In this document: positions 1-48,630 of the stretch, in pieces | Position numbering within the stretch: the first letter of the stretch is position 1 | Layout of the letters: each line of letters begins with the position of its first letter | NCBI GenBank assembly: GCA_947625245.1 | Contig: CANQNO010000012.1 | Span: forward strand, 1 to 48,630 | Length of the DNA stretch: 48,630 nt | Direction of reading: 5' to 3' | Origin: an uncultured Clostridia bacterium | GTDB taxonomy: Bacteria; Bacillota; Clostridia; Christensenellales; Borkfalkiaceae | The notes under the pieces: generated by a model | What the model saw: only the letters and a program-made list of their open reading frames with translations | What the model was told of the DNA's origin: nothing | The model's database searches: none | Position numbers and translations under genes: made by a program

Positions 1-1
1 C

Positions 2-202
2 TTTATCAATGCGATTTACCTCTATGATGACAAAGTAACTTTCATTTTTAACTATAAAAACGGAACGCAAACGGTCAACCTTGACGAGCTTTCGTGTTCG
101 GATTATAATTGCCTCGGTGCACCATATCTTAATAGCTTGAACTTTTTGTTCAAGCTATTTTGCTATTTTAAACCTTTACGAAGGAGTAAAGTCATATGTT
201 GA
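2..202 (+). CDS. large serine recombinase, C-terminal end only (5' end outside window)
   Basis: The reading frame is open from base 2 to a TGA at 200-202. Its first ~45 residues (FINAIYLYDDKVTFIFNY, then a threonine/leucine-rich stretch and CLGAP) match my recollection of the C-terminal tail of Firmicutes large serine recombinases, the integrases/excisionases of mobile elements. The last ~20 residues look non-conserved and are encoded over a perfect hairpin at 131-159, so the tail may have been extended by loss of an earlier stop. It overlaps the start of the next gene by 7 nt. The catalytic domain is outside the window, so whether the gene is intact is unknown. Family identification is from tail similarity only. 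Confidence 0.6.
   Translation, partial: FINAIYLYDDKVTFIFNYKNGTQTVNLDELSCSDYNCLGAPYLNSLNFLFKLFCYFKPLRRSKVIC
131..164 (+). terminator. hairpin inside the recombinase 3' end, terminator-like
   Basis: A perfect 12-bp inverted repeat (aatagcttgaac at 131-142, gttcaagctatt at 148-159) encloses a TTTTT loop and is followed by a T-rich stretch (ttgctatttt). It lies inside the annotated reading frame, 43 nt before the stop. It probably ends the recombinase transcript before the GIY-YIG gene. Confidence 0.55.
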
Positions 203-1041
203 AATTACTTGACTTATTAAAAATTTCCGAAAGCGAGTTAAAAAATTATAAAGTTCATTTTGCGACCGGAACAAATGACAAAATGAAGCCGTATAAAAAA
301 TTTCTTATTGGCGAGTTCAAAGAATGGCCGGAGCAGCAGACGAATAAAAATTTTTCTCGACCTTATGTTTTGTCTTTAATTTATTACAACAAGGATATGT
401 GGATTTTTGGCGGAATCTATAAGGTGACTGATAAACCTGTCCCCATCGAAATTTCGGAAGAAAATTGGAAAGGCTGGAAATACGGCACTGAACTTGTTGA
501 CTGCCAAACAGACTTGATTGGCAGGATAGTTGTTTATTACAAAAAAGAATACCGTCAATCTTATCCGAATTTGGAAATGATACCTGAAAACGGCATACGC
601 CCGCGGGATATGGTTATATCGTCTATCTTAGATAAACGGGTTTCAATTACCGATTTCGGAGGTTTTGACGAAGTAAATATTGATTATGAAACATTGGAGT
701 CAATCGTACGCGATAATATTCCCTCGTGGCGTTCCGCCCTTTCTAAAGTAAAAGGAATATATTTGATTTCCGATAAATTGACGGGTAAACTGTACGTCGG
801 AAGCGCTTATGGTGACGAGTGTATTTGGCAAAGGTGGGCGGCATATGCAAAGGACGGGCATGGTGGAAACCGTGAATTAAAGGCGCTTTTAGCTGAATAT
901 GGGGCGGATTATAGATATAATTTTAAATATTCAATTCTTGAGGTTTGCAATATGAACCTCGGAAATGAATATATTATTGGACGTGAAAATTATTGGAAAG
1001 AAGTGTTGCAAACAAGGAAATTCGGTTTAAATAAAAATTAA
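196..1041 (+). CDS. GIY-YIG nuclease family protein
   Basis: The 281-residue protein has an uncharacterised N-terminal ~180 residues and a C-terminal GIY-YIG fold. The sequence shows GIY at 187-189, YVG at 200-202 in place of YIG, a candidate catalytic Arg at 213 and a candidate metal-binding Glu at 264. GIY-YIG enzymes cut DNA with one metal ion. The large N-terminal part probably gives specificity or targeting, as in restriction- or element-associated members. The start ATG has a good AAGGAG site 9 nt upstream and overlaps the recombinase stop. Its position next to a serine recombinase suggests mobile-element cargo. The substrate is unknown, and a role in defence or element maintenance is only inference. 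Confidence 0.75.
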   Translation: MLKLLDLLKISESELKNYKVHFATGTNDKMKPYKKFLIGEFKEWPEQQTNKNFSRPYVLSLIYYNKDMWIFGGIYKVTDKPVPIEISEENWKGWKYGTELVDCQTDLIGRIVVYYKKEYRQSYPNLEMIPENGIRPRDMVISSILDKRVSITDFGGFDEVNIDYETLESIVRDNIPSWRSALSKVKGIYLISDKLTGKLYVGSAYGDECIWQRWAAYAKDGHGGNRELKALLAEYGADYRYNFKYSILEVCNMNLGNEYIIGRENYWKEVLQTRKFGLNKN

Positions 1042-1115
1042 CTTTATAAGTATAGGCACACTATACTTATTGCGCTTCGCTCCATAAATTCCGTGTGCCA
1101 TGCAGGTATCATTTA

Positions 1116-1163
1116 TCCTGACCTCTTACCTGAAAAGGATAAGAGGTCAGGATTACTTTTTAT
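1116..1163 (+). terminator. terminator in block copy A
   Basis: The 13-bp arms tcctgacctctta and taagaggtcagga flank a small loop and are followed by ttactttttattt. It would end transcription coming from the GIY-YIG gene. Confidence 0.7.
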
Positions 1164-1183
1164 TTGTGAGTGCCGCCTGCTAA

Positions 1184-1212
1184 TTGCGTTTTTCCTATTT
1201 TTATGAAATAAT
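1184..1212 (+). promoter_or_regulatory. candidate promoter in block copy A
   Basis: TTGCGT at 1184-1189 and AATAAT at 1207-1212 are separated by 17 nt. The -10 is weaker than in copy B (TATAAT), but the spacing is identical. It would serve the small genes at 1251-2438. Confidence 0.4.
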
Positions 1213-1250
1213 TATAGCGATGAACAGAAATTTAGCGGAGACAATCAATT

Positions 1251-1766
1251 ATGTCAATGAAATGTTTTTTGGCTTTAGAACTGCCGCTGCAAAAGACGAC
1301 TTACAAATACAAAGACATTTTACCGACCATACATAAAGGTGATATGTGGTACGACGGCGGGATAGCGTTCAGAGCAGAGTTGACCGAACAGGAAAAACAA
1401 TGTTTGCACAACGTTTTTAAAGACTTCTGCCTTTATGCCATAGACAGTGAGTTTGGGCTTGATTACGAAACGCGGTATCGCTCTGTTATATCGGAAAACT
1501 ATGCGACAAATGCGCTTGAAGAACTCAAATGGCTGAAAGCGTTTGCAAAAAAACAGCTTCTAAAACAAGACGGATTTATGATTGTTAACCTTTGGCTGGG
1601 TAAAAAGACCGAAATCAAAGGGGAGCAGATTATCGACGTAAACGAGTGGGAACTGTCCGCTGAAAAAGATTTTTCTTTCGAATATGGAGTAATTTATCAA
1701 TTTATCGATAATTCCAAAGAGGCGACAGAACGTCGTCGCCAAAGAACAAAGCGCTTTTCGGTATAA
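1251..1766 (+). CDS. hypothetical protein, 171 aa
   Basis: I do not recognise the family. The product is soluble and acidic to neutral, with no signal peptide or membrane segment. It has a tyrosine- and tryptophan-rich N-terminal half, a helical middle (EELKWLKAFAKKQL) and a basic C-terminus (ERRRQRTKR). Start choice: ATG 1251 follows TTTAGCGGAG (1231-1240) by 10 nt; a second ATG at 1257 is possible. It is the first gene of a short co-directional run (1251-2438) whose members share the same ribosome-binding sequence, suggesting one transcript from the promoter in block copy A. It could be an immunity-type or uncharacterised cargo protein; no function is claimed. Confidence 0.7.
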   Translation: MSMKCFLALELPLQKTTYKYKDILPTIHKGDMWYDGGIAFRAELTEQEKQCLHNVFKDFCLYAIDSEFGLDYETRYRSVISENYATNALEELKWLKAFAKKQLLKQDGFMIVNLWLGKKTEIKGEQIIDVNEWELSAEKDFSFEYGVIYQFIDNSKEATERRRQRTKRFSV

Positions 1767-1799
1767 AATTATAAATTTTAATTTAGCGGAGATAGTATT

Positions 1800-2105
1800 G
1801 TGAATTTTTGTGAGGGGTGCAATATAGCATGCGGCGGCGAAAGATGTCCTAAATGCGGAAGGAAAAAGTTGCGCGCCGTAACCGAAGATGATTTTTGCTT
1901 GGTCGGGCAAGTGGACAGAATTTTCGGCGATAACCTTAAATATAATTTAGAAAACGAAAATATAGAGTGCGTACTAATGCCGTTCGGTACGGGGGTTAAT
2001 TCTAAATTTGCTTTGCCGTTGGAAAGTTATCTTGTTTATGTACGGTATAGAAATTTAGATTATGTACGCCGGATTTTAAAAAAGATGAAAATGCCTGAAT
2101 TTTAA
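1800..2105 (+). CDS. small zinc-ribbon protein with DUF2007-like C-terminus
   Basis: The 101-residue product starts at GTG, 8 nt after a TTTAGCGGAG ribosome-binding sequence. The N-terminus has a CxxC...CxxC arrangement (CEGC at 5-8, CPKC at 16-19), probably a zinc ribbon. The following ~65 residues, with an alternating strand-helix pattern and the segment FALPLESYLVYV, resemble the DUF2007 'putative signal-transducing' domain, a small ferredoxin-like fold of unknown role. It lies 33 nt after the previous gene and 15 nt before the next, so it is probably co-transcribed. The DUF2007 assignment is by pattern and moderate. Confidence 0.65.
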   Translation: MNFCEGCNIACGGERCPKCGRKKLRAVTEDDFCLVGQVDRIFGDNLKYNLENENIECVLMPFGTGVNSKFALPLESYLVYVRYRNLDYVRRILKKMKMPEF

Positions 2106-2120
2106 TTTAGCGGAGGAATT

Positions 2121-2438
2121 ATGCCGTCAAGCAAGGAATATTTGAATTTCATTTTAGAGCAACTATCCGAATTAGAGGACATAACCTGCAAGCCTATGAT
2201 GGGTGAATTTCTGATTTACTATCGCGGCAAACTTGTCGGCGGTATCTACGATGACAGATTGCTCGTAAAACCCGTAAAATCCGCTTTATCCTATTTGCCC
2301 CAAGCAGAGTATTCCCTGCCGTATGAGGGCGCAAAGGAAATGCTCAATGTGGATAATGTGGACGATAAGGCTTTTTTGACAGGATTATTTGAGGCAATGT
2401 ATGACGACCTGCCAATGCCGAAAATAAAAAAGCGGTAA
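2121..2438 (+). CDS. TfoX/Sxy N-terminal domain protein
   Basis: The 105-residue protein corresponds to a stand-alone TfoX N-terminal domain. It shows the typical pattern PMMGEFLIYYRGKLVGGIYDD near residues 25-45, then a lysine/proline strand and a helix ending DDLPMPK. In Proteobacteria full TfoX/Sxy activates competence genes. The short Firmicutes versions have no established function, so a competence role should not be assumed. The AGCGGAGG ribosome-binding sequence is 5 nt from the ATG. It is the last gene of the three-gene run before block copy B. Confidence 0.8.
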   Translation: MPSSKEYLNFILEQLSELEDITCKPMMGEFLIYYRGKLVGGIYDDRLLVKPVKSALSYLPQAEYSLPYEGAKEMLNVDNVDDKAFLTGLFEAMYDDLPMPKIKKR

Positions 2439-2545
2439 ATTTCAAATTTGCCGCACGGACGACGGCGTCTATACCATAAATATAGGCACACAAAACTTAT
2501 TGCGCTTTGCTTTATAAGTTCTGTGTGCCATGCAGGTATCATTTA

Positions 2546-2593
2546 TCCTGACCTCTTACCTGAAAAGGGTAAGGGGTCAGGATTACTTTTTAT
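2546..2593 (+). terminator. terminator in block copy B
   Basis: The left arm tcctgacctctta is identical to copy A. The right arm (taaggggtcagga) differs by one base that still pairs as G:U. It is followed by ttactttttattt. It closes the 1251-2438 transcript. Confidence 0.7.
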
Positions 2594-2613
2594 TTGTGAG
2601 CGCCGCCCGCCAC

Positions 2614-2642
2614 TTGTGTTTTTACTTTTTTTATTGTATAAT
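2614..2642 (+). promoter_or_regulatory. sigma-A-like promoter in block copy B
   Basis: TTGTGT (2614-2619), 17 nt, TATAAT (2637-2642). It would drive the small zinc-ribbon gene at 2677. Confidence 0.5.
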
Positions 2643-2676
2643 TGTAGCGAAAATAGGAATTTTGCGAGGCTGATTT

Positions 2677-2892
2677 ATGAAAGAAGTAAAAATTGAAAAT
2701 TGCCCGTTTTGCGGCGGAGAACAGATGCTTGAAGTAAAGTTTGGTTCTATGGGCGGCGTAACCATAAATCTTGTAGGTAAGTTGCGCAGTGCGCCGGTTT
2801 TTGCAACAGTTTGCCGCGATTGCGGTAACTTCGTTCGTTCATACATAAAAAACCCTGAAAAGCTATTCCCTAAAAAAGAGCGGAGAGAGTAA
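2677..2892 (+). CDS. small zinc-ribbon protein, 71 aa
   Basis: The product carries two cysteine pairs, CPFCGG near residue 9 and CRDCG near residue 46, as expected for a restriction-alleviation-like or generic zinc-ribbon fold. A glycine-rich strand and a hydrophobic segment lie between them. There is no membrane segment. A TTTTGCGAGG sequence 8 nt upstream resembles the ribosome-binding motif of the neighbours. The gene lies directly behind the promoter of block copy B and appears to be a single-gene unit. Function unknown. Confidence 0.65.
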   Translation: MKEVKIENCPFCGGEQMLEVKFGSMGGVTINLVGKLRSAPVFATVCRDCGNFVRSYIKNPEKLFPKKERRE

Positions 2893-3161
2893 GATAAATT
2901 TCAATTTGTAGGACTTCCGGTATTATCATTTCTTACTTCTTTTTTTATAACACAAGCAGTTAAAATAAAAAACAGTACAGATAAATACGAACAAGAAGAT
3001 AACGGGGAAACAAAACGGCTTTATTAAGTCTCTGTTTTCCCGCACGCATAAGTAATGAGTATAAAAAGGAAACGCACCCGCAAGAGGCTTTACCTCTCGC
3101 AATGTCCGCCATAAAGGTTTTCCGCGTTTCTTTATCAAACAATTTGGCGGGGTAAGTATTT
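2893..3161 (+). other. 269-nt gene-free stretch with one imperfect hairpin
   Basis: No convincing gene was seen. A 10-bp stem with one G:U pair (left arm from 3003, right arm to 3042) and a weaker hairpin (gcaagagg/cctctcgc near 3079-3100) are visible. Minus-strand reading frames across this stretch have no ribosome-binding site and no recognisable product. Possibly a long leader of the next gene or decayed DNA. Confidence 0.4.
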
Positions 3162-3512
3162 ATGAAAAAAGCATTAGAAGTCGTAAAAATATGCTTAAAC
3201 CTACTTATGGGGGCATTGTGTTTCATTAAGATTGAACACGATGTTGCCGTTTTGCCAAACGCCGAAGGCAGCGTAGGTCGTGCCGACTACTATTACAGCA
3301 TTTTAGACAAACTTTCGGGAAAGAATTTGCAATTCTTAGTTTATATTGCCCTTGCGGTGATGGCGGCGTCCGTAGCGCTTTCGGTAGTTGCCTGCTTTGC
3401 AAAAGACAATATAAAAATAAGGTTAACGAGCCATGTAATTTTTGTTGTTGCGGCTATATTCTTTCTGGTTTTGCTTTGTTATGCCGTGCTGATTCTCAGA
3501 ATATGTTATTGA
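3162..3512 (+). CDS. small membrane protein, 116 aa
   Basis: I do not recognise a family. The protein has a hydrophobic segment near residues 8-22, an extracytoplasmic-looking polar middle (residues 24-56, several Tyr) and two strong membrane segments near 59-79 and 90-112. The ATG is preceded by GGCGGGG. It heads a set of three small membrane proteins (3162-4359) in the same orientation. The set resembles 'DUF-type' membrane proteins of unknown role often found in mobile or species-specific regions. Confidence 0.6.
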   Translation: MKKALEVVKICLNLLMGALCFIKIEHDVAVLPNAEGSVGRADYYYSILDKLSGKNLQFLVYIALAVMAASVALSVVACFAKDNIKIRLTSHVIFVVAAIFFLVLLCYAVLILRICY

Positions 3513-3599
3513 TTATCCGATAAATATATCCAGGAGTAAGCGAAGAGGGCTTGATTTACCGTCACGGATACTTTTTTATCACCATTTAGGAGAACGGAA

Positions 3600-4115
3600 A
3601 TGAAAAAACAAACCGATAAGGCTAAGATTTACGGGATAACCTACAAATTGTTGCAAACAGTGTTATATTTCGGAGTTGCCGGTATCAGCATCGCCTATAT
3701 TATATTTTTATTCATGGGGCAAGAAAAGCGCATTTTATTAAATGTGGGAATTACTTTGCTGTTGGCAGTATTTTTGCTTTGGCAAGCGGATATTCTTGTT
3801 CGCAAAATGTTATATAAAAGCAATAACGCCTTAGGTAAGCGTAATAAGCACACTGCCGCCGTTTGCATTGCGCTTGTCGGCGGAACGTTTTTAGCCGTTT
3901 CTTTTGCAATTATGGCGTTTTGCAATATCTCGGGAGCGTTTGTAATAACGGTAGCCGTTATTGCAATTTTGTCGGCAAATGTAGCGGTGATTGCCCTTGC
4001 CCTCGAATATTCCGTAAGTCGAGGAATCAAAGCTGAAGAACGGGCGGACGGGGCAATTGCCGATTCGGTCGAATACGAAAAAGAGGAGAACGGCGATGAA
4101 ACAAACGACCGATAA
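3600..4115 (+). CDS. membrane protein, 171 aa, four predicted segments
   Basis: No family recognised. Hydrophobic segments lie near residues 16-39, 45-64, 85-108 and 113-136, with a cytoplasmic acidic tail (EKEENGDETND) at the C-terminus. The N-terminus is basic (MKKQTDKAKIYG), so it is probably inside. A TAGGAG site lies 6 nt before the ATG. The last 20 nt overlap the start of the next gene, which carries a similar 'KQTTDKTRKI' N-terminus, so the two are translationally coupled and perhaps partners. Confidence 0.6.
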   Translation: MKKQTDKAKIYGITYKLLQTVLYFGVAGISIAYIIFLFMGQEKRILLNVGITLLLAVFLLWQADILVRKMLYKSNNALGKRNKHTAAVCIALVGGTFLAVSFAIMAFCNISGAFVITVAVIAILSANVAVIALALEYSVSRGIKAEERADGAIADSVEYEKEENGDETNDR

Positions 4116-4359
4116 GACAAGAAAAATCATTTATTGGACAATGTTCGGATGCGCCACGCTTATATTGATTGCGGCTCTCGTGGTCAGATTGGTGGGCATT
4201 ATTAAAAAAGTCGGTTTGCTTATACACCTATCGCCTATTTTTGCATCGTGCAGTGTGCTTGTCAATGTTATCGACACACTCGCATTCAAGCCGAACAGTA
4301 AGAAATTGAAAAAGGGCGAAGAAGAGCCCGCCGTAGAACAAGACGAAGAAAAACAATAA
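4096..4359 (+). CDS. small membrane protein, 87 aa
   Basis: The chosen start is ATG 4096, 5 nt after GAGGAG, giving MKQTTDKTRKI. A longer frame from 4057 has no ribosome-binding site. Two membrane segments (about residues 12-32 and 38-58) are followed by a highly charged tail rich in Lys then Glu. It overlaps the previous gene by 20 nt. The two proteins share N-terminal style and topology and may work as a pair. No function recognised. Confidence 0.6.
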   Translation: MKQTTDKTRKIIYWTMFGCATLILIAALVVRLVGIIKKVGLLIHLSPIFASCSVLVNVIDTLAFKPNSKKLKKGEEEPAVEQDEEKQ

Positions 4360-4369
4360 CAAACTTATT

Positions 4370-4400
4370 AGCGGAAAGGCTTGCCTTTTCCGCTTTTGCA
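4370..4400 (+). terminator. terminator after the small membrane-protein set
   Basis: A hairpin of gcggaaaggc and gccttttccgc (one bulged T) is followed by TTTTGCATTT. It separates the accessory genes from the aquaporin gene. Confidence 0.65.
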
Positions 4401-4454
4401 TTTAACTAAATTAAGTTAACAGTAAAAATATATCAGTTAAATTGTTTAATTTAT

Positions 4455-4482
4455 TTGACATTTCATTTTCGGTTGATATAAT
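4455..4482 (+). promoter_or_regulatory. sigma-A promoter of the aquaporin gene
   Basis: Consensus TTGACA (4455-4460), 16 nt, TATAAT (4477-4482). A purine-rich AAAGGAGTGG ribosome-binding site lies just before the ATG at 4519. Confidence 0.75.
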
Positions 4483-4518
4483 CATATATAATTATATAAA
4501 TATAAAAGGAGTGGAAAA

Positions 4519-5286
4519 ATGACAGACATTAAAAAGTATGTGGCAGAGTTTATAGGAACTTGTGTGCTTGTAACGGTCGCTTGCGGCGTTGCGGTAGTCA
4601 CGGGTTGCAGCGTTGCAAATCCCGCGGCGTATCTTATGACGGCGCTTGCCTTCGGGCTTGTTATCGTTGCTATGGCGTATTCTATAGGGAACGTTTCGGG
4701 TTGCCATATCAACCCCGCGGTATCTTTGGCTATGCTAATAAGCAAAAAAATGAACGTGAAAGATTTCGTTGGTTACGTTATCGCACAAATTCTCGGCGCA
4801 ATAGCGGGGGCGGTTCTCGTGGGACTTCTTTGCGGTTCGTTCGTAAGCGATTCCGCCAATTTCGGACAGTTCGGTCAGAACTTTGCGCAACCCGCGCTTA
4901 CAACGGCTTACGGCGAAGGCGGTTCTTTGGCGGTTGCTCTCGTTGTTGAAATAGTTTTGACTTTCATCTTCGTGTTTGCTATTCTCGGCGTTACTTCAAA
5001 AACCGAAAACAAAGCCGTGACCGGCATAGTGATAGGTCTTTCCCTTACGCTCGTTCACCTTATAGGCATAGGACTTACGGGTACGTCGGTAAATCCCGCG
5101 CGTTCGATAGGTCCCGCGTTGATGGCATTGGTTAAAAACGGAAATACGGAAGCTTTAAAGCAGATTTGGATATTCATTGTAGGCCCTATGGCGGGCGGCG
5201 CGCTTGCCGCTGTCGTTTATAACCTTTTGGACGGCAAGAAGAAAGAAAAAACTCCCGAAAATCTCAACGGGCAGGACAATAAATAA
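4519..5286 (+). CDS. aqpZ: aquaporin (MIP family), water-channel type
   Basis: This 255-residue membrane channel moves water across the cytoplasmic membrane. Both signature NPA motifs are present (65-67 and 192-194), each in a half-helix after a glycine-rich stretch, with the usual six membrane segments. The selectivity-filter residues read F45, H180, T189 and R195, which is the AqpZ-type water filter rather than the glycerol-facilitator type. The charged C-terminal tail is cytoplasmic. It is a single gene between its own promoter and a terminator. Confidence in the aquaporin rather than glycerol call is good because of H180. Confidence 0.92.
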   Translation: MTDIKKYVAEFIGTCVLVTVACGVAVVTGCSVANPAAYLMTALAFGLVIVAMAYSIGNVSGCHINPAVSLAMLISKKMNVKDFVGYVIAQILGAIAGAVLVGLLCGSFVSDSANFGQFGQNFAQPALTTAYGEGGSLAVALVVEIVLTFIFVFAILGVTSKTENKAVTGIVIGLSLTLVHLIGIGLTGTSVNPARSIGPALMALVKNGNTEALKQIWIFIVGPMAGGALAAVVYNLLDGKKKEKTPENLNGQDNK

Positions 5287-5312
5287 CATAATTACATTTT
5301 AAAATAGATTTG

Positions 5313-5342
5313 AAAGAACTCCGTTAAGGGGTTCTTTTTTTT
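5313..5342 (+). terminator. terminator of the aquaporin gene
   Basis: Stem aagaactcc with ggggttctt (one G:U pair), loop gttaa, then eight Ts. Confidence 0.75.
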
Positions 5343-5365
5343 GTTGTCCGAAAATAGATTAAAAT

Positions 5366-6268
5366 ATGGGTTTGTCCTTTTTGCCCGACGAAATAAACGC
5401 TGCGCTTTCGCATCTCAACGCCAACGCCTTGACTGAAATCCGGTTAAGGCAGGGCAAGCCCGTTACTGTTGCTTACGGGGAAAAATATTGCTATCTGAGC
5501 ATGTTCGGATTGACCGAAAGGAGAGAAAACGCAATTGTTTGCGGAGAAATCGCCCCGATCGTCAATTCGGCGACGGGCGGAAGCGTATACAGTTATGCCG
5601 AGCAGATCCGCGGCGGGTTTATAACCTGCGGGCACGGGATAAGGATAGGGCTTGCGGGCGAATACGTCACTTCGGGCGAAAACGTAAATACGATAGCGGG
5701 GTTTACTTCCCTGAATATAAGAATTCCGCACGACGTAAAGGGGTGTTCGGCTTATATATGCAAAAACCTGCTTGAAAATTCTTTGAAAAACATACTTATT
5801 TTTTCAAAACCGGGGCTGGGCAAAACGACGCAGCTGAGGGATATGGCAAGATTTTTGAGCGGAAAACGCCTTAACGTCCTTGTTTTCGACGAACGGAACG
5901 AAATTTCCGCCACGGACGGGTTTGGCAACGGTTTCGATTTGGGCGACAATGTGGACATAATCCGCTCGGGAAACAAACTCAAAGCTTTCGAAAGTGCAAT
6001 AAGGTCTATGCGACCCGACGTAATCGTCACCGACGAACTGTACGGCAAAGCCGATTTCGAGGCGGTAAAATACGCCGCCGACTGCGGGCTATGCGTTATA
6101 GCGTCAACCCATATAACCGACGGGGAAAGCCTTAAACGCCTGCCTTTCGAATATTTCGTCGAATTGAAATCAATTTCTGGACAGCCTGTAATTTATGATA
6201 AAAATTTTGTTGCTGTTTGCGGTTGCGGCGCTGACGACTTCGATAGGCGTGTTTCTGTCGGCGGGTAA
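5366..6268 (+). CDS. spoIIIAA: stage III sporulation protein AA (ATPase)
   Basis: SpoIIIAA is the cytoplasmic secretion-type ATPase of the SpoIIIA-SpoIIQ channel that links mother cell and forespore after engulfment. The 300-residue product has the family's N-terminal EIRLR segment (24-28), a Walker A loop KPGLGKTT (148-155) and Walker B with VFDERNE (173-179). The first glycine of the Walker A motif is serine (S147), a small deviation. ATG 5366 is used; no Shine-Dalgarno sequence is visible. The last 74 nt overlap spoIIIAB in another frame. It heads the eight-gene operon that runs to 9664. Confidence 0.93.
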   Translation: MGLSFLPDEINAALSHLNANALTEIRLRQGKPVTVAYGEKYCYLSMFGLTERRENAIVCGEIAPIVNSATGGSVYSYAEQIRGGFITCGHGIRIGLAGEYVTSGENVNTIAGFTSLNIRIPHDVKGCSAYICKNLLENSLKNILIFSKPGLGKTTQLRDMARFLSGKRLNVLVFDERNEISATDGFGNGFDLGDNVDIIRSGNKLKAFESAIRSMRPDVIVTDELYGKADFEAVKYAADCGLCVIASTHITDGESLKRLPFEYFVELKSISGQPVIYDKNFVAVCGCGADDFDRRVSVGG

Positions 6269-6620
6269 AAAGCGGCGCATGCAGATATTTTCGGAATTGT
6301 ACGAATTTAACGAACAACTTCTGCTCAATATGAAGTTTTCGCGCAAAACTCTCGATAAAGTAGCCGAAAATTTTAAATTTATCCCCGAACTTCTGAAAGG
6401 CGGAAAGCTTTTGGACGGAAAGGACGGCGAAACGCTTTCGGACTATTTTTCAAACCTCGGTAAAACGGACGCGCTTTCACAGATAGATTATCTCAACTCA
6501 AAGGGAGCGGAGCTTAAAAAACTGAAAGACGAAAGTTTTGCGGATTACAAAAAATACAGCTCGCTGTATGTAAAAATATTTTTTTTGATAGGCGTTCTTG
6601 CGGCGGTTCTGTTGGCGTAA
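6195..6620 (+). CDS. spoIIIAB: stage III sporulation protein AB
   Basis: The 141-residue product has an N-terminal membrane segment (residues 2-22), a cytoplasmic helical middle with the usual FSELYEFNEQLLLNMKF-type stretch, and a C-terminal membrane segment (about 121-140) after KKYSSLYVK. That matches SpoIIIAB, a membrane component of the feeding-tube channel. It starts 74 nt inside spoIIIAA, an unusually long overlap. The N-terminal membrane anchor needs this start, so the overlap looks real. It is slightly shorter than the family's usual ~170 residues. Confidence 0.9.
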   Translation: MIKILLLFAVAALTTSIGVFLSAGKKRRMQIFSELYEFNEQLLLNMKFSRKTLDKVAENFKFIPELLKGGKLLDGKDGETLSDYFSNLGKTDALSQIDYLNSKGAELKKLKDESFADYKKYSSLYVKIFFLIGVLAAVLLA

Positions 6621-6623
6621 TAA

Positions 6624-6821
6624 ATGGATATAAGTATAATTTTCAAAATTGCCGCAGTAGGCATAATAGTAACCATAATCTGTCAGGTGCTTAAAAAATC
6701 CGACCGTGACGACATAGCCACGATAGTAAGCCTTGTGGGGCTTATAATTGTGCTTACGGTCGTGATTTCAATGATAGCAGATTTATTTTCGCAGATACGG
6801 CAATTATTCGATTTGTTCTGA
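6624..6821 (+). CDS. spoIIIAC: stage III sporulation protein AC
   Basis: The 65-residue, very hydrophobic protein has two membrane segments and the family-typical loop KKSDRDDIATIVSLVG between them. SpoIIIAC is a small membrane subunit of the mother-cell side of the SpoIIIA complex. It starts 3 nt after spoIIIAB, and its stop overlaps the first base of spoIIIAD. Length is as expected. Confidence 0.93.
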   Translation: MDISIIFKIAAVGIIVTIICQVLKKSDRDDIATIVSLVGLIIVLTVVISMIADLFSQIRQLFDLF

Positions 6822-7213
6822 TGTTCGTTTTCAGATTGTGTTGCATTGCGGCTATAACGGCGGCATGCGCCTTGATTTTAAAAAGCCACAAATCCGAACT
6901 CGTGCCGCTGTGCCTCACCGCGGGCGGGATAATAATGTTTTTGTTTGCTTTCGATTACCTTTCGGCAAGCGTACGGTTTTTAAAGAGCTTTTCCGAAACG
7001 ACGGGAGTGGACAATGAAATTATCCGCGTCATCTTCAAAATTTTGGGGATAGGATTTTTGATTGAGCTTACGGCAAGCTCTGTAAAAGAACTCGGGTTTG
7101 AAAGCATAGCGGACAAGCTTATATTATGCGGAAAAATTGTTATATTTGTGGCGGCGATACCCGTATTGTCGGCTACATACAAAATAATTCTCGGTTTAAT
7201 AAATCTCGCTTAA
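6821..7213 (+). CDS. spoIIIAD: stage III sporulation protein AD
   Basis: The 130-residue protein has four hydrophobic segments and the characteristic central sequence around VIFKILGIGFLIE (about 70-82), followed by KELGFESIADKL. It is a membrane component of the SpoIIIA channel. Its start shares a base with the spoIIIAC stop, and its last 88 nt overlap the longest frame of spoIIIAE. Confidence 0.93.
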   Translation: MFVFRLCCIAAITAACALILKSHKSELVPLCLTAGGIIMFLFAFDYLSASVRFLKSFSETTGVDNEIIRVIFKILGIGFLIELTASSVKELGFESIADKLILCGKIVIFVAAIPVLSATYKIILGLINLA

Positions 7214-8391
7214 AGCTGCTGTTTGCGGTATTTATAATATTTGTGCTGATCGCCGTTTTGCCGCTCTGTTTCAATAACAGGGTGTGCGCGGAGGGCGATA
7301 AGCAGGCTGAGCTGAACGAAAATATAGGAAACCTTTTGGACGGGCTGGACTTGTCGGCGTTGCAGGAATATCTCGACAGCCATGGCGACAGCTATCTGTC
7401 GGGATTCGGCAGCGACGCGCGGGGAATAGTCGAATATCTTATACACGGCAATCTCGGAACGGATTACGGAAGTTATTTAAACGAGTTGGGCGGGGTGATA
7501 TTCGAAAAGGTAATAGAACTTATTCCCGCGTTCGCAACGGTAACGGCAGTCGCGCTGCTGTGCGCGGTGGTCACCGCCGCCGAAGGCGGTATTCTGTTAA
7601 AATCCACTTCCAAAATAGTAAAACTGACCTGTTATTCGTTTATTATACTTATTTTGTCGTCAATGCTTACGGGAATAGTTACGGAGTGTATTTCCTGCAT
7701 CAACGGCGTACGCAAGCAGATAGAAATAATAACCCCTATACTTTCCACACTTACTGTTCTGACGGGCGGAACGGGTTCGGCGGCTATCTACAGCCCGTCC
7801 GCGGTATTTTTGACGGGCGGGGCGGTGGAGCTTATTGCGGGGTTTGTGTTCCCCGCGACGGTAGCGGTGGCGGTGCTCGACTTTATGTCGGGGCTTAGCC
7901 CGGGGATTTCCTTTTCGGGCGCGGGCGCGCTTATAAAGAGTGTGATGAAATGGGCGTTAGGCATTACCGTAACCGTGTTCGGCATTTTTGTCACCGTCCA
8001 AAGTTCGGCGGCTTCGCTCTTCGACGGCATACTCTTTAAAGCCACTAAGTACGTTGTGGGCAATTCGGTGCCCATTGTCGGCAATTTTTTGTCGGGCGGA
8101 TTCGATATGTTGACTTCGGCGGGGCTGCTTATCAAAAGTTCGGTCGGGCTGTGCGGCATTATCCTGCTCATAGGCGAAGTAATAGGGCCGGTGGTTATGC
8201 TCGCTTCCTTTTCCATAATGTTAAAAATAGTGGGAGCGGTCGTGCAGCCGTTGGGCGAAAATGCCGTTTACGGCTTGCTTTCCGGTTTGTCAAAGGATAC
8301 GGAATTTTTTACGGCAGGGCTGTTGACGGTGTCGTTCATGTACGCGCTAATGGTTATGCTGATAATAAATTCCGCAAATGCGTTTATATAA
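7126..8391 (+). CDS. spoIIIAE: stage III sporulation protein AE (start uncertain)
   Basis: SpoIIIAE is the largest membrane subunit of the SpoIIIA channel, with a cleaved or anchor-like N-terminal segment and about seven further membrane segments. Here the hydrophobic leader is residues 29-50, followed by an exported, acidic NLLDGLDLSALQEYL region, then glycine-rich membrane helices to the end. From ATG 7126 the protein is 421 residues, slightly long for the family, and the first 28 residues overlap spoIIIAD with no ribosome-binding site. No other ATG, GTG or TTG lies between 7126 and the signal segment (next GTG at 7243 is within it), so the start cannot be settled by inspection. Confidence 0.9.
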   Translation: MRKNCYICGGDTRIVGYIQNNSRFNKSRLKLLFAVFIIFVLIAVLPLCFNNRVCAEGDKQAELNENIGNLLDGLDLSALQEYLDSHGDSYLSGFGSDARGIVEYLIHGNLGTDYGSYLNELGGVIFEKVIELIPAFATVTAVALLCAVVTAAEGGILLKSTSKIVKLTCYSFIILILSSMLTGIVTECISCINGVRKQIEIITPILSTLTVLTGGTGSAAIYSPSAVFLTGGAVELIAGFVFPATVAVAVLDFMSGLSPGISFSGAGALIKSVMKWALGITVTVFGIFVTVQSSAASLFDGILFKATKYVVGNSVPIVGNFLSGGFDMLTSAGLLIKSSVGLCGIILLIGEVIGPVVMLASFSIMLKIVGAVVQPLGENAVYGLLSGLSKDTEFFTAGLLTVSFMYALMVMLIINSANAFI

Positions 8392-8825
8392 TGAAAGCCT
8401 ATCTTATCGGCGCGGCGGGCGTGATTTTTCTTTCGGTCATCGTTTCGCTGCTTCTGCCCGAGGGAAAACTGAATAAAACCATCACCTTCGTCATGCGGCT
8501 TATCTGTATTCTCGCGCTCGTCAGTCCTGTGACTTCTGTTTTTAAATTCAATGACGCGGACAAGGCGGCGGATTTAACCGATTACGGCTATGTCTGTGAG
8601 CAATATTCCATACAGCAGAGCGCCCAATTATCCGGATTGATATCAAAAGAATTTTCCTGCGAAGCCGATTGCCGGGTGGAAGTGGTGTTCGACGACGGGG
8701 AATTCAGGGCGAACGGTGTCGAAGTCGCGCTCTTACAAAAAGATAAAAATAATATTGAAGAAATCAGGTCATATTTGAACGGGCTGGGCTATATAAATAT
8801 ATCAGTATATGCGAAAAGTACTTGA
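8391..8825 (+). CDS. spoIIIAF: stage III sporulation protein AF
   Basis: ATG 8391 shares its first base with the spoIIIAE stop, giving 144 residues. Two N-terminal membrane segments (about 3-20 and 30-48) are joined by LLPEGKLNKTITFVMRL, as in SpoIIIAF. The C-terminal half forms the ring-building soluble domain with alternating strands and helices, ending in a typical GLGYINISVYAKS strand. It overlaps spoIIIAG by 17 nt. A longer frame from 8151 only reads through spoIIIAE and was discarded. Confidence 0.9.
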   Translation: MKAYLIGAAGVIFLSVIVSLLLPEGKLNKTITFVMRLICILALVSPVTSVFKFNDADKAADLTDYGYVCEQYSIQQSAQLSGLISKEFSCEADCRVEVVFDDGEFRANGVEVALLQKDKNNIEEIRSYLNGLGYINISVYAKST

Positions 8826-9168
8826 CTTTGTGAAAGCGAACAAAAAAATGATAATCGTCATTGCGCTTTTGATCATAATTTTGGGTACGCTGTACTTTAT
8901 AAATAAGGGCTCGCAAAGCCCGACCGCGGCAATGTTTTCCACGCAGGATAAAAGTCAGACCGAACAAAAACTTATCGGCATACTCGGCAACATAGACGGA
9001 GTGGGGGATACCGACGTAATGATAAACGAAAGCGAAGGTGAAATTACGGGCGTAATCATCGTCTGCCGTGGAGCCGACAACATTATGACCCGCAGTAAAA
9101 TACTTAACGCCGTTTCCACGGCTTTAAATATAGAAAAATCGATTATTGCAATTTATTCAATGAAATAA
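8809..9168 (+). CDS. spoIIIAG: stage III sporulation protein AG (short form)
   Basis: SpoIIIAG builds a large ring in the intermembrane space between mother cell and forespore. The 119-residue protein has one N-terminal membrane anchor (residues 12-31), a short linker, and the ring-building motif domain (TEQKLIGILGNIDGVGDTDVMI, then GVIIVCRGADN and a final helix-strand). It is clearly shorter than B. subtilis SpoIIIAG, lacking most of the insert that forms the beta-triangle collar. The GVGD loop and the following VIIVCRGA strand make the assignment firm. Confidence 0.9.
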   Translation: MRKVLDFVKANKKMIIVIALLIIILGTLYFINKGSQSPTAAMFSTQDKSQTEQKLIGILGNIDGVGDTDVMINESEGEITGVIIVCRGADNIMTRSKILNAVSTALNIEKSIIAIYSMK

Positions 9169-9178
9169 GGAGAAATTT

Positions 9179-9664
9179 ATGTCTAAAAAGAAAAAAATCA
9201 TCATCATGTCATCGCTTGTGCTTTTACTTGCTTTAACCGCCGTTTTAAACGTGTTGCTTGCAACAAAAGTTACCGCTTCGGGTGAAACCGCCGTTACCAC
9301 TTCCAACTATTTTTCCACTTTCCGTTCCGAGCGCACCACGACCAGGAACGAGGAGATAATGCAGCTCGACAGCGTTATCGCCCTTTACGAAGAGGGCAGC
9401 GACAAATATAACGAAGCCGTAAGCCTCAAACTCAAAATAGTTGAGATGATGGAAGACGAACTGCTTTTGGAAACCCTTATAAAATCCCGCGGCTTTTCCG
9501 ACGCCGTCGTATCTATGGGGATGGATTCCGAAAGCGTAAACGTATTCATAAACTCCGACGAACTCGATTACAACACCGCGCTTTCGATTTACACGATATT
9601 GAAAAACGAAGTCGGCATCAAGCCGGGCAACATAATTATTTTGCCTATTTATTCGCAAGTTTGA
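9179..9664 (+). CDS. spoIIIAH: stage III sporulation protein AH
   Basis: SpoIIIAH is the mother-cell membrane partner of forespore SpoIIQ. The 161-residue product has a basic start, one membrane segment (about 8-28), a Ser/Thr-rich exported linker, a helix with the family-typical NEEIMQLDSVI segment, and the C-terminal YscJ/FliF-like ring-building domain (SVNVFINSDEL to the end). A good AAGGAG site precedes the ATG. It closes the spoIIIA operon; accB/accC, which often follow in Firmicutes, are absent here. Confidence 0.92.
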   Translation: MSKKKKIIIMSSLVLLLALTAVLNVLLATKVTASGETAVTTSNYFSTFRSERTTTRNEEIMQLDSVIALYEEGSDKYNEAVSLKLKIVEMMEDELLLETLIKSRGFSDAVVSMGMDSESVNVFINSDELDYNTALSIYTILKNEVGIKPGNIIILPIYSQV

Positions 9665-9672
9665 TATTGTAG

Positions 9673-9701
9673 TTGCAAAAATTTGAAAGCTATGTTATAC
9701 T
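9673..9701 (+). promoter_or_regulatory. sigma-A promoter of the Asp23-family gene
   Basis: TTGCAA (9673-9678), 17 nt, TATACT (9696-9701), followed by AAGGAG before the ATG at 9721. Confidence 0.65.
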
Positions 9702-9720
9702 AATGTCAAGGAGATTTTAA

Positions 9721-10053
9721 ATGGCACATTTAAGACACGACCCCACGACTACCCAAAAAGGTAAAATCACCTATAATTCGAGTATCGTAAGCGGCATAGT
9801 CGCCCTCGCCATAGGCGAAGTGGAAGGCGCCCACCTTATCAATACCAAAAACAAGGGGATCAAGCTGACCTTCGACAAACAGGGCATCGTGGCGGACATA
9901 AACGTCAAAGTGGATATAACCGCTAACGTTTCGTCGCTAGCTTTCAAAATTCAGCAATCCATAAAGCACAACGTCGAATCCATGACGAATTACAAGGTCG
10001 AAAAGGTTAACGTACACGTCACCGACGTGAATTTCCTTGAAAATCCCGTATAA
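9721..10053 (+). CDS. Asp23/Gls24 family envelope stress protein
   Basis: The 110-residue protein has the compact Asp23/Gls24 fold: an N-terminal strand (GKITYNSSIVSGIVALAIGEVEGA), an acidic middle and a final strand ending VNVHVTDVNF. The family (YqhY/YloU/Asp23) is associated with the membrane or cell envelope and stress, and YqhY has been tied to fatty-acid synthesis control in B. subtilis. In B. subtilis yqhY is next to accBC and nusB; here it lies between spoIIIAH and nusB, so yqhY is the likely orthologue. It has its own promoter and a terminator after it. Confidence 0.9.
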   Translation: MAHLRHDPTTTQKGKITYNSSIVSGIVALAIGEVEGAHLINTKNKGIKLTFDKQGIVADINVKVDITANVSSLAFKIQQSIKHNVESMTNYKVEKVNVHVTDVNFLENPV

Positions 10054-10064
10054 AAATTCGCATT

Positions 10065-10091
10065 ATTCCCTTAATTTTTAAGGGAATTTTT
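10065..10091 (+). terminator. terminator between the Asp23-family gene and nusB
   Basis: A perfect 10-bp stem (attcccttaa/ttaagggaat) with a 3-nt loop is followed by TTTT. Partial read-through into nusB is possible, as no separate nusB promoter is obvious. Confidence 0.6.
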
Positions 10092-10104
10092 GCGTAGGTG
10101 GTTT

Positions 10105-10500
10105 ATGAGAACAGCGGCACGAGAAGCGGCGTTCAAAATAGTTTTCGCGTCGCGCTTTACGGGCGAAACGGATGAAGATCTAAAAAAGTCGTTGATAAAG
10201 TCGGACAAGCTCAATGCGGACGATTGCGACTATCTCGACAGGATACTCGGCATATTGAAAGAGCACGAGCGGGAATTTGTGCTTCTGACCGATAAAATAT
10301 CTTCGTCTTTTCCCGAATCGAGACTTTTTCCCGCCGACAAAAGCATAATTTTAATCGCGCTATCCGAAATGAAATATATGGACGACATACCCGCCGCGGT
10401 TTCCATAAACGAGGCGGCGAATATCGCTTCCAAATATTCCACCGAAAAGAGCGCGTCGTTTGTGAGCGGAATACTTTCCGAAATTGCTAAGGGAGAATAA
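10105..10500 (+). CDS. nusB: transcription antitermination factor NusB
   Basis: NusB binds boxA RNA with S10 and supports antitermination of rRNA operons. The 131-residue product starts at ATG 10105 (MRTAAREAAFKIVFAS), with AGGTGG just upstream. A TTG start at 10090 adds five residues without support. The all-helical fold shows the conserved AAREAAFKIVF N-terminus, DKSIILIALSEMKYMDDIP and SINEAANIASKYS. It is followed within 4 nt by folD, the usual order. Confidence 0.93.
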   Translation: MRTAAREAAFKIVFASRFTGETDEDLKKSLIKSDKLNADDCDYLDRILGILKEHEREFVLLTDKISSSFPESRLFPADKSIILIALSEMKYMDDIPAAVSINEAANIASKYSTEKSASFVSGILSEIAKGE

Positions 10501-10503
10501 AAA

Positions 10504-11352
10504 ATGTACGAATTGATAGAAGGAAAACCGCTTTCGGCTCAAATTCGCCTTGAAATTGCCGAAAAGGTTAAAAAATTTAAAGAAGAACGCAACAGAGATA
10601 TAGGGCTTGCGGTGGTGCTTGTAGGCGAAGACCCTGCATCTCAGGTTTATGTACGCAATAAAGTCAAGGCGTGCGAAGAGGTGGGGATAAAGTCTCTCGC
10701 CTATTATCTTCCCGCCGAAACAAGTCAAAAGGAGTTGGAGGAACTCATTTCTTCGCTCGCGGCGGACGACGGGGTTGACGGTATTCTCGTCCAGCTGCCC
10801 TTGCCCGCGCACCTCGACAGCAAGAGCGCTTTAAAACTTATCCCCACGGAAAAGGACGTTGACGGCTTTTCCGAAAATAACATGGGCAGGCTTGCCATGA
10901 ATATGGACTGCCTTGTCGCATGCACTCCTAACGGCGTCATGAAAATGCTTGCAAGCAAAAATATTTCCTTAAAGGGCAAAAAAGCCGTGGTGGTGGGGCG
11001 TTCCAACATCGTCGGCAGACCTATGGCGCTTCTTCTTTTGAACGCGGACGCCACGGTTACGGTTTGCCACAGCAAGACAGCCGATCTTAAAAAGGAATGT
11101 CTCGAAGCGGATATTCTCGTCGCGGCGATAGGTAAACCCAAATTCATAAAAGCCGACATGATAAAAGAGGGCGCGGTAGTGATAGACGTGGGCGTCAACC
11201 GCGGCGCGGACGGCAAACTTTGCGGAGACGTGGACTTCGAAAACGCAAAGGATAAATGTTCCTACATAACCCCCGTTCCGGGCGGGGTAGGGCCTATGAC
11301 TATCACAATGCTCATGTACAACACTTATACGGCGGCTTGCAGGAGAAAATAA
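10504..11352 (+). CDS. folD: bifunctional methylenetetrahydrofolate dehydrogenase/cyclohydrolase
   Basis: FolD interconverts 5,10-methylene-, methenyl- and 10-formyl-tetrahydrofolate in one-carbon metabolism. The 282-residue protein carries the family signatures in order: VGEDPASQVYVRNK with the catalytic Tyr-Lys pair, GILVQLPLPAHLD, the Rossmann segment VVVGRSNIVGRPMALLL, and TPVPGGVGPMT near the C-terminus. GGGAG lies 8 nt before the ATG. xseA and xseB, which often separate folD from ispA in Firmicutes, are missing here. Confidence 0.96.
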   Translation: MYELIEGKPLSAQIRLEIAEKVKKFKEERNRDIGLAVVLVGEDPASQVYVRNKVKACEEVGIKSLAYYLPAETSQKELEELISSLAADDGVDGILVQLPLPAHLDSKSALKLIPTEKDVDGFSENNMGRLAMNMDCLVACTPNGVMKMLASKNISLKGKKAVVVGRSNIVGRPMALLLLNADATVTVCHSKTADLKKECLEADILVAAIGKPKFIKADMIKEGAVVIDVGVNRGADGKLCGDVDFENAKDKCSYITPVPGGVGPMTITMLMYNTYTAACRRK

Positions 11353-11353
11353 A

Positions 11354-12235
11354 TTGTCACTTTTCACGGAAAAATTCGACGGATATGCGTCACGTTTTAT
11401 CGGAATACTCGAAGACTTTTGCGCGACGTTGGATAAATGCGAGCCCGAAATTCTTTCAAAGAGCCTGCAATACAGCCTTAAAATAGGCGGTAAAAGAATA
11501 AGACCCGTTCTTATGTACACTTTTGCCGACCTTTTGAACGTGGAAAAGGAGAAGGTAGATAATTTTGCGCTTGCGCTCGAAATGATCCATACTTATTCGC
11601 TGATCCACGACGATATGCCCGAAATGGACAATGACGATTTCCGCCGCGGCAAGCCCTCCAATCACAAGGTATTCGGTGCGGCGAACGCGCTGCTTGCGGG
11701 CGACGGGCTGTTGAATACGGCGTATTCGGTGCTTTTCGACGAGTGCCGCAAAGGGGTCGAGTACATTTCCGCGGCAAGTTTCATATGCGATTGCGCAGGC
11801 ATTTACGGCATGATTGCGGGGCAGTCGGCAGATCTCCTTCATGAACATGACGAAAACTGTTCGGAAAAAGATTTGGGCTTTATTTACGAGAACAAGACGG
11901 CAAAGCTAATAACCGCGCCTATCGTTGTGCCCGCAATCCTTTCGGGCAGCAAATATTATTCCGAACTCAATCTTTTGGGCTATTATTTAGGACTTTTGTT
12001 CCAGATTACCGACGATATCCTCGACGTGGAAGGGGATTTCAAATTGCTCGGCAAGAGCATCGGCAAGGATAAAGAGGCGGGCAAGTGCACCGCGGTTGCC
12101 GTTTTCGGCTTGCACGAGGCAAAGCTCCGAGCGGATATTCTCACCGAAAGGTGTTTAAAAATTACCGAAGGTCTTGAAGGAGACGTCTCCTTTATAAAGG
12201 ACCTGATAACTTTCGTGCGGACGAGAAGCGATTAA
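11354..12235 (+). CDS. ispA: polyprenyl synthetase, farnesyl/geranyl diphosphate synthase type
   Basis: IspA condenses isopentenyl diphosphate with allylic diphosphates to make farnesyl diphosphate for undecaprenyl and quinone lipids. The 293-residue sequence has the first Asp-rich motif DDMPEMDNDD with the following RRGKPSNHKVFG, the KTAKLI segment, and the second Asp-rich motif DDILD with GKSIGKD after it. The start is TTG 11354, 8 nt after AGGAG that overlaps the end of folD. The spaced DDxxxxD form of the first motif is the bacterial FPP synthase type. It precedes the OLE RNA, as in other OLE-bearing genomes. Confidence 0.93.
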   Translation: MSLFTEKFDGYASRFIGILEDFCATLDKCEPEILSKSLQYSLKIGGKRIRPVLMYTFADLLNVEKEKVDNFALALEMIHTYSLIHDDMPEMDNDDFRRGKPSNHKVFGAANALLAGDGLLNTAYSVLFDECRKGVEYISAASFICDCAGIYGMIAGQSADLLHEHDENCSEKDLGFIYENKTAKLITAPIVVPAILSGSKYYSELNLLGYYLGLLFQITDDILDVEGDFKLLGKSIGKDKEAGKCTAVAVFGLHEAKLRADILTERCLKITEGLEGDVSFIKDLITFVRTRSD

Positions 12236-12241
12236 ATTTTG

Positions 12242-12270
12242 TTGACTTTTACCGCATATTATGTTATACT
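12242..12270 (+). promoter_or_regulatory. sigma-A promoter of the OLE RNA
   Basis: TTGACT (12242-12247), 17 nt, TATACT (12265-12270). The predicted start near 12277-12280 falls directly before the closing stem of the RNA. It starts 7 nt after the ispA stop. Confidence 0.75.
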
Positions 12271-12281
12271 TTATCAAACCG

Positions 12282-12830
12282 ATATAGTGGTGCAGTATTC
12301 TAGTCAATCTTTATTGATACGAAGGCGGGGGTAAAATACCGTTAAAGGGCATATCGATGAAGTTTCTGGTGTTTGCTTGCTTTGCCAAAAGTGGGTGAAT
12401 GCTGGGAGTAAAGGAGTATGGGAGCTAGGTAACGGCATACCGCAGCCAACCCCATTCTCCGTGGAGGTCGGTAAATCTTATTTTTACCGATATAAACCTG
12501 CTGTCAGGCGAAAGCTTGGTACAGAGTAGCCTGCCTTGAGTGAAAACAGCGGATAACAGAACACGGCAACGTCGTTTGGCCAGACGCCGTACGCCTATTG
12601 CTGTTTGAAATTGTCTTTGCAAAAGAGGATAAGCTCATTAAAGATTGTCAAGGAAAGCTTCTAGACTGATTATATTAGAGATTACGGTGTGGACTAAGTG
12701 GCGATTCGGTTATGCGTTTATGCGTTCTGGCTCGTAAAAGGAAACTGCTTCTTCGGCGACGGGGAGTGAGCCTTGAGGGAAATCCTACCGAACCTAAGCC
12801 GCAAAGTTTATTTAATATAGACCACTATAT
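12282..12830 (+). ncRNA. ole: OLE RNA (ornate large extremophilic RNA)
   Basis: A ~549-nt stretch without a credible gene lies between ispA and oapA, exactly the known OLE location. Its ends pair: atatagtggt at 12282-12291 with accactatat at 12821-12830. Further stems are visible: cagtattc (12293) with gaatgctg (12397), aacagc (12545) with gctgtt (12600) enclosing acggc/gccgt, ttcggt (12705) with accgaa (12787), and ggctc (12729) with gagcc (12768). OLE RNAs form a membrane-bound complex with OapA and other proteins, and in Alkalihalobacillus halodurans they are needed for tolerance of cold, alcohols and magnesium. The identification rests on context, size, structure and the adjacent oapA. 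RNase P RNA, 6S RNA and tmRNA were considered and do not fit. Confidence 0.87.
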
Positions 12831-12840
12831 TGTTTGTTTC

Positions 12841-12871
12841 TTTACGCACATGACCTGTGCGTAAAATTTTT
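12841..12871 (+). terminator. hairpin with T-run between OLE RNA and oapA
   Basis: A perfect 10-bp stem (tttacgcaca at 12841-12850 with tgtgcgtaaa at 12856-12865) and a 5-nt loop are followed by one A and five Ts. It would end OLE RNA 10 nt after its closing stem, with partial read-through into oapA. Confidence 0.55.
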
Positions 12872-12881
12872 AAACAGGAAT

Positions 12882-13514
12882 ATGGACAATAATCGACAAA
12901 ATACTGACGGGGTCCCGGACGCGGAAAAGCAAAAAAAGCCCAAACACGGCGAAGAGCGGCAGAACTCCAAACGCAAAAAACTCCCGCAATGGCTTGTATG
13001 GGGATCGATCGTCCTTTTAATGTCGTTCGGGCTAACGGTCGTTTTCAGTTTTTTGACCGAACTCGTGATCGACGAAAACAGCAGTGCGGCGCTTTGCGTA
13101 ACTGTGTTATTGGTGCTTTTGGCGCTGAATATCTTTTGCGATATGCTGGCAAACGCAATAATTTCGTGCAAGCCCGAGTGCTTCCATGCCATGGCGTCGA
13201 ATAAAATAAGGGGAGCAAAGCGCGCCGTGACTTTTTGCCGCAACGCAAGCAGGCTCGGCAGCGTATTTGCCGACGTAATAGGCGATATTTGCGGAATTGT
13301 AAGCGGCGCCGCGGGCGCCGCGCTTGCTACGATAATCGCGCTGACGGGCAGCGACACTTTAAAACTAATCGCAGCCATTACGGTTAGCGCCGTGATAGGC
13401 GCGCTGACAGTAGGCGGCAAGGCATTTTTAAAGCATTTTGCCATTAAATATAACAGGCAAATAGTGTTTGCGTTTGCAAAATTCACAACCTTTTTCAAAA
13501 AAGAGAAAAAATGA
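12882..13514 (+). CDS. oapA: OLE RNA-associated membrane protein OapA
   Basis: OapA is the integral membrane protein that binds OLE RNA and holds the ribonucleoprotein at the cytoplasmic membrane. From ATG 12882 (AGGAA 3 nt upstream) the product is 210 residues; the frame extends to 12834 but that start lies over the OLE terminator. A basic, lysine-rich N-terminus (19-34) suits RNA contact. Membrane segments are predicted near 36-58, 68-90, 136-157 and 162-178. The conserved core ISCKPECFHAMASNKIRGAK and the DxxxD motif (D131, D135), known to be essential in the family, are present. It overlaps tlyA by 4 nt; dxs, often next, is absent. Confidence 0.88.
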   Translation: MDNNRQNTDGVPDAEKQKKPKHGEERQNSKRKKLPQWLVWGSIVLLMSFGLTVVFSFLTELVIDENSSAALCVTVLLVLLALNIFCDMLANAIISCKPECFHAMASNKIRGAKRAVTFCRNASRLGSVFADVIGDICGIVSGAAGAALATIIALTGSDTLKLIAAITVSAVIGALTVGGKAFLKHFAIKYNRQIVFAFAKFTTFFKKEKK

Positions 13515-14266
13515 GAATAGACAAATTCCTCGCCTCTAAATACGGCTCGCGCACAAAAGCGGCGCGCGCGGTGGAAGAAGGGCTTGTCAAAGTCAACGGA
13601 AAAGTCGTCAGTCCATCGTACGAAGTGCGTGAGAACGACGGCTTTGATTTTATTTCCGGGGAAATAAATTTCGTGTCGCAGGGCGGCTTTAAGCTTAATA
13701 AAGCCCTCAATGAGTTCGGGTTTTCCGTACAAGGCATGGTTTGTGCGGATATAGGTGCAAGCACGGGCGGCTTTACCGACTGTCTGTTTAAATCGGGTGC
13801 GCAGAAAGTGTATTGCGTTGACGTGGGCGAGAGCCAGCTTGACGAAAGCCTTAAAAGCAAAAATATAGTCATTTACGACAACTTCAACGCGCGCAATCTG
13901 GCGCAAGATATGTTTTTTGAGCCTTTGGATCTTGCCGTTGTAGACGTAAGTTTTATTTCGCTTACATACATACTCGGAAAAGTTTCCGAAGTTCTTCAAA
14001 AAGGCAAAAAAGTAATTGCGCTCATAAAGCCGCAATTTGAGTGCGAAAGCCGCAAAGTGGGAAAGAACGGGGTAGTGCGCGACGAAAAAACACGTATATC
14101 CATAATTGAAAAAATATACGTTTTTGCGTTAAGCGTGGGTCTTGCGCCTGAAAAACTGACAACCGCGCCCGAAGTTAAAGGCAAAAACACCGAATATTTG
14201 CTTCTTATGGAAAAGGGCGGCGTACCCGAAGCGCTTGAAGATTTAATAAAAATAATAAAAAAATAA
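13511..14266 (+). CDS. tlyA: TlyA family rRNA 2'-O-methyltransferase
   Basis: TlyA-type enzymes methylate ribose of rRNA cytidines (known for M. tuberculosis 16S C1409/23S C1920) using S-adenosylmethionine; Firmicutes orthologues are called YqxC. The 251-residue protein has an S4 RNA-binding domain at 1-60 and an FtsJ-like methyltransferase domain with DIGASTGGFTD (SAM loop, ~80-90), VDVG, VVDVSFISL and the ALIKPQFE strand. The start overlaps the oapA stop as ATGA, giving translational coupling. The older name 'hemolysin A' is not supported by function. Confidence 0.93.
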   Translation: MRIDKFLASKYGSRTKAARAVEEGLVKVNGKVVSPSYEVRENDGFDFISGEINFVSQGGFKLNKALNEFGFSVQGMVCADIGASTGGFTDCLFKSGAQKVYCVDVGESQLDESLKSKNIVIYDNFNARNLAQDMFFEPLDLAVVDVSFISLTYILGKVSEVLQKGKKVIALIKPQFECESRKVGKNGVVRDEKTRISIIEKIYVFALSVGLAPEKLTTAPEVKGKNTEYLLLMEKGGVPEALEDLIKIIKK

Positions 14267-14283
14267 ATTTATGCAAAAAATGA

Positions 14284-14312
14284 TTGCATATATGTTTAAA
14301 ATGTAATATAAT
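14284..14312 (+). promoter_or_regulatory. sigma-A-like promoter directly before nadK
   Basis: TTGCAT (14284-14289), 17 nt, TATAAT (14307-14312). The nadK ATG is only 7 nt after the -10 box, so transcription would begin at or next to the start codon. Confidence 0.6.
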
Positions 14313-14318
14313 ATAGTT

Positions 14319-15131
14319 ATGAAAGCGGGAATATTTTATAACGCCAATTATAAAGATGCCAACCGCGAAAACATAAGAAGCATTTATTCGGCTTTCGGGG
14401 GGGAAGGGAACGACTGCAAAACGGTCTCTTCGCCTGAGGAGCTCGACGGGCTCGACGTGTTGTTTGTGCTGGGAGGAGACGGTACTATACTTACGGTCGC
14501 CGCGGATTGCGGCGTCCGCGGCGTTAAGATAATAGGCGTGAATTACGGTCATATGGGTTTTTTGACCGAATTCGGTCCCGACGAGCTGGATAAAGCAGTA
14601 AAACTTGTTGCCGGCGGCGGATTTGCCGTGGAAAAGCGCAGTATGCTTAAAATCGTCTGTCAAGGTAAAGAATACTATGCTTTGAACGATTTGGTAATAC
14701 AGCGGAGCACGAGCGGGGCGCACTTTTCCAATACCGTAAACCTGCATGCCGAAATCGACGGGGTAACGGTAGACAACTTCTCTGCGGACGGGGTAATAGT
14801 CAGCACACCTACGGGGTCTACGGCGTATTCGCTTTCCGCGGGCGGTCCGGTGATTGCACCGGAGCTCGAAGCTTTTATTTTAACGCCCGTGTGCGCGCAC
14901 TCGCTTCATTCAAAGCCGGTTGTGTTCAGCGACAGATCCGTACTTACCGTTAAGCCCGTAAACTGCAAAACGCCGCTTGTCATCGCCGTCGACGGCAAAA
15001 TTATCGGCAAAATTCACTCTACGGATACCGTAAAGGTTACGAAAGCCGACAAGGCGGTGGAATTTATCACTTCGGGCGATAAAAACTTTTTTAACAGACT
15101 TTTGATTAAATTAAATATTTGGGGTAAATGA
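14319..15131 (+). CDS. nadK: NAD kinase
   Basis: NadK phosphorylates NAD to NADP with ATP or polyphosphate. The 270-residue protein has the GGDGT loop with its catalytic Asp (about residues 52-56), the NYGHMGFLTE segment, NDLVIQRS, and the STPTGSTAYSLSAGGP NAD-binding region. There is no Shine-Dalgarno sequence before ATG 14319, and a promoter ends 7 nt upstream, which suggests a leaderless message in addition to any read-through from tlyA. The stop overlaps argR as ATGA. Confidence 0.95.
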   Translation: MKAGIFYNANYKDANRENIRSIYSAFGGEGNDCKTVSSPEELDGLDVLFVLGGDGTILTVAADCGVRGVKIIGVNYGHMGFLTEFGPDELDKAVKLVAGGGFAVEKRSMLKIVCQGKEYYALNDLVIQRSTSGAHFSNTVNLHAEIDGVTVDNFSADGVIVSTPTGSTAYSLSAGGPVIAPELEAFILTPVCAHSLHSKPVVFSDRSVLTVKPVNCKTPLVIAVDGKIIGKIHSTDTVKVTKADKAVEFITSGDKNFFNRLLIKLNIWGK

Positions 15132-15583
15132 TGCAAAGAACTTTAAGACAGCAAAAAATTCTTGAGATTATTTCTAATAAAGAAATCGACACGCAGGAAG
15201 AATTGTGCGAAGAACTCAACAAAATCAATTTCAACGTTACGCAGGCTACGATTTCCCGCGACGTAAAGGACTTAAAGCTCTATAAAGTTGCGGGTATGCA
15301 AAAAAAATACAGGTACGCAAGTCTGGAAAATTATGTCGATACGGTCACTGACCGCATGACTAACCTGTTCAAGGGCTGCGTACTGTCGGTCAATTATGCC
15401 AAAAACCTTATAATAGTAAAGACGATGCGCGGAAACGGCGCAACCGTCGGCGTTTTTGTGGATTCGTTGCAGATAAGCGAAATAATAGGTTGCGTCGCAG
15501 GCGACGATACCCTTCTTATAGTCGTTGATACTGACGAACACGCATTAAAAGTTTTGGATATTTTAAAAGAGTACCTCGGCTGA
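15128..15583 (+). CDS. argR: arginine repressor ArgR/AhrC
   Basis: ArgR controls arginine synthesis and breakdown with arginine as co-repressor; in Firmicutes it is usually found between nadK/tlyA and recN, as here. The 151-residue protein has an N-terminal winged helix (residues ~8-70, with VTQATISRDVKDLKLYKV) and a C-terminal hexamerisation/arginine-binding domain with GCVAGDDTLLIVV. It overlaps nadK by 4 nt and recN by 1 nt, so its level follows the operon. No arginine genes lie in the window. Confidence 0.95.
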   Translation: MMQRTLRQQKILEIISNKEIDTQEELCEELNKINFNVTQATISRDVKDLKLYKVAGMQKKYRYASLENYVDTVTDRMTNLFKGCVLSVNYAKNLIIVKTMRGNGATVGVFVDSLQISEIIGCVAGDDTLLIVVDTDEHALKVLDILKEYLG

Positions 15584-17262
15584 TGTTACAAAGACTTTAC
15601 ATAAAGAACGTCGCCCTGATTCCCGAAGCCGATATTGTATTCGACGGAGGTTTAAACGTTTTATCGGGCGAAACGGGCTCGGGGAAATCGGTTATCCTCG
15701 ATTCTATAAATTTTGTGCTGGGAAGCAAAGCCGATAAAACAATGATAAGATCCGGCGAGCGTGAGGCAATCGTGCGCGCCGAATTTTATGTTGCCCCCGA
15801 CAGCGCCGCCGCCGAAAAAACGCGCGCGCTCGACATAGATACGGACGGCGAAATTATCATAACGAGAAAATTGAATTCCGACGGCAGAAGCGCGGTAAAG
15901 CTCAACGGCAATACGGTAACTGCGGGGATGTTGAAGTCGGTAACACAGCATCTTGTCGACGTTCACGGTCAGAGCGAGCATTTTTTTCTTTTAAACGAGG
16001 AAAACCAGCTAAAAGTCATAGACGGCATCTGCGGTGAAAAAGCGGCAGAATTCAAGCGACAACTTGCAACGCTCATTTCGGAAAAACGCGGGTATTTAAG
16101 CAAAATAAAATCTCTCGGCGGCGACGAAAGCGAACGCGAGCGCAAGCTGGACCTGTTGAAATTTCAGATTGATGAAATAAGAAGCGCGGGGATTGAACCG
16201 GGCGAATTTGACAGGTTAAAGGCAAAACAGATAATTTTTGCAAACACCGAAAAAATTTTTGCGGCATTGAACGCCGTCCATGGCGCGCTGTCGGACGACG
16301 GCGGTTGCAACGACGCGGTCTCGTCGGCTCTGCATCTGATAAACGGAATTTCCGATCTGGATAAGGAATATGCGGGAATTGCCGAAAGGCTGGAAAGTCT
16401 TGCGGCGGAAGTCTCGGATATCTCCGAAACGGTTGCCGATCTTGCCGAAAATCTTACCTATGACGACAGGGAAGCGCAATTCGTCGACGAGCGGCTGGAA
16501 GTTTTAAAGACTTTGAAGAGGAAATACGGCGACAGCGAGCAAAAAATTTTGGAATTTGCAGCAGGCGCAGAAGCGGAATACGATATGCTGTCCGGCGCCG
16601 CCGACGAAATAGCAAAGGCGGAAAGCATGATTTCTGCCTGCAGCGACAAGATTTACATGGTTTGCAGGCAATTGAGCGATTTAAGACGCAAAAACGCCGA
16701 AACTTTTTGCAGCGACGTGACACGCGAGCTCGGAACTTTGAATATCCCTAACGCAAGTTTTAAAGTGGAATTCGGCGAATTCGACAGAACGACGGCTGAC
16801 CACAATTCGGCGGAAGGGTCGGACAGCCTTCGCTTTATGTTTTCGGCGAACAAAGGCGAGCCTGAAAAGCCGCTTAAAGACGTAATTTCGGGCGGTGAAA
16901 TGAGCAGGTTCATGCTTGCCGTAAAAACGCGGCTGAAAGACCTTAACGGCATTTCGACTTATGTTTTTGACGAAATCGACGCGGGGATAAGCGGTTATAC
17001 GGCTAAAACGGTTGCGGAAAAATTTAAATATATTGCCAAAAACACACAGATAATAGCCGTTTCGCACCTGCCGCAGGTCTGCGCGGCGAGCGATGCGCAG
17101 TTTTTGATATATAAGACAGAAGAAAATTCAAAAACCCTTACAAAAATAAAACGTCTGAACGACGCCGAAAAAATCGACGAAATAGTAAGACTTACGGGTA
17201 ACGTAAAGTCCGAAGCGGCAAAAATACACGCAGGCGAGCTAATAGACCAATTCAAAAATTAA
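15583..17262 (+). CDS. recN: DNA repair protein RecN
   Basis: RecN is an SMC-like ATPase acting in double-strand break repair. The 559-residue protein shows Walker A GETGSGKSVILDS (about 29-41), long coiled-coil arms in the middle (about 150-380), the ABC signature ISGGEMSRFMLA and Walker B TYVFDEIDAGISG. The start codon shares a base with the argR stop (TGATG). It is the last gene of the cluster and is followed by a strong terminator. Length is normal. Confidence 0.96.
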   Translation: MLQRLYIKNVALIPEADIVFDGGLNVLSGETGSGKSVILDSINFVLGSKADKTMIRSGEREAIVRAEFYVAPDSAAAEKTRALDIDTDGEIIITRKLNSDGRSAVKLNGNTVTAGMLKSVTQHLVDVHGQSEHFFLLNEENQLKVIDGICGEKAAEFKRQLATLISEKRGYLSKIKSLGGDESERERKLDLLKFQIDEIRSAGIEPGEFDRLKAKQIIFANTEKIFAALNAVHGALSDDGGCNDAVSSALHLINGISDLDKEYAGIAERLESLAAEVSDISETVADLAENLTYDDREAQFVDERLEVLKTLKRKYGDSEQKILEFAAGAEAEYDMLSGAADEIAKAESMISACSDKIYMVCRQLSDLRRKNAETFCSDVTRELGTLNIPNASFKVEFGEFDRTTADHNSAEGSDSLRFMFSANKGEPEKPLKDVISGGEMSRFMLAVKTRLKDLNGISTYVFDEIDAGISGYTAKTVAEKFKYIAKNTQIIAVSHLPQVCAASDAQFLIYKTEENSKTLTKIKRLNDAEKIDEIVRLTGNVKSEAAKIHAGELIDQFKN

Positions 17263-17288
17263 CCGGCGCAAAACGCCGGATTTTTTTT
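17263..17288 (+). terminator. terminator of the nusB-recN cluster
   Basis: Stem ccggcg/cgccgg with loop caaaa, then A and eight Ts. Confidence 0.85.
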
Positions 17289-17323
17289 CGCATAACTTGA
17301 TTTAAAGTGCGCACAATACTTGT

Positions 17324-18340
17324 ATGTTTTACTGCAAGAGAGCCTTTAAATTATTAATATTGATTTTTTCGATAGTCGTATGCGCGGTCACGCTTATGCC
17401 CGCCGCGGCAAGCGCCGAAGAAGCGCAGCTGTATTTGGGCGGGTTCCCTGCGGGATTTGTGTTGAACACGACTACCGTGGAAGTTATAGGCGTTTGCGAC
17501 GTGGTCACTTGCGACGGAGTGTGTTCCCCTGCGCGCGAAGCCGGCATCAAAACCGGCGACGTGATTGATAAGATAAACGGGGAAGAAGTAAATGCGGTTT
17601 CGGATATCAATAAAATTATATCGGGAGAATATAAAAAGTACGAAGTTGAAATTATCCGCGGCAACGACCGTTTAAATATTCCCATAAACCCCGTCAAAGA
17701 GGCGGCGAGCGGCGGAAAAAGGCTGGGCGTTCTTGTTAAAGACAGTATAAACGGGATAGGTACGGTTACTTATATCGACGGTGCAAACCGCAAATTTGCG
17801 TCGCTCGGTCACCCCGTAACCGATAATGGCGGCAAATACGTTGAAATCCGCGGCGGTACGCTGTACGGAAGTTTGATTTACGACGTCAAAAAAGGAGTAA
17901 GGGGTACGCCGGGCGAACTCAGGGGCGCTTTCGAGAACGGAAGCGTAATGGGAAGCGCCAAAGTCAATTGTCCTTGCGGTGTATACGGCGACCTCGATAA
18001 AAACTATGACTGTTCGGGACTTTTAAAAATTTCCAAAGCTTCTCTGGACGAAGCCGAAATGGGCACAGCGTACATTTATACGACGGTGTACGGGAAGCAG
18101 TCCGAAAAGTATAAAATCTCTATTGTCAAAATCGACAAGTCCTGCAAAGACAACAAAAACTTTGTAATAAAAGTGGACGACGAAAAACTTCTCGACAAAA
18201 CGGGAGGGATAGTTCAGGGCATGAGCGGAAGCCCCATAGTCCAGAACGGCAAACTTATAGGCGCGGTGACCCACGTATTCATCAACGATCCAGCGCGCGG
18301 ATACGGGATAGGGATAGACAAGATGCTCGGTTCATATTAA
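17324..18340 (+). CDS. spoIVB: SpoIVB signalling serine peptidase (S55)
   Basis: SpoIVB is made in the forespore, crosses the inner membrane and cleaves SpoIVFA so that SpoIVFB can activate pro-sigma-K. The 338-residue protein has an N-terminal membrane anchor (about 8-30), a PDZ domain (about 55-115, SPAREAGIKTGDVIDKING) and the S55 peptidase domain. By spacing to B. subtilis the triad would be H163 (LGHPV), D286 and S301 (GMSGSP). No Shine-Dalgarno sequence precedes ATG 17324 and no clear sigma-F/G promoter could be fixed. No spoIVFA/FB pair is in the window; a site-2 protease at 20243 is of another subtype. Confidence 0.95.
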   Translation: MFYCKRAFKLLILIFSIVVCAVTLMPAAASAEEAQLYLGGFPAGFVLNTTTVEVIGVCDVVTCDGVCSPAREAGIKTGDVIDKINGEEVNAVSDINKIISGEYKKYEVEIIRGNDRLNIPINPVKEAASGGKRLGVLVKDSINGIGTVTYIDGANRKFASLGHPVTDNGGKYVEIRGGTLYGSLIYDVKKGVRGTPGELRGAFENGSVMGSAKVNCPCGVYGDLDKNYDCSGLLKISKASLDEAEMGTAYIYTTVYGKQSEKYKISIVKIDKSCKDNKNFVIKVDDEKLLDKTGGIVQGMSGSPIVQNGKLIGAVTHVFINDPARGYGIGIDKMLGSY

Positions 18341-18360
18341 TTTTCGATTCCTCATATAAT
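18332..18360 (+). promoter_or_regulatory. sigma-E-type promoter before the SpoIIM-like gene
   Basis: TCATATT (18332-18338) fits the sigma-E -35 consensus KMATATT at every position. After 14 nt comes CATATAAT (18353-18360), one mismatch from CATACAnT. It begins within the end of spoIVB. Confidence 0.6.
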
Positions 18361-18378
18361 TGTATATGAGGAATTTTC
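18347..18378 (+). terminator. 12-bp hairpin over the spoIVB end and the next start codon
   Basis: attcctcatata (18347-18358) pairs perfectly with tatatgaggaat (18363-18374), loop attg, followed by TTT. It may terminate spoIVB and, in transcripts coming from upstream, hide the ATG at 18366. A transcript from the sigma-E-type promoter would lack the left arm and so escape the hairpin. Confidence 0.5.
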
Positions 18379-18908
18379 ATTGCGATTGTTACAAGTGGGA
18401 TAAAAAGTATTGTTTGGCGTTTGCAATAGTGCTGATTTGCTCAATTATATGTGGCATAGTACTCTACAAACCTGTAATATCGAACATTTATTTCATTAAT
18501 TTTACTTCGGAATACGTTTATAACGTATTTAATTATAAAAATTCCGCACTTTTGTTTTCACATTTATTGAGCGATCTCATATATCTGTACATCGCTTATT
18601 TTTTATGCCGTTTTACAAAATTCAAATATCTTACATTGATATTCGTTTTTTTGCGAGGAATATTTTTCGGTGTGTATACGGCGGTATTATTCGGTATAAC
18701 GTCGTTCGGCGGGGCGATAGCGGGGATATTCGTTTTTATACCGTCGTCGCTTATTTCTATCGCGCTTATATACGCAGTGGTGGAGTTTTGCAAGATAATA
18801 AATAAAAAATACTCGCCTTTTATGCCGCTCGTATTGGCTTTGGTAGACTGTGTTGTATACGCTATACTTATAAACGTGGTGTTCAGGGTGGCGATAGCAA
18901 TAGTATAA
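18366..18908 (+). CDS. SpoIIM-like integral membrane protein (putative stage II sporulation protein M)
   Basis: The 180-residue protein has about five membrane segments (near 14-35, 60-82, 88-108, 112-140 and 150-175). The pattern LRGIFFGVYTAVLFG, a glycine-rich turn, then FVFIPSSLISIALIY resembles SpoIIM, a sigma-E-dependent protein of the SpoIIDMP complex that remodels septal peptidoglycan for engulfment. The sigma-E-type promoter upstream and the neighbouring sporulation carboxypeptidase (dacF is near spoIIM in B. subtilis) support this. ATG 18366 is chosen; TTG 18360 is the alternative. The sequence is divergent, so the assignment is an inference. Confidence 0.55.
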   Translation: MRNFHCDCYKWDKKYCLAFAIVLICSIICGIVLYKPVISNIYFINFTSEYVYNVFNYKNSALLFSHLLSDLIYLYIAYFLCRFTKFKYLTLIFVFLRGIFFGVYTAVLFGITSFGGAIAGIFVFIPSSLISIALIYAVVEFCKIINKKYSPFMPLVLALVDCVVYAILINVVFRVAIAIV

Positions 18909-18932
18909 TTTTTAATAACGCCCGCATACTAT
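18903..18932 (+). promoter_or_regulatory. candidate sporulation-sigma promoter before the carboxypeptidase gene
   Basis: CATACTAT (18925-18932) differs by one base from the sigma-E -10 CATACAnT and also fits the sigma-G CATnnTA form. Upstream, TATAATT (18904-18910, 14-nt spacing) partly fits sigma-E, and GTATA (18903-18907, 17-nt spacing) fits sigma-F/G. Which factor uses it is not decided. The ATG follows only 5 nt later. Confidence 0.4.
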
Positions 18933-18936
18933 CGGT

Positions 18937-20097
18937 ATGAAAAAGTTAATCGGTGTTTTATTATCGGCTTGCTGCATGGGCATATCTTGCGGGGCAATGA
19001 CGGGGTTTACCCTCGAAGGCAACTCCGCAAAGCTCGTCAGCGGCTGTAAATCGGCTTATTTGATGGATTACGGTTCGGGCGAATGCGTATATAAAGAAAA
19101 CGAGACTGCGCGTATGCCCATCGCGAGCGTATGCAAAGTGATGACGCTGACTCTCTGTTTTGACGCGGTTTCTTCGGGAAATCTCTCGTTGAACGAGGAG
19201 ATAACCGTAAGTGATAATGCTGCGGGCATGGGTGGTTCGCAGGTATTTTTGGAAAGCGGCGGCACATACAGGGCGGATGAACTTATAAAATCGATAATCG
19301 TATGTTCGGCAAACGACAGCTGCGTTGCCATGTCCGAAAAGATAGCGGGCGGGGAGGAAGAGTTCGTTTCCCGCATGAACAAAAAGGCAACCGAGCTCGG
19401 CTGTGAAAATACGCTGTTCGCAAATTGTACGGGACTCCCGCGCGAAACGCAGTATTCCTGCGCAAAGGACGTTGCTGTAATGTTCAGAAATCTTTTATCC
19501 TATGAAAAGTATTTCGAATACAGCAAAATATGGCTTGAAGATTTTGCTCACCCCGGCGACCGCGTAACTATCATGACCAATACCAACAAGCTCATCAGAA
19601 GATACGCTTATTGCGACGGCGGAAAAACGGGATTTACCAACGAAGCCGGCTTCTGCCTTGCCGCGACAGCCAAAAAGAACGATTTAAGGCTTGTTTCTGC
19701 CGTTTTGGGCGGTTCGTCGAGCGACGACAGGTTTGATTCTACCGTAAAACTGTTCGATTACGGCTTTGCGAATTATAAAAACAAAATAGTTCTTGATAAA
19801 GACGTGACATTGAACGACGAATTTCCGCTGTGCGGCGGCAAAAAGGACAGCTTTGCCGTAAGACCGGAGAGGAACAGTTATATCTTTTCCTCTATCGGCG
19901 ACGCGCCGGAAATAACCCATAACGTAGTGGCGTACGAGGTGAAGGCCCCCGTTGCGGAAAACCAGGTTGTGGGGAAGATAGAAGTTTACAAGAACGGTGT
20001 GCTTGCCGATTCCGTAAACGTAGTTGCCGCAGAGGCGGTTTTAAAGGCCGGTTTCGGCGACAGGTTCGTCAAAATTTCCGGTCAGTGGGCTCTTTGA
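18937..20097 (+). CDS. D-alanyl-D-alanine carboxypeptidase, S11 family (sporulation type)
   Basis: Penicillin-binding-protein type carboxypeptidases trim the terminal D-Ala of peptidoglycan stem peptides. The 386-residue protein has a signal peptide (about 1-22), the SxxK motif as SVCK (S64, K67), SxN as SAN (124-126) and KTG (230-232), then a C-terminal beta domain. SVCK is a departure from the common STTK but keeps the catalytic Ser and Lys. The promoter-like CATACTAT just upstream and the sporulation neighbours suggest a DacB/DacF role in spore cortex. A second S11 enzyme is at 23492. Confidence 0.9.
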   Translation: MKKLIGVLLSACCMGISCGAMTGFTLEGNSAKLVSGCKSAYLMDYGSGECVYKENETARMPIASVCKVMTLTLCFDAVSSGNLSLNEEITVSDNAAGMGGSQVFLESGGTYRADELIKSIIVCSANDSCVAMSEKIAGGEEEFVSRMNKKATELGCENTLFANCTGLPRETQYSCAKDVAVMFRNLLSYEKYFEYSKIWLEDFAHPGDRVTIMTNTNKLIRRYAYCDGGKTGFTNEAGFCLAATAKKNDLRLVSAVLGGSSSDDRFDSTVKLFDYGFANYKNKIVLDKDVTLNDEFPLCGGKKDSFAVRPERNSYIFSSIGDAPEITHNVVAYEVKAPVAENQVVGKIEVYKNGVLADSVNVVAAEAVLKAGFGDRFVKISGQWAL

Positions 20098-20112
20098 AAA
20101 AAACAATATATT

Positions 20113-20145
20113 GCGGCGCACGGAAAATCCGTGCGCCGTATTTTG
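20113..20145 (+). terminator. terminator after the first S11 carboxypeptidase
   Basis: An 11-bp GC-rich stem (cggcgcacgga/tccgtgcgccg) with loop aaa is followed by tattttgtg. Confidence 0.75.
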
Positions 20146-20175
20146 TGTGATAGGCAATATTCTTAATCAAAATAA

Positions 20176-20204
20176 TTGACTATTTAAACCTGTTTTGGTA
20201 AAAT
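20176..20204 (+). promoter_or_regulatory. sigma-A promoter of the site-2 protease-scpA-scpB unit
   Basis: TTGACT (20176-20181), 17 nt, TAAAAT (20199-20204). It leaves a leader of about 30 nt before the ATG at 20243. Confidence 0.65.
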
Positions 20205-20242
20205 ATACATAAAGTATGTCCTTACGGCGATACGATTAAAGT

Positions 20243-20998
20243 ATGAATCCATTGGTAAATGACCTGATTTACTATGTGTCGGCAATCGTTGCGGTGATTT
20301 TTGTATTTGCGCCCCACGAATTTGCCCACGCCTATATAGCTTATAAATGCGGCGACCCTACGGCAAAAATGCGCGGCAGGATGACCCTTAATCCGTTAAA
20401 ACATATCGATATCTACGGTTTTTTGGCATGTATTCTGGTAGGGTTCGGTTGGGCAAAACCCGTGCCCATCAACCCATATAATTTCAAACACTACCGCAGA
20501 GGTATGTTTTTTACATCAATTGCGGGCGTTACTGCCAACTATATAATAGCATTTTTTGCATATCCGCTGTTTTTGCTGGTGGAGATATATATGCCCGTAA
20601 GCACGGTTGCGGGGTATTATCTTTACAGTTTTTTGGAACTCACGTTCAGAAATATTTTCGTGTTCAGCCTCGGCGTGTTTATGTTCAACCTGCTTCCGTT
20701 CAATCCGCTTGACGGGTTCAGGATAGTTCAGGCGGCGACGAGAGAGGTGAACCCGGTACAGCGATTTTTGAGAAATTACGGGCAATATATCCTCATTGCC
20801 GTCGTTTTGGAAAGTTTTTTGTGCGGAATTCTCGAAAGTTACGCACATCTGCCGATTGCCCGCTATTTTAATATTTTGGGCTATGTGCAGTGGTTTGCTT
20901 TGAATATTTTGGGCTATCCCATACAGCTCGTATGGAATTTGATCTTCCGTTTGGGTATTCCCGGCATTAATCCGTACGGGGTTTTGATATCTGTTTAA
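20243..20998 (+). CDS. site-2 protease family protein (M50)
   Basis: The 251-residue membrane metalloprotease has HEFAH (25-29) as the zinc site in the first helix and NPLDG (154-158, D157 the third ligand) in a later helix, the arrangement of the short, PDZ-less M50 group (YwhC/YdiL type). Substrates of this group are mostly unknown. In Clostridia the gene is usually directly upstream of scpA, as here (5 nt apart). It is unlikely to be SpoIVFB, which has a CBS domain and a SpoIVFA partner. No Shine-Dalgarno sequence is visible. Confidence 0.92.
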   Translation: MNPLVNDLIYYVSAIVAVIFVFAPHEFAHAYIAYKCGDPTAKMRGRMTLNPLKHIDIYGFLACILVGFGWAKPVPINPYNFKHYRRGMFFTSIAGVTANYIIAFFAYPLFLLVEIYMPVSTVAGYYLYSFLELTFRNIFVFSLGVFMFNLLPFNPLDGFRIVQAATREVNPVQRFLRNYGQYILIAVVLESFLCGILESYAHLPIARYFNILGYVQWFALNILGYPIQLVWNLIFRLGIPGINPYGVLISV

Positions 20999-21003
20999 GT
21001 AAA

Positions 21004-21819
21004 ATGGCAAAGAACGACTACGAAAATTTTGAATCGATTGTGGATTACGATACGGTTCTCGACGATTTCGAGGGACCGCTCGATTTACTTTTGCATCTTA
21101 TAAATATCGCCCAGATAAGAATAGAGGACGTATTCGTTTCCAAAGTCACGGATCAGTTTTTGGATTATATCGAGTATATGAAAACCCAGCCGCGGCGGGA
21201 TGTGGACAAGGAGAGCGAATATCTTGCGCTTGCCGCGCAGATAGTTTACATAAAATCCAAAAGCATGGTTCCCGTTGTGGAAGTTATGGGCGAAGATATG
21301 GGCGGCGCCGACGACGAAGAACAGGCGCTGATCGAGCAGCTGAGACAGCGCGAATACGAGCTTATAAAAGAGGAAACCCCAAAACTCAAGGATCTTGAAA
21401 CAATAGGATATTATTATAAAGAGCCCGATAAATCGCTTGACGGCGTAAGGGTGGTTTACAAGGACTTTACTTTGGAAGGGCTCTTGCGCGCGTTCGCCGA
21501 CATGATGATAAAAAACGAGAGCATGCAGCGCGAAAAGGACGCGGTTAAAGAAATTCCGAAAGACGCTTACACTGTTGAAGAAAAAGTCGTATACATAAAG
21601 AACCGTCTTGTGGAATCGGGGGATACGGATTTTGAAGATTTGTTTACCGTATTTTCCAAAAACGAAGTAATTACAACCTTTCAGGCGTTGCTCGAAATGC
21701 TTAAGCACCAATTCATTATGGTTGAGCAAAAGGACAGTTTCGGCGCAATTACCATAAAACTCAATCCCGAATGGGATTTAAAGGAAATATCGGATGAGCA
21801 ATTTGACGAATACGATTGA
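21004..21819 (+). CDS. scpA: segregation and condensation protein A
   Basis: ScpA is the kleisin that bridges SMC heads in the condensin complex for chromosome segregation. The 271-residue protein has the N-terminal segment FEGPLDLLLHLI (about 23-34) that binds the SMC neck, a central acidic/helical region and a C-terminal winged helix (VEEKVVYIKNRL to FQALLEMLKHQ). It overlaps scpB by 26 nt. Typical length. Confidence 0.95.
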   Translation: MAKNDYENFESIVDYDTVLDDFEGPLDLLLHLINIAQIRIEDVFVSKVTDQFLDYIEYMKTQPRRDVDKESEYLALAAQIVYIKSKSMVPVVEVMGEDMGGADDEEQALIEQLRQREYELIKEETPKLKDLETIGYYYKEPDKSLDGVRVVYKDFTLEGLLRAFADMMIKNESMQREKDAVKEIPKDAYTVEEKVVYIKNRLVESGDTDFEDLFTVFSKNEVITTFQALLEMLKHQFIMVEQKDSFGAITIKLNPEWDLKEISDEQFDEYD

Positions 21820-22498
21820 AGCCATAGTCTTTGCTTCAGGCGAACCTGTTCCCGTAAAGTTTTTAGTGGAAAAACTCGGGATAACGTTAAAGGAAGCGAA
21901 TTCGGCGATCGGCGAGCTGAAAGAGAAGTACGGAGAGGACTGCGGCATAAACTTTCTTACCTTTAACGGAAAAGTGCAGTTTGCGAGCAATCCGAAGTAT
22001 AAAGAAAAGATTTCTGAAGTCCTGATACCTATTAAAGAAAAGGAATTCACCAAAACAATTCTTGAGTGTGCCGCGATAATCGCCTATAAACAGCCGATCA
22101 CTAAGCCCGAACTCGAAGAAATAAGGCAAGTCAGTTGCGACTATGCGATACATACGCTTTTGGAATTGGGGATGATTGTGCCGTGCGGCAGAAAAGACGT
22201 GCTGGGCAGACCTATTTTATATGCCACGACCGACGAATTTTTAAAGCGGTTCAGGCTGAATTCCATAGACCAGCTCCCCGATTACGACGATTTGATGGAA
22301 CAGATTGCAAAGAGCAGGGATTTCCGTGAATCGGACGACGCAAATTATCTGTACAGGAAAGACGAGTATGTCGAAGAAGCCGCAGAGGTCGAAACTCCCG
22401 TGCAAAATGTTCCCGAACAGAAAGCAAAAGTCACCGAGGACGGGCGGGAATTGCCTGACTTTATCGCCGACGACGATGATATTATAAGAATTGATTAA
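21794..22498 (+). CDS. scpB: segregation and condensation protein B
   Basis: ScpB dimers bind ScpA in the SMC complex. The 234-residue product shows two winged helices, with IEAIVFASGEPVPV at the N-terminus and LECAAIIAYKQPITKPELEEIR in the second, and GRKDVLGRPILYATTDEFL after that. An acidic tail (about 185-234) is longer than the core fold and may be disordered. It starts 26 nt inside scpA, so the two are translationally coupled. A strong terminator follows. Confidence 0.95.
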   Translation: MSNLTNTIEAIVFASGEPVPVKFLVEKLGITLKEANSAIGELKEKYGEDCGINFLTFNGKVQFASNPKYKEKISEVLIPIKEKEFTKTILECAAIIAYKQPITKPELEEIRQVSCDYAIHTLLELGMIVPCGRKDVLGRPILYATTDEFLKRFRLNSIDQLPDYDDLMEQIAKSRDFRESDDANYLYRKDEYVEEAAEVETPVQNVPEQKAKVTEDGRELPDFIADDDDIIRID

Positions 22499-22513
22499 TA
22501 AATAAAAACAGGC

Positions 22514-22550
22514 GCGCCGCCGACCCAAAAGGTTGGCGGCGCAGTTTTTT
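22514..22550 (+). terminator. terminator after scpB
   Basis: A 12-bp GC-rich stem (gcgccgccgacc with ggttggcggcgc, one G:U) with a 5-nt loop is followed by AG and six Ts. Confidence 0.85.
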
Positions 22551-22582
22551 AAAAGAAAATGCGCTTACATAGCGGATAGGTT

Positions 22583-22610
22583 GCATATTAAATCGGGCGT
22601 TACAAATAAT
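22583..22610 (+). promoter_or_regulatory. possible sigma-E-like promoter before the DUF2953/gerW/dac cluster
   Basis: GCATATT (22583-22589) matches the sigma-E -35 consensus. CAAATAAT (22603-22610) is two mismatches from the -10, with a 13-nt instead of 14-nt gap. The ATG at 22617 follows 6 nt later. Weak evidence. Confidence 0.3.
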
Positions 22611-22616
22611 AATTTT

Positions 22617-23141
22617 ATGAGTGAAGCAATGGTTTATCTCACAGCGGCGGGCTTTGCGCTTTCCGTATTTCCGTTTCATCTCTACAACTATATTTATATC
22701 AATTCGGAAAAAAAGTACGCTTCAATAAATATAGGGCTTTATAGGTTTTTTAACTTTCTCAACCTCAATACGGTAGAGAACAAGCCCGGCGAAATGCAGA
22801 TAAACGGCAAAAACAAAAAGCTCGATTTAAGCGTTATTAAACCTGCCGCATACAAAATTTTTAACAAATTATGCGTATATAAAATCGTCCAGCTCGGCGA
22901 TTTCGGTTTAAAAAACCAAAATAACGCGTATGCGGCGCTTTCGGTTAACGCTTTGACCGGCGCAGTATATAAATTCATACGCATAAACGGCGGTTGCACT
23001 AAACTGAGAAATTACACTGTTCTCAACGAATCGCATCCGTATGTAAGGTACTATTGCAAAACCGTGACTGTTTTAAACTTTATGGTCGTAGGCAGAATTA
23101 TTTTATTATTGATTTCGGAGAAGTTACATGTCAAAAATTAA
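22617..23141 (+). CDS. DUF2953 (YtfI-like) protein, putative
   Basis: From ATG 22617 (MSEAMVYL) the product is 174 residues. The frame extends upstream to 22533 over the scpB terminator, which is unlikely to be translated. It has an N-terminal membrane segment (about 4-25), a basic middle and the pattern GDFGLKNQNNAYAALSVNALTGAVYKFI, then a beta-rich part and a hydrophobic C-terminal helix. This matches the layout of DUF2953 proteins, which in Firmicutes sit directly upstream of ytfJ/gerW. It overlaps gerW by 14 nt. Function is unknown, presumably sporulation-linked by context. Confidence 0.6.
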   Translation: MSEAMVYLTAAGFALSVFPFHLYNYIYINSEKKYASINIGLYRFFNFLNLNTVENKPGEMQINGKNKKLDLSVIKPAAYKIFNKLCVYKIVQLGDFGLKNQNNAYAALSVNALTGAVYKFIRINGGCTKLRNYTVLNESHPYVRYYCKTVTVLNFMVVGRIILLLISEKLHVKN

Positions 23142-23499
23142 AAATATCAAGCAAAAAGATTTTGAATCCCCCGCAATTTCTATTGAAAAAATCGCAGACG
23201 CCGATACAGTTATCGGCAAATCCATTGTGACCGTCAGCGGTGCACAGGTAATTCCTCTCTCGTCGGTCACAATCGTAAACCTCAGCGGCGGCGGGGAGTA
23301 CGGAGACGTGCGAACGTTTAAGGAAGCGGACGGGTTTAAACTTGCGGGCGGCAACGGGACTGTGGTGACAGTCAAACCGAAAGGTTTTTTGGTGGACGAC
23401 GGCAACGGTTGCAGACTTTTGAAAATGGAAGAGGGTGCAATAGACGCGCTCGTGGAAAAAACGGGCGAATTGGTGCATAAACTTACCGACAATGGCTAA
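23128..23499 (+). CDS. gerW: GerW/YtfJ family sporulation protein
   Basis: GerW (YtfJ) is a forespore-made protein required for normal germination in B. subtilis. The 123-residue product shows the family core ADADTVIGKSIVTVSGAQVIPLS, a glycine-rich loop (NLSGGGEYGD) and GFLVDDGNGCRLLKME. The N-terminus is short and basic. CGGAG lies 8 nt before the ATG. The order DUF2953-gerW-S11 carboxypeptidase is standard in Clostridia, supporting both neighbours' calls. Confidence 0.88.
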   Translation: MSKIKNIKQKDFESPAISIEKIADADTVIGKSIVTVSGAQVIPLSSVTIVNLSGGGEYGDVRTFKEADGFKLAGGNGTVVTVKPKGFLVDDGNGCRLLKMEEGAIDALVEKTGELVHKLTDNG

Positions 23500-24505
23500 A
23501 AAAAGTTTGTATGTCTTAATTGCGGCGTTTGCCGCGCTGGGAATTATCGCGGGGGCGGGGATAAATAAGGCAAGCGCGGACGCACAGTCCGAAATAGCTA
23601 TGGAGCTCTCTACGGGTACCGTGCTCTGCGAAAACAATGCCGATACAAGACTGCCCATGGCAAGCACTACTAAAATAATGACGGCGATACTTATAATCGA
23701 GGACTGCGACCTTGACGAAGTTATAACCGTGCCGGAAGAGGCGGCGGGGGCTGAAGGATCGAGCATTTACCTTAAAAAAGACCAAAAAATAAGCGTTAAA
23801 GACCTTTTGTACGGGTTAATGCTGCGTTCGGGAAACGATGCCGCCGCCGCGCTTGCGCTCCACCACAGCGGCAGTATTCAAAATTTTGCCGCAAAAATGA
23901 ATCAAAAAGCCTTAGAGCTGGGCGCTGAAAATACCAATTTTGTAAATCCGAGCGGCTTACCCGACGAAAACCACTATACAACGGCGAGAGATCTGTGCAA
24001 AATTGCGTGTTACGCGATGAAAAATGAGGTTTTTAAAGAGATAGTCGGTACAAAAAAGTATACGGGCGAAACCGTGAATTTTGCCAACAAGAATAAGATG
24101 CTCTTCGAATACGACGGCGCAAACGGTGTAAAGACAGGCTATACCAAAAGAGCGGGCAGATGTCTCGTTTCATCCGCCATGAAAAACGAAATGGAAGTAG
24201 TTTGCGTTGTTTTGAATTGCCCCGATATGTACGAAAGGAGCCAAAAAATTCTTGACGACTGCTTTGAACGGTTCAGAACATTAAAAATCGACGAAAATGA
24301 AGTATTTATGTGTGGCAGAGTACTTTGCAAACTGCCTAAAACGGTTAATTTAGTGGTAAAAACCGACGCGGAAGTCCGTGTTGAAACGGTTCCCGTAGGT
24401 ACTCACAAAAAAATCAAAAAGGGCGATACGGCAGCCAAAATCGAAATTTATTCCGAAAACAACTTGATTTTATGCGAAAATTTGTATAGTATTATTGACG
24501 TATAG
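23492..24505 (+). CDS. dacF: D-alanyl-D-alanine carboxypeptidase DacF-like (S11)
   Basis: This 337-residue enzyme is a second S11 carboxypeptidase. A signal peptide (about 4-29) is followed by STTK (S58, K61), SGN (113-115) and KTG (214-216), all canonical. The C-terminal ~80 residues form the usual beta-rich domain, ending in a short hydrophobic stretch that may attach to the membrane. It overlaps gerW by 8 nt, so it is probably expressed with it during sporulation and sets cortex cross-linking. The gene symbol is by context; the paralogue at 18937 could equally claim it. Confidence 0.88.
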   Translation: MAKKSLYVLIAAFAALGIIAGAGINKASADAQSEIAMELSTGTVLCENNADTRLPMASTTKIMTAILIIEDCDLDEVITVPEEAAGAEGSSIYLKKDQKISVKDLLYGLMLRSGNDAAAALALHHSGSIQNFAAKMNQKALELGAENTNFVNPSGLPDENHYTTARDLCKIACYAMKNEVFKEIVGTKKYTGETVNFANKNKMLFEYDGANGVKTGYTKRAGRCLVSSAMKNEMEVVCVVLNCPDMYERSQKILDDCFERFRTLKIDENEVFMCGRVLCKLPKTVNLVVKTDAEVRVETVPVGTHKKIKKGDTAAKIEIYSENNLILCENLYSIIDV

Positions 24506-24529
24506 TATTTTACAAGGATTCGCATATAA

Positions 24530-25228
24530 ATGAGGATAAATAAATTTTTGGCGGCGGCGGGCGTCGCTTCGCGCCGCGACTGCGATAAACTTATCGAGGA
24601 AGGAAAAGTTACCGTTAACGGCACAACGGCTGTTTTGGGTCAGGAAACGGACGAAAGTTCGGTAGTGCTTGTCGAGGGCAAACAGGTCGTTTTGAAAAAG
24701 AACGAATATTATATTCTCAACAAGCCTAAGGGATATATTTGTTCGGTGTCGGACGATAAGGGCAGAAAAACCGTTCTCGACCTCATGCCTCAAAATGTAG
24801 GCAGGATATATCCAGTGGGCAGGCTCGATTACGACAGCGAGGGGCTATTGATTCTCACAACCGATGGCGAGCTGGCTCAAAAACTTACCCGTCCCGAAAA
24901 CGAAATCCCCAAAACCTACCTTGTGAAAGTAGAGGGTACGCTTAAAGAAGCAGACCTTAATCCCATAAGGAGCGGTTTGGAAATCGACGGTTACGTCACC
25001 AAAAAGTGCAAGGCGCACATTGTAGAGACCAACAAAGCCTATACTAAAATCCATATTACTTTGACCGAAGGCAAAAACAGGGAAATAAGAAAAATGTTTT
25101 CGGCGATAGGCAGGGAAGTGACCCTTTTAAAGAGAATTAAGATAGGTGAACTCACTCTCCGTGGTCTGGACAGAGGTTTATTCAGAAAACTCTCCGAAAG
25201 GGAAGTGGCTTATCTGTATAGTTTATAA
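24530..25228 (+). CDS. rluB: 23S rRNA pseudouridine synthase, RsuA/RluB family
   Basis: The 232-residue protein has an S4 domain (1-60, starting MRINKFLAAAGVASRR) and the RsuA/RluB catalytic domain with GRLDYDSEGLLILT, where D100 is the catalytic Asp. Firmicutes RluB isomerises U2605-equivalent of 23S rRNA. The downstream LTEGKNREIRKMFSAIG motif is also typical of RluB/RluF. It ends the scpA/B-gerW-dac cluster in the standard order and faces the convergent tmcAL across a strong terminator. RsuA cannot be fully excluded, but the RluB context is usual. Confidence 0.9.
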   Translation: MRINKFLAAAGVASRRDCDKLIEEGKVTVNGTTAVLGQETDESSVVLVEGKQVVLKKNEYYILNKPKGYICSVSDDKGRKTVLDLMPQNVGRIYPVGRLDYDSEGLLILTTDGELAQKLTRPENEIPKTYLVKVEGTLKEADLNPIRSGLEIDGYVTKKCKAHIVETNKAYTKIHITLTEGKNREIRKMFSAIGREVTLLKRIKIGELTLRGLDRGLFRKLSEREVAYLYSL

Positions 25229-25246
25229 AAATATATCCATATAATC

Positions 25247-25278
25247 AAATACGGAGCGCGGCGCGCTCCGTATTTTTT
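25247..25278. terminator. shared terminator between convergent rluB and tmcAL
   Basis: A perfect 13-bp stem (aaatacggagcgc/gcgctccgtattt) with loop ggc has six Ts on the plus side and a shorter T stretch on the minus side. Confidence 0.8.
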
Positions 25279-25289
25279 AATTTATGTTT

Positions 25290-26450
25290 TTAAACCGTAA
25301 TCATGTAGTCAAACCCTTTATCGGGGATTTTAAAGATATATTTCCATATTTTATATGCATAATCGTCTTTTTTAAAGCACTTTGCGGCAACTTCTCCGAG
25401 TTTTTCGATATCGCGCATTTTATATATGACGGGGAAATCGGATTTGGAAAGTGCGGGCAAAATTAAATCCGCGCTCTGTTTTTTTACGGCGAGAGGGCGA
25501 AGATACAGTTTGTTTTTAATAAAGCTCTGCGCGTCGTCCGCGTACAACCCGAGCAAATTTGCAAGGATTATGCGCTTTATGCGGGAAGAGGAGTACCTGC
25601 GCCCCGTCGCTTCGGCTACCAGATCGCCGTAAGGGATTGCGGAGAGATTTTTCAGCCTGTTTTCAAGCCCTTCGCCGCACCCGAAAATTTTTTTCAAATC
25701 GCTTGTTTCGGCGGTTGCGAGTTTATATCCCGCCAGCTCTTCGAACAGCTTTTGTTCGGTTGAAAAATCTTTTAAATCTTCAAAAACATAGCCGGGAACG
25801 TTGCCTTTGACTTTAGGGGAGTTTATGTTTTTTCGGATCGCTCCCGCCGAAGAAAAATTTTCGGTGAGATTTTCGTCCGAAAATCCGCTTCCTGTCCGTT
25901 TGACGGGAATTATCGAAATATCTATGCCCGAACGGAGCAGCGCCTTGCAATATTCGACGCCGAGCACATTGTTCGGCGACGACAATAAACCTTTTTTGCC
26001 GCCGCAGGCTTCAAATGCGTCCGCATAGCTTTTTATATAACTTTCGCCCTTTTCCAAGCCGTTTTTAAGAGTTTTTTTAAACAAATCGCTTTCATCGAGC
26101 AAAATTTTTGCGCTTTCCGAAAAATCCGCGGCGGGATCCTCGCAGCCGAACGCCAAATATTTTACTTCGGGTAGGGAAGATATTATCTTTATCGCCCCCG
26201 AAGCGAAAATTTCGGCGGGCGCGACCGAAAAGGAGACGGGAAGTTCCAAAACGCAGTCTGCGCCGCCGAGTACGGCGTGGCGGGCGCGGATAAATTTATC
26301 GCAGATACTCAGTTCGCCGCGTTGCGTAAAGCCGCCGCTCATAACGCACAAAACAGAGTCGCAACCGGTTAGTTTTTTCGCTTGCTCCAATAGATATTTA
26401 TGCCCGTTATGAAAGGGATTAAATTCACAAATTATTGCGCAAATATTCAT
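25290..26450 (-). CDS. tmcAL: tRNA(Met) cytidine acetate ligase
   Basis: TmcAL (YlbM) makes N4-acetylcytidine at the wobble base of elongator tRNA-Met from acetate and ATP via acetyl-AMP. The 386-residue protein opens with the nucleotidyltransferase fold ICEFNPFHNGHKYLL, where HxGH (H14, H17) is the adenylation motif, and continues with MSGGFTQRGE and the conserved segment SICDKFIRARHAVLGGADCVLELP. It is the only complete minus-strand enzyme gene in the window. Its use of acetate is noteworthy beside pta-ackA, though that could be chance. Confidence 0.92.
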   Translation of the reverse strand: MNICAIICEFNPFHNGHKYLLEQAKKLTGCDSVLCVMSGGFTQRGELSICDKFIRARHAVLGGADCVLELPVSFSVAPAEIFASGAIKIISSLPEVKYLAFGCEDPAADFSESAKILLDESDLFKKTLKNGLEKGESYIKSYADAFEACGGKKGLLSSPNNVLGVEYCKALLRSGIDISIIPVKRTGSGFSDENLTENFSSAGAIRKNINSPKVKGNVPGYVFEDLKDFSTEQKLFEELAGYKLATAETSDLKKIFGCGEGLENRLKNLSAIPYGDLVAEATGRRYSSSRIKRIILANLLGLYADDAQSFIKNKLYLRPLAVKKQSADLILPALSKSDFPVIYKMRDIEKLGEVAAKCFKKDDYAYKIWKYIFKIPDKGFDYMITV

Positions 26451-26457
26451 TTTAAAC

Positions 26458-26486
26458 TTTACAATCGGGAAAAACTGTTATATAAT
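26458..26486 (+). promoter_or_regulatory. sigma-A-like promoter of pta-ackA
   Basis: TTTACA (26458-26463), 17 nt, TATAAT (26481-26486), then an ~75-nt leader with AAGGAG before ATG 26566. The leader shows no obvious riboswitch. Confidence 0.6.
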
Positions 26487-26565
26487 AAATGAAGATTTTA
26501 ATTCCCGTTGATAAGATTATACTCTTTCAAAGCGGAAAAATAAAGTATTTTAAGGAGAAATCGAA

Positions 26566-27570
26566 ATGTCATTACTCGATGAAATCAAGGCAAAAGCCGC
26601 CGTTCGCAAAAAGACGATAGTTCTTTGCGAGGGCGAGGACGAGCGCGTTATCCGTGCCGCCGCGGAAATAACCAAAGAGGGAATAGCCAAAATCGTGCTC
26701 ATAGGAAACGAAGCGGAGTGCAAAAAAGTTGCTCCCGGAGTAGAACTCAAGGGCGTAACTTTGATAGATCCTTTGACTTCTGACAAGACTTCAAAATACG
26801 CTTCCATACTGTATGAAGCGAGAAAAGCCAAGGGCATGACGGAGGAACAGGCTAAAGAACAGGCTAAAGACAGGACAATGTTCGGCGCGCTCATGCTCAA
26901 GGCGGGCGACGTTGACGGCTATGTTTCCGGCGCATGCCACTCCACGGCAAATACTCTCCGCCCGGGCTTGCAGGTCGTAAAAACGGCTCCCGGCATAAGC
27001 ACGGTATCGAGCTGTTTCATTATGATTGCGCCCAATAAGACAAATCCTTACAACCCCGACGGCGTGGCGGTATTTGCGGACTGCGCCATAAATATCGAAC
27101 CCACGGCCGAACAGCTTGCCGACATTGCGATATCCTCCGCAAAGACGGCGCGCACCATTGCGGGCATCGAGCCGAGGGTAGCGTTCCTTTCGTTCTCGAC
27201 AAAGGGCAGCGGCAACGACGATAAATTCTATCAGACCGTGCCTAAGGTAAAGTCGGCTGTCGAAATCGCAAAAGCGGCGGCTCCCGAACTGGCGCTCGAC
27301 GGCGAATTCCAATTCGATGCGGCAGTCGCACCCGAAGTCGGCGCGCTCAAAGCTCCCGGTTCCGCGGTTGCGGGGCATGCCAACGTGCTTGTGTTCCCCA
27401 ACATAAATGCGGGCAACATAGGGTACAAAATCGCTCAGCGTTACGGCGGTTATATGGCGATAGGACCTATCTGCCAGGGATTTGCAAAGCCTTTGAACGA
27501 CCTTTCGAGGGGTTGCAATGTAGAAGATATAGTTGCAACGGTTGCGGTTACCGCATTGCAGGCAGAATAA
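26566..27570 (+). CDS. pta: phosphate acetyltransferase
   Basis: Pta converts acetyl-CoA and phosphate to acetyl phosphate in acetate fermentation. The 334-residue protein is the short class I form (no N-terminal regulatory domains). It shows the family segments VLCEGEDERVIRAA, GAVSGA-like SGACHSTANTLRPGLQVV, and PVAGHANVLVFPNINAGNIGYKIAQR near the C-terminus (here AVAGHANV). AAGGAG is 7 nt before the ATG. ackA follows 25 nt downstream, giving the classical two-gene ATP-yielding operon. Confidence 0.95.
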   Translation: MSLLDEIKAKAAVRKKTIVLCEGEDERVIRAAAEITKEGIAKIVLIGNEAECKKVAPGVELKGVTLIDPLTSDKTSKYASILYEARKAKGMTEEQAKEQAKDRTMFGALMLKAGDVDGYVSGACHSTANTLRPGLQVVKTAPGISTVSSCFIMIAPNKTNPYNPDGVAVFADCAINIEPTAEQLADIAISSAKTARTIAGIEPRVAFLSFSTKGSGNDDKFYQTVPKVKSAVEIAKAAAPELALDGEFQFDAAVAPEVGALKAPGSAVAGHANVLVFPNINAGNIGYKIAQRYGGYMAIGPICQGFAKPLNDLSRGCNVEDIVATVAVTALQAE

Positions 27571-27595
27571 AATAAAATTTAAAGGAAAGATAAAA

Positions 27596-28801
27596 ATGAA
27601 AATTTTGGTAGTAAACGCTGGAAGTTCGTCACTCAAATATCAGCTTATAGACATGGAAACCGAAAAGGTTCTCGCAAAGGGCGGCTGCGAAAGAATAGGT
27701 ATACGCGGCTCTCTTTTAAAGGCAAAGGGCAACGGCGGCGAAAAGGTATTCAACCGCGACATGCCCGACCACAAGGTTGCCATAGAGCTTGTTTTAAGCG
27801 CTTTGCAGGATAAAGATATAGGCGTTATCAAGTCAATGAAAGAAATAGACGCCGTAGGTCACAGAATGGTGGCGAGCGGAGAATATTTCAACAAAACCAC
27901 TCTCGTCACCGAAGAAGTGATGAAAACTCTCGAAGAAAAGACTTTCGAGCTTGCGCCTTTGCACAATCCCGCGGCTGCGACGGGCGTCCGCGCATGTATG
28001 GAAGTTATGCCCGGAACGCCGATGGCGCTTGTTTTCGACACGTCTTTCCATGCTACGATGCCCGAAAAGGCATATCTTTACGGCATAGACTACGACGATT
28101 ACAAGAAGTACGGCGTAAGAAAATACGGTTTCCACGGCACGAGCCATAAATTCGTTTCTTCCGAAGCCGCCAAATATCTCGGCAAAGATATTTCCGAACT
28201 CAAAATAGTAACCTGCCATCTCGGCAACGGCTCGTCCATATCGGCGGTCGACGGCGGAAAGTGCGTAGATACGTCCATGGGTTTCACGCCGCTTGCCGGA
28301 ATTCTTATGGGTACGCGTTCTGGCGATATCGACGCTTCCGCGGTGGAATTCCTTGCGCGCAAAAAAGGCATGACCCATGCGGAAATAATAGAATATCTCA
28401 ATAAAAAGTGCGGCGTTGCGGGTATTTCGGGTGTTTCGAGCGATTTCAGAGACCTGCTTGCAGGAGAAAAGAAAGGCAATAAGCGTTGCTCGCTCGCTTT
28501 GGAAATGTTCGCATACCAGACAAAAAAATACGTTGGCGCTTACGCCGCGGCTATGGGCGGGCTCGACTGCATAGTTTTCACCGCGGGTATCGGCGAAAAT
28601 ACGCCTACCGTACGCGAAGAGGTTTGCGAAGGGCTCAAATTCCTCGGCGTCAAATTCAACAAGCGCGCGAATAAGGCAAACGGCGGGAGAAGCGGGGGCA
28701 AAATCTGCGAAATCTCTGCTAAAAATTCCAAAGTCAAAGTGCTTATAATCCCCACGAACGAAGAACTTGTAATCGCAAGGGAAACGGCTGAACTTTTATA
28801 A
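27596..28801 (+). CDS. ackA: acetate kinase
   Basis: AckA makes ATP and acetate from acetyl phosphate. ATG 27596 (MKILVVNAGSSSLKYQL) is chosen, with AAAGGAAAG upstream; an upstream in-frame start at 27533 lies inside pta. The 401-residue protein has the NAGSSS phosphate loop, GHRMVASGE, FDTSFHATMP, GFHGTSHK, HLGNGSSI with the catalytic Asn/His region, and the MGTRSGDID motif. Sugar-kinase/Hsp70 superfamily fold. No terminator is evident before the next promoter. Confidence 0.97.
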   Translation: MKILVVNAGSSSLKYQLIDMETEKVLAKGGCERIGIRGSLLKAKGNGGEKVFNRDMPDHKVAIELVLSALQDKDIGVIKSMKEIDAVGHRMVASGEYFNKTTLVTEEVMKTLEEKTFELAPLHNPAAATGVRACMEVMPGTPMALVFDTSFHATMPEKAYLYGIDYDDYKKYGVRKYGFHGTSHKFVSSEAAKYLGKDISELKIVTCHLGNGSSISAVDGGKCVDTSMGFTPLAGILMGTRSGDIDASAVEFLARKKGMTHAEIIEYLNKKCGVAGISGVSSDFRDLLAGEKKGNKRCSLALEMFAYQTKKYVGAYAAAMGGLDCIVFTAGIGENTPTVREEVCEGLKFLGVKFNKRANKANGGRSGGKICEISAKNSKVKVLIIPTNEELVIARETAELL

Positions 28802-28830
28802 AAAAATATTTATATCGGCTTTAAAACAAG

Positions 28831-28859
28831 TTGACAAAGCAGTACCCTTGTAATATAAT
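28831..28859 (+). promoter_or_regulatory. sigma-A promoter of yceD-rpmF
   Basis: TTGACA (28831-28836), 17 nt, TATAAT (28854-28859): a consensus promoter. The start codon at 28877 is only about 10 nt after the likely transcription start. Confidence 0.75.
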
Positions 28860-28876
28860 TTGATAGTCGGTCGCGT

Positions 28877-29284
28877 ATGGAAATTAACGTTAAAAAGCTT
28901 TTGGCTTTAAAAAAGTACGAAGGATCTTTTGAATTCGACTACGAGCCTTCTGCCGACTGCTGTCTTATACCGCTGTGCCGCATAGACGGTCCGGTAAAGG
29001 TTGCGGGCAAATACGTTTTGTACGACGACGACAGCGTGGGCGTCACTTTGACGTTGAACTATTCGCTTTCGGGGCAATGTTCATATTGTCTCGAGGAAGC
29101 GAAAAAGGATATTTCGTATACCACGGAGATCCTGTATCTGACGGAAGAGGAAGACGACAATTATATATACGACGGAGTCAAAATAGATTTGGATCCCGCC
29201 GTAAACGATGCAATACTTATAAGCCAGCCGAATGTTTTGCTATGCAGAGAGGGCTGTAAGGGTATTGACGTAAGTAATAAGTAA
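28877..29284 (+). CDS. yceD: YceD/DUF177 family protein
   Basis: YceD family proteins are linked to 23S rRNA accumulation and are found directly upstream of rpmF in most bacteria, as here. The 135-residue product has the conserved C68-x2-C71 motif (CSYCLEE) after GPVKVAGKYVLY-type strands, and the C-terminal CREGCKGI motif (C123, C127), suggesting a bound metal. Its ATG has no Shine-Dalgarno sequence and a very short leader. Molecular function remains unclear in the family. Confidence 0.88.
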   Translation: MEINVKKLLALKKYEGSFEFDYEPSADCCLIPLCRIDGPVKVAGKYVLYDDDSVGVTLTLNYSLSGQCSYCLEEAKKDISYTTEILYLTEEEDDNYIYDGVKIDLDPAVNDAILISQPNVLLCREGCKGIDVSNK

Positions 29285-29300
29285 AAAGAGGTGTTCAAAT

Positions 29301-29489
29301 ATGGCGGTACCCAAAAGAAAACAGTCTAAGAGCAGAACCAACAAGAGGTTTGCAAATTACAAGGCGGAGGCTCCCACGCTTGTGGAATGTCCTCATTGCC
29401 ATCAGAAAATGCAGGCTCACAGGGTTTGCGGAAACTGCGGCTACTACGACAAGACGGAAGTAGTTTCCCACGACGCAAAAAAGGATTGA
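29301..29489 (+). CDS. rpmF: 50S ribosomal protein L32
   Basis: The 62-residue protein begins with the hallmark AVPKRKQSKSRT and carries the zinc-binding cysteines C30, C33, C43 and C46 (the C+ form of L32). It is a large-subunit protein near the peptidyl-transferase exit region. AGAGGTG lies before the ATG, 16 nt after yceD. The four-cysteine form implies no need for a zinc-free paralogue here; none is seen. Confidence 0.97.
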   Translation: MAVPKRKQSKSRTNKRFANYKAEAPTLVECPHCHQKMQAHRVCGNCGYYDKTEVVSHDAKKD

Positions 29490-29495
29490 TTTAAA

Positions 29496-29524
29496 GCGGA
29501 CTGCCTGTACAGGCAGTCCGCGTT
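29496..29524. terminator. perfect 26-bp palindrome after rpmF
   Basis: gcggactgcctgt at 29496-29508 is followed immediately by its exact reverse complement to 29521, then GTTTATAT. As RNA it makes a stable hairpin with a minimal loop. The T-run is short, so termination efficiency is uncertain. Confidence 0.6.
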
Positions 29525-29549
29525 TATATAAATGTCAAGGAAATAAAAT

Positions 29550-30926
29550 ATGAAACATATCGACATCAAAGAACTTTTCTCTAATTCCGAAAAATATATA
29601 AACGGCGTACAGACGGTATGCGGTTGGGTCAGGACATGGCGCGATTCAAAGAGCATTGCCTTTATAGAGTTAAACGACGGTACCTGCCTTAAAAACCTTC
29701 AATTGGTTTTCGATAAGGAACAGCTCGACCGCGAAAGCTTTAAAAACGCGCTTATAGTAGGCGCCGCTTTGCAGGTTTTGGGCAAATTCGTCGTTTCCGA
29801 AAGAAACGGCTTTGAAATGCTCGTTTCGGGCGTGACCGTTTTGGGCGGCTGTCCGCAGGACTATCCGTTGCAGAAAAAGCATCATACGCTTGAATTTTTG
29901 CGCACGATACCTCATCTAAGACCCCGTACCAAATATTTCGAAGCGGTATTTGCAGTAAGAAATACTCTTTCTTTCGCAATACACAAATATTTTCAGGAGC
30001 ACGGCTATAAATATGTACACACTCCCATAATCACGGGTAGCGACTGCGAAGGCGCGGGCGAAATGTTCCGCGCGACGACAATGCCCTGGAAGACCGATTG
30101 CAAAGACGAACAGGAGTATTTTGCCCGGGATTTCTTCGGCAAACGCGCAAATCTTACCGTTTCGGGGCAGCTCGAGGGTGAAATGGCGGCTATGGGGCTC
30201 GGTAAAATATATACTTTCGGACCTACCTTCCGCGCCGAACACAGCAATACCACGAGGCATGCCGCCGAATTCTGGCAAATCGAACCCGAAGTTTGTTTTG
30301 CCGATATCCACGATATAATAGAGATCGCCGAAGAATTCATCAAATACATTATTAAATATGTATTGGATAATTGCCCCGAAGAGTTGCAATACTTTGACGA
30401 GAGAGTGGAAAACGGGCTTATCGAAAAACTGAACGGCGTCGTTACGAGCGAGTTTGTAAAGCTTGGCTATACCGAAGCCGTAAAGATACTTCAAAAATCC
30501 GGCAAAGAGTTTAAATTCCCCGTGGAGTGGGGGTGCGACTTGCAGACCGAGCACGAGCGTTATCTTACAGAGGAATATTTTAAAAAGCCCGTGTTTGTAA
30601 TAAATTATCCCGCGGACATCAAGGCGTTTTATATGAAGCAGAATCCCGACGGCAAAACTGTTGCCGCAACCGATTTGCTTGTGCCCGGCATAGGCGAAAT
30701 TATAGGTTGCAGCGAACGCGAAGCCGATACCGAAAAGCTTGAAAACGCCATGAAGATCCGCAACATGCCCCTTGAATCTTACAGGGAATATCTCGATCTG
30801 AGAAAGTACGGCTCCGTGCCGCACAGCGGGTTCGGTTTGGGACTTGAGAGAATTCTCATGTATATAACGGGCGTACAGAATATAAGAGATACATTGCTGT
30901 TCCCCAGAACCGTGGGCAGTTTATGA
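29550..30926 (+). CDS. asnS: asparagine--tRNA ligase
   Basis: This class II enzyme charges tRNA-Asn. The 458-residue protein has an N-terminal OB-fold anticodon-binding domain (about 15-100, GWVRTWRDSKSIAFIELNDG), class II motif 2 (FRAEHSNTTRHAAEFWQIEPE) and motif 3 (GFGLGLERILMYITG) near the end. The T-R-H-A after motif 2 and the absence of GAD-domain insertions fit AsnRS rather than AspRS. No T-box leader fits in the 60-nt gap. Presence of asnS means direct tRNA-Asn charging is available. An asparaginase follows 10 nt downstream. Confidence 0.95.
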   Translation: MKHIDIKELFSNSEKYINGVQTVCGWVRTWRDSKSIAFIELNDGTCLKNLQLVFDKEQLDRESFKNALIVGAALQVLGKFVVSERNGFEMLVSGVTVLGGCPQDYPLQKKHHTLEFLRTIPHLRPRTKYFEAVFAVRNTLSFAIHKYFQEHGYKYVHTPIITGSDCEGAGEMFRATTMPWKTDCKDEQEYFARDFFGKRANLTVSGQLEGEMAAMGLGKIYTFGPTFRAEHSNTTRHAAEFWQIEPEVCFADIHDIIEIAEEFIKYIIKYVLDNCPEELQYFDERVENGLIEKLNGVVTSEFVKLGYTEAVKILQKSGKEFKFPVEWGCDLQTEHERYLTEEYFKKPVFVINYPADIKAFYMKQNPDGKTVAATDLLVPGIGEIIGCSEREADTEKLENAMKIRNMPLESYREYLDLRKYGSVPHSGFGLGLERILMYITGVQNIRDTLLFPRTVGSL

Positions 30927-30936
30927 GGATTGCAAA

Positions 30937-31965
30937 ATGAAAAATAAAATTTGCGTTATTTTTACGGGCGGTACTATAGGTTCTTATGCGAGCGGGAATA
31001 CCGTTGATCTTACCGTCGAAAACAAAGCCGCCCTAATAGAAGAATATAAAAAGCTGTACGGCGACGAAATAAAGTTCGACGTATTGCGCCCTCTCGATAT
31101 TTTAAGCGAAAATATACAGTTTACCGACCTTGATGCAATGGCGTCCTGCCTGCGCGCGGTGAATAAATCCAAATACGACGGTATAATTTTAACGCACGGA
31201 ACCGACACTCTGAGCTTTACGGCAACGCTATTCAGCCAAATTTTTTGCGACATGCCAATACCAGTTGTGTTTGTGTCCGCGCTCTATCCCCTGAACGACA
31301 GCCGCAGCAAAGGCGTTGAAAACTTTGCGGGCGCGGTGGCTTTCATAGAAAAAGAGGGTCTTGGCGGCATATACGTTTCGTTCACCAACGACAACGAAAA
31401 TTTATGTATACATCTCGCCAGTCGCATAACGGTAGCCGAACAGATAAGCGGCAACTTTTCAAGCGTAATGGGCGCTCCATTGTGCGAACTTGTGAACGGC
31501 AAATTCGTTTACCGCGAAAGCCCGTATTTACCCGCAAAAGAGGAACTGAAACAGCCCAGACAGCCTTACGGCAGATATTCGCTCTGCAAAGATATCGTAA
31601 CCATAAGGGCGCGTTCTTTCCTCGATTTCAGCTATTATAATTTCGACCGCAAGAGACCGCGCGCCGTAATTATCGAACTCTATCACAGCGGCACCATATG
31701 CACCGCGGGCGAAGAGACAAATGTACTTAAATTCATAGACTATTGCCGCAACCTCGGCGTAAGCGTTATACTTTCGCCCGTGGACAGCGCGGCAAGGGTA
31801 TACGCCAGCGCGTTTGAACTCAAAGGCAAGTGCATACTTGCATACGATACGAGTTTTGAAATGACGGTTATTAAAGTAATGCTTGCCCTCGGCGAAAACA
31901 AGGACATAGAGACCGAACTCAAAAAGAACAATTTCTTTGAAAAAATTCACGGTGACGTCAAGTGA
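30937..31965 (+). CDS. ansA: asparaginase (L-asparaginase I type)
   Basis: The 342-residue enzyme hydrolyses asparagine to aspartate and ammonia. The two threonine motifs are present: TGGTIGS (T13 is the likely nucleophile) and HGTDT (87-91), the second with a downstream catalytic Lys region (SALYPLNDSRS). No signal peptide is visible, so it is cytoplasmic, type I-like, consistent with a low-affinity role. It lies directly behind asnS, a pairing that links charging and breakdown of the same amino acid. It overlaps the next gene by 4 nt. Confidence 0.9.
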   Translation: MKNKICVIFTGGTIGSYASGNTVDLTVENKAALIEEYKKLYGDEIKFDVLRPLDILSENIQFTDLDAMASCLRAVNKSKYDGIILTHGTDTLSFTATLFSQIFCDMPIPVVFVSALYPLNDSRSKGVENFAGAVAFIEKEGLGGIYVSFTNDNENLCIHLASRITVAEQISGNFSSVMGAPLCELVNGKFVYRESPYLPAKEELKQPRQPYGRYSLCKDIVTIRARSFLDFSYYNFDRKRPRAVIIELYHSGTICTAGEETNVLKFIDYCRNLGVSVILSPVDSAARVYASAFELKGKCILAYDTSFEMTVIKVMLALGENKDIETELKKNNFFEKIHGDVK

Positions 31966-32177
31966 AAAAGCTTGTCCGCATAGACGGGATGTGCTGCGAA
32001 CGCTGTGCAAAGAGGGTTGAGGACAGGCTTCTCACTGCTAAAAACGTTGTTTCGGCAGACGTAAAATTCAAAAAAAATCTTGCCGTAATTAGGAGCCGCG
32101 AAGAAGTGGACGACGCGGAAATTAAAGCGCTTGTCGCGGACGCCGGTTTCTCTGTTTCGGCGATAGAGTGCAAGTGA
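31962..32177 (+). CDS. heavy-metal-associated (HMA) domain protein
   Basis: The 71-residue protein is a stand-alone ferredoxin-like HMA domain with the metal motif GMCCERC (GMxCxxC; ligands C12 and C15, C11 is an extra cysteine). Such proteins pass Cu(I), or less often other soft metals, to P-type ATPases. The GTG start overlaps the asparaginase stop by 4 nt, and an ArsR-type regulator follows, but no copper ATPase is in the window. A copper chaperone role is inferred from the fold only. Confidence 0.8.
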   Translation: MKKLVRIDGMCCERCAKRVEDRLLTAKNVVSADVKFKKNLAVIRSREEVDDAEIKALVADAGFSVSAIECK

Positions 32178-32219
32178 CAAACAAACATAATTTATGACAT
32201 TATACGCCGTTGTCTCGCA

Positions 32220-32249
32220 TTGACATATAAGCATACGGGGCATTATAAT
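32220..32249 (+). promoter_or_regulatory. sigma-A promoter of the ArsR-type regulator
   Basis: TTGACA (32220-32225), 18 nt, TATAAT (32244-32249), and GCGGAGGTGG before the ATG. No clear ArsR-type 12-2-12 palindrome was made out. Confidence 0.65.
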
Positions 32250-32268
32250 TTAAAGCGGAGGTGGACTT

Positions 32269-32607
32269 ATGCAGGACACGATGCTTTTAGATAGGCGTAC
32301 AAAAGATTTGGTGCGCGAGTACGTTCCCGACGGCGACGTTCTCGACAGCGTAGTTTGCTTTTTTTCTATTTTTGCCGACCATACGCGGGTGCGGATGCTA
32401 TCTGCGCTTGCCATTTCCGAAATGTGCGTTACCGATCTGTCGCGGGTTTTGGACATAAACCAGACCACGGTTTCGCACCAGCTCCGGCTCTTGAAAAATT
32501 TGGGCATAGTTAAAAGCGAACGGCAGGGGAAAATAATTTTTTACTCGCTTGTAAACGATTTGGTTAACGACGTAATGCTAAAAGGCGTTGAATTTTTGGG
32601 ATATTGA
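32269..32607 (+). CDS. ArsR/SmtB family transcriptional regulator
   Basis: The 112-residue winged-helix repressor has the family core ADHTRVRMLSALAISEMCVTDLSRVL, recognition helix INQTTVSHQLRLLKNLGIV and wing KSERQGKIIFYSL. The alpha-3 metal site usually reads ELCVCDL; here it is EMCVTDL, so only C53 remains of the CxC pair. C30, an N-terminal cysteine and the C-terminal acidic residues could complete another site, or it may be a non-metal sensor. The neighbouring HMA gene suggests metal control. A terminator follows. Confidence 0.88.
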   Translation: MQDTMLLDRRTKDLVREYVPDGDVLDSVVCFFSIFADHTRVRMLSALAISEMCVTDLSRVLDINQTTVSHQLRLLKNLGIVKSERQGKIIFYSLVNDLVNDVMLKGVEFLGY

Positions 32608-32608
32608 T

Positions 32609-32634
32609 AAAGGGCTTTTAAAAGCCCTTTTTTT
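32609..32634 (+). terminator. terminator of the ArsR-type gene
   Basis: Stem aaagggctt/aagcccttt with loop tttaa-type centre, then seven or more Ts. Confidence 0.85.
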
Positions 32635-32694
32635 ATTGCTGTAAAGCAAATTTCGGGAATTTTTATTCTTGAGATAAAACCTTACGCGATTTTC

Positions 32695-32723
32695 TTGAAT
32701 TTTTATAATAAAATTGCTATAAT
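32695..32723 (+). promoter_or_regulatory. sigma-A promoter of the repeat-containing lipoprotein
   Basis: TTGAAT (32695-32700), 17 nt, TATAAT (32718-32723). ATG 32732 is 8 nt downstream, so transcription would begin at or near it. A GTG/TTG pair at 32750/32753 with AGAGG before it is the alternative start. Confidence 0.65.
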
Positions 32724-32731
32724 TTGTAAAA

Positions 32732-34768
32732 ATGGCAAGAGGCGTACCCGTGTTGTACAAAAGATTTATTTTGCTTATTGCGGTGATGGGCTTTTTGGTT
32801 TTAAATGTCGGCTGCAGGAATTCCGACGTCATAGTAAACTCCGATAATGAAAGAGTGAAATATACAGTAACTTTTAATGTATGCGGCGGCGTTCTTTCGG
32901 ACGGTAATGAAATAGTATTTTACGGCGGTGACAACGTAGAATTGCCCGTACCTTACAGAGAGGGCTATACTTTCGCGGGCTGGTTCCGCGACCCCGAGTG
33001 TACGGGTGCGCGTTTTTACTATATAGACTCCGATTACTCTAATTCAAATTACGAATTTTGGGCTAAATGGGAGAAAAATGACGATGCGCAACACGAAAGC
33101 GGCGCCGTTTACCATATTACATACATATTGAACAGCGGTACTTTTACCGACGGAACAAATGAAAACGACAGTTATGAATTTGGAAAAGAAAAGATTTTAC
33201 CTGTTCCAAAAAGGTACGGGTACAGATTTGCGGGCTGGTACGAAGACGAGAACTTTTCGGGCGACCCCGTATATCGTTTATCCGAAACAAGTATGGGCGA
33301 TAAAACTTTTTATGCGCTTTGGGAAAAGTTGCCCGACACCGGCGAACCCGACAATCCCGGTCAGGACAACCCCGTAATTCCGGGCGAACCCGATTCGGAC
33401 AATCCCGAAAAGCCCGAAGAGCCGAAAAGTTATTCAATAGTGTTCAATCTTAACGGCGGGAAATTTACCGACGGCGTTTACGTGCCCGACAAGTACATCA
33501 CGGGGGAAAGGATAGTTTTGCCTGTGCCCGTGCGTGAAGACCATATCTTTGCGGGCTGGTACGAAGACGAGAACTTTTCGGGCGAAGAAATCAAGGAAAT
33601 TCCCGTAAATGCCGAAGGAAACAAGTATTTTTATGCCAAATGGACAAAATCTGAAGAGGAGCATTTGATAACAATCAAAGCTTTTGGCGGCGGCAAAGAG
33701 AGGGCGTACGTCGAGATCGAGCCGATAGATAATATAGGTGCGGATGGATATAGCGTCTTTTACAGGGCAGACGGTGAGACGGATTGGCAACGGTTGGACG
33801 GTGAACTCGTAAGATTTAGCGGTTCGGTCATACGCGCGGACGTTACGGGCGTTTGCGCGGGAAATTACAGTATCAAAATAGAGGCCGCGGGCGATTCCGT
33901 AACCCTTACCGATATTATCGTCAAAGCCTATGAAAGGACGTGCGACGCGTTTAAAAATCTGAAATCTTTGGGCGGATATTACATTGACGGCAAAAAAAGA
34001 GATGAAGCAACGGTCATTTATGTTTCCGAGAGCAGCAAAAACACTGTACAAGCGAAAATAGGCGGAAAGACCTATACTGGGATTGCCCGCATATTGGCAG
34101 CCGCAAGCGAAAGCCGCGTTCCGCTCATAGTCAGGGTCATAGGGCGGGTTTCGGCGGCAAGCTGGAAATATCTCGATTATGATTCCTCAAACACATATAA
34201 CGGTAAGCCGCTGTTAGGATCTTTGGACCAAAGCGCATTGATTGAACAGGGGTACAATTCTCTCGACACCGAAGAAGCTACCGTTTTGGAAGGATTGAAA
34301 AGCTCGATAGAGTTAAAAGACGAAACATTCGATTCATATTGGAACATGTGTGAAATTTCCAAAGCGGGCAATATAACCATAGAGGGCGTGGGCGATGACG
34401 CGGAAATCAATTCCTGGGGCTTCGCCTTTAAAAATTGCGGTTACATAGAAGTCAGAAATCTGAAATTTTGCGACTATCCCGAAAACGCATGTCTTATTAG
34501 CGGCAATTTTCCGGATTCTGATAATTCGCATATCTGGATACACGACAATTATTTCGGCGAAGGCAAAAACAATTGGAACGTTTCGCCGTATGCCGAAAAA
34601 GTTTTCGGCGACGGAGCCCTCATAATTAACAATGTTTCGGGCGTATCGTCAGACAATAATTTTATTTCCGCCTCTCAAACAGCTAACAAGTTCAACAGGT
34701 ATTTCCTTTACGGAAACATTGCAAAAGTTTTGCGTTGGTGGTATAATGAATTTAAATTATGGACGTAA
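32732..34768 (+). CDS. InlB-repeat lipoprotein with truncated pectate-lyase-like domain
   Basis: The 678-residue surface protein has an N-terminal hydrophobic segment ending in C28 (LNVGC, lipobox-like). It has three Listeria-Bacteroides (InlB B-type) repeats at about 43-114, 127-198 and 233-305, each with FAGWxxD/E and a closing AxW, and a Pro/Asp-rich linker at 199-232. A beta-sandwich-like middle comes next, and then from ~455 a pectate-lyase family 1-like part (ITIEGVGDDAEINSWGFAF, IWIHDNYF, GDGALI). The helix should run on for roughly another 100-200 residues; instead the frame ends over the uvrC promoter and start, so the lyase is cut short. Start choice: ATG 32732, or GTG/TTG at 32750/32753 giving a more usual signal peptide. 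Adhesion or glycan binding is inferred; lyase activity is doubtful. Confidence 0.75.
   Translation: MARGVPVLYKRFILLIAVMGFLVLNVGCRNSDVIVNSDNERVKYTVTFNVCGGVLSDGNEIVFYGGDNVELPVPYREGYTFAGWFRDPECTGARFYYIDSDYSNSNYEFWAKWEKNDDAQHESGAVYHITYILNSGTFTDGTNENDSYEFGKEKILPVPKRYGYRFAGWYEDENFSGDPVYRLSETSMGDKTFYALWEKLPDTGEPDNPGQDNPVIPGEPDSDNPEKPEEPKSYSIVFNLNGGKFTDGVYVPDKYITGERIVLPVPVREDHIFAGWYEDENFSGEEIKEIPVNAEGNKYFYAKWTKSEEEHLITIKAFGGGKERAYVEIEPIDNIGADGYSVFYRADGETDWQRLDGELVRFSGSVIRADVTGVCAGNYSIKIEAAGDSVTLTDIIVKAYERTCDAFKNLKSLGGYYIDGKKRDEATVIYVSESSKNTVQAKIGGKTYTGIARILAAASESRVPLIVRVIGRVSAASWKYLDYDSSNTYNGKPLLGSLDQSALIEQGYNSLDTEEATVLEGLKSSIELKDETFDSYWNMCEISKAGNITIEGVGDDAEINSWGFAFKNCGYIEVRNLKFCDYPENACLISGNFPDSDNSHIWIHDNYFGEGKNNWNVSPYAEKVFGDGALIINNVSGVSSDNNFISASQTANKFNRYFLYGNIAKVLRWWYNEFKLWT
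34719..34747 (+). promoter_or_regulatory. sigma-A promoter of uvrC inside the lipoprotein gene end
   Basis: TTGCAA (34719-34724), 17 nt, TATAAT (34742-34747). It lies entirely within the last codons of the preceding reading frame. The uvrC ATG is 12 nt after the -10 box. Confidence 0.65.
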
Positions 34769-36570
34769 TTAAGGAAAAACTGAAACTTTTGCCGGATAAC
34801 CCCGGCGTTTATATTATGCTCGACCGCTATTCCAACGTAATTTACGTAGGCAAGGCGAGGGTATTGAAAAACAGGGTAAGACAGTATTTCCACAATTCGC
34901 CCAAACCCGAAAAAGTTATGAAAATGGTTGAAAACATAGCGGATTTCAACTATATCATAACTTCGTCGGAAATAGACGCTCTGGCGCTTGAAAATAATCT
35001 TATAAAAAAATACAAGCCGAAGTACAACATACTTTTAAAGGACGACAAGACCTATCCGTATATCAAAGCCGACTTAAGGGAAGATTTCCCCAATTTTTAT
35101 ATAACGAGAAAGATAAAAAAGGACGGTTGCAAATATTTCGGTCCGTTTATGGGCGGAATCAACTGCAACGATATACTCGAAATACTCCAGCTCACGTTCT
35201 GCGTACGATTATGCCATACGTCTATAACCTCAAAGCCGAAGCGTGAGTGTCTCAATTACCATATAGGACGTTGCACGTCGCCCTGTTCGTTAAAGGTTAC
35301 CCGCGAAGAATATGCGGTGCAGGTCAAAAAGGCGCTTGATTTTCTTGACGGAAATCTTAGAGAAGCCGAAGAGCTTTTAAACAAAAAAATGCGCGCCGCT
35401 GCCGACGGCGAAAATTTTGAGCTGGCATTGGACTATAAAAACAAACTTTCAATGCTCTCAAAACTCGAAGCGAAGAGAATAACTTCTTTAAACAAAGCGA
35501 TAGACGCCGACATTATCGCCTATGCGACAAACGATTTGTATTCGGCGGTAAACATACTTATAACGCGGAAAGGGATAATGCAGGGCGGCAGCAGCTTTGC
35601 GCTTGACGAGGCGCATATTTCCGACGGGGAAGCTTTAACGGCATTTATTGTGCAGTATTATGCGCACCACGAACCGCCGGCGGAGATAATTGCCGAAGAT
35701 TTTTGCGAAAGGGAACTCATACGGGAATATTTCAAGGAAAAATTTGACAAAACGGTTGAAATCACGCTCGCAAAGCAGGGCGACAAATTAAAACTTTTGC
35801 AGATGGCTAAAAAAAATGCGGCGGAATATCTTGAAAAATCCGTCGATAAAATCCGCCATAAGGACGATATGACCGTTAACGCCTGCAAGAGACTTCAGCA
35901 ACTTTTAAACCTCAAGTCATACCCGCGGCGAATGGAATGTTACGATATATCTAACGTGAGCGGCGTGGACAAAGTGGGCTCGATGGTCGTGTTTATCGAC
36001 GGCGAGGCTGACAGAAACAGTTACAGAAGGTTTAAAATTAAGACGGTTGAGGGCGCAAACGACTTTGCTTCCTTGCAGGAAGTGCTGTCAAGGCGGCTCG
36101 ACAAGCTTGGGACGGACGAAGAGGAAAAATTCCCAAAACCCGACCTTATAATCATAGACGGCGGCAAGGGGCAGCTTTCGGCAGTAGAAGAAATCTTCAA
36201 ACAAAAGGGAATATGCGGTATAGAGCTTGTATCCCTTGCAAAGCGCGAAGAAGAGGTGTTTACACTCGGTTCAGAAGAGAGCGTCAAAATTTCGCACAGG
36301 GATTATTCGTTGAAAATGTTACAGCGGATACGCGACGAAGCGCATAGATTTGCCATAACATATTTCAGAAATCTTCACTCTAAGCGAAATTTAAGCTCTA
36401 TTTTATCCGAAATCGACGGCATAGGCAAAGTAAAGCGCTTGGCGCTTTTAAATAAATTCGGCACTTTGGATAAAATAATGGGCGCAAGCGAAGCCGAACT
36501 TACTTCATGTGAGGGGATAAGCCCGACGCTTGCAAAAAAAATCAAGGAATATCTGGAAAATAACTTATGA
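34759..36570 (+). CDS. uvrC: excinuclease ABC subunit C
   Basis: UvrC makes both incisions in nucleotide excision repair with UvrB. The 603-residue protein starts with the GIY-YIG 3'-incision domain (PGVYIMLD, IYVGKA at about 15-33), has a cysteine cluster (CLNYHIGRCTSPC), a UVR UvrB-binding motif (~200-240), the RNase H-like 5'-incision domain (ECYDISNVSG and IIDGGKGQL with catalytic Asp residues) and a C-terminal tandem HhH (IDGIGKVKRLALL). No Shine-Dalgarno sequence precedes the ATG. uvrA/uvrB are not in the window. It overlaps the next gene by 4 nt. Confidence 0.96.
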   Translation: MDVIKEKLKLLPDNPGVYIMLDRYSNVIYVGKARVLKNRVRQYFHNSPKPEKVMKMVENIADFNYIITSSEIDALALENNLIKKYKPKYNILLKDDKTYPYIKADLREDFPNFYITRKIKKDGCKYFGPFMGGINCNDILEILQLTFCVRLCHTSITSKPKRECLNYHIGRCTSPCSLKVTREEYAVQVKKALDFLDGNLREAEELLNKKMRAAADGENFELALDYKNKLSMLSKLEAKRITSLNKAIDADIIAYATNDLYSAVNILITRKGIMQGGSSFALDEAHISDGEALTAFIVQYYAHHEPPAEIIAEDFCERELIREYFKEKFDKTVEITLAKQGDKLKLLQMAKKNAAEYLEKSVDKIRHKDDMTVNACKRLQQLLNLKSYPRRMECYDISNVSGVDKVGSMVVFIDGEADRNSYRRFKIKTVEGANDFASLQEVLSRRLDKLGTDEEEKFPKPDLIIIDGGKGQLSAVEEIFKQKGICGIELVSLAKREEEVFTLGSEESVKISHRDYSLKMLQRIRDEAHRFAITYFRNLHSKRNLSSILSEIDGIGKVKRLALLNKFGTLDKIMGASEAELTSCEGISPTLAKKIKEYLENNL

Positions 36571-37388
36571 AAATAAACTGCGGACTTATAGTTTCCGACT
36601 TTGACGGCACACTCATAGACGATAACCAAAGGATTTTGCCGCAGGTTAAAAAGGCGATAGACGACTATGTGGCTGCGGGCGGTATTTTTGCCGTATGTAC
36701 GGGCAGGATGCCGCGCTCTATTTTGCCGCGAGTGCGTGAAATGGGGCTCAAAGGGCTTGTGATCGCCTATCAGGGAACGGTTATTGCGGATATCGAAACG
36801 GGCAAACTTTTGCGAAATGGCGGCATGGAGTGCAAAGGCACCGCCGAAATTTGCCGCTATTTCGAGCGGCGCGGGTATGGAGTAAACGTATATGCGGACG
36901 ATAATATCTATACCGATTTTCCCGAGGACGACGAAGCCATGCAAATTTACGAAAAAATCGTAAAGGTAAAGGCTATACGAGTTAAAGAAAAACTTTCCGA
37001 CTTTGTGGTAAATAACAAAATGTTTTGCCAAAAAGTCATAAGCATAGTCCCCGAAAATATGAGAGACGAAGTTTATAACGAACTTAACGAAAAGTATGGG
37101 AAGGAGTTTGACGTCACGTGCAGCGCCAAAGTATTGGTGGAAGCGTCGCCTTTCGGCGACAACAAAGGCGAAGCGCTTAAATTTTTGTCCGCCTATTACA
37201 ATATTCCAATAGAAAAAACAGTTGCCGTCGGCGACAATTTAAACGACATTTCTATGATAAAAGTGGCGGGGATAGGGTGCGCCGTGGGCAATGCCGACAT
37301 ACTTGTAAAACAGGCGGCGGACTTTGTATCCGTATCTAATAACGACGGCGCTTTGGCTCAAATTATTAAAAAATTTGGATTTGCATAG
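36567..37388 (+). CDS. Cof-type HAD-IIB family phosphatase
   Basis: The 273-residue protein has HAD motif I DFDGTLIDD (D11, D13), motif II CTGRMPRS, a cap domain of the Cof/YwpJ type in the middle, motif III Lys (DNKGEALKFL) and motif IV GDNLNDISMIKVAG. Members dephosphorylate sugar phosphates, FMN or cofactor intermediates; the substrate cannot be read from sequence. The ATG overlaps the uvrC stop (ATGA) and the U32 gene follows within 5 nt, so all three are probably one transcript. Confidence 0.9.
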   Translation: MKINCGLIVSDFDGTLIDDNQRILPQVKKAIDDYVAAGGIFAVCTGRMPRSILPRVREMGLKGLVIAYQGTVIADIETGKLLRNGGMECKGTAEICRYFERRGYGVNVYADDNIYTDFPEDDEAMQIYEKIVKVKAIRVKEKLSDFVVNNKMFCQKVISIVPENMRDEVYNELNEKYGKEFDVTCSAKVLVEASPFGDNKGEALKFLSAYYNIPIEKTVAVGDNLNDISMIKVAGIGCAVGNADILVKQAADFVSVSNNDGALAQIIKKFGFA

Positions 37389-37392
37389 TACT

Positions 37393-39564
37393 ATGTGTGA
37401 AATATTGGCTCCCGCGGGGAATATGGAAAGCGCGTTGGCGGCAATAAACGGCGGAGCCGACGCTATTTATCTCGGGCTTACCGAATTTTCCGCAAGAAGC
37501 GCGGCGGAAAATTTTGACGAAGAGAATTTTAAAAAAATTTTATCGTATGCGCATGCTCTCGGCGTGAAAGTTTATGTGGCAATGAACACGCTTATCAAAG
37601 ACGCAGAGCTGGAAGAGTTTTTAAAAAAGGTTGTAAAGGTATGGAATTGCGGTGCGGACGCCTTAATTCTGTCCGATATCTTTTTGGGCGGTTATATTAA
37701 GAGGAATTGTCCGCAAATCAGGCTTCATCTGTCCACGCAGGGCGGGGTATGCAACGTTTACGGCGCCGGACTCGCAAAAAAATACGGTTTTGACAGAGTA
37801 ATTCTTGCCCGTGAGACGGATTTTTCCGATATTTCAGAAATCGCAAAAGTTATAGAAACCGAAGTGTTTGTACAGGGCGCGTTATGCACCTGCTTTTCGG
37901 GTCAATGCTATATGTCGTCGTTCGCGGGCGGTAACAGCGGCAACCGCGGCAAATGCAAACAGCCCTGCAGAAAAATTTATTCCATCGACAGGACGGGATA
38001 CGAGGAGCCGCGGTACAGGCTTTCGCTTTCCGATTTGTGTTTGGGCGAAAATATTTTTAAGATGGTCGACGCCGGCGTCAAATCTTTTAAAATCGAAGGA
38101 AGGATGAGGCGCCCCGAATACGTCGCTGCAGCGGTAAAATATTATAAAAATATTTTGAGCCGCAATTTTTCCCCCGAAGATCTGAGTGATTTGAAAAGGA
38201 CGTTCAACCGCGGCAATTATACTTCGGGGCTTGCTTTCGGGCAGGATAAATCTTTGATTTCTTCAGCCGTGCAAGGTCATATAGGTGAATTTGCAGGGGT
38301 TATAAAGGTTATAAACGGCAAGTACGTGTGTATGTCGCGCATGAAATTCCGCAACGGCGACTGTTTTAAGATCCTGCGCGACGGCTTAGAGGTTGCGGGC
38401 GGGAAGTTCGGCGAAAACGTCAAGGACGGCTTTACAGTTGTTTCGGGTAAAAAATTGCGTTCTGGCGATAAAGTATTTATTACTACGGATTCGGAGCTTG
38501 CAACAAGGCTTTTAAGTCCGAGAAAGACCGTTCCCGTAAAAATTTCTGCAAATTTTACTTGCGGCGAAAAGGCGGAAATTTGTGTGAACGGGGTAAAATT
38601 TTACGGTAAAAACCCGCTTGCCGCCGCAAAAACCTGCTCTTTGAGTGCAGATGATATTAAAAATTGCTTTAAAAAGACGGATAAATATCCCTTTGATGTA
38701 ACATTTTTAACTTTAAAAACCGAAGGCGCTTTTGTTGCGGCTTCCGAACTCAACGCATTGCGCAGAAAAGTCTATTCGGATTATTTTAAAATTATTTCCT
38801 CGAACAAAAACATGCCCGTAGGATATGATTTTGTTTTGCCGCACAACGGGCATGGAAATAATTCGGGCACGGCTTTGATAAGCGAAAAATATGCCGACCC
38901 CGGGTGCGAAATTCTTATTTTCAAGCCGCACGACTATTCCGATATTCCCGCCGTACCCAAGAAAAGGTCTTGTGAAATCTTTTTGTATTTACCGCCCTAT
39001 ATGACCGGAGAGGAAATTTTGCAAGTGTCGCGGGTAATTGCGGAGTTTGACGGCATCTATTGCGACGGCACTTGGGCGTTGGAATTTTGCGAAAAAATAA
39101 ATAAACCGCTTTTCGCAGGTTGCGGAATGAATATTTCCAACCGTATAGACGTTGCGGAGTGCGGTGCGAAATATATTGCGCTGTCCAAAGAGCTTACCGA
39201 AAGCGAACAGGCGAACATTTCTTGCGGAAAGACCTTTGCGCTTTCTTCGGGCGCAATCAAAGTTATGGACTTGATCTATTGCCCGTTTGGGAAAAAATGC
39301 GACAGCTGTGATAGGAGAGATTATTATACGCTTACGGACGGAGAGCGCCGCAAATTTCCATTAAGACGGTATAAGACTGGCGCATGCAGGTTTGAAGTGT
39401 ACAATTGCGCATACCTTGCGGGGAAGAGCGTAACGGGAGTGTTGGTGGACGGCACAATGCAAAGCGACCCCGAAATTGCTTTTGAAATCCGCGGCGATGT
39501 GAAAAGACAGCGCGAATTTTATAAAAATTATACCCGCGGGCACTCCGATTCGCCCGTATTTTGA
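37393..39564 (+). CDS. U32 family protein, RlhA/YdcP-like
   Basis: The chosen start is ATG 37393 (MCEILAPAGNMESALAA); a frame start at 37324 lies inside the HAD gene. The 723-residue protein has the U32 TIM-barrel (GGADAIYLGL, VYVAMNTL, HLSTQGGV) and the cysteine motif around SGQCYMSS/GKCKQPCRKIY, followed by SFKIEGRMRRPEYVA. A DUF3656-like insert and a C-terminal Fe-S type cysteine group (CPFGKKCDSC) come after. E. coli RlhA of this group hydroxylates C2501 of 23S rRNA. 'Peptidase' is a historical name; an RNA-modifying role is more likely here. Confidence 0.88.
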   Translation: MCEILAPAGNMESALAAINGGADAIYLGLTEFSARSAAENFDEENFKKILSYAHALGVKVYVAMNTLIKDAELEEFLKKVVKVWNCGADALILSDIFLGGYIKRNCPQIRLHLSTQGGVCNVYGAGLAKKYGFDRVILARETDFSDISEIAKVIETEVFVQGALCTCFSGQCYMSSFAGGNSGNRGKCKQPCRKIYSIDRTGYEEPRYRLSLSDLCLGENIFKMVDAGVKSFKIEGRMRRPEYVAAAVKYYKNILSRNFSPEDLSDLKRTFNRGNYTSGLAFGQDKSLISSAVQGHIGEFAGVIKVINGKYVCMSRMKFRNGDCFKILRDGLEVAGGKFGENVKDGFTVVSGKKLRSGDKVFITTDSELATRLLSPRKTVPVKISANFTCGEKAEICVNGVKFYGKNPLAAAKTCSLSADDIKNCFKKTDKYPFDVTFLTLKTEGAFVAASELNALRRKVYSDYFKIISSNKNMPVGYDFVLPHNGHGNNSGTALISEKYADPGCEILIFKPHDYSDIPAVPKKRSCEIFLYLPPYMTGEEILQVSRVIAEFDGIYCDGTWALEFCEKINKPLFAGCGMNISNRIDVAECGAKYIALSKELTESEQANISCGKTFALSSGAIKVMDLIYCPFGKKCDSCDRRDYYTLTDGERRKFPLRRYKTGACRFEVYNCAYLAGKSVTGVLVDGTMQSDPEIAFEIRGDVKRQREFYKNYTRGHSDSPVF

Positions 39565-39604
39565 ATTTTAAAGTAATTTTCCACGGATATTTAAAGAGAG
39601 AACT

Positions 39605-41965
39605 ATGTTTTTGAACAGTCCCGAAAAACTCGAACTCAATAAAATTCTTTTGGCGGTCTCAGGGTATGCTTCCCTCGAAGGCGGCAAGCGCTTTGTTCTC
39701 GGCACCGTGCCTTCAACGGATATAGCCGAAGTACGCCGCAGGCTTTCTTTGACGCGCGAAAGTACAAAGCTTTTATATACTTACGGAGTGGGAAAAATCG
39801 GCTCGTTCGGAGAACCTGAGGAAATATTGTCACGGGCTGCAAAGGGTTCGGCATTGTCCTGCGGGGAAATTTTGGAAGTGTGCGCACTGTTGCGCTCCGC
39901 ACGGGAGGCGTACTCATCCGTAAGCAAAATCTCAGACGAAGAAATAAATTTGATAAAAACTTATACGGACAGGCTCTGTTTCGACCGCGCGCTCGAGGAC
40001 GTTATTACCGAAAAAATATTATCGGACGACACCGTAAGCGATTATGCAAGCGATAGACTTTTTTCCGTAAGGAGCAAAATACGCAGTCTAAACGAAAAAA
40101 TAAGAGAAAAACTTTCGGAATATACGTCCGGCGCAAACGCGGGTTATTTGCAGGACGCAATCGTCACGATGCGGAACGACAGGTATGTAATACCCGTAAA
40201 AGCCGAATACAAGAGCCGTGTAAGAGGGTTTGTCCATGACCGCTCTAAGACGGGCGCGACGTTTTTTATCGAACCTGAATATATCCTTGAACTCAATAAC
40301 GAACTTATAGCGCTTACTATCGACGAGCGCGAAGAAGTTGAGTCCATTTTAAAGGCGCTTTCGGCGCGGATAGGCGCTATTTCGGACGTTCTTATATCCG
40401 ATATTGCGGTTTTGAACGAACTTGACGGCTATTTTGCCATGGCAGAATACTCTTATAAGACTAAATGTTCCCAACCCGAACTGAACGGCAGGGGCTATCT
40501 GAATATAATAAAGGGGCGCCATCCGCTTATAGATCCCGAAAAAGTTGTGCCGGTTTCGTTCGAGCTCGGTTCGGATTACGCTGTCTTATTGTTGAGTGGT
40601 GCAAACACGGGCGGTAAGACGGTTACCTTAAAAATGTGCGGGCTGTTTTGCCTTATGGCGGAGTGCGGACTGTTCATCCCCGCCGCGGAAGGCAGCTCCG
40701 TAGCTGTTTTCGGCGACATTTTCTGCGATATCGGCGATGCCCAAAGCATAGAGGAGAGCTTGTCAACTTTTTCCTCGCATATGGCAAATATTATAGAAAT
40801 CTGCAAAAATGCGAACAAAAACAGCCTTGTGCTTATAGACGAGCTTGGTGGCGGCACTAACCCTGACGAGGGACAGGCAATAGCAAAAGCCGTAGTAAGG
40901 CACCTTCTCGATTGCGGTTCCAAATGTCTCATAACCACGCATTTTACGCCGCTGAAAGAATTTGCGTATACCGAAAAGGGCATGGAAAACGCCAGCATGG
41001 AATTCGACTCCGCCACTTTTAAACCGCTTTACCGCATAAAAATCGGATTGCCGGGCGCAAGCAACGCGCTTGCTATAGCAAGGCGTTTGGGTATGGACGA
41101 AAAAATTTTGAACGACGCCATGGGATTTTTATCCGAGGGCGCGCGGAGTTTCGAAAATATTATGCGGCGTGCCGAGGACAGCAGGGTGGAAGCCGAAATC
41201 AAGCTCGAAGAAGCCGAAAAATTGCGCCGCGAATACGAAAAGAAGCTGTCCGAAGCCGATAAAGCGGTTGAAAATTTGAATAAAGAGCGTGAAAAACTCC
41301 AAAAAAACGCCCGTACCGAGAGCCGCAGGATAATTACCGAGCGCACGGAAAAAGCCGAAGAAATCCTTTCGGAAATCGAAAAAATATTTGAAAAAGATAA
41401 GATAACCGAAGGCGACCTTATTGCGGCGCGGACCTTGAAAAATAAGCTGAAAGACAGCGCATACGACGAAAGCAACGGGCAAAAGCCTATAATGTCTTAT
41501 GACGAAGCTACAGCCGAAAACGTGAAAGCGGGCGTTGCGGTGTATATAAAACCCATGGAAACCCGCGGCGAGGTATTAAGTTTCAATAATCGGAGCGGGG
41601 AAGCCGAAATCCTTTGCGGGAGCATTAAAATGCGCCTGAAATTAAAGGATCTTCAAGTAATAGGCGAAAATAAAAAGCCCGAAACCAAATTCAAAGTGGT
41701 AAAAAACATACCTAAAGAGCAGCCCGTTCTCGAAATCAATCTTTTGGGTATGACGGTCGGCGAAGCCCTTTACGAAGTCGACAACTTTATAGACCGTGCC
41801 GTCACGGACAACCTTGAAGAGATTAAAGTCATCCACGGCGTTGGCACGAATAAACTGAAAAACGCGATAGCCGAACACCTTAAATCGCATAAGAGCGTTG
41901 CAAGTTTCCGTTTGGGCAAATACGGCGAAGGGGAAACAGGTGTTACTTTTATAAAACTGAAATAG
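39605..41965 (+). CDS. mutS2: endonuclease MutS2
   Basis: MutS2 in Firmicutes splits stalled or collided ribosomes and/or suppresses recombination. The 786-residue protein has the MutS core and clamp (KIRSLNEKIREKL, VIPVKAEYKSRVRGFVHD), Walker A SGANTGGKTVTLK (the usual GPN reads GAN), Walker B LVLIDELGGGTNPDEGQA, a coiled coil (about 515-600) and the C-terminal Smr nuclease domain with LEINLLGMTV and VIHGVGTNKLKNAI. The Smr motif LDLxG is altered to INLLG. AGAGAG precedes the ATG. It lacks the N-terminal mismatch-recognition domain, as expected for MutS2. Confidence 0.95.
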   Translation: MFLNSPEKLELNKILLAVSGYASLEGGKRFVLGTVPSTDIAEVRRRLSLTRESTKLLYTYGVGKIGSFGEPEEILSRAAKGSALSCGEILEVCALLRSAREAYSSVSKISDEEINLIKTYTDRLCFDRALEDVITEKILSDDTVSDYASDRLFSVRSKIRSLNEKIREKLSEYTSGANAGYLQDAIVTMRNDRYVIPVKAEYKSRVRGFVHDRSKTGATFFIEPEYILELNNELIALTIDEREEVESILKALSARIGAISDVLISDIAVLNELDGYFAMAEYSYKTKCSQPELNGRGYLNIIKGRHPLIDPEKVVPVSFELGSDYAVLLLSGANTGGKTVTLKMCGLFCLMAECGLFIPAAEGSSVAVFGDIFCDIGDAQSIEESLSTFSSHMANIIEICKNANKNSLVLIDELGGGTNPDEGQAIAKAVVRHLLDCGSKCLITTHFTPLKEFAYTEKGMENASMEFDSATFKPLYRIKIGLPGASNALAIARRLGMDEKILNDAMGFLSEGARSFENIMRRAEDSRVEAEIKLEEAEKLRREYEKKLSEADKAVENLNKEREKLQKNARTESRRIITERTEKAEEILSEIEKIFEKDKITEGDLIAARTLKNKLKDSAYDESNGQKPIMSYDEATAENVKAGVAVYIKPMETRGEVLSFNNRSGEAEILCGSIKMRLKLKDLQVIGENKKPETKFKVVKNIPKEQPVLEINLLGMTVGEALYEVDNFIDRAVTDNLEEIKVIHGVGTNKLKNAIAEHLKSHKSVASFRLGKYGEGETGVTFIKLK

Positions 41966-42025
41966 TCTATTAAACGTCCCTTATTTAATATTATATAAAT
42001 AGTAAATATTTTTAGGGGCAAACTA

Positions 42026-42730
42026 TTGAAAGGTAAAGTTTTGACGGTCGTAACCAATCTTGTGCTTGCGGCTGTGGTTATTGCCGTAAGTTTGATAGGT
42101 TTTCTCGGCGGCAACGCAACCGCCGTGTCTTATGAGAGCGATATTCTGTTTTACGGCGGAAACCCGGAGGGCAACGGCGTTAGCTTGACGTTCAACGTAT
42201 ACGAGGGCTCTGAACAGGTAAATAAAATACTCGACATCCTCGACGAATACGGCGCAAAGGCAACGTTTTTTATAGGCGGTTCATGGGCGGACGACAATAT
42301 AGACTGCGTCAGGGAAATTTTTAACCGCGGGCACGAGCTCGGCAGTCACGGCTATTTCCATAAAGACCACTCAAAACTTTCCGTAGAGGGAAATTTTGAA
42401 GAGATAAGACCGAGCATAAAACTGCTGGAAATGGTTTGCGGCAAACAAATAGGACTTTTTGCTCCGCCATCGGGCGCTTTCGGCGAAAATACGCTTTCTG
42501 CTTGCCGTGAAATGGGGCTTAAAATCATAATGTGGAGCAGGGATACGATAGATTGGCGGGATAAGGACGTAAATCTGATATTCAACCGCGCCACTTCCGA
42601 CCTCAAAGCGGGGGAAATAATACTCATGCATCCTAAGGAGCAAACGGTAAAAGCTCTTCCGCAAATACTTTCATACATAAGAGACCGCGGGTTGAAAGCC
42701 GTAACAGTCTCTGAGAATTTAGGAGAATAA
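42026..42730 (+). CDS. polysaccharide deacetylase fold protein, YlxY-like
   Basis: The 234-residue protein has an N-terminal membrane anchor/signal (about 5-29) and a NodB fold: ATFFIGGSWA (79-88), HELGSHGYFH (H108, H112 as metal ligands), APPSGAFGENT and ILMHP near the end. Motif 1, normally TFDDG, reads TFNVYEG, so the catalytic Asp is N57, and the Arg of RPPYG is Ala. Activity as a standard deacetylase is therefore doubtful. Its position directly before an M16 peptidase matches ylxY-mlpA of B. subtilis. The TTG start follows AGGGGC. It is probably translated together with the next gene (stop TAA overlaps ATGG). Confidence 0.82.
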   Translation: MKGKVLTVVTNLVLAAVVIAVSLIGFLGGNATAVSYESDILFYGGNPEGNGVSLTFNVYEGSEQVNKILDILDEYGAKATFFIGGSWADDNIDCVREIFNRGHELGSHGYFHKDHSKLSVEGNFEEIRPSIKLLEMVCGKQIGLFAPPSGAFGENTLSACREMGLKIIMWSRDTIDWRDKDVNLIFNRATSDLKAGEIILMHPKEQTVKALPQILSYIRDRGLKAVTVSENLGE

Positions 42731-43968
42731 TGGTACACTTTAAACAATTTGAAAACGGATTGAGACTTGTTGTAAACAAAATGGACTCGCTCATGTCGGT
42801 GACGATGGGAATTATCGTGCACACCGGAGCTTCCCGCGAGGGCGACGACGAGGACGGGATATCGCATTTTATAGAGCATATGATGTTCAAAGGCACAAAA
42901 AAGCGTACGGCTTTTGCCATATCGGACGAAATGGACAGGATAGGTGCGCAAGTTAACGCATTTACCGCTAAAGACATAACTTGTTATTATGCTAAATCCA
43001 CCACGGGACATGCCGCCGAAGCGTTTGAAATCCTCGCCGACCTGTTTTTGAACAGCACTTTTCCCGACGACGAAATGGAAAGGGAGAAAGGGGTGGTCAT
43101 AGAAGAGATAAATATGAACGAGGACACGCCCGACGATTTGTGCCTCGACCTTCTGGCGGAAGCTTACTTCGGCAAGAGCGGGTACGGCAGAAACATATTG
43201 GGACCGCGCAAAAACGTGGAGGGATTCACCGTTGCCGACATAAAAAAATACATGGACAAGCACTACGCGCCGCAAAATGTTGTGGTTTCCATGGCGGGGA
43301 ATATTGATATAAAGCTTGCAGAAGAGCTGGTTGCGAAGTACTTTGTCACACATAAATCGCACGATTACGATAAAAATGAGGCAAAAGTAGAATTAAAAGC
43401 TAAATCGCTTTTGAAAAAAAAGGATATCGAACAAGTGCACATAGGAATTGCCTACCCGTCGGTAAAAAGGTACGACCCGCTGTATGACGCCACACAGGTT
43501 TTAAATGCGGTATTGGGCGGCGGCATGTCGTCAAGGCTTTTTCAGACGGTGCGCGAAAAGTTGGGGCTTGCTTACACCGTATATTCCTATGTGACCTCAT
43601 ACGAGGAGGCGGGCGTCCTTTCGGTGTATGCGGGCGTAAATTCTTCAAAATATCTTAAATCCGTCGAAGCCATATACGACTGCGTTGACAAAATAAGAAA
43701 AAAGGATATGACAAAGGAAGAATTTGTCCGCGGCAAGGAGCAACTTATTTCCTCTTCGATTTTTGCGCAGGAGAGCACAAGTTCGCAGATGCTGTTGTTC
43801 GGCAAGGAACTTATATACAGAAATAAGATATATAACTTTGAAGAGCGCGTGAACAGGATATCTTCGGTGACGTTTAACGACGTTTTGGACGCGGTAGATT
43901 TAAATTTCGGCGAAAAGGGCAAAGCGCTTTCGCTTGTGGGCGCTGCGGACAAACCTTTGGATTTATAA
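42730..43968 (+). CDS. mlpA: M16 family zinc metallopeptidase (MlpA/YmxG-like)
   Basis: The 412-residue protein is a half-length M16 protease (pitrilysin/processing-peptidase fold). The zinc motif HxxEH reads HFIEH (46-50) in GISHFIEHMMFKGT, with a downstream glutamate in VVIEEINMNEDTP. The C-terminal half has the second M16 domain with GGGMSSRLFQTVREKLGLAY, the substrate-binding Arg-Tyr region. B. subtilis MlpA acts in developmental gene control. It shares a base with the stop of the deacetylase-like gene. Confidence 0.92.
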   Translation: MVHFKQFENGLRLVVNKMDSLMSVTMGIIVHTGASREGDDEDGISHFIEHMMFKGTKKRTAFAISDEMDRIGAQVNAFTAKDITCYYAKSTTGHAAEAFEILADLFLNSTFPDDEMEREKGVVIEEINMNEDTPDDLCLDLLAEAYFGKSGYGRNILGPRKNVEGFTVADIKKYMDKHYAPQNVVVSMAGNIDIKLAEELVAKYFVTHKSHDYDKNEAKVELKAKSLLKKKDIEQVHIGIAYPSVKRYDPLYDATQVLNAVLGGGMSSRLFQTVREKLGLAYTVYSYVTSYEEAGVLSVYAGVNSSKYLKSVEAIYDCVDKIRKKDMTKEEFVRGKEQLISSSIFAQESTSSQMLLFGKELIYRNKIYNFEERVNRISSVTFNDVLDAVDLNFGEKGKALSLVGAADKPLDL

Positions 43969-43989
43969 TTAAAAATTAAAATTTTACTT

Positions 43990-44472
43990 ATGGCTGAAAA
44001 AATAAAAGGTTTTGAACCGTTTTGCCGTAACGGCGCAAAATTATTGATATTGGGCAGTTTCCCATCGGTGAAGAGCAGGGAGACGGAATTTTATTACGGA
44101 AATCCGCGCAACAGGTTTTGGGCGGTTCTTTCGGAGTTTTTCGGCGAAAGTGCGCCCGTTTCCGTTGACGACAAAAAGAATTTTTTGTCAAAACACAAAA
44201 TTGCGCTGTGGGATATAGTTGCGGAGTGCGAGATAAAGGGCTCGATGGATTCGTCGATAAAAAGTTATAAAGTTGCCGACGTTGAAAAATTGTTGCAAAA
44301 AAATAGTTTTGGGCTTATAATTTTAAACGGAAACAAGGCGGAAAAAATTTTTTTGAAAAAATATTCCGGTATTTCCGTTCCGTACATAAAATTGCCCTCC
44401 ACAAGCCCCGCGAATTTTAAATTTGAAAAAGATAAATGGTTTGACGGATTGCGCATTGCGTTCGGAATATAA
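43990..44472 (+). CDS. DNA-deoxyinosine glycosylase (UDG superfamily, HDG type)
   Basis: The 160-residue protein belongs to the small hypoxanthine-DNA glycosylase group of the uracil-DNA glycosylase superfamily, which removes deaminated adenine. The sequence shows LILGSFPSVKSRETEFYYGNP (motif 1, SFPS in place of GQDPY), RNRFWAVL, a middle ALWDIVAECE segment, and LPSTSPANF (motif 2, the usual HPSP position). Starts at ATG 43990; the 21-nt gap after mlpA has no clear terminator. Comparison with family 6 enzymes is by motif memory. Confidence 0.85.
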   Translation: MAEKIKGFEPFCRNGAKLLILGSFPSVKSRETEFYYGNPRNRFWAVLSEFFGESAPVSVDDKKNFLSKHKIALWDIVAECEIKGSMDSSIKSYKVADVEKLLQKNSFGLIILNGNKAEKIFLKKYSGISVPYIKLPSTSPANFKFEKDKWFDGLRIAFGI

Positions 44473-44505
44473 AAATACAAAATAATTTAAAGGTAATACA
44501 CGTTT

Positions 44506-46671
44506 ATGGAAATCAAGCAACAGCTTAAAGAAGAATTCAATTTAAGACCTGACCACACGGAAAACATTTTAAAACTTCTGGACGAGGGGAACACGATTCC
44601 CTTTATAGCCCGTTACAGAAAGGAGATGACGGGCGCGATAGACGATCAGGTTCTGCGCGAATTCAACGACAGATACGAATATCTTAAAAATCTGAATAAG
44701 CGCAAACAGGAAGTGATAAACTCCATAACCGAACAGGGCAAGATGACCGACGAACTGCAAGTTGCGATAGACGCCGCTCAGACTATGACCGAGGTGGAGG
44801 ATATTTACCGTCCGTACAAGCAGAAGAAAAAGACCCGTGCTTCGGTCGCCATCGCAAAGGGGTTGCAGCCGCTTGCCGATTTTATTCTTGCGCAGGAAGG
44901 GGATCCGTACTCTGAAGCCGAAAAATACATAGACACCGAAAAAGAAGTTTTTTCCGTAGACGACGCAATTAAAGGGGCAAAAGATATCATTGCCGAAATT
45001 ATTTCGGACAACGCGGAATTGCGCAAAAAACTGCGGTTTATGCTCGAAAACAACGGCGAAATGCAGGTAAAAATGGTTAAAGACGACGGCAAGGGCACAT
45101 ATGCCATGTACGCCGACTATAACGAAATTTTAACCCAAATCAAAGACCACAGGATACTCGCCATAAACAGGGGCGAAAAAGAAGAGTGCCTTAAAGTCAA
45201 AATTTATTTCAACCCGGACATCGCAAAGAGAATTTGCGTGGCAAAATATTTAAAGGTTTCGGGCAACCCCGACTGCAAAAATTTGATAGAAAGCGCGGCG
45301 GACGACGGATACGACAGGCTTATAGAACCTTCCGTTGAGCGCGAAGTCAGGACGCTTTTGACCGACAGGGCAAGCGAGCAAGCCATAAAAATGTTTGAAG
45401 TAAATCTCCGCCCGTTGCTCTTGCAGCCGCCCGTAAAGGGCAAGGTGACCATGGGGCTCGACCCCGGTTACAGAACGGGTTGCAAAGTTGCGGTAGTCGA
45501 CGAGACGGGCAAACTGCTCGACACTGCCGTAATCTATCCCGTGCCGCCCCAAAGCGATATAAAAGGTTCCGCTCAAATCTTAAAGAACCTGATTGCAAAA
45601 TACAACGTGCAACTTATTTCCATAGGCAACGGCACGGCGGGCAAAGAGACCGAAATTTTTGTCGCCGATATGCTTAAAGAAATGGGCAATCCCGATATTA
45701 ACTATGCCGTGGTAAGCGAGGCGGGCGCCAGCGTATATTCGGCGAGCAAACTCGCGGTGGAGGAATTCCCGGATTTTGATGTGACAAGGCGTTCCGCAGT
45801 CTCTATTGCAAGGCGCATACAAGACCCTCTTGCCGAACTTATTAAAATCGATCCTAAGTCCATAGGCGTAGGGCAGTACCAGCACGATATGGATTCTAAG
45901 CGGCTCGACACCGTTCTTGACGGCGTTCTCGAGGATTGCGTTAACAGCGTGGGCGTGGATTTGAACACCGCAAGCGTTTCGCTTTTACGTTATGTTTCCG
46001 GTTTGAACGCGGGAATTGCCAAAAATATTGTGTCCTACCGTGAAAAATACGGAAAATTCACTTCGCGTGAACAACTTTCCGAAGTTTCAAAACTCGGACC
46101 CAAAACGTTTGAACAGTGCGCGGGCTTCCTTAGAATACCCGACGCCGATAATATCCTCGACAATACGGCTGTCCACCCCGAATCATACGACAAAGCCGAA
46201 AAACTTTTGGCGCTTTTCGGATATACGGACGAAGACGTGAAGCTCAGAAAGCTGAAAGAACTTCCTGATAACGTAAAAAAATACGGCGCGGAGAAAGCGG
46301 CAAAAGCATGCGGGCTGGACGTGGCGACAATGAACGACATAGTTTCCGAACTTGTAAAACCGGGCAGAGATATACGCGAAAGCATGCCGCAAAGGAAACT
46401 CGTAAAAGAGATTATCGACATAAACGACCTTGCCGTAGGCATGGTGGTGGACGGCGTTGTAAGAAACGTGACCGACTTCGGCGCGTTTATCGATTTGGGC
46501 GTACACCACGACGGGCTTGTGCATATTTCGGAGATAACCGACAGATATGTAAAACACCCTTCCGACATCCTCAAAGTCGGGCAACAGGTAAAAGCTTTGA
46601 TAATTTCTCTCGATAAAGAAAAGCACAGAATAGGACTTTCGCTCAGAAAAGTCAAAAAAGTTGCCGATTAA
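44506..46671 (+). CDS. tex: Tex family RNA-binding transcription accessory protein
   Basis: Tex is a conserved multidomain nucleic-acid-binding protein. The 721-residue product has the N-terminal helical domain (TIPFIARYRKEMTGAIDD), a YqgF/RNase H-like domain (MGLDPGYRTGCKVAVVD) whose active-site acids are usually incomplete in Tex, HhH motifs (VGVDLNTASVSLLRYVSGLN) and a C-terminal S1 domain (GVVRNVTDFGAFIDLGVHHDGLVHIS). Precise role is unsettled (transcription/ribosome stress, virulence genes in other species). The AAAGGT site precedes the ATG. acpP follows from its own promoter. Confidence 0.95.
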   Translation: MEIKQQLKEEFNLRPDHTENILKLLDEGNTIPFIARYRKEMTGAIDDQVLREFNDRYEYLKNLNKRKQEVINSITEQGKMTDELQVAIDAAQTMTEVEDIYRPYKQKKKTRASVAIAKGLQPLADFILAQEGDPYSEAEKYIDTEKEVFSVDDAIKGAKDIIAEIISDNAELRKKLRFMLENNGEMQVKMVKDDGKGTYAMYADYNEILTQIKDHRILAINRGEKEECLKVKIYFNPDIAKRICVAKYLKVSGNPDCKNLIESAADDGYDRLIEPSVEREVRTLLTDRASEQAIKMFEVNLRPLLLQPPVKGKVTMGLDPGYRTGCKVAVVDETGKLLDTAVIYPVPPQSDIKGSAQILKNLIAKYNVQLISIGNGTAGKETEIFVADMLKEMGNPDINYAVVSEAGASVYSASKLAVEEFPDFDVTRRSAVSIARRIQDPLAELIKIDPKSIGVGQYQHDMDSKRLDTVLDGVLEDCVNSVGVDLNTASVSLLRYVSGLNAGIAKNIVSYREKYGKFTSREQLSEVSKLGPKTFEQCAGFLRIPDADNILDNTAVHPESYDKAEKLLALFGYTDEDVKLRKLKELPDNVKKYGAEKAAKACGLDVATMNDIVSELVKPGRDIRESMPQRKLVKEIIDINDLAVGMVVDGVVRNVTDFGAFIDLGVHHDGLVHISEITDRYVKHPSDILKVGQQVKALIISLDKEKHRIGLSLRKVKKVAD

Positions 46672-46672
46672 C

Positions 46673-46702
46673 TTGACAAAAACGTTTAAAGTGTTGTAAA
46701 AT
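46673..46702 (+). promoter_or_regulatory. sigma-A promoter of acpP
   Basis: TTGACA (46673-46678), 18 nt, TAAAAT (46697-46702), immediately after the tex stop. No FapR-like operator was recognised. Confidence 0.65.
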
Positions 46703-46729
46703 TTTTACAGAGAACAGGAGGAACAGTTG

Positions 46730-46951
46730 ATGTTTGAAGAAATAGCAAAGATACTTGCAGAACAGTTGAATATACCTTTGTCGCGGATAACCCCGGAGAG
46801 CGAAATAGTGAACGACCTCGGCGCCGATTCCCTTGACGTGGTGGAGCTTTTGATGACCCTTGAAGACAACACGGGCAAAACAATCCCCGAGGACAAGGTT
46901 ACCGACCTTAAAACGGTGGGCGACGTAGTAAATCTTTTGGAAACCTTATAA
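46730..46951 (+). CDS. acpP: acyl carrier protein
   Basis: AcpP carries growing fatty-acyl chains on a phosphopantetheine arm. From ATG 46730 (AGGAGG 8 nt upstream; a TTG at 46727 only adds one Met) the product is 73 residues. The attachment site is S34 in GADSLDVVEL, with four helices and an acidic surface. It stands apart from other fatty-acid genes in this window and is flanked by its own promoter and a strong terminator. Confidence 0.95.
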   Translation: MFEEIAKILAEQLNIPLSRITPESEIVNDLGADSLDVVELLMTLEDNTGKTIPEDKVTDLKTVGDVVNLLETL

Positions 46952-46968
46952 ATTAATTTTGTATACGT

Positions 46969-47003
46969 AAACGCGGACGGTTTTAAAACCGTCCGCGTTT
47001 TTC
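46969..47003. terminator. shared terminator between acpP and the convergent XRE gene
   Basis: A perfect 16-bp palindrome (aaacgcggacggtttt and its complement) ends at 47000 with further Ts. The symmetry with A-run and T-run serves both strands. The XRE stop lies at its edge. Confidence 0.8.
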
Positions 47004-47223
47004 AATCGTCTTTCAAGCCGAGAAGATAGTCGGAAGATACGTCAAAATATTTTGAAAGTTTAAATATTGCCGACGCCGTGGGCTCTTGCTTGCCCCTTTC
47101 CCAATAACTTATCGAGGCGTTGGATAATCCCAATTCTTTTGACAAAATGTTTTGACCTATATTTTTATCGGTGCGCAAGGTTTTTAACCGTTCGCCGAAA
47201 ACTTGTCTGTCAAACTCGTTCAT
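47002..47223 (-). CDS. XRE family transcriptional regulator, 73 aa
   Basis: The protein is a single helix-turn-helix of the lambda-repressor-like type (residues ~9-65): GERLKTLRTDKNIGQNILSKELGLSNASISYWERGKQEPT, then a helix and SSDYLLGLKDD. It has no ligand-binding or dimerisation domain beyond the HTH, like small SinR- or toxin-antitoxin-type regulators. It diverges from the TM2 gene at 47316. The shared 92-nt gap holds two near-identical 18-bp palindromes, so it probably represses itself and its neighbour. Confidence 0.88.
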   Translation of the reverse strand: MNEFDRQVFGERLKTLRTDKNIGQNILSKELGLSNASISYWERGKQEPTASAIFKLSKYFDVSSDYLLGLKDD

Positions 47224-47230
47224 AAAAATA

Positions 47231-47248
47231 TTCTAACAATAATTAGTA
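47231..47248. promoter_or_regulatory. operator-like site O2
   Basis: TTCTAACAATAATTAGTA shares 15 of 18 positions with the perfect palindrome at 47262-47279. It lies 8 nt upstream of the XRE start codon, so binding there would block XRE expression. Confidence 0.55.
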
Positions 47249-47256
47249 TATTTTAC

Positions 47257-47285
47257 TTGACTTCTAATTATAATTAGAATATAAT
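47257..47285 (+). promoter_or_regulatory. sigma-A promoter of the zinc-ribbon/TM2 gene
   Basis: TTGACT (47257-47262), 17 nt, TATAAT (47280-47285). The spacer is almost entirely the palindrome at 47262-47279. Confidence 0.75.
47262..47279. promoter_or_regulatory. operator-like perfect palindrome O1
   Basis: TTCTAATTATAATTAGAA is an exact 18-bp palindrome that fills the space between the -35 and -10 boxes of the TM2-gene promoter. It is the expected position for a repressor, most likely the divergent XRE protein. Confidence 0.65.
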
Positions 47286-47315
47286 GAATTCATACGATAA
47301 CAGAGGAGATTTATA

Positions 47316-47690
47316 ATGGAAGAAACAAAATTTTGTAAATTTTGCGGTGAAAAAATTCCGTCCGACGCTGTAATTTGCACAAAGTGCGGGCGGCAAGTGG
47401 AAAATTTGGGCGCTTCGGGCAGAGAGAGTATAGTTATAAACAATGTTGCAAATTCGGCGGCTTCGGCTGCATCAAGCAGTACGGCACAGAGTGGGAGAGG
47501 TAAAAAGACTGTAAGCAAATGGGTTTCGTTCGCGCTATGTCTTACTTTGGGCTGGCTGGGTGCGCATAAGTTTTATGAAGGTAAGAGCGGTTTGGGCATT
47601 TTATATGCGCTTACAATGGGGCTGTTTGGTATAGGTTGGTTTGTAGACTTATTCGTCATACTCGGCAAGCCCGATCCTTATGAAGTTTAA
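47316..47690 (+). CDS. zinc-ribbon and TM2 domain membrane protein
   Basis: The 124-residue protein begins with a zinc ribbon (CKFCGEKI and CTKCGRQV, residues ~7-27), followed by an Ala/Ser-rich linker and a TM2 domain (about 66-118). The TM2 domain shows ALCLTLGWLGAHKFYEGKSGLGILYALTMGLFGIGWFVDL, the pattern of two short helices joined by a charged turn. TM2 proteins have no settled function; bacterial ones are small inner-membrane proteins. AGAGGAG precedes the ATG. It is regulated, most likely, by the divergent XRE protein. Confidence 0.88.
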   Translation: MEETKFCKFCGEKIPSDAVICTKCGRQVENLGASGRESIVINNVANSAASAASSSTAQSGRGKKTVSKWVSFALCLTLGWLGAHKFYEGKSGLGILYALTMGLFGIGWFVDLFVILGKPDPYEV

Positions 47691-47697
47691 CTTTAAA

Positions 47698-47735
47698 AAT
47701 TAAAAAGCACCCGCGGCGCGGGTGCTTTTTAATTG
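47698..47735. terminator. shared terminator between the TM2 gene and leuS
   Basis: aattaaaaagcacccgc and its complement with loop ggc; five Ts or As on each side. Serves both convergent genes. Confidence 0.8.
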
Positions 47736-47745
47736 CGTTCTTTAA

Positions 47746-48630
47746 TTATATAATAATGTTAATAAGCCGTTTGGGAACGAAAATGAATTTTTTGATTTGC
47801 TTTCCCTCGATAAGCGGCGCGATTTCGGAATTGGCTGTAACAATGTGCCGTATTTCCTGTTCGGGCATATCGGCGGGCAATACTATTTTTGCCTTTATTT
47901 TGCTGTTTATCTGCACGGCGTACTCAAAGTCGTCCTCGCCGCACTTTGCGGGGTCATAAGCAGGCCAGCTTTCGTATGCGATAGTGCCGCTATGACCCAA
48001 AACGGTGTTCCATATCTCTTCGGTAATGAACGGGATTATGGGGTTTAAAAGTTTTATAAGCCCTTCGGCGTATTCTTTTGGTATTTTTCTGCCCTCGGAA
48101 AGCTCCTTGCCGACGGCGTTGAAGAAAATCATCATCTGTGAAATCGCCGTGTTGATTTTCATAGCCTCGTAGTCTTCCGTAACTTTTTTTACGGTTTGGT
48201 TATAGATTTTTTCAAGATTATTGTTGGGTGCGGGGGATATGGAATCGCTTTCGCAGTAAATGCGGTAAATTTTATCTATGAATTTCTTTACACCCTCTAT
48301 ATTGGCGGTGTTCCAGGGCTTCGTGTCCTGCACGGGTCCCATGAACATTTCGTACATCCTCATAACGTCCGCGCCGTAGTCGCGCACGATGTCGTTGGGA
48401 TTTATTACGTTGCCGCAGCTTTTGGACATTTTGTTGCCGTCCTCGCCCAAAATCATGCCCTGGTGGAACAATTTTTTGAACGGCTCCTTATAAGGAACAT
48501 ATCCCTTGTCGAAGAGGAAATTCGTCCAGAAGCGGGAGTAGAGAAGGTGCCCCACAAGGTGTTCCTTGCCGCCGAGATAAAAATCGACGGGCAGCCAATG
48601 CTTCAAAAGCTCGTAATTTGCAAATTCTTT
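47746..48630 (-). CDS. leuS: leucine--tRNA ligase, C-terminal part (5' end outside window)
   Basis: This class I enzyme charges tRNA-Leu. The window holds about the last 294 residues and the frame stays open to the edge. Visible are the catalytic-domain end with EDGNKMSKSCGNVINP (KMSKS loop), the DYGADVMRMYEMFMGP junction, the anticodon-binding helical bundle, and the small C-terminal domain (INSKIKAKIVLPADM to the end). The HIGH motif and editing domain lie outside the window. The upstream leader, where a T-box would be expected, is also outside. Confidence 0.95.
   Translation of the reverse strand, partial: KEFANYELLKHWLPVDFYLGGKEHLVGHLLYSRFWTNFLFDKGYVPYKEPFKKLFHQGMILGEDGNKMSKSCGNVINPNDIVRDYGADVMRMYEMFMGPVQDTKPWNTANIEGVKKFIDKIYRIYCESDSISPAPNNNLEKIYNQTVKKVTEDYEAMKINTAISQMMIFFNAVGKELSEGRKIPKEYAEGLIKLLNPIIPFITEEIWNTVLGHSGTIAYESWPAYDPAKCGEDDFEYAVQINSKIKAKIVLPADMPEQEIRHIVTANSEIAPLIEGKQIKKFIFVPKRLINIII

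Follow-up and report, generated by a model that had tools for sequence, protein, structure and literature searches.

The OLE RNA of Halalkalibacterium halodurans is described as an abundant, polycistronic RNA whose 3′ end is processed (PMC12265935; PMC11332333). It binds OapA at the membrane, and its loss leads to sensitivity to cold, alcohol and Mg2+; OLE RNAs from two Clostridium species are reported in the same sources to dimerise (PMC12265935, PMC11332333, PMC9723947, PMC10898510, PMC12054373, PMC12286853). In published structures, the P9 loop is the kissing-loop site of the dimer (PMC12265935). In H. halodurans, the P13 loop is the OapB site. The OLE papers cited here also mention a cluster of genes such as ispA, tlyA, argR, recN and a sporulation gene. 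Variant 1 OLE RNAs, known from TANB77 and other clades, belong to small gut genomes and have a shorter P9 (PMC11332333). The same paper reports a structural relationship between OapA and MpfA and an anticorrelation of OLE and MpfA across the Bacillota (PMC11332333).

The DNA analysed here is a stretch of 48,630 nucleotides (hereafter, the window) from an uncultured Clostridia bacterium of the Borkfalkiaceae, whose genome assembly comprises 1.42 Mb in 26 contigs and is 94% complete. A preliminary description, made from the letters of the window, had proposed that it contains an OLE RNA and had left the proposal to a search with the Rfam covariance model. The match to RF01071 is highly significant: it runs from 12271 to 12841 on the forward strand, covers model positions 1-616 and scores 390.3 bits (cut-off 50, E 2.9e-111). 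OLE is the sole Rfam family that reaches its gathering threshold in the window, and a search of the whole 1.42-Mb genome gave an OLE count of one. The 10-bp pairing of the RNA ends that had been proposed is also found, between ATATAGTGGT (12282-12291) and ACCACTATAT (12821-12830). The locus is confirmed as OLE/OapA, a system of known kind, and its features are listed in Table 1. It resembles that of H. halodurans in the full-length OLE match, in having oapA as the next gene downstream, and in the DxxxD motif of OapA.

Table 1. Features of the OLE/oapA locus and its neighbours (positions are those of the window).
Feature	Position	Strand	Basis or remark
ispA (polyprenyl/farnesyl diphosphate synthase), upstream neighbour	11354-12235	+	Pfam polyprenyl_synt, E 3.7e-56
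Predicted sigma-70-type promoter: TTGACT (12242-12247), 17 nt, TATACT (12265-12270)	12242-12270	+	
OLE RNA, P1 to P1 (549 nt)	12282-12830	+	RF01071 match and P1 ends
P9 loop TGGCCA, self-complementary	12577-12582	+	Sequence
Shortened P12.2/P13 segment that lacks the GGNGAC-type P13 loop of the Rfam consensus	12702-12737	+	
Terminator-like hairpin TTTACGCAC-ATGACCT-GTGCGTAAA with ATTTTT tail	12841-12871	+	Sequence, folding, conservation in the genus
oapA, OLE-associated membrane protein of 210 aa	12882-13514	+	AGGA 2 nt before ATG
DVIGD (DxxxD) motif, OapA residues 131-135	13272-13286	+	Invariant D131, G134 and D135 (27 aligned sequences)
tlyA, downstream neighbour	13511-14266	+	TIGR00478, 192 bits, above cut-off; 4-nt overlap with the end of oapA
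nadK, argR, recN, spoIVB	14319-18340	+	NCBIfam; recN above cut-off, nadK, argR and spoIVB below

P7 and P8 are shortened in the RNA of the window, and P9 is long and retains its TGGCCA loop. A six-base palindrome (TGGCCA, GGGCCC or CGGCCG) lies 5′ of P12 in all 18 loci of the genus set with enough sequence, and the same palindromes are present in 19 of 26 phylum loci. The latter derive from a phylum-wide sample in which OLE was detected in 284 of 398 genomes; the loci scanned were the 30 best-scoring of the 284, several of them from one genus. The GGNGAC loop of P13 was seen in none of 21 loci parsed by regular expression, which worked for 20 of the 50 genus loci and for G011, a genome of another genus. 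In the phylum set it appeared in 10 of 26 parsed segments (3 of the 26 visibly mis-parsed), and many others had GGNAAC. Absence of this loop does not exclude a locus from OLE membership, since the OapB site is frequently missing from variant 1 RNAs in the literature.

The preliminary description had also recognised the OapA core and a DxxxD motif in the protein encoded after the RNA. Both stand: the reading frame from 12882 encodes 210 residues, and D131 and D135 are invariant in 27 aligned sequences, together with D87, M104, G134, G138, G142, K180 and K184. DxxxD is a motif of OapA, and its residues are seen here. The predicted membrane core consists of four long helices (36-62, 69-95, 122-155 and 158-189) after a Lys/Arg-rich N-terminus and includes DVIGD. 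Profile searches matched no OapA-named model in Pfam or NCBIfam; support for OapA comes from synteny and from the conserved core. Identity of the window's OapA is 52-59% to Candidatus Coproplasma (four loci), 60% to an uncultured Christensenella sp. and at most 75% in metagenome-assembled genomes, as measured by scanning the OapA alignment against named genome contigs (80 of 93 confirmed loci kept).

The Pfam CNNM model gave 17.2 bits against OapA, under its cut-off of 28.4, and a profile comparison of OapA with MpfA was weak (hhalign E 0.0014, probability only 17%). A PDB sequence search with OapA retrieved nothing. An AlphaFold model (mean pLDDT 80.9, pTM 0.69) was then compared with PDB folds using Foldseek, and the six best of 97 matches were CNNM/CorC chains, from archaeal CorB (7m1t, 7m1u) and from the membrane domain of bacterial CorC (7cff, 7cfg). 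Their probabilities were 0.92-1.00, with E values from 0.0095 to 0.39, none below 0.001; the next match had a probability of 0.33. The modelled fold of OapA therefore resembles CNNM/CorC Mg transporters best, if weakly, in agreement with the published claim of a structural relation to MpfA. Unlike the MpfA/CorC/CNNM exporters, whose transmembrane domain it is predicted to match, OapA gave no match to CBS or CorC_HlyC and stops where its membrane core is complete; its partner is an RNA, and the two systems were not found together in any genome of the genus sample.

An own promoter for OLE had been claimed, and the TTGACT-17-TATACT pair is indeed present, with 10 of 12 consensus bases and a TG preceding the -10 box. 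It lies just upstream of P1 as stated, the gap from the end of the -10 box being 11 nt instead of 12. Such a match means little alone because promoter-like pairs are frequent (24 found versus 15.6 expected in 11 kb). Conservation supports it: a comparable pair with 17-nt spacing and 10-12 of 12 consensus bases exists in 38 of 38 genus loci, the window included, and also in G011. These loci are those, among 54 OLE/OapA genomes, in which ispA, OLE and oapA can be read on one stretch. In all of them and in G011 the pair ends 14-18 nt 5′ of GTGGTGCAG, and it starts at most 10 nt from the ispA stop codon except in G011, G116, G139, G159 and G220. In a second set of 35 loci, whose genomes overlap with the first, a pair with at least 10 of 12 bases was found in every locus versus 0.9 expected from shuffled sequences.

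The statement that oapA follows directly after OLE needs amendment. It is the next gene, but the 51 nt in between hold a hairpin of 10 bp and a T-run that had been missed. The hairpin folds with a minimum free energy of -12.6 kcal/mol (z -5.2). Its core occurs once in the whole 1.42-Mb genome, which rules out a common repeat. Among the 47 genus loci that are readable here, the stem is retained in 44 (exactly so in 38), and the loops are of 40 different sequences. The 5′ arm reads ACGCAC in 38 loci, ACGCGC in 3, ATGCAC in 2 (with GTGTGT as 3′ arm) and GCGCAC in 1; in the six non-exact stems the changes appear, from the letters, to leave G-U pairs. No such hairpin was found in G252, G254 and G263, and because these 3 of the 47 loci do without it, it is not indispensable.

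A GC-containing hairpin followed by a U-run is the signature of an intrinsic terminator, and the element is predicted to be one. At least five T are found within the next 10 bases in all 38 exact cases, and a terminator-like site follows OLE in 32 of 35 genus loci versus 0.0 in shuffles. The case rests on this conservation, since the region contains 23 terminator-like sites where 16.1 are expected. Among the best-scoring 30 phylum loci, an own promoter passes in 11 of 28 (two have no upstream sequence), and 4 of 30 have a terminator-like site that passes, figures that are not population rates because the 30 were selected by score from 284 and several share one genus; the 3′ anchor was missing in 8 of the 30, where the stretch scanned may be off. 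Many of these loci show, by eye, a ribosome-binding site immediately 3′ of OLE. Since only 4 of 30 pass, the hairpin does not look general to OLE.

Altogether, these features suggest that OLE is probably a transcription unit of its own and that oapA is expressed by read-through. RNA polymerase would start near 12277 and synthesise OLE, most polymerases would stop at 12866-12871, and a minority, together with any read-through from ispA, would continue into oapA. The outcome would be much OLE RNA and little OapA. Promoter, terminator and read-through are predictions. The arrangement would be unlike that of H. halodurans, where OLE is polycistronic and 3′-processed, in that here a terminator-like hairpin parts OLE from oapA. 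That very precedent (PMC12265935; PMC11332333) offers another explanation, in which OLE is excised from a long ispA-OLE-oapA-tlyA transcript. The promoter would then be secondary, and the hairpin would act in processing or stability by protecting the 3′ end; conservation of the stem sequence beside a freely varying loop would also fit recognition by a nuclease or a binding protein. We consider this unlikely, given the T-rich tail of all 38 exact hairpins and of two loci without OLE (G215 and G064, see below), the near-consensus promoter in 38 of 38 loci, and the scarcity of terminator-like sites in the best-scoring phylum loci. Returning to OLE as its own unit, a near-invariant stem with a drifting loop exceeds what a terminator needs, and for this reason a sequence-specific reader is raised below as a tentative idea.

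The genes around the locus are, in order, nusB, folD, ispA, OLE, oapA, tlyA, nadK, argR, recN and spoIVB. Assignments of ispA (263.8 bits against NCBIfam FPPsyn, cut-off 275) and of spoIVB at 17324 (TIGR02860, 296.9 bits) fall slightly under the respective cut-offs. The presence of ispA, tlyA, argR, recN and a sporulation gene near OLE is a likeness to the gene order of H. halodurans. Elsewhere in the window, the reading frames 196-1041 and 4519-5286 resemble, by their motifs, a GIY-YIG nuclease and an aquaporin, respectively, and a string of frames at 5366-9664 resembles the spoIIIA sporulation operon.

Three usual neighbours, xseA, xseB and dxs, had been declared missing. For xseA this agrees with our search, which found none in the 94% complete genome except a partial match of 22 bits. 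For dxs it is wrong: a full-length dxs exists elsewhere in the genome (contig C16, 527.5 bits). Matches to the dxs family occur in 93 of 93 genus genomes, 83 above cut-off, and in most OLE-bearing relatives that were read dxs lies between oapA and tlyA. A side observation concerns 13 genus genomes, including that of the window, G128, G064 and G215. Their best dxs match is one full-length gene outside the locus (C16:29549-31354 in the window's genome; also L048-L054, L059-L061, L081 and L094), and it scores without the gap that the copies at the locus show in other genomes. A link of OLE to ispA/tlyA expression, which had been suggested, is unsupported: OLE has a predicted promoter of its own and a terminator-like hairpin, dxs often parts oapA from tlyA, and two relatives keep ispA and tlyA side by side without OLE and oapA. 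The alternative offered along with it, conserved position, is the better reading, as position by descent.

OapC (L7Ae family) was not found at E 0.001 in the window's genome; 7 of 14 control genomes were positive. An OapB orthologue is present, with 28% identity to the solved OapB stretch, and lies between putative map and infA genes. OapB matches occur in 82 of 93 genus genomes, among them both OLE-bearing and OLE-free ones. As a separate observation, the median score against H. halodurans OapB was 31.05 bits in OLE/OapA genomes (n=50) and 37.4 bits in MpfA genomes (n=25), kinship being ignored in this comparison. The locus thus differs from H. halodurans in that xseA and OapC were not found, dxs has moved away, and the OapB-bound P13 loop is missing although an OapB orthologue remains. 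It is like variant 1 in its short P7 and P8, the lack of an OapB site in P13, the small gut genome and the missing OapC, and unlike it in the long P9 with TGGCCA, where variant 1 has a shorter P9, and in the presence of the OapB orthologue (PMC11332333).

Losses of this kind could mean that the locus is a decaying, unused relic in a shrinking genome, its OapC and OapB loop gone, as the 1.42-Mb size, the OapC family not found and the absent P13 loop would fit. We hold this to be very improbable. The RNA matches all 616 model positions with 390 bits, oapA is open and conserved in its core, promoter and hairpin have been kept, and variant OLE RNAs with like losses are reported from other small genomes (PMC11332333). 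On its sequence, the locus is a true OLE RNA/OapA ribonucleoprotein (RNP) locus in pared-down form.

The distribution of OLE/OapA and MpfA was examined using a CorC_HlyC match as the MpfA marker (whole proteins were read in 19 cases from 16 genomes); the oapA state of OLE-negative genus genomes was read at the locus. The window's genome (G000) has no CorC_HlyC match. RF01071 matched in 50 of 93 genus genomes, and four others (G199, G219, G235, G255) carry oapA at a contig edge, where OLE absence was rejected, which raises OLE/OapA to 54. CorC_HlyC is present in 31 genomes, both systems in none and neither in 8. For the 61 genomes with completeness of 90% or more and contamination of 5% or less, the respective numbers are 37, 20, 0 and 4. 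Fisher's test on RNA matches alone gives p 3e-15 for the genus, relatedness being ignored. In a family sample of 201 genomes, OLE is found in 20, CorC_HlyC in 124, both in 0 and neither in 57 (Fisher 8e-10); G199 counts among these 57, yet has oapA at a contig edge. Five of the eight genus genomes with neither system (G204, G209, G224, G232, G240) have no full tlyA match, so that the locus is probably unassembled in them. In G082, G212 and G213 neither system is found with the locus in hand; G212 (L084) and G213 (L096) are deep-branching genomes.

Also read were 29 regions in which ispA and tlyA are present and oapA is absent. The distance from the ispA stop codon to tlyA is 1710-1742 nt in 24 of them, the room of a dxs, which is seen there where genes are listed. 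G215 and G064 have only 50 and 58 nt, which are taken up by a TACGCAC...GTGCGTA hairpin with a T-run behind it. The hairpin has thus outlasted OLE, oapA and any dxs. This pair is nested in an OLE-positive clade and has MpfA. Read from its sequence, the hairpin in G215 and G064 is a scar of the past presence of OLE after ispA. In G213 the same hairpin core lies between ispA and dxs, with no full T-run. G090 has a longer gap between ispA and tlyA, and G212 is not cleanly readable. As G215/G064 and G213 occupy distant positions in the tree, it is probable that this site has lost OLE repeatedly.

A quick tree of seven neighbouring genes (1935 columns; 79 rows, that is 78 genus genomes and G011; placement of G174 unsure) requires 4 changes of OLE/OapA state at best, at least 3 of them forced by starred branches, and yields 3 independent pairs (sign test p 0.25-1). 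With only 3-4 changes and 3 pairs, the exclusion is not significant once relatedness is counted. Inheritance might then suffice, with a few old clade splits and no functional replacement: genomes of like state cluster strongly in the tree, neither system is matched in 57 of the 201 genomes of the family sample, so neither seems strictly needed, and the unresolved backbone of the MpfA tree does not separate the origins of the G064/G215 and main-clade proteins. We regard inheritance alone as possible, though doubtful. G064 and G215 lie inside an OLE-positive clade, show a scar where OLE and oapA were lost, and have MpfA, which sits on its own long branch; the MpfA of G174 is distant (branch 2.34); a second genus, g11, includes both the OLE genome G011 and G029 (84% complete), which has CorC_HlyC and no OLE match; and the same anticorrelation has been reported across the Bacillota (PMC11332333). 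On balance, MpfA seems to replace OLE/OapA in this genus.

Such replacement can be accommodated in a mechanism. OapA would be the membrane (CNNM) part of a Mg2+ transporter of the MpfA/CorC kind, minus the CBS and CorC domains. Two OLE RNAs would dimerise through the kept loops and hold OapA in the membrane, and OLE would supply the control that CBS/CorC domains supply in MpfA. OLE/OapA and MpfA would then be alternatives that serve one function, namely to tolerate high Mg2+ and related stresses; this would account for the lack of any examined genus genome with both. We consider probable the explanation as a whole, namely a pared-down OLE/OapA locus with its own start and stop, oapA expressed by read-through, and a job equivalent to that of MpfA.

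A bolder version is that the hairpin is a regulated attenuator whose sequence is read by an RNP or cell factor and which sets the OLE:OapA ratio, and that OLE RNP and MpfA have been exchanged one for one repeatedly in the genus. This is a tentative idea that we think is more probably wrong. If the exchange were true, a 550-nt RNA would do the work of the CBS/CorC domains of a Mg2+ exporter, and nature would have run, within this genus, an exchange experiment on OLE function.

A limited literature search on OLE RNA, Coproplasma and MpfA/OapA found no description of this locus architecture. As far as that literature shows, the additions made here are an OLE-only unit with a near-invariant hairpin, exclusion of MpfA within one genus (the published anticorrelation is Bacillota-wide) and the scars. 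Loss of OLE and oapA at a fixed site leaves a hairpin that marks their past presence, and OapA can be modelled as an MpfA-like transporter reduced to its membrane half. The genus offers close relatives for swap experiments, and the predicted arrangement would be a simple route to RNA-rich, protein-poor RNP expression.

Metagenome contigs of the genus repeatedly break in or beside OLE (L063, L073, L083, L097, L114, L116, L117 and L126, among others), and therefore OLE and the genes at the edge are under-counted in metagenome-assembled genomes. Partial matches in G184, G202, G221, G226, G228, G230, G246 and G262 were considered as OLE decay and rejected, as each of the contigs breaks off within OLE or near it. 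Three contig-edge copies (G184:C71:7722-7838, G221:C113:6389-6505 and G246:C111:66-182) have two model matches that flank about 117 nt (positions about 140-278, P5 to P8) left unmatched by the OLE model. These stretches reflect either divergence or an effect of the truncated model.
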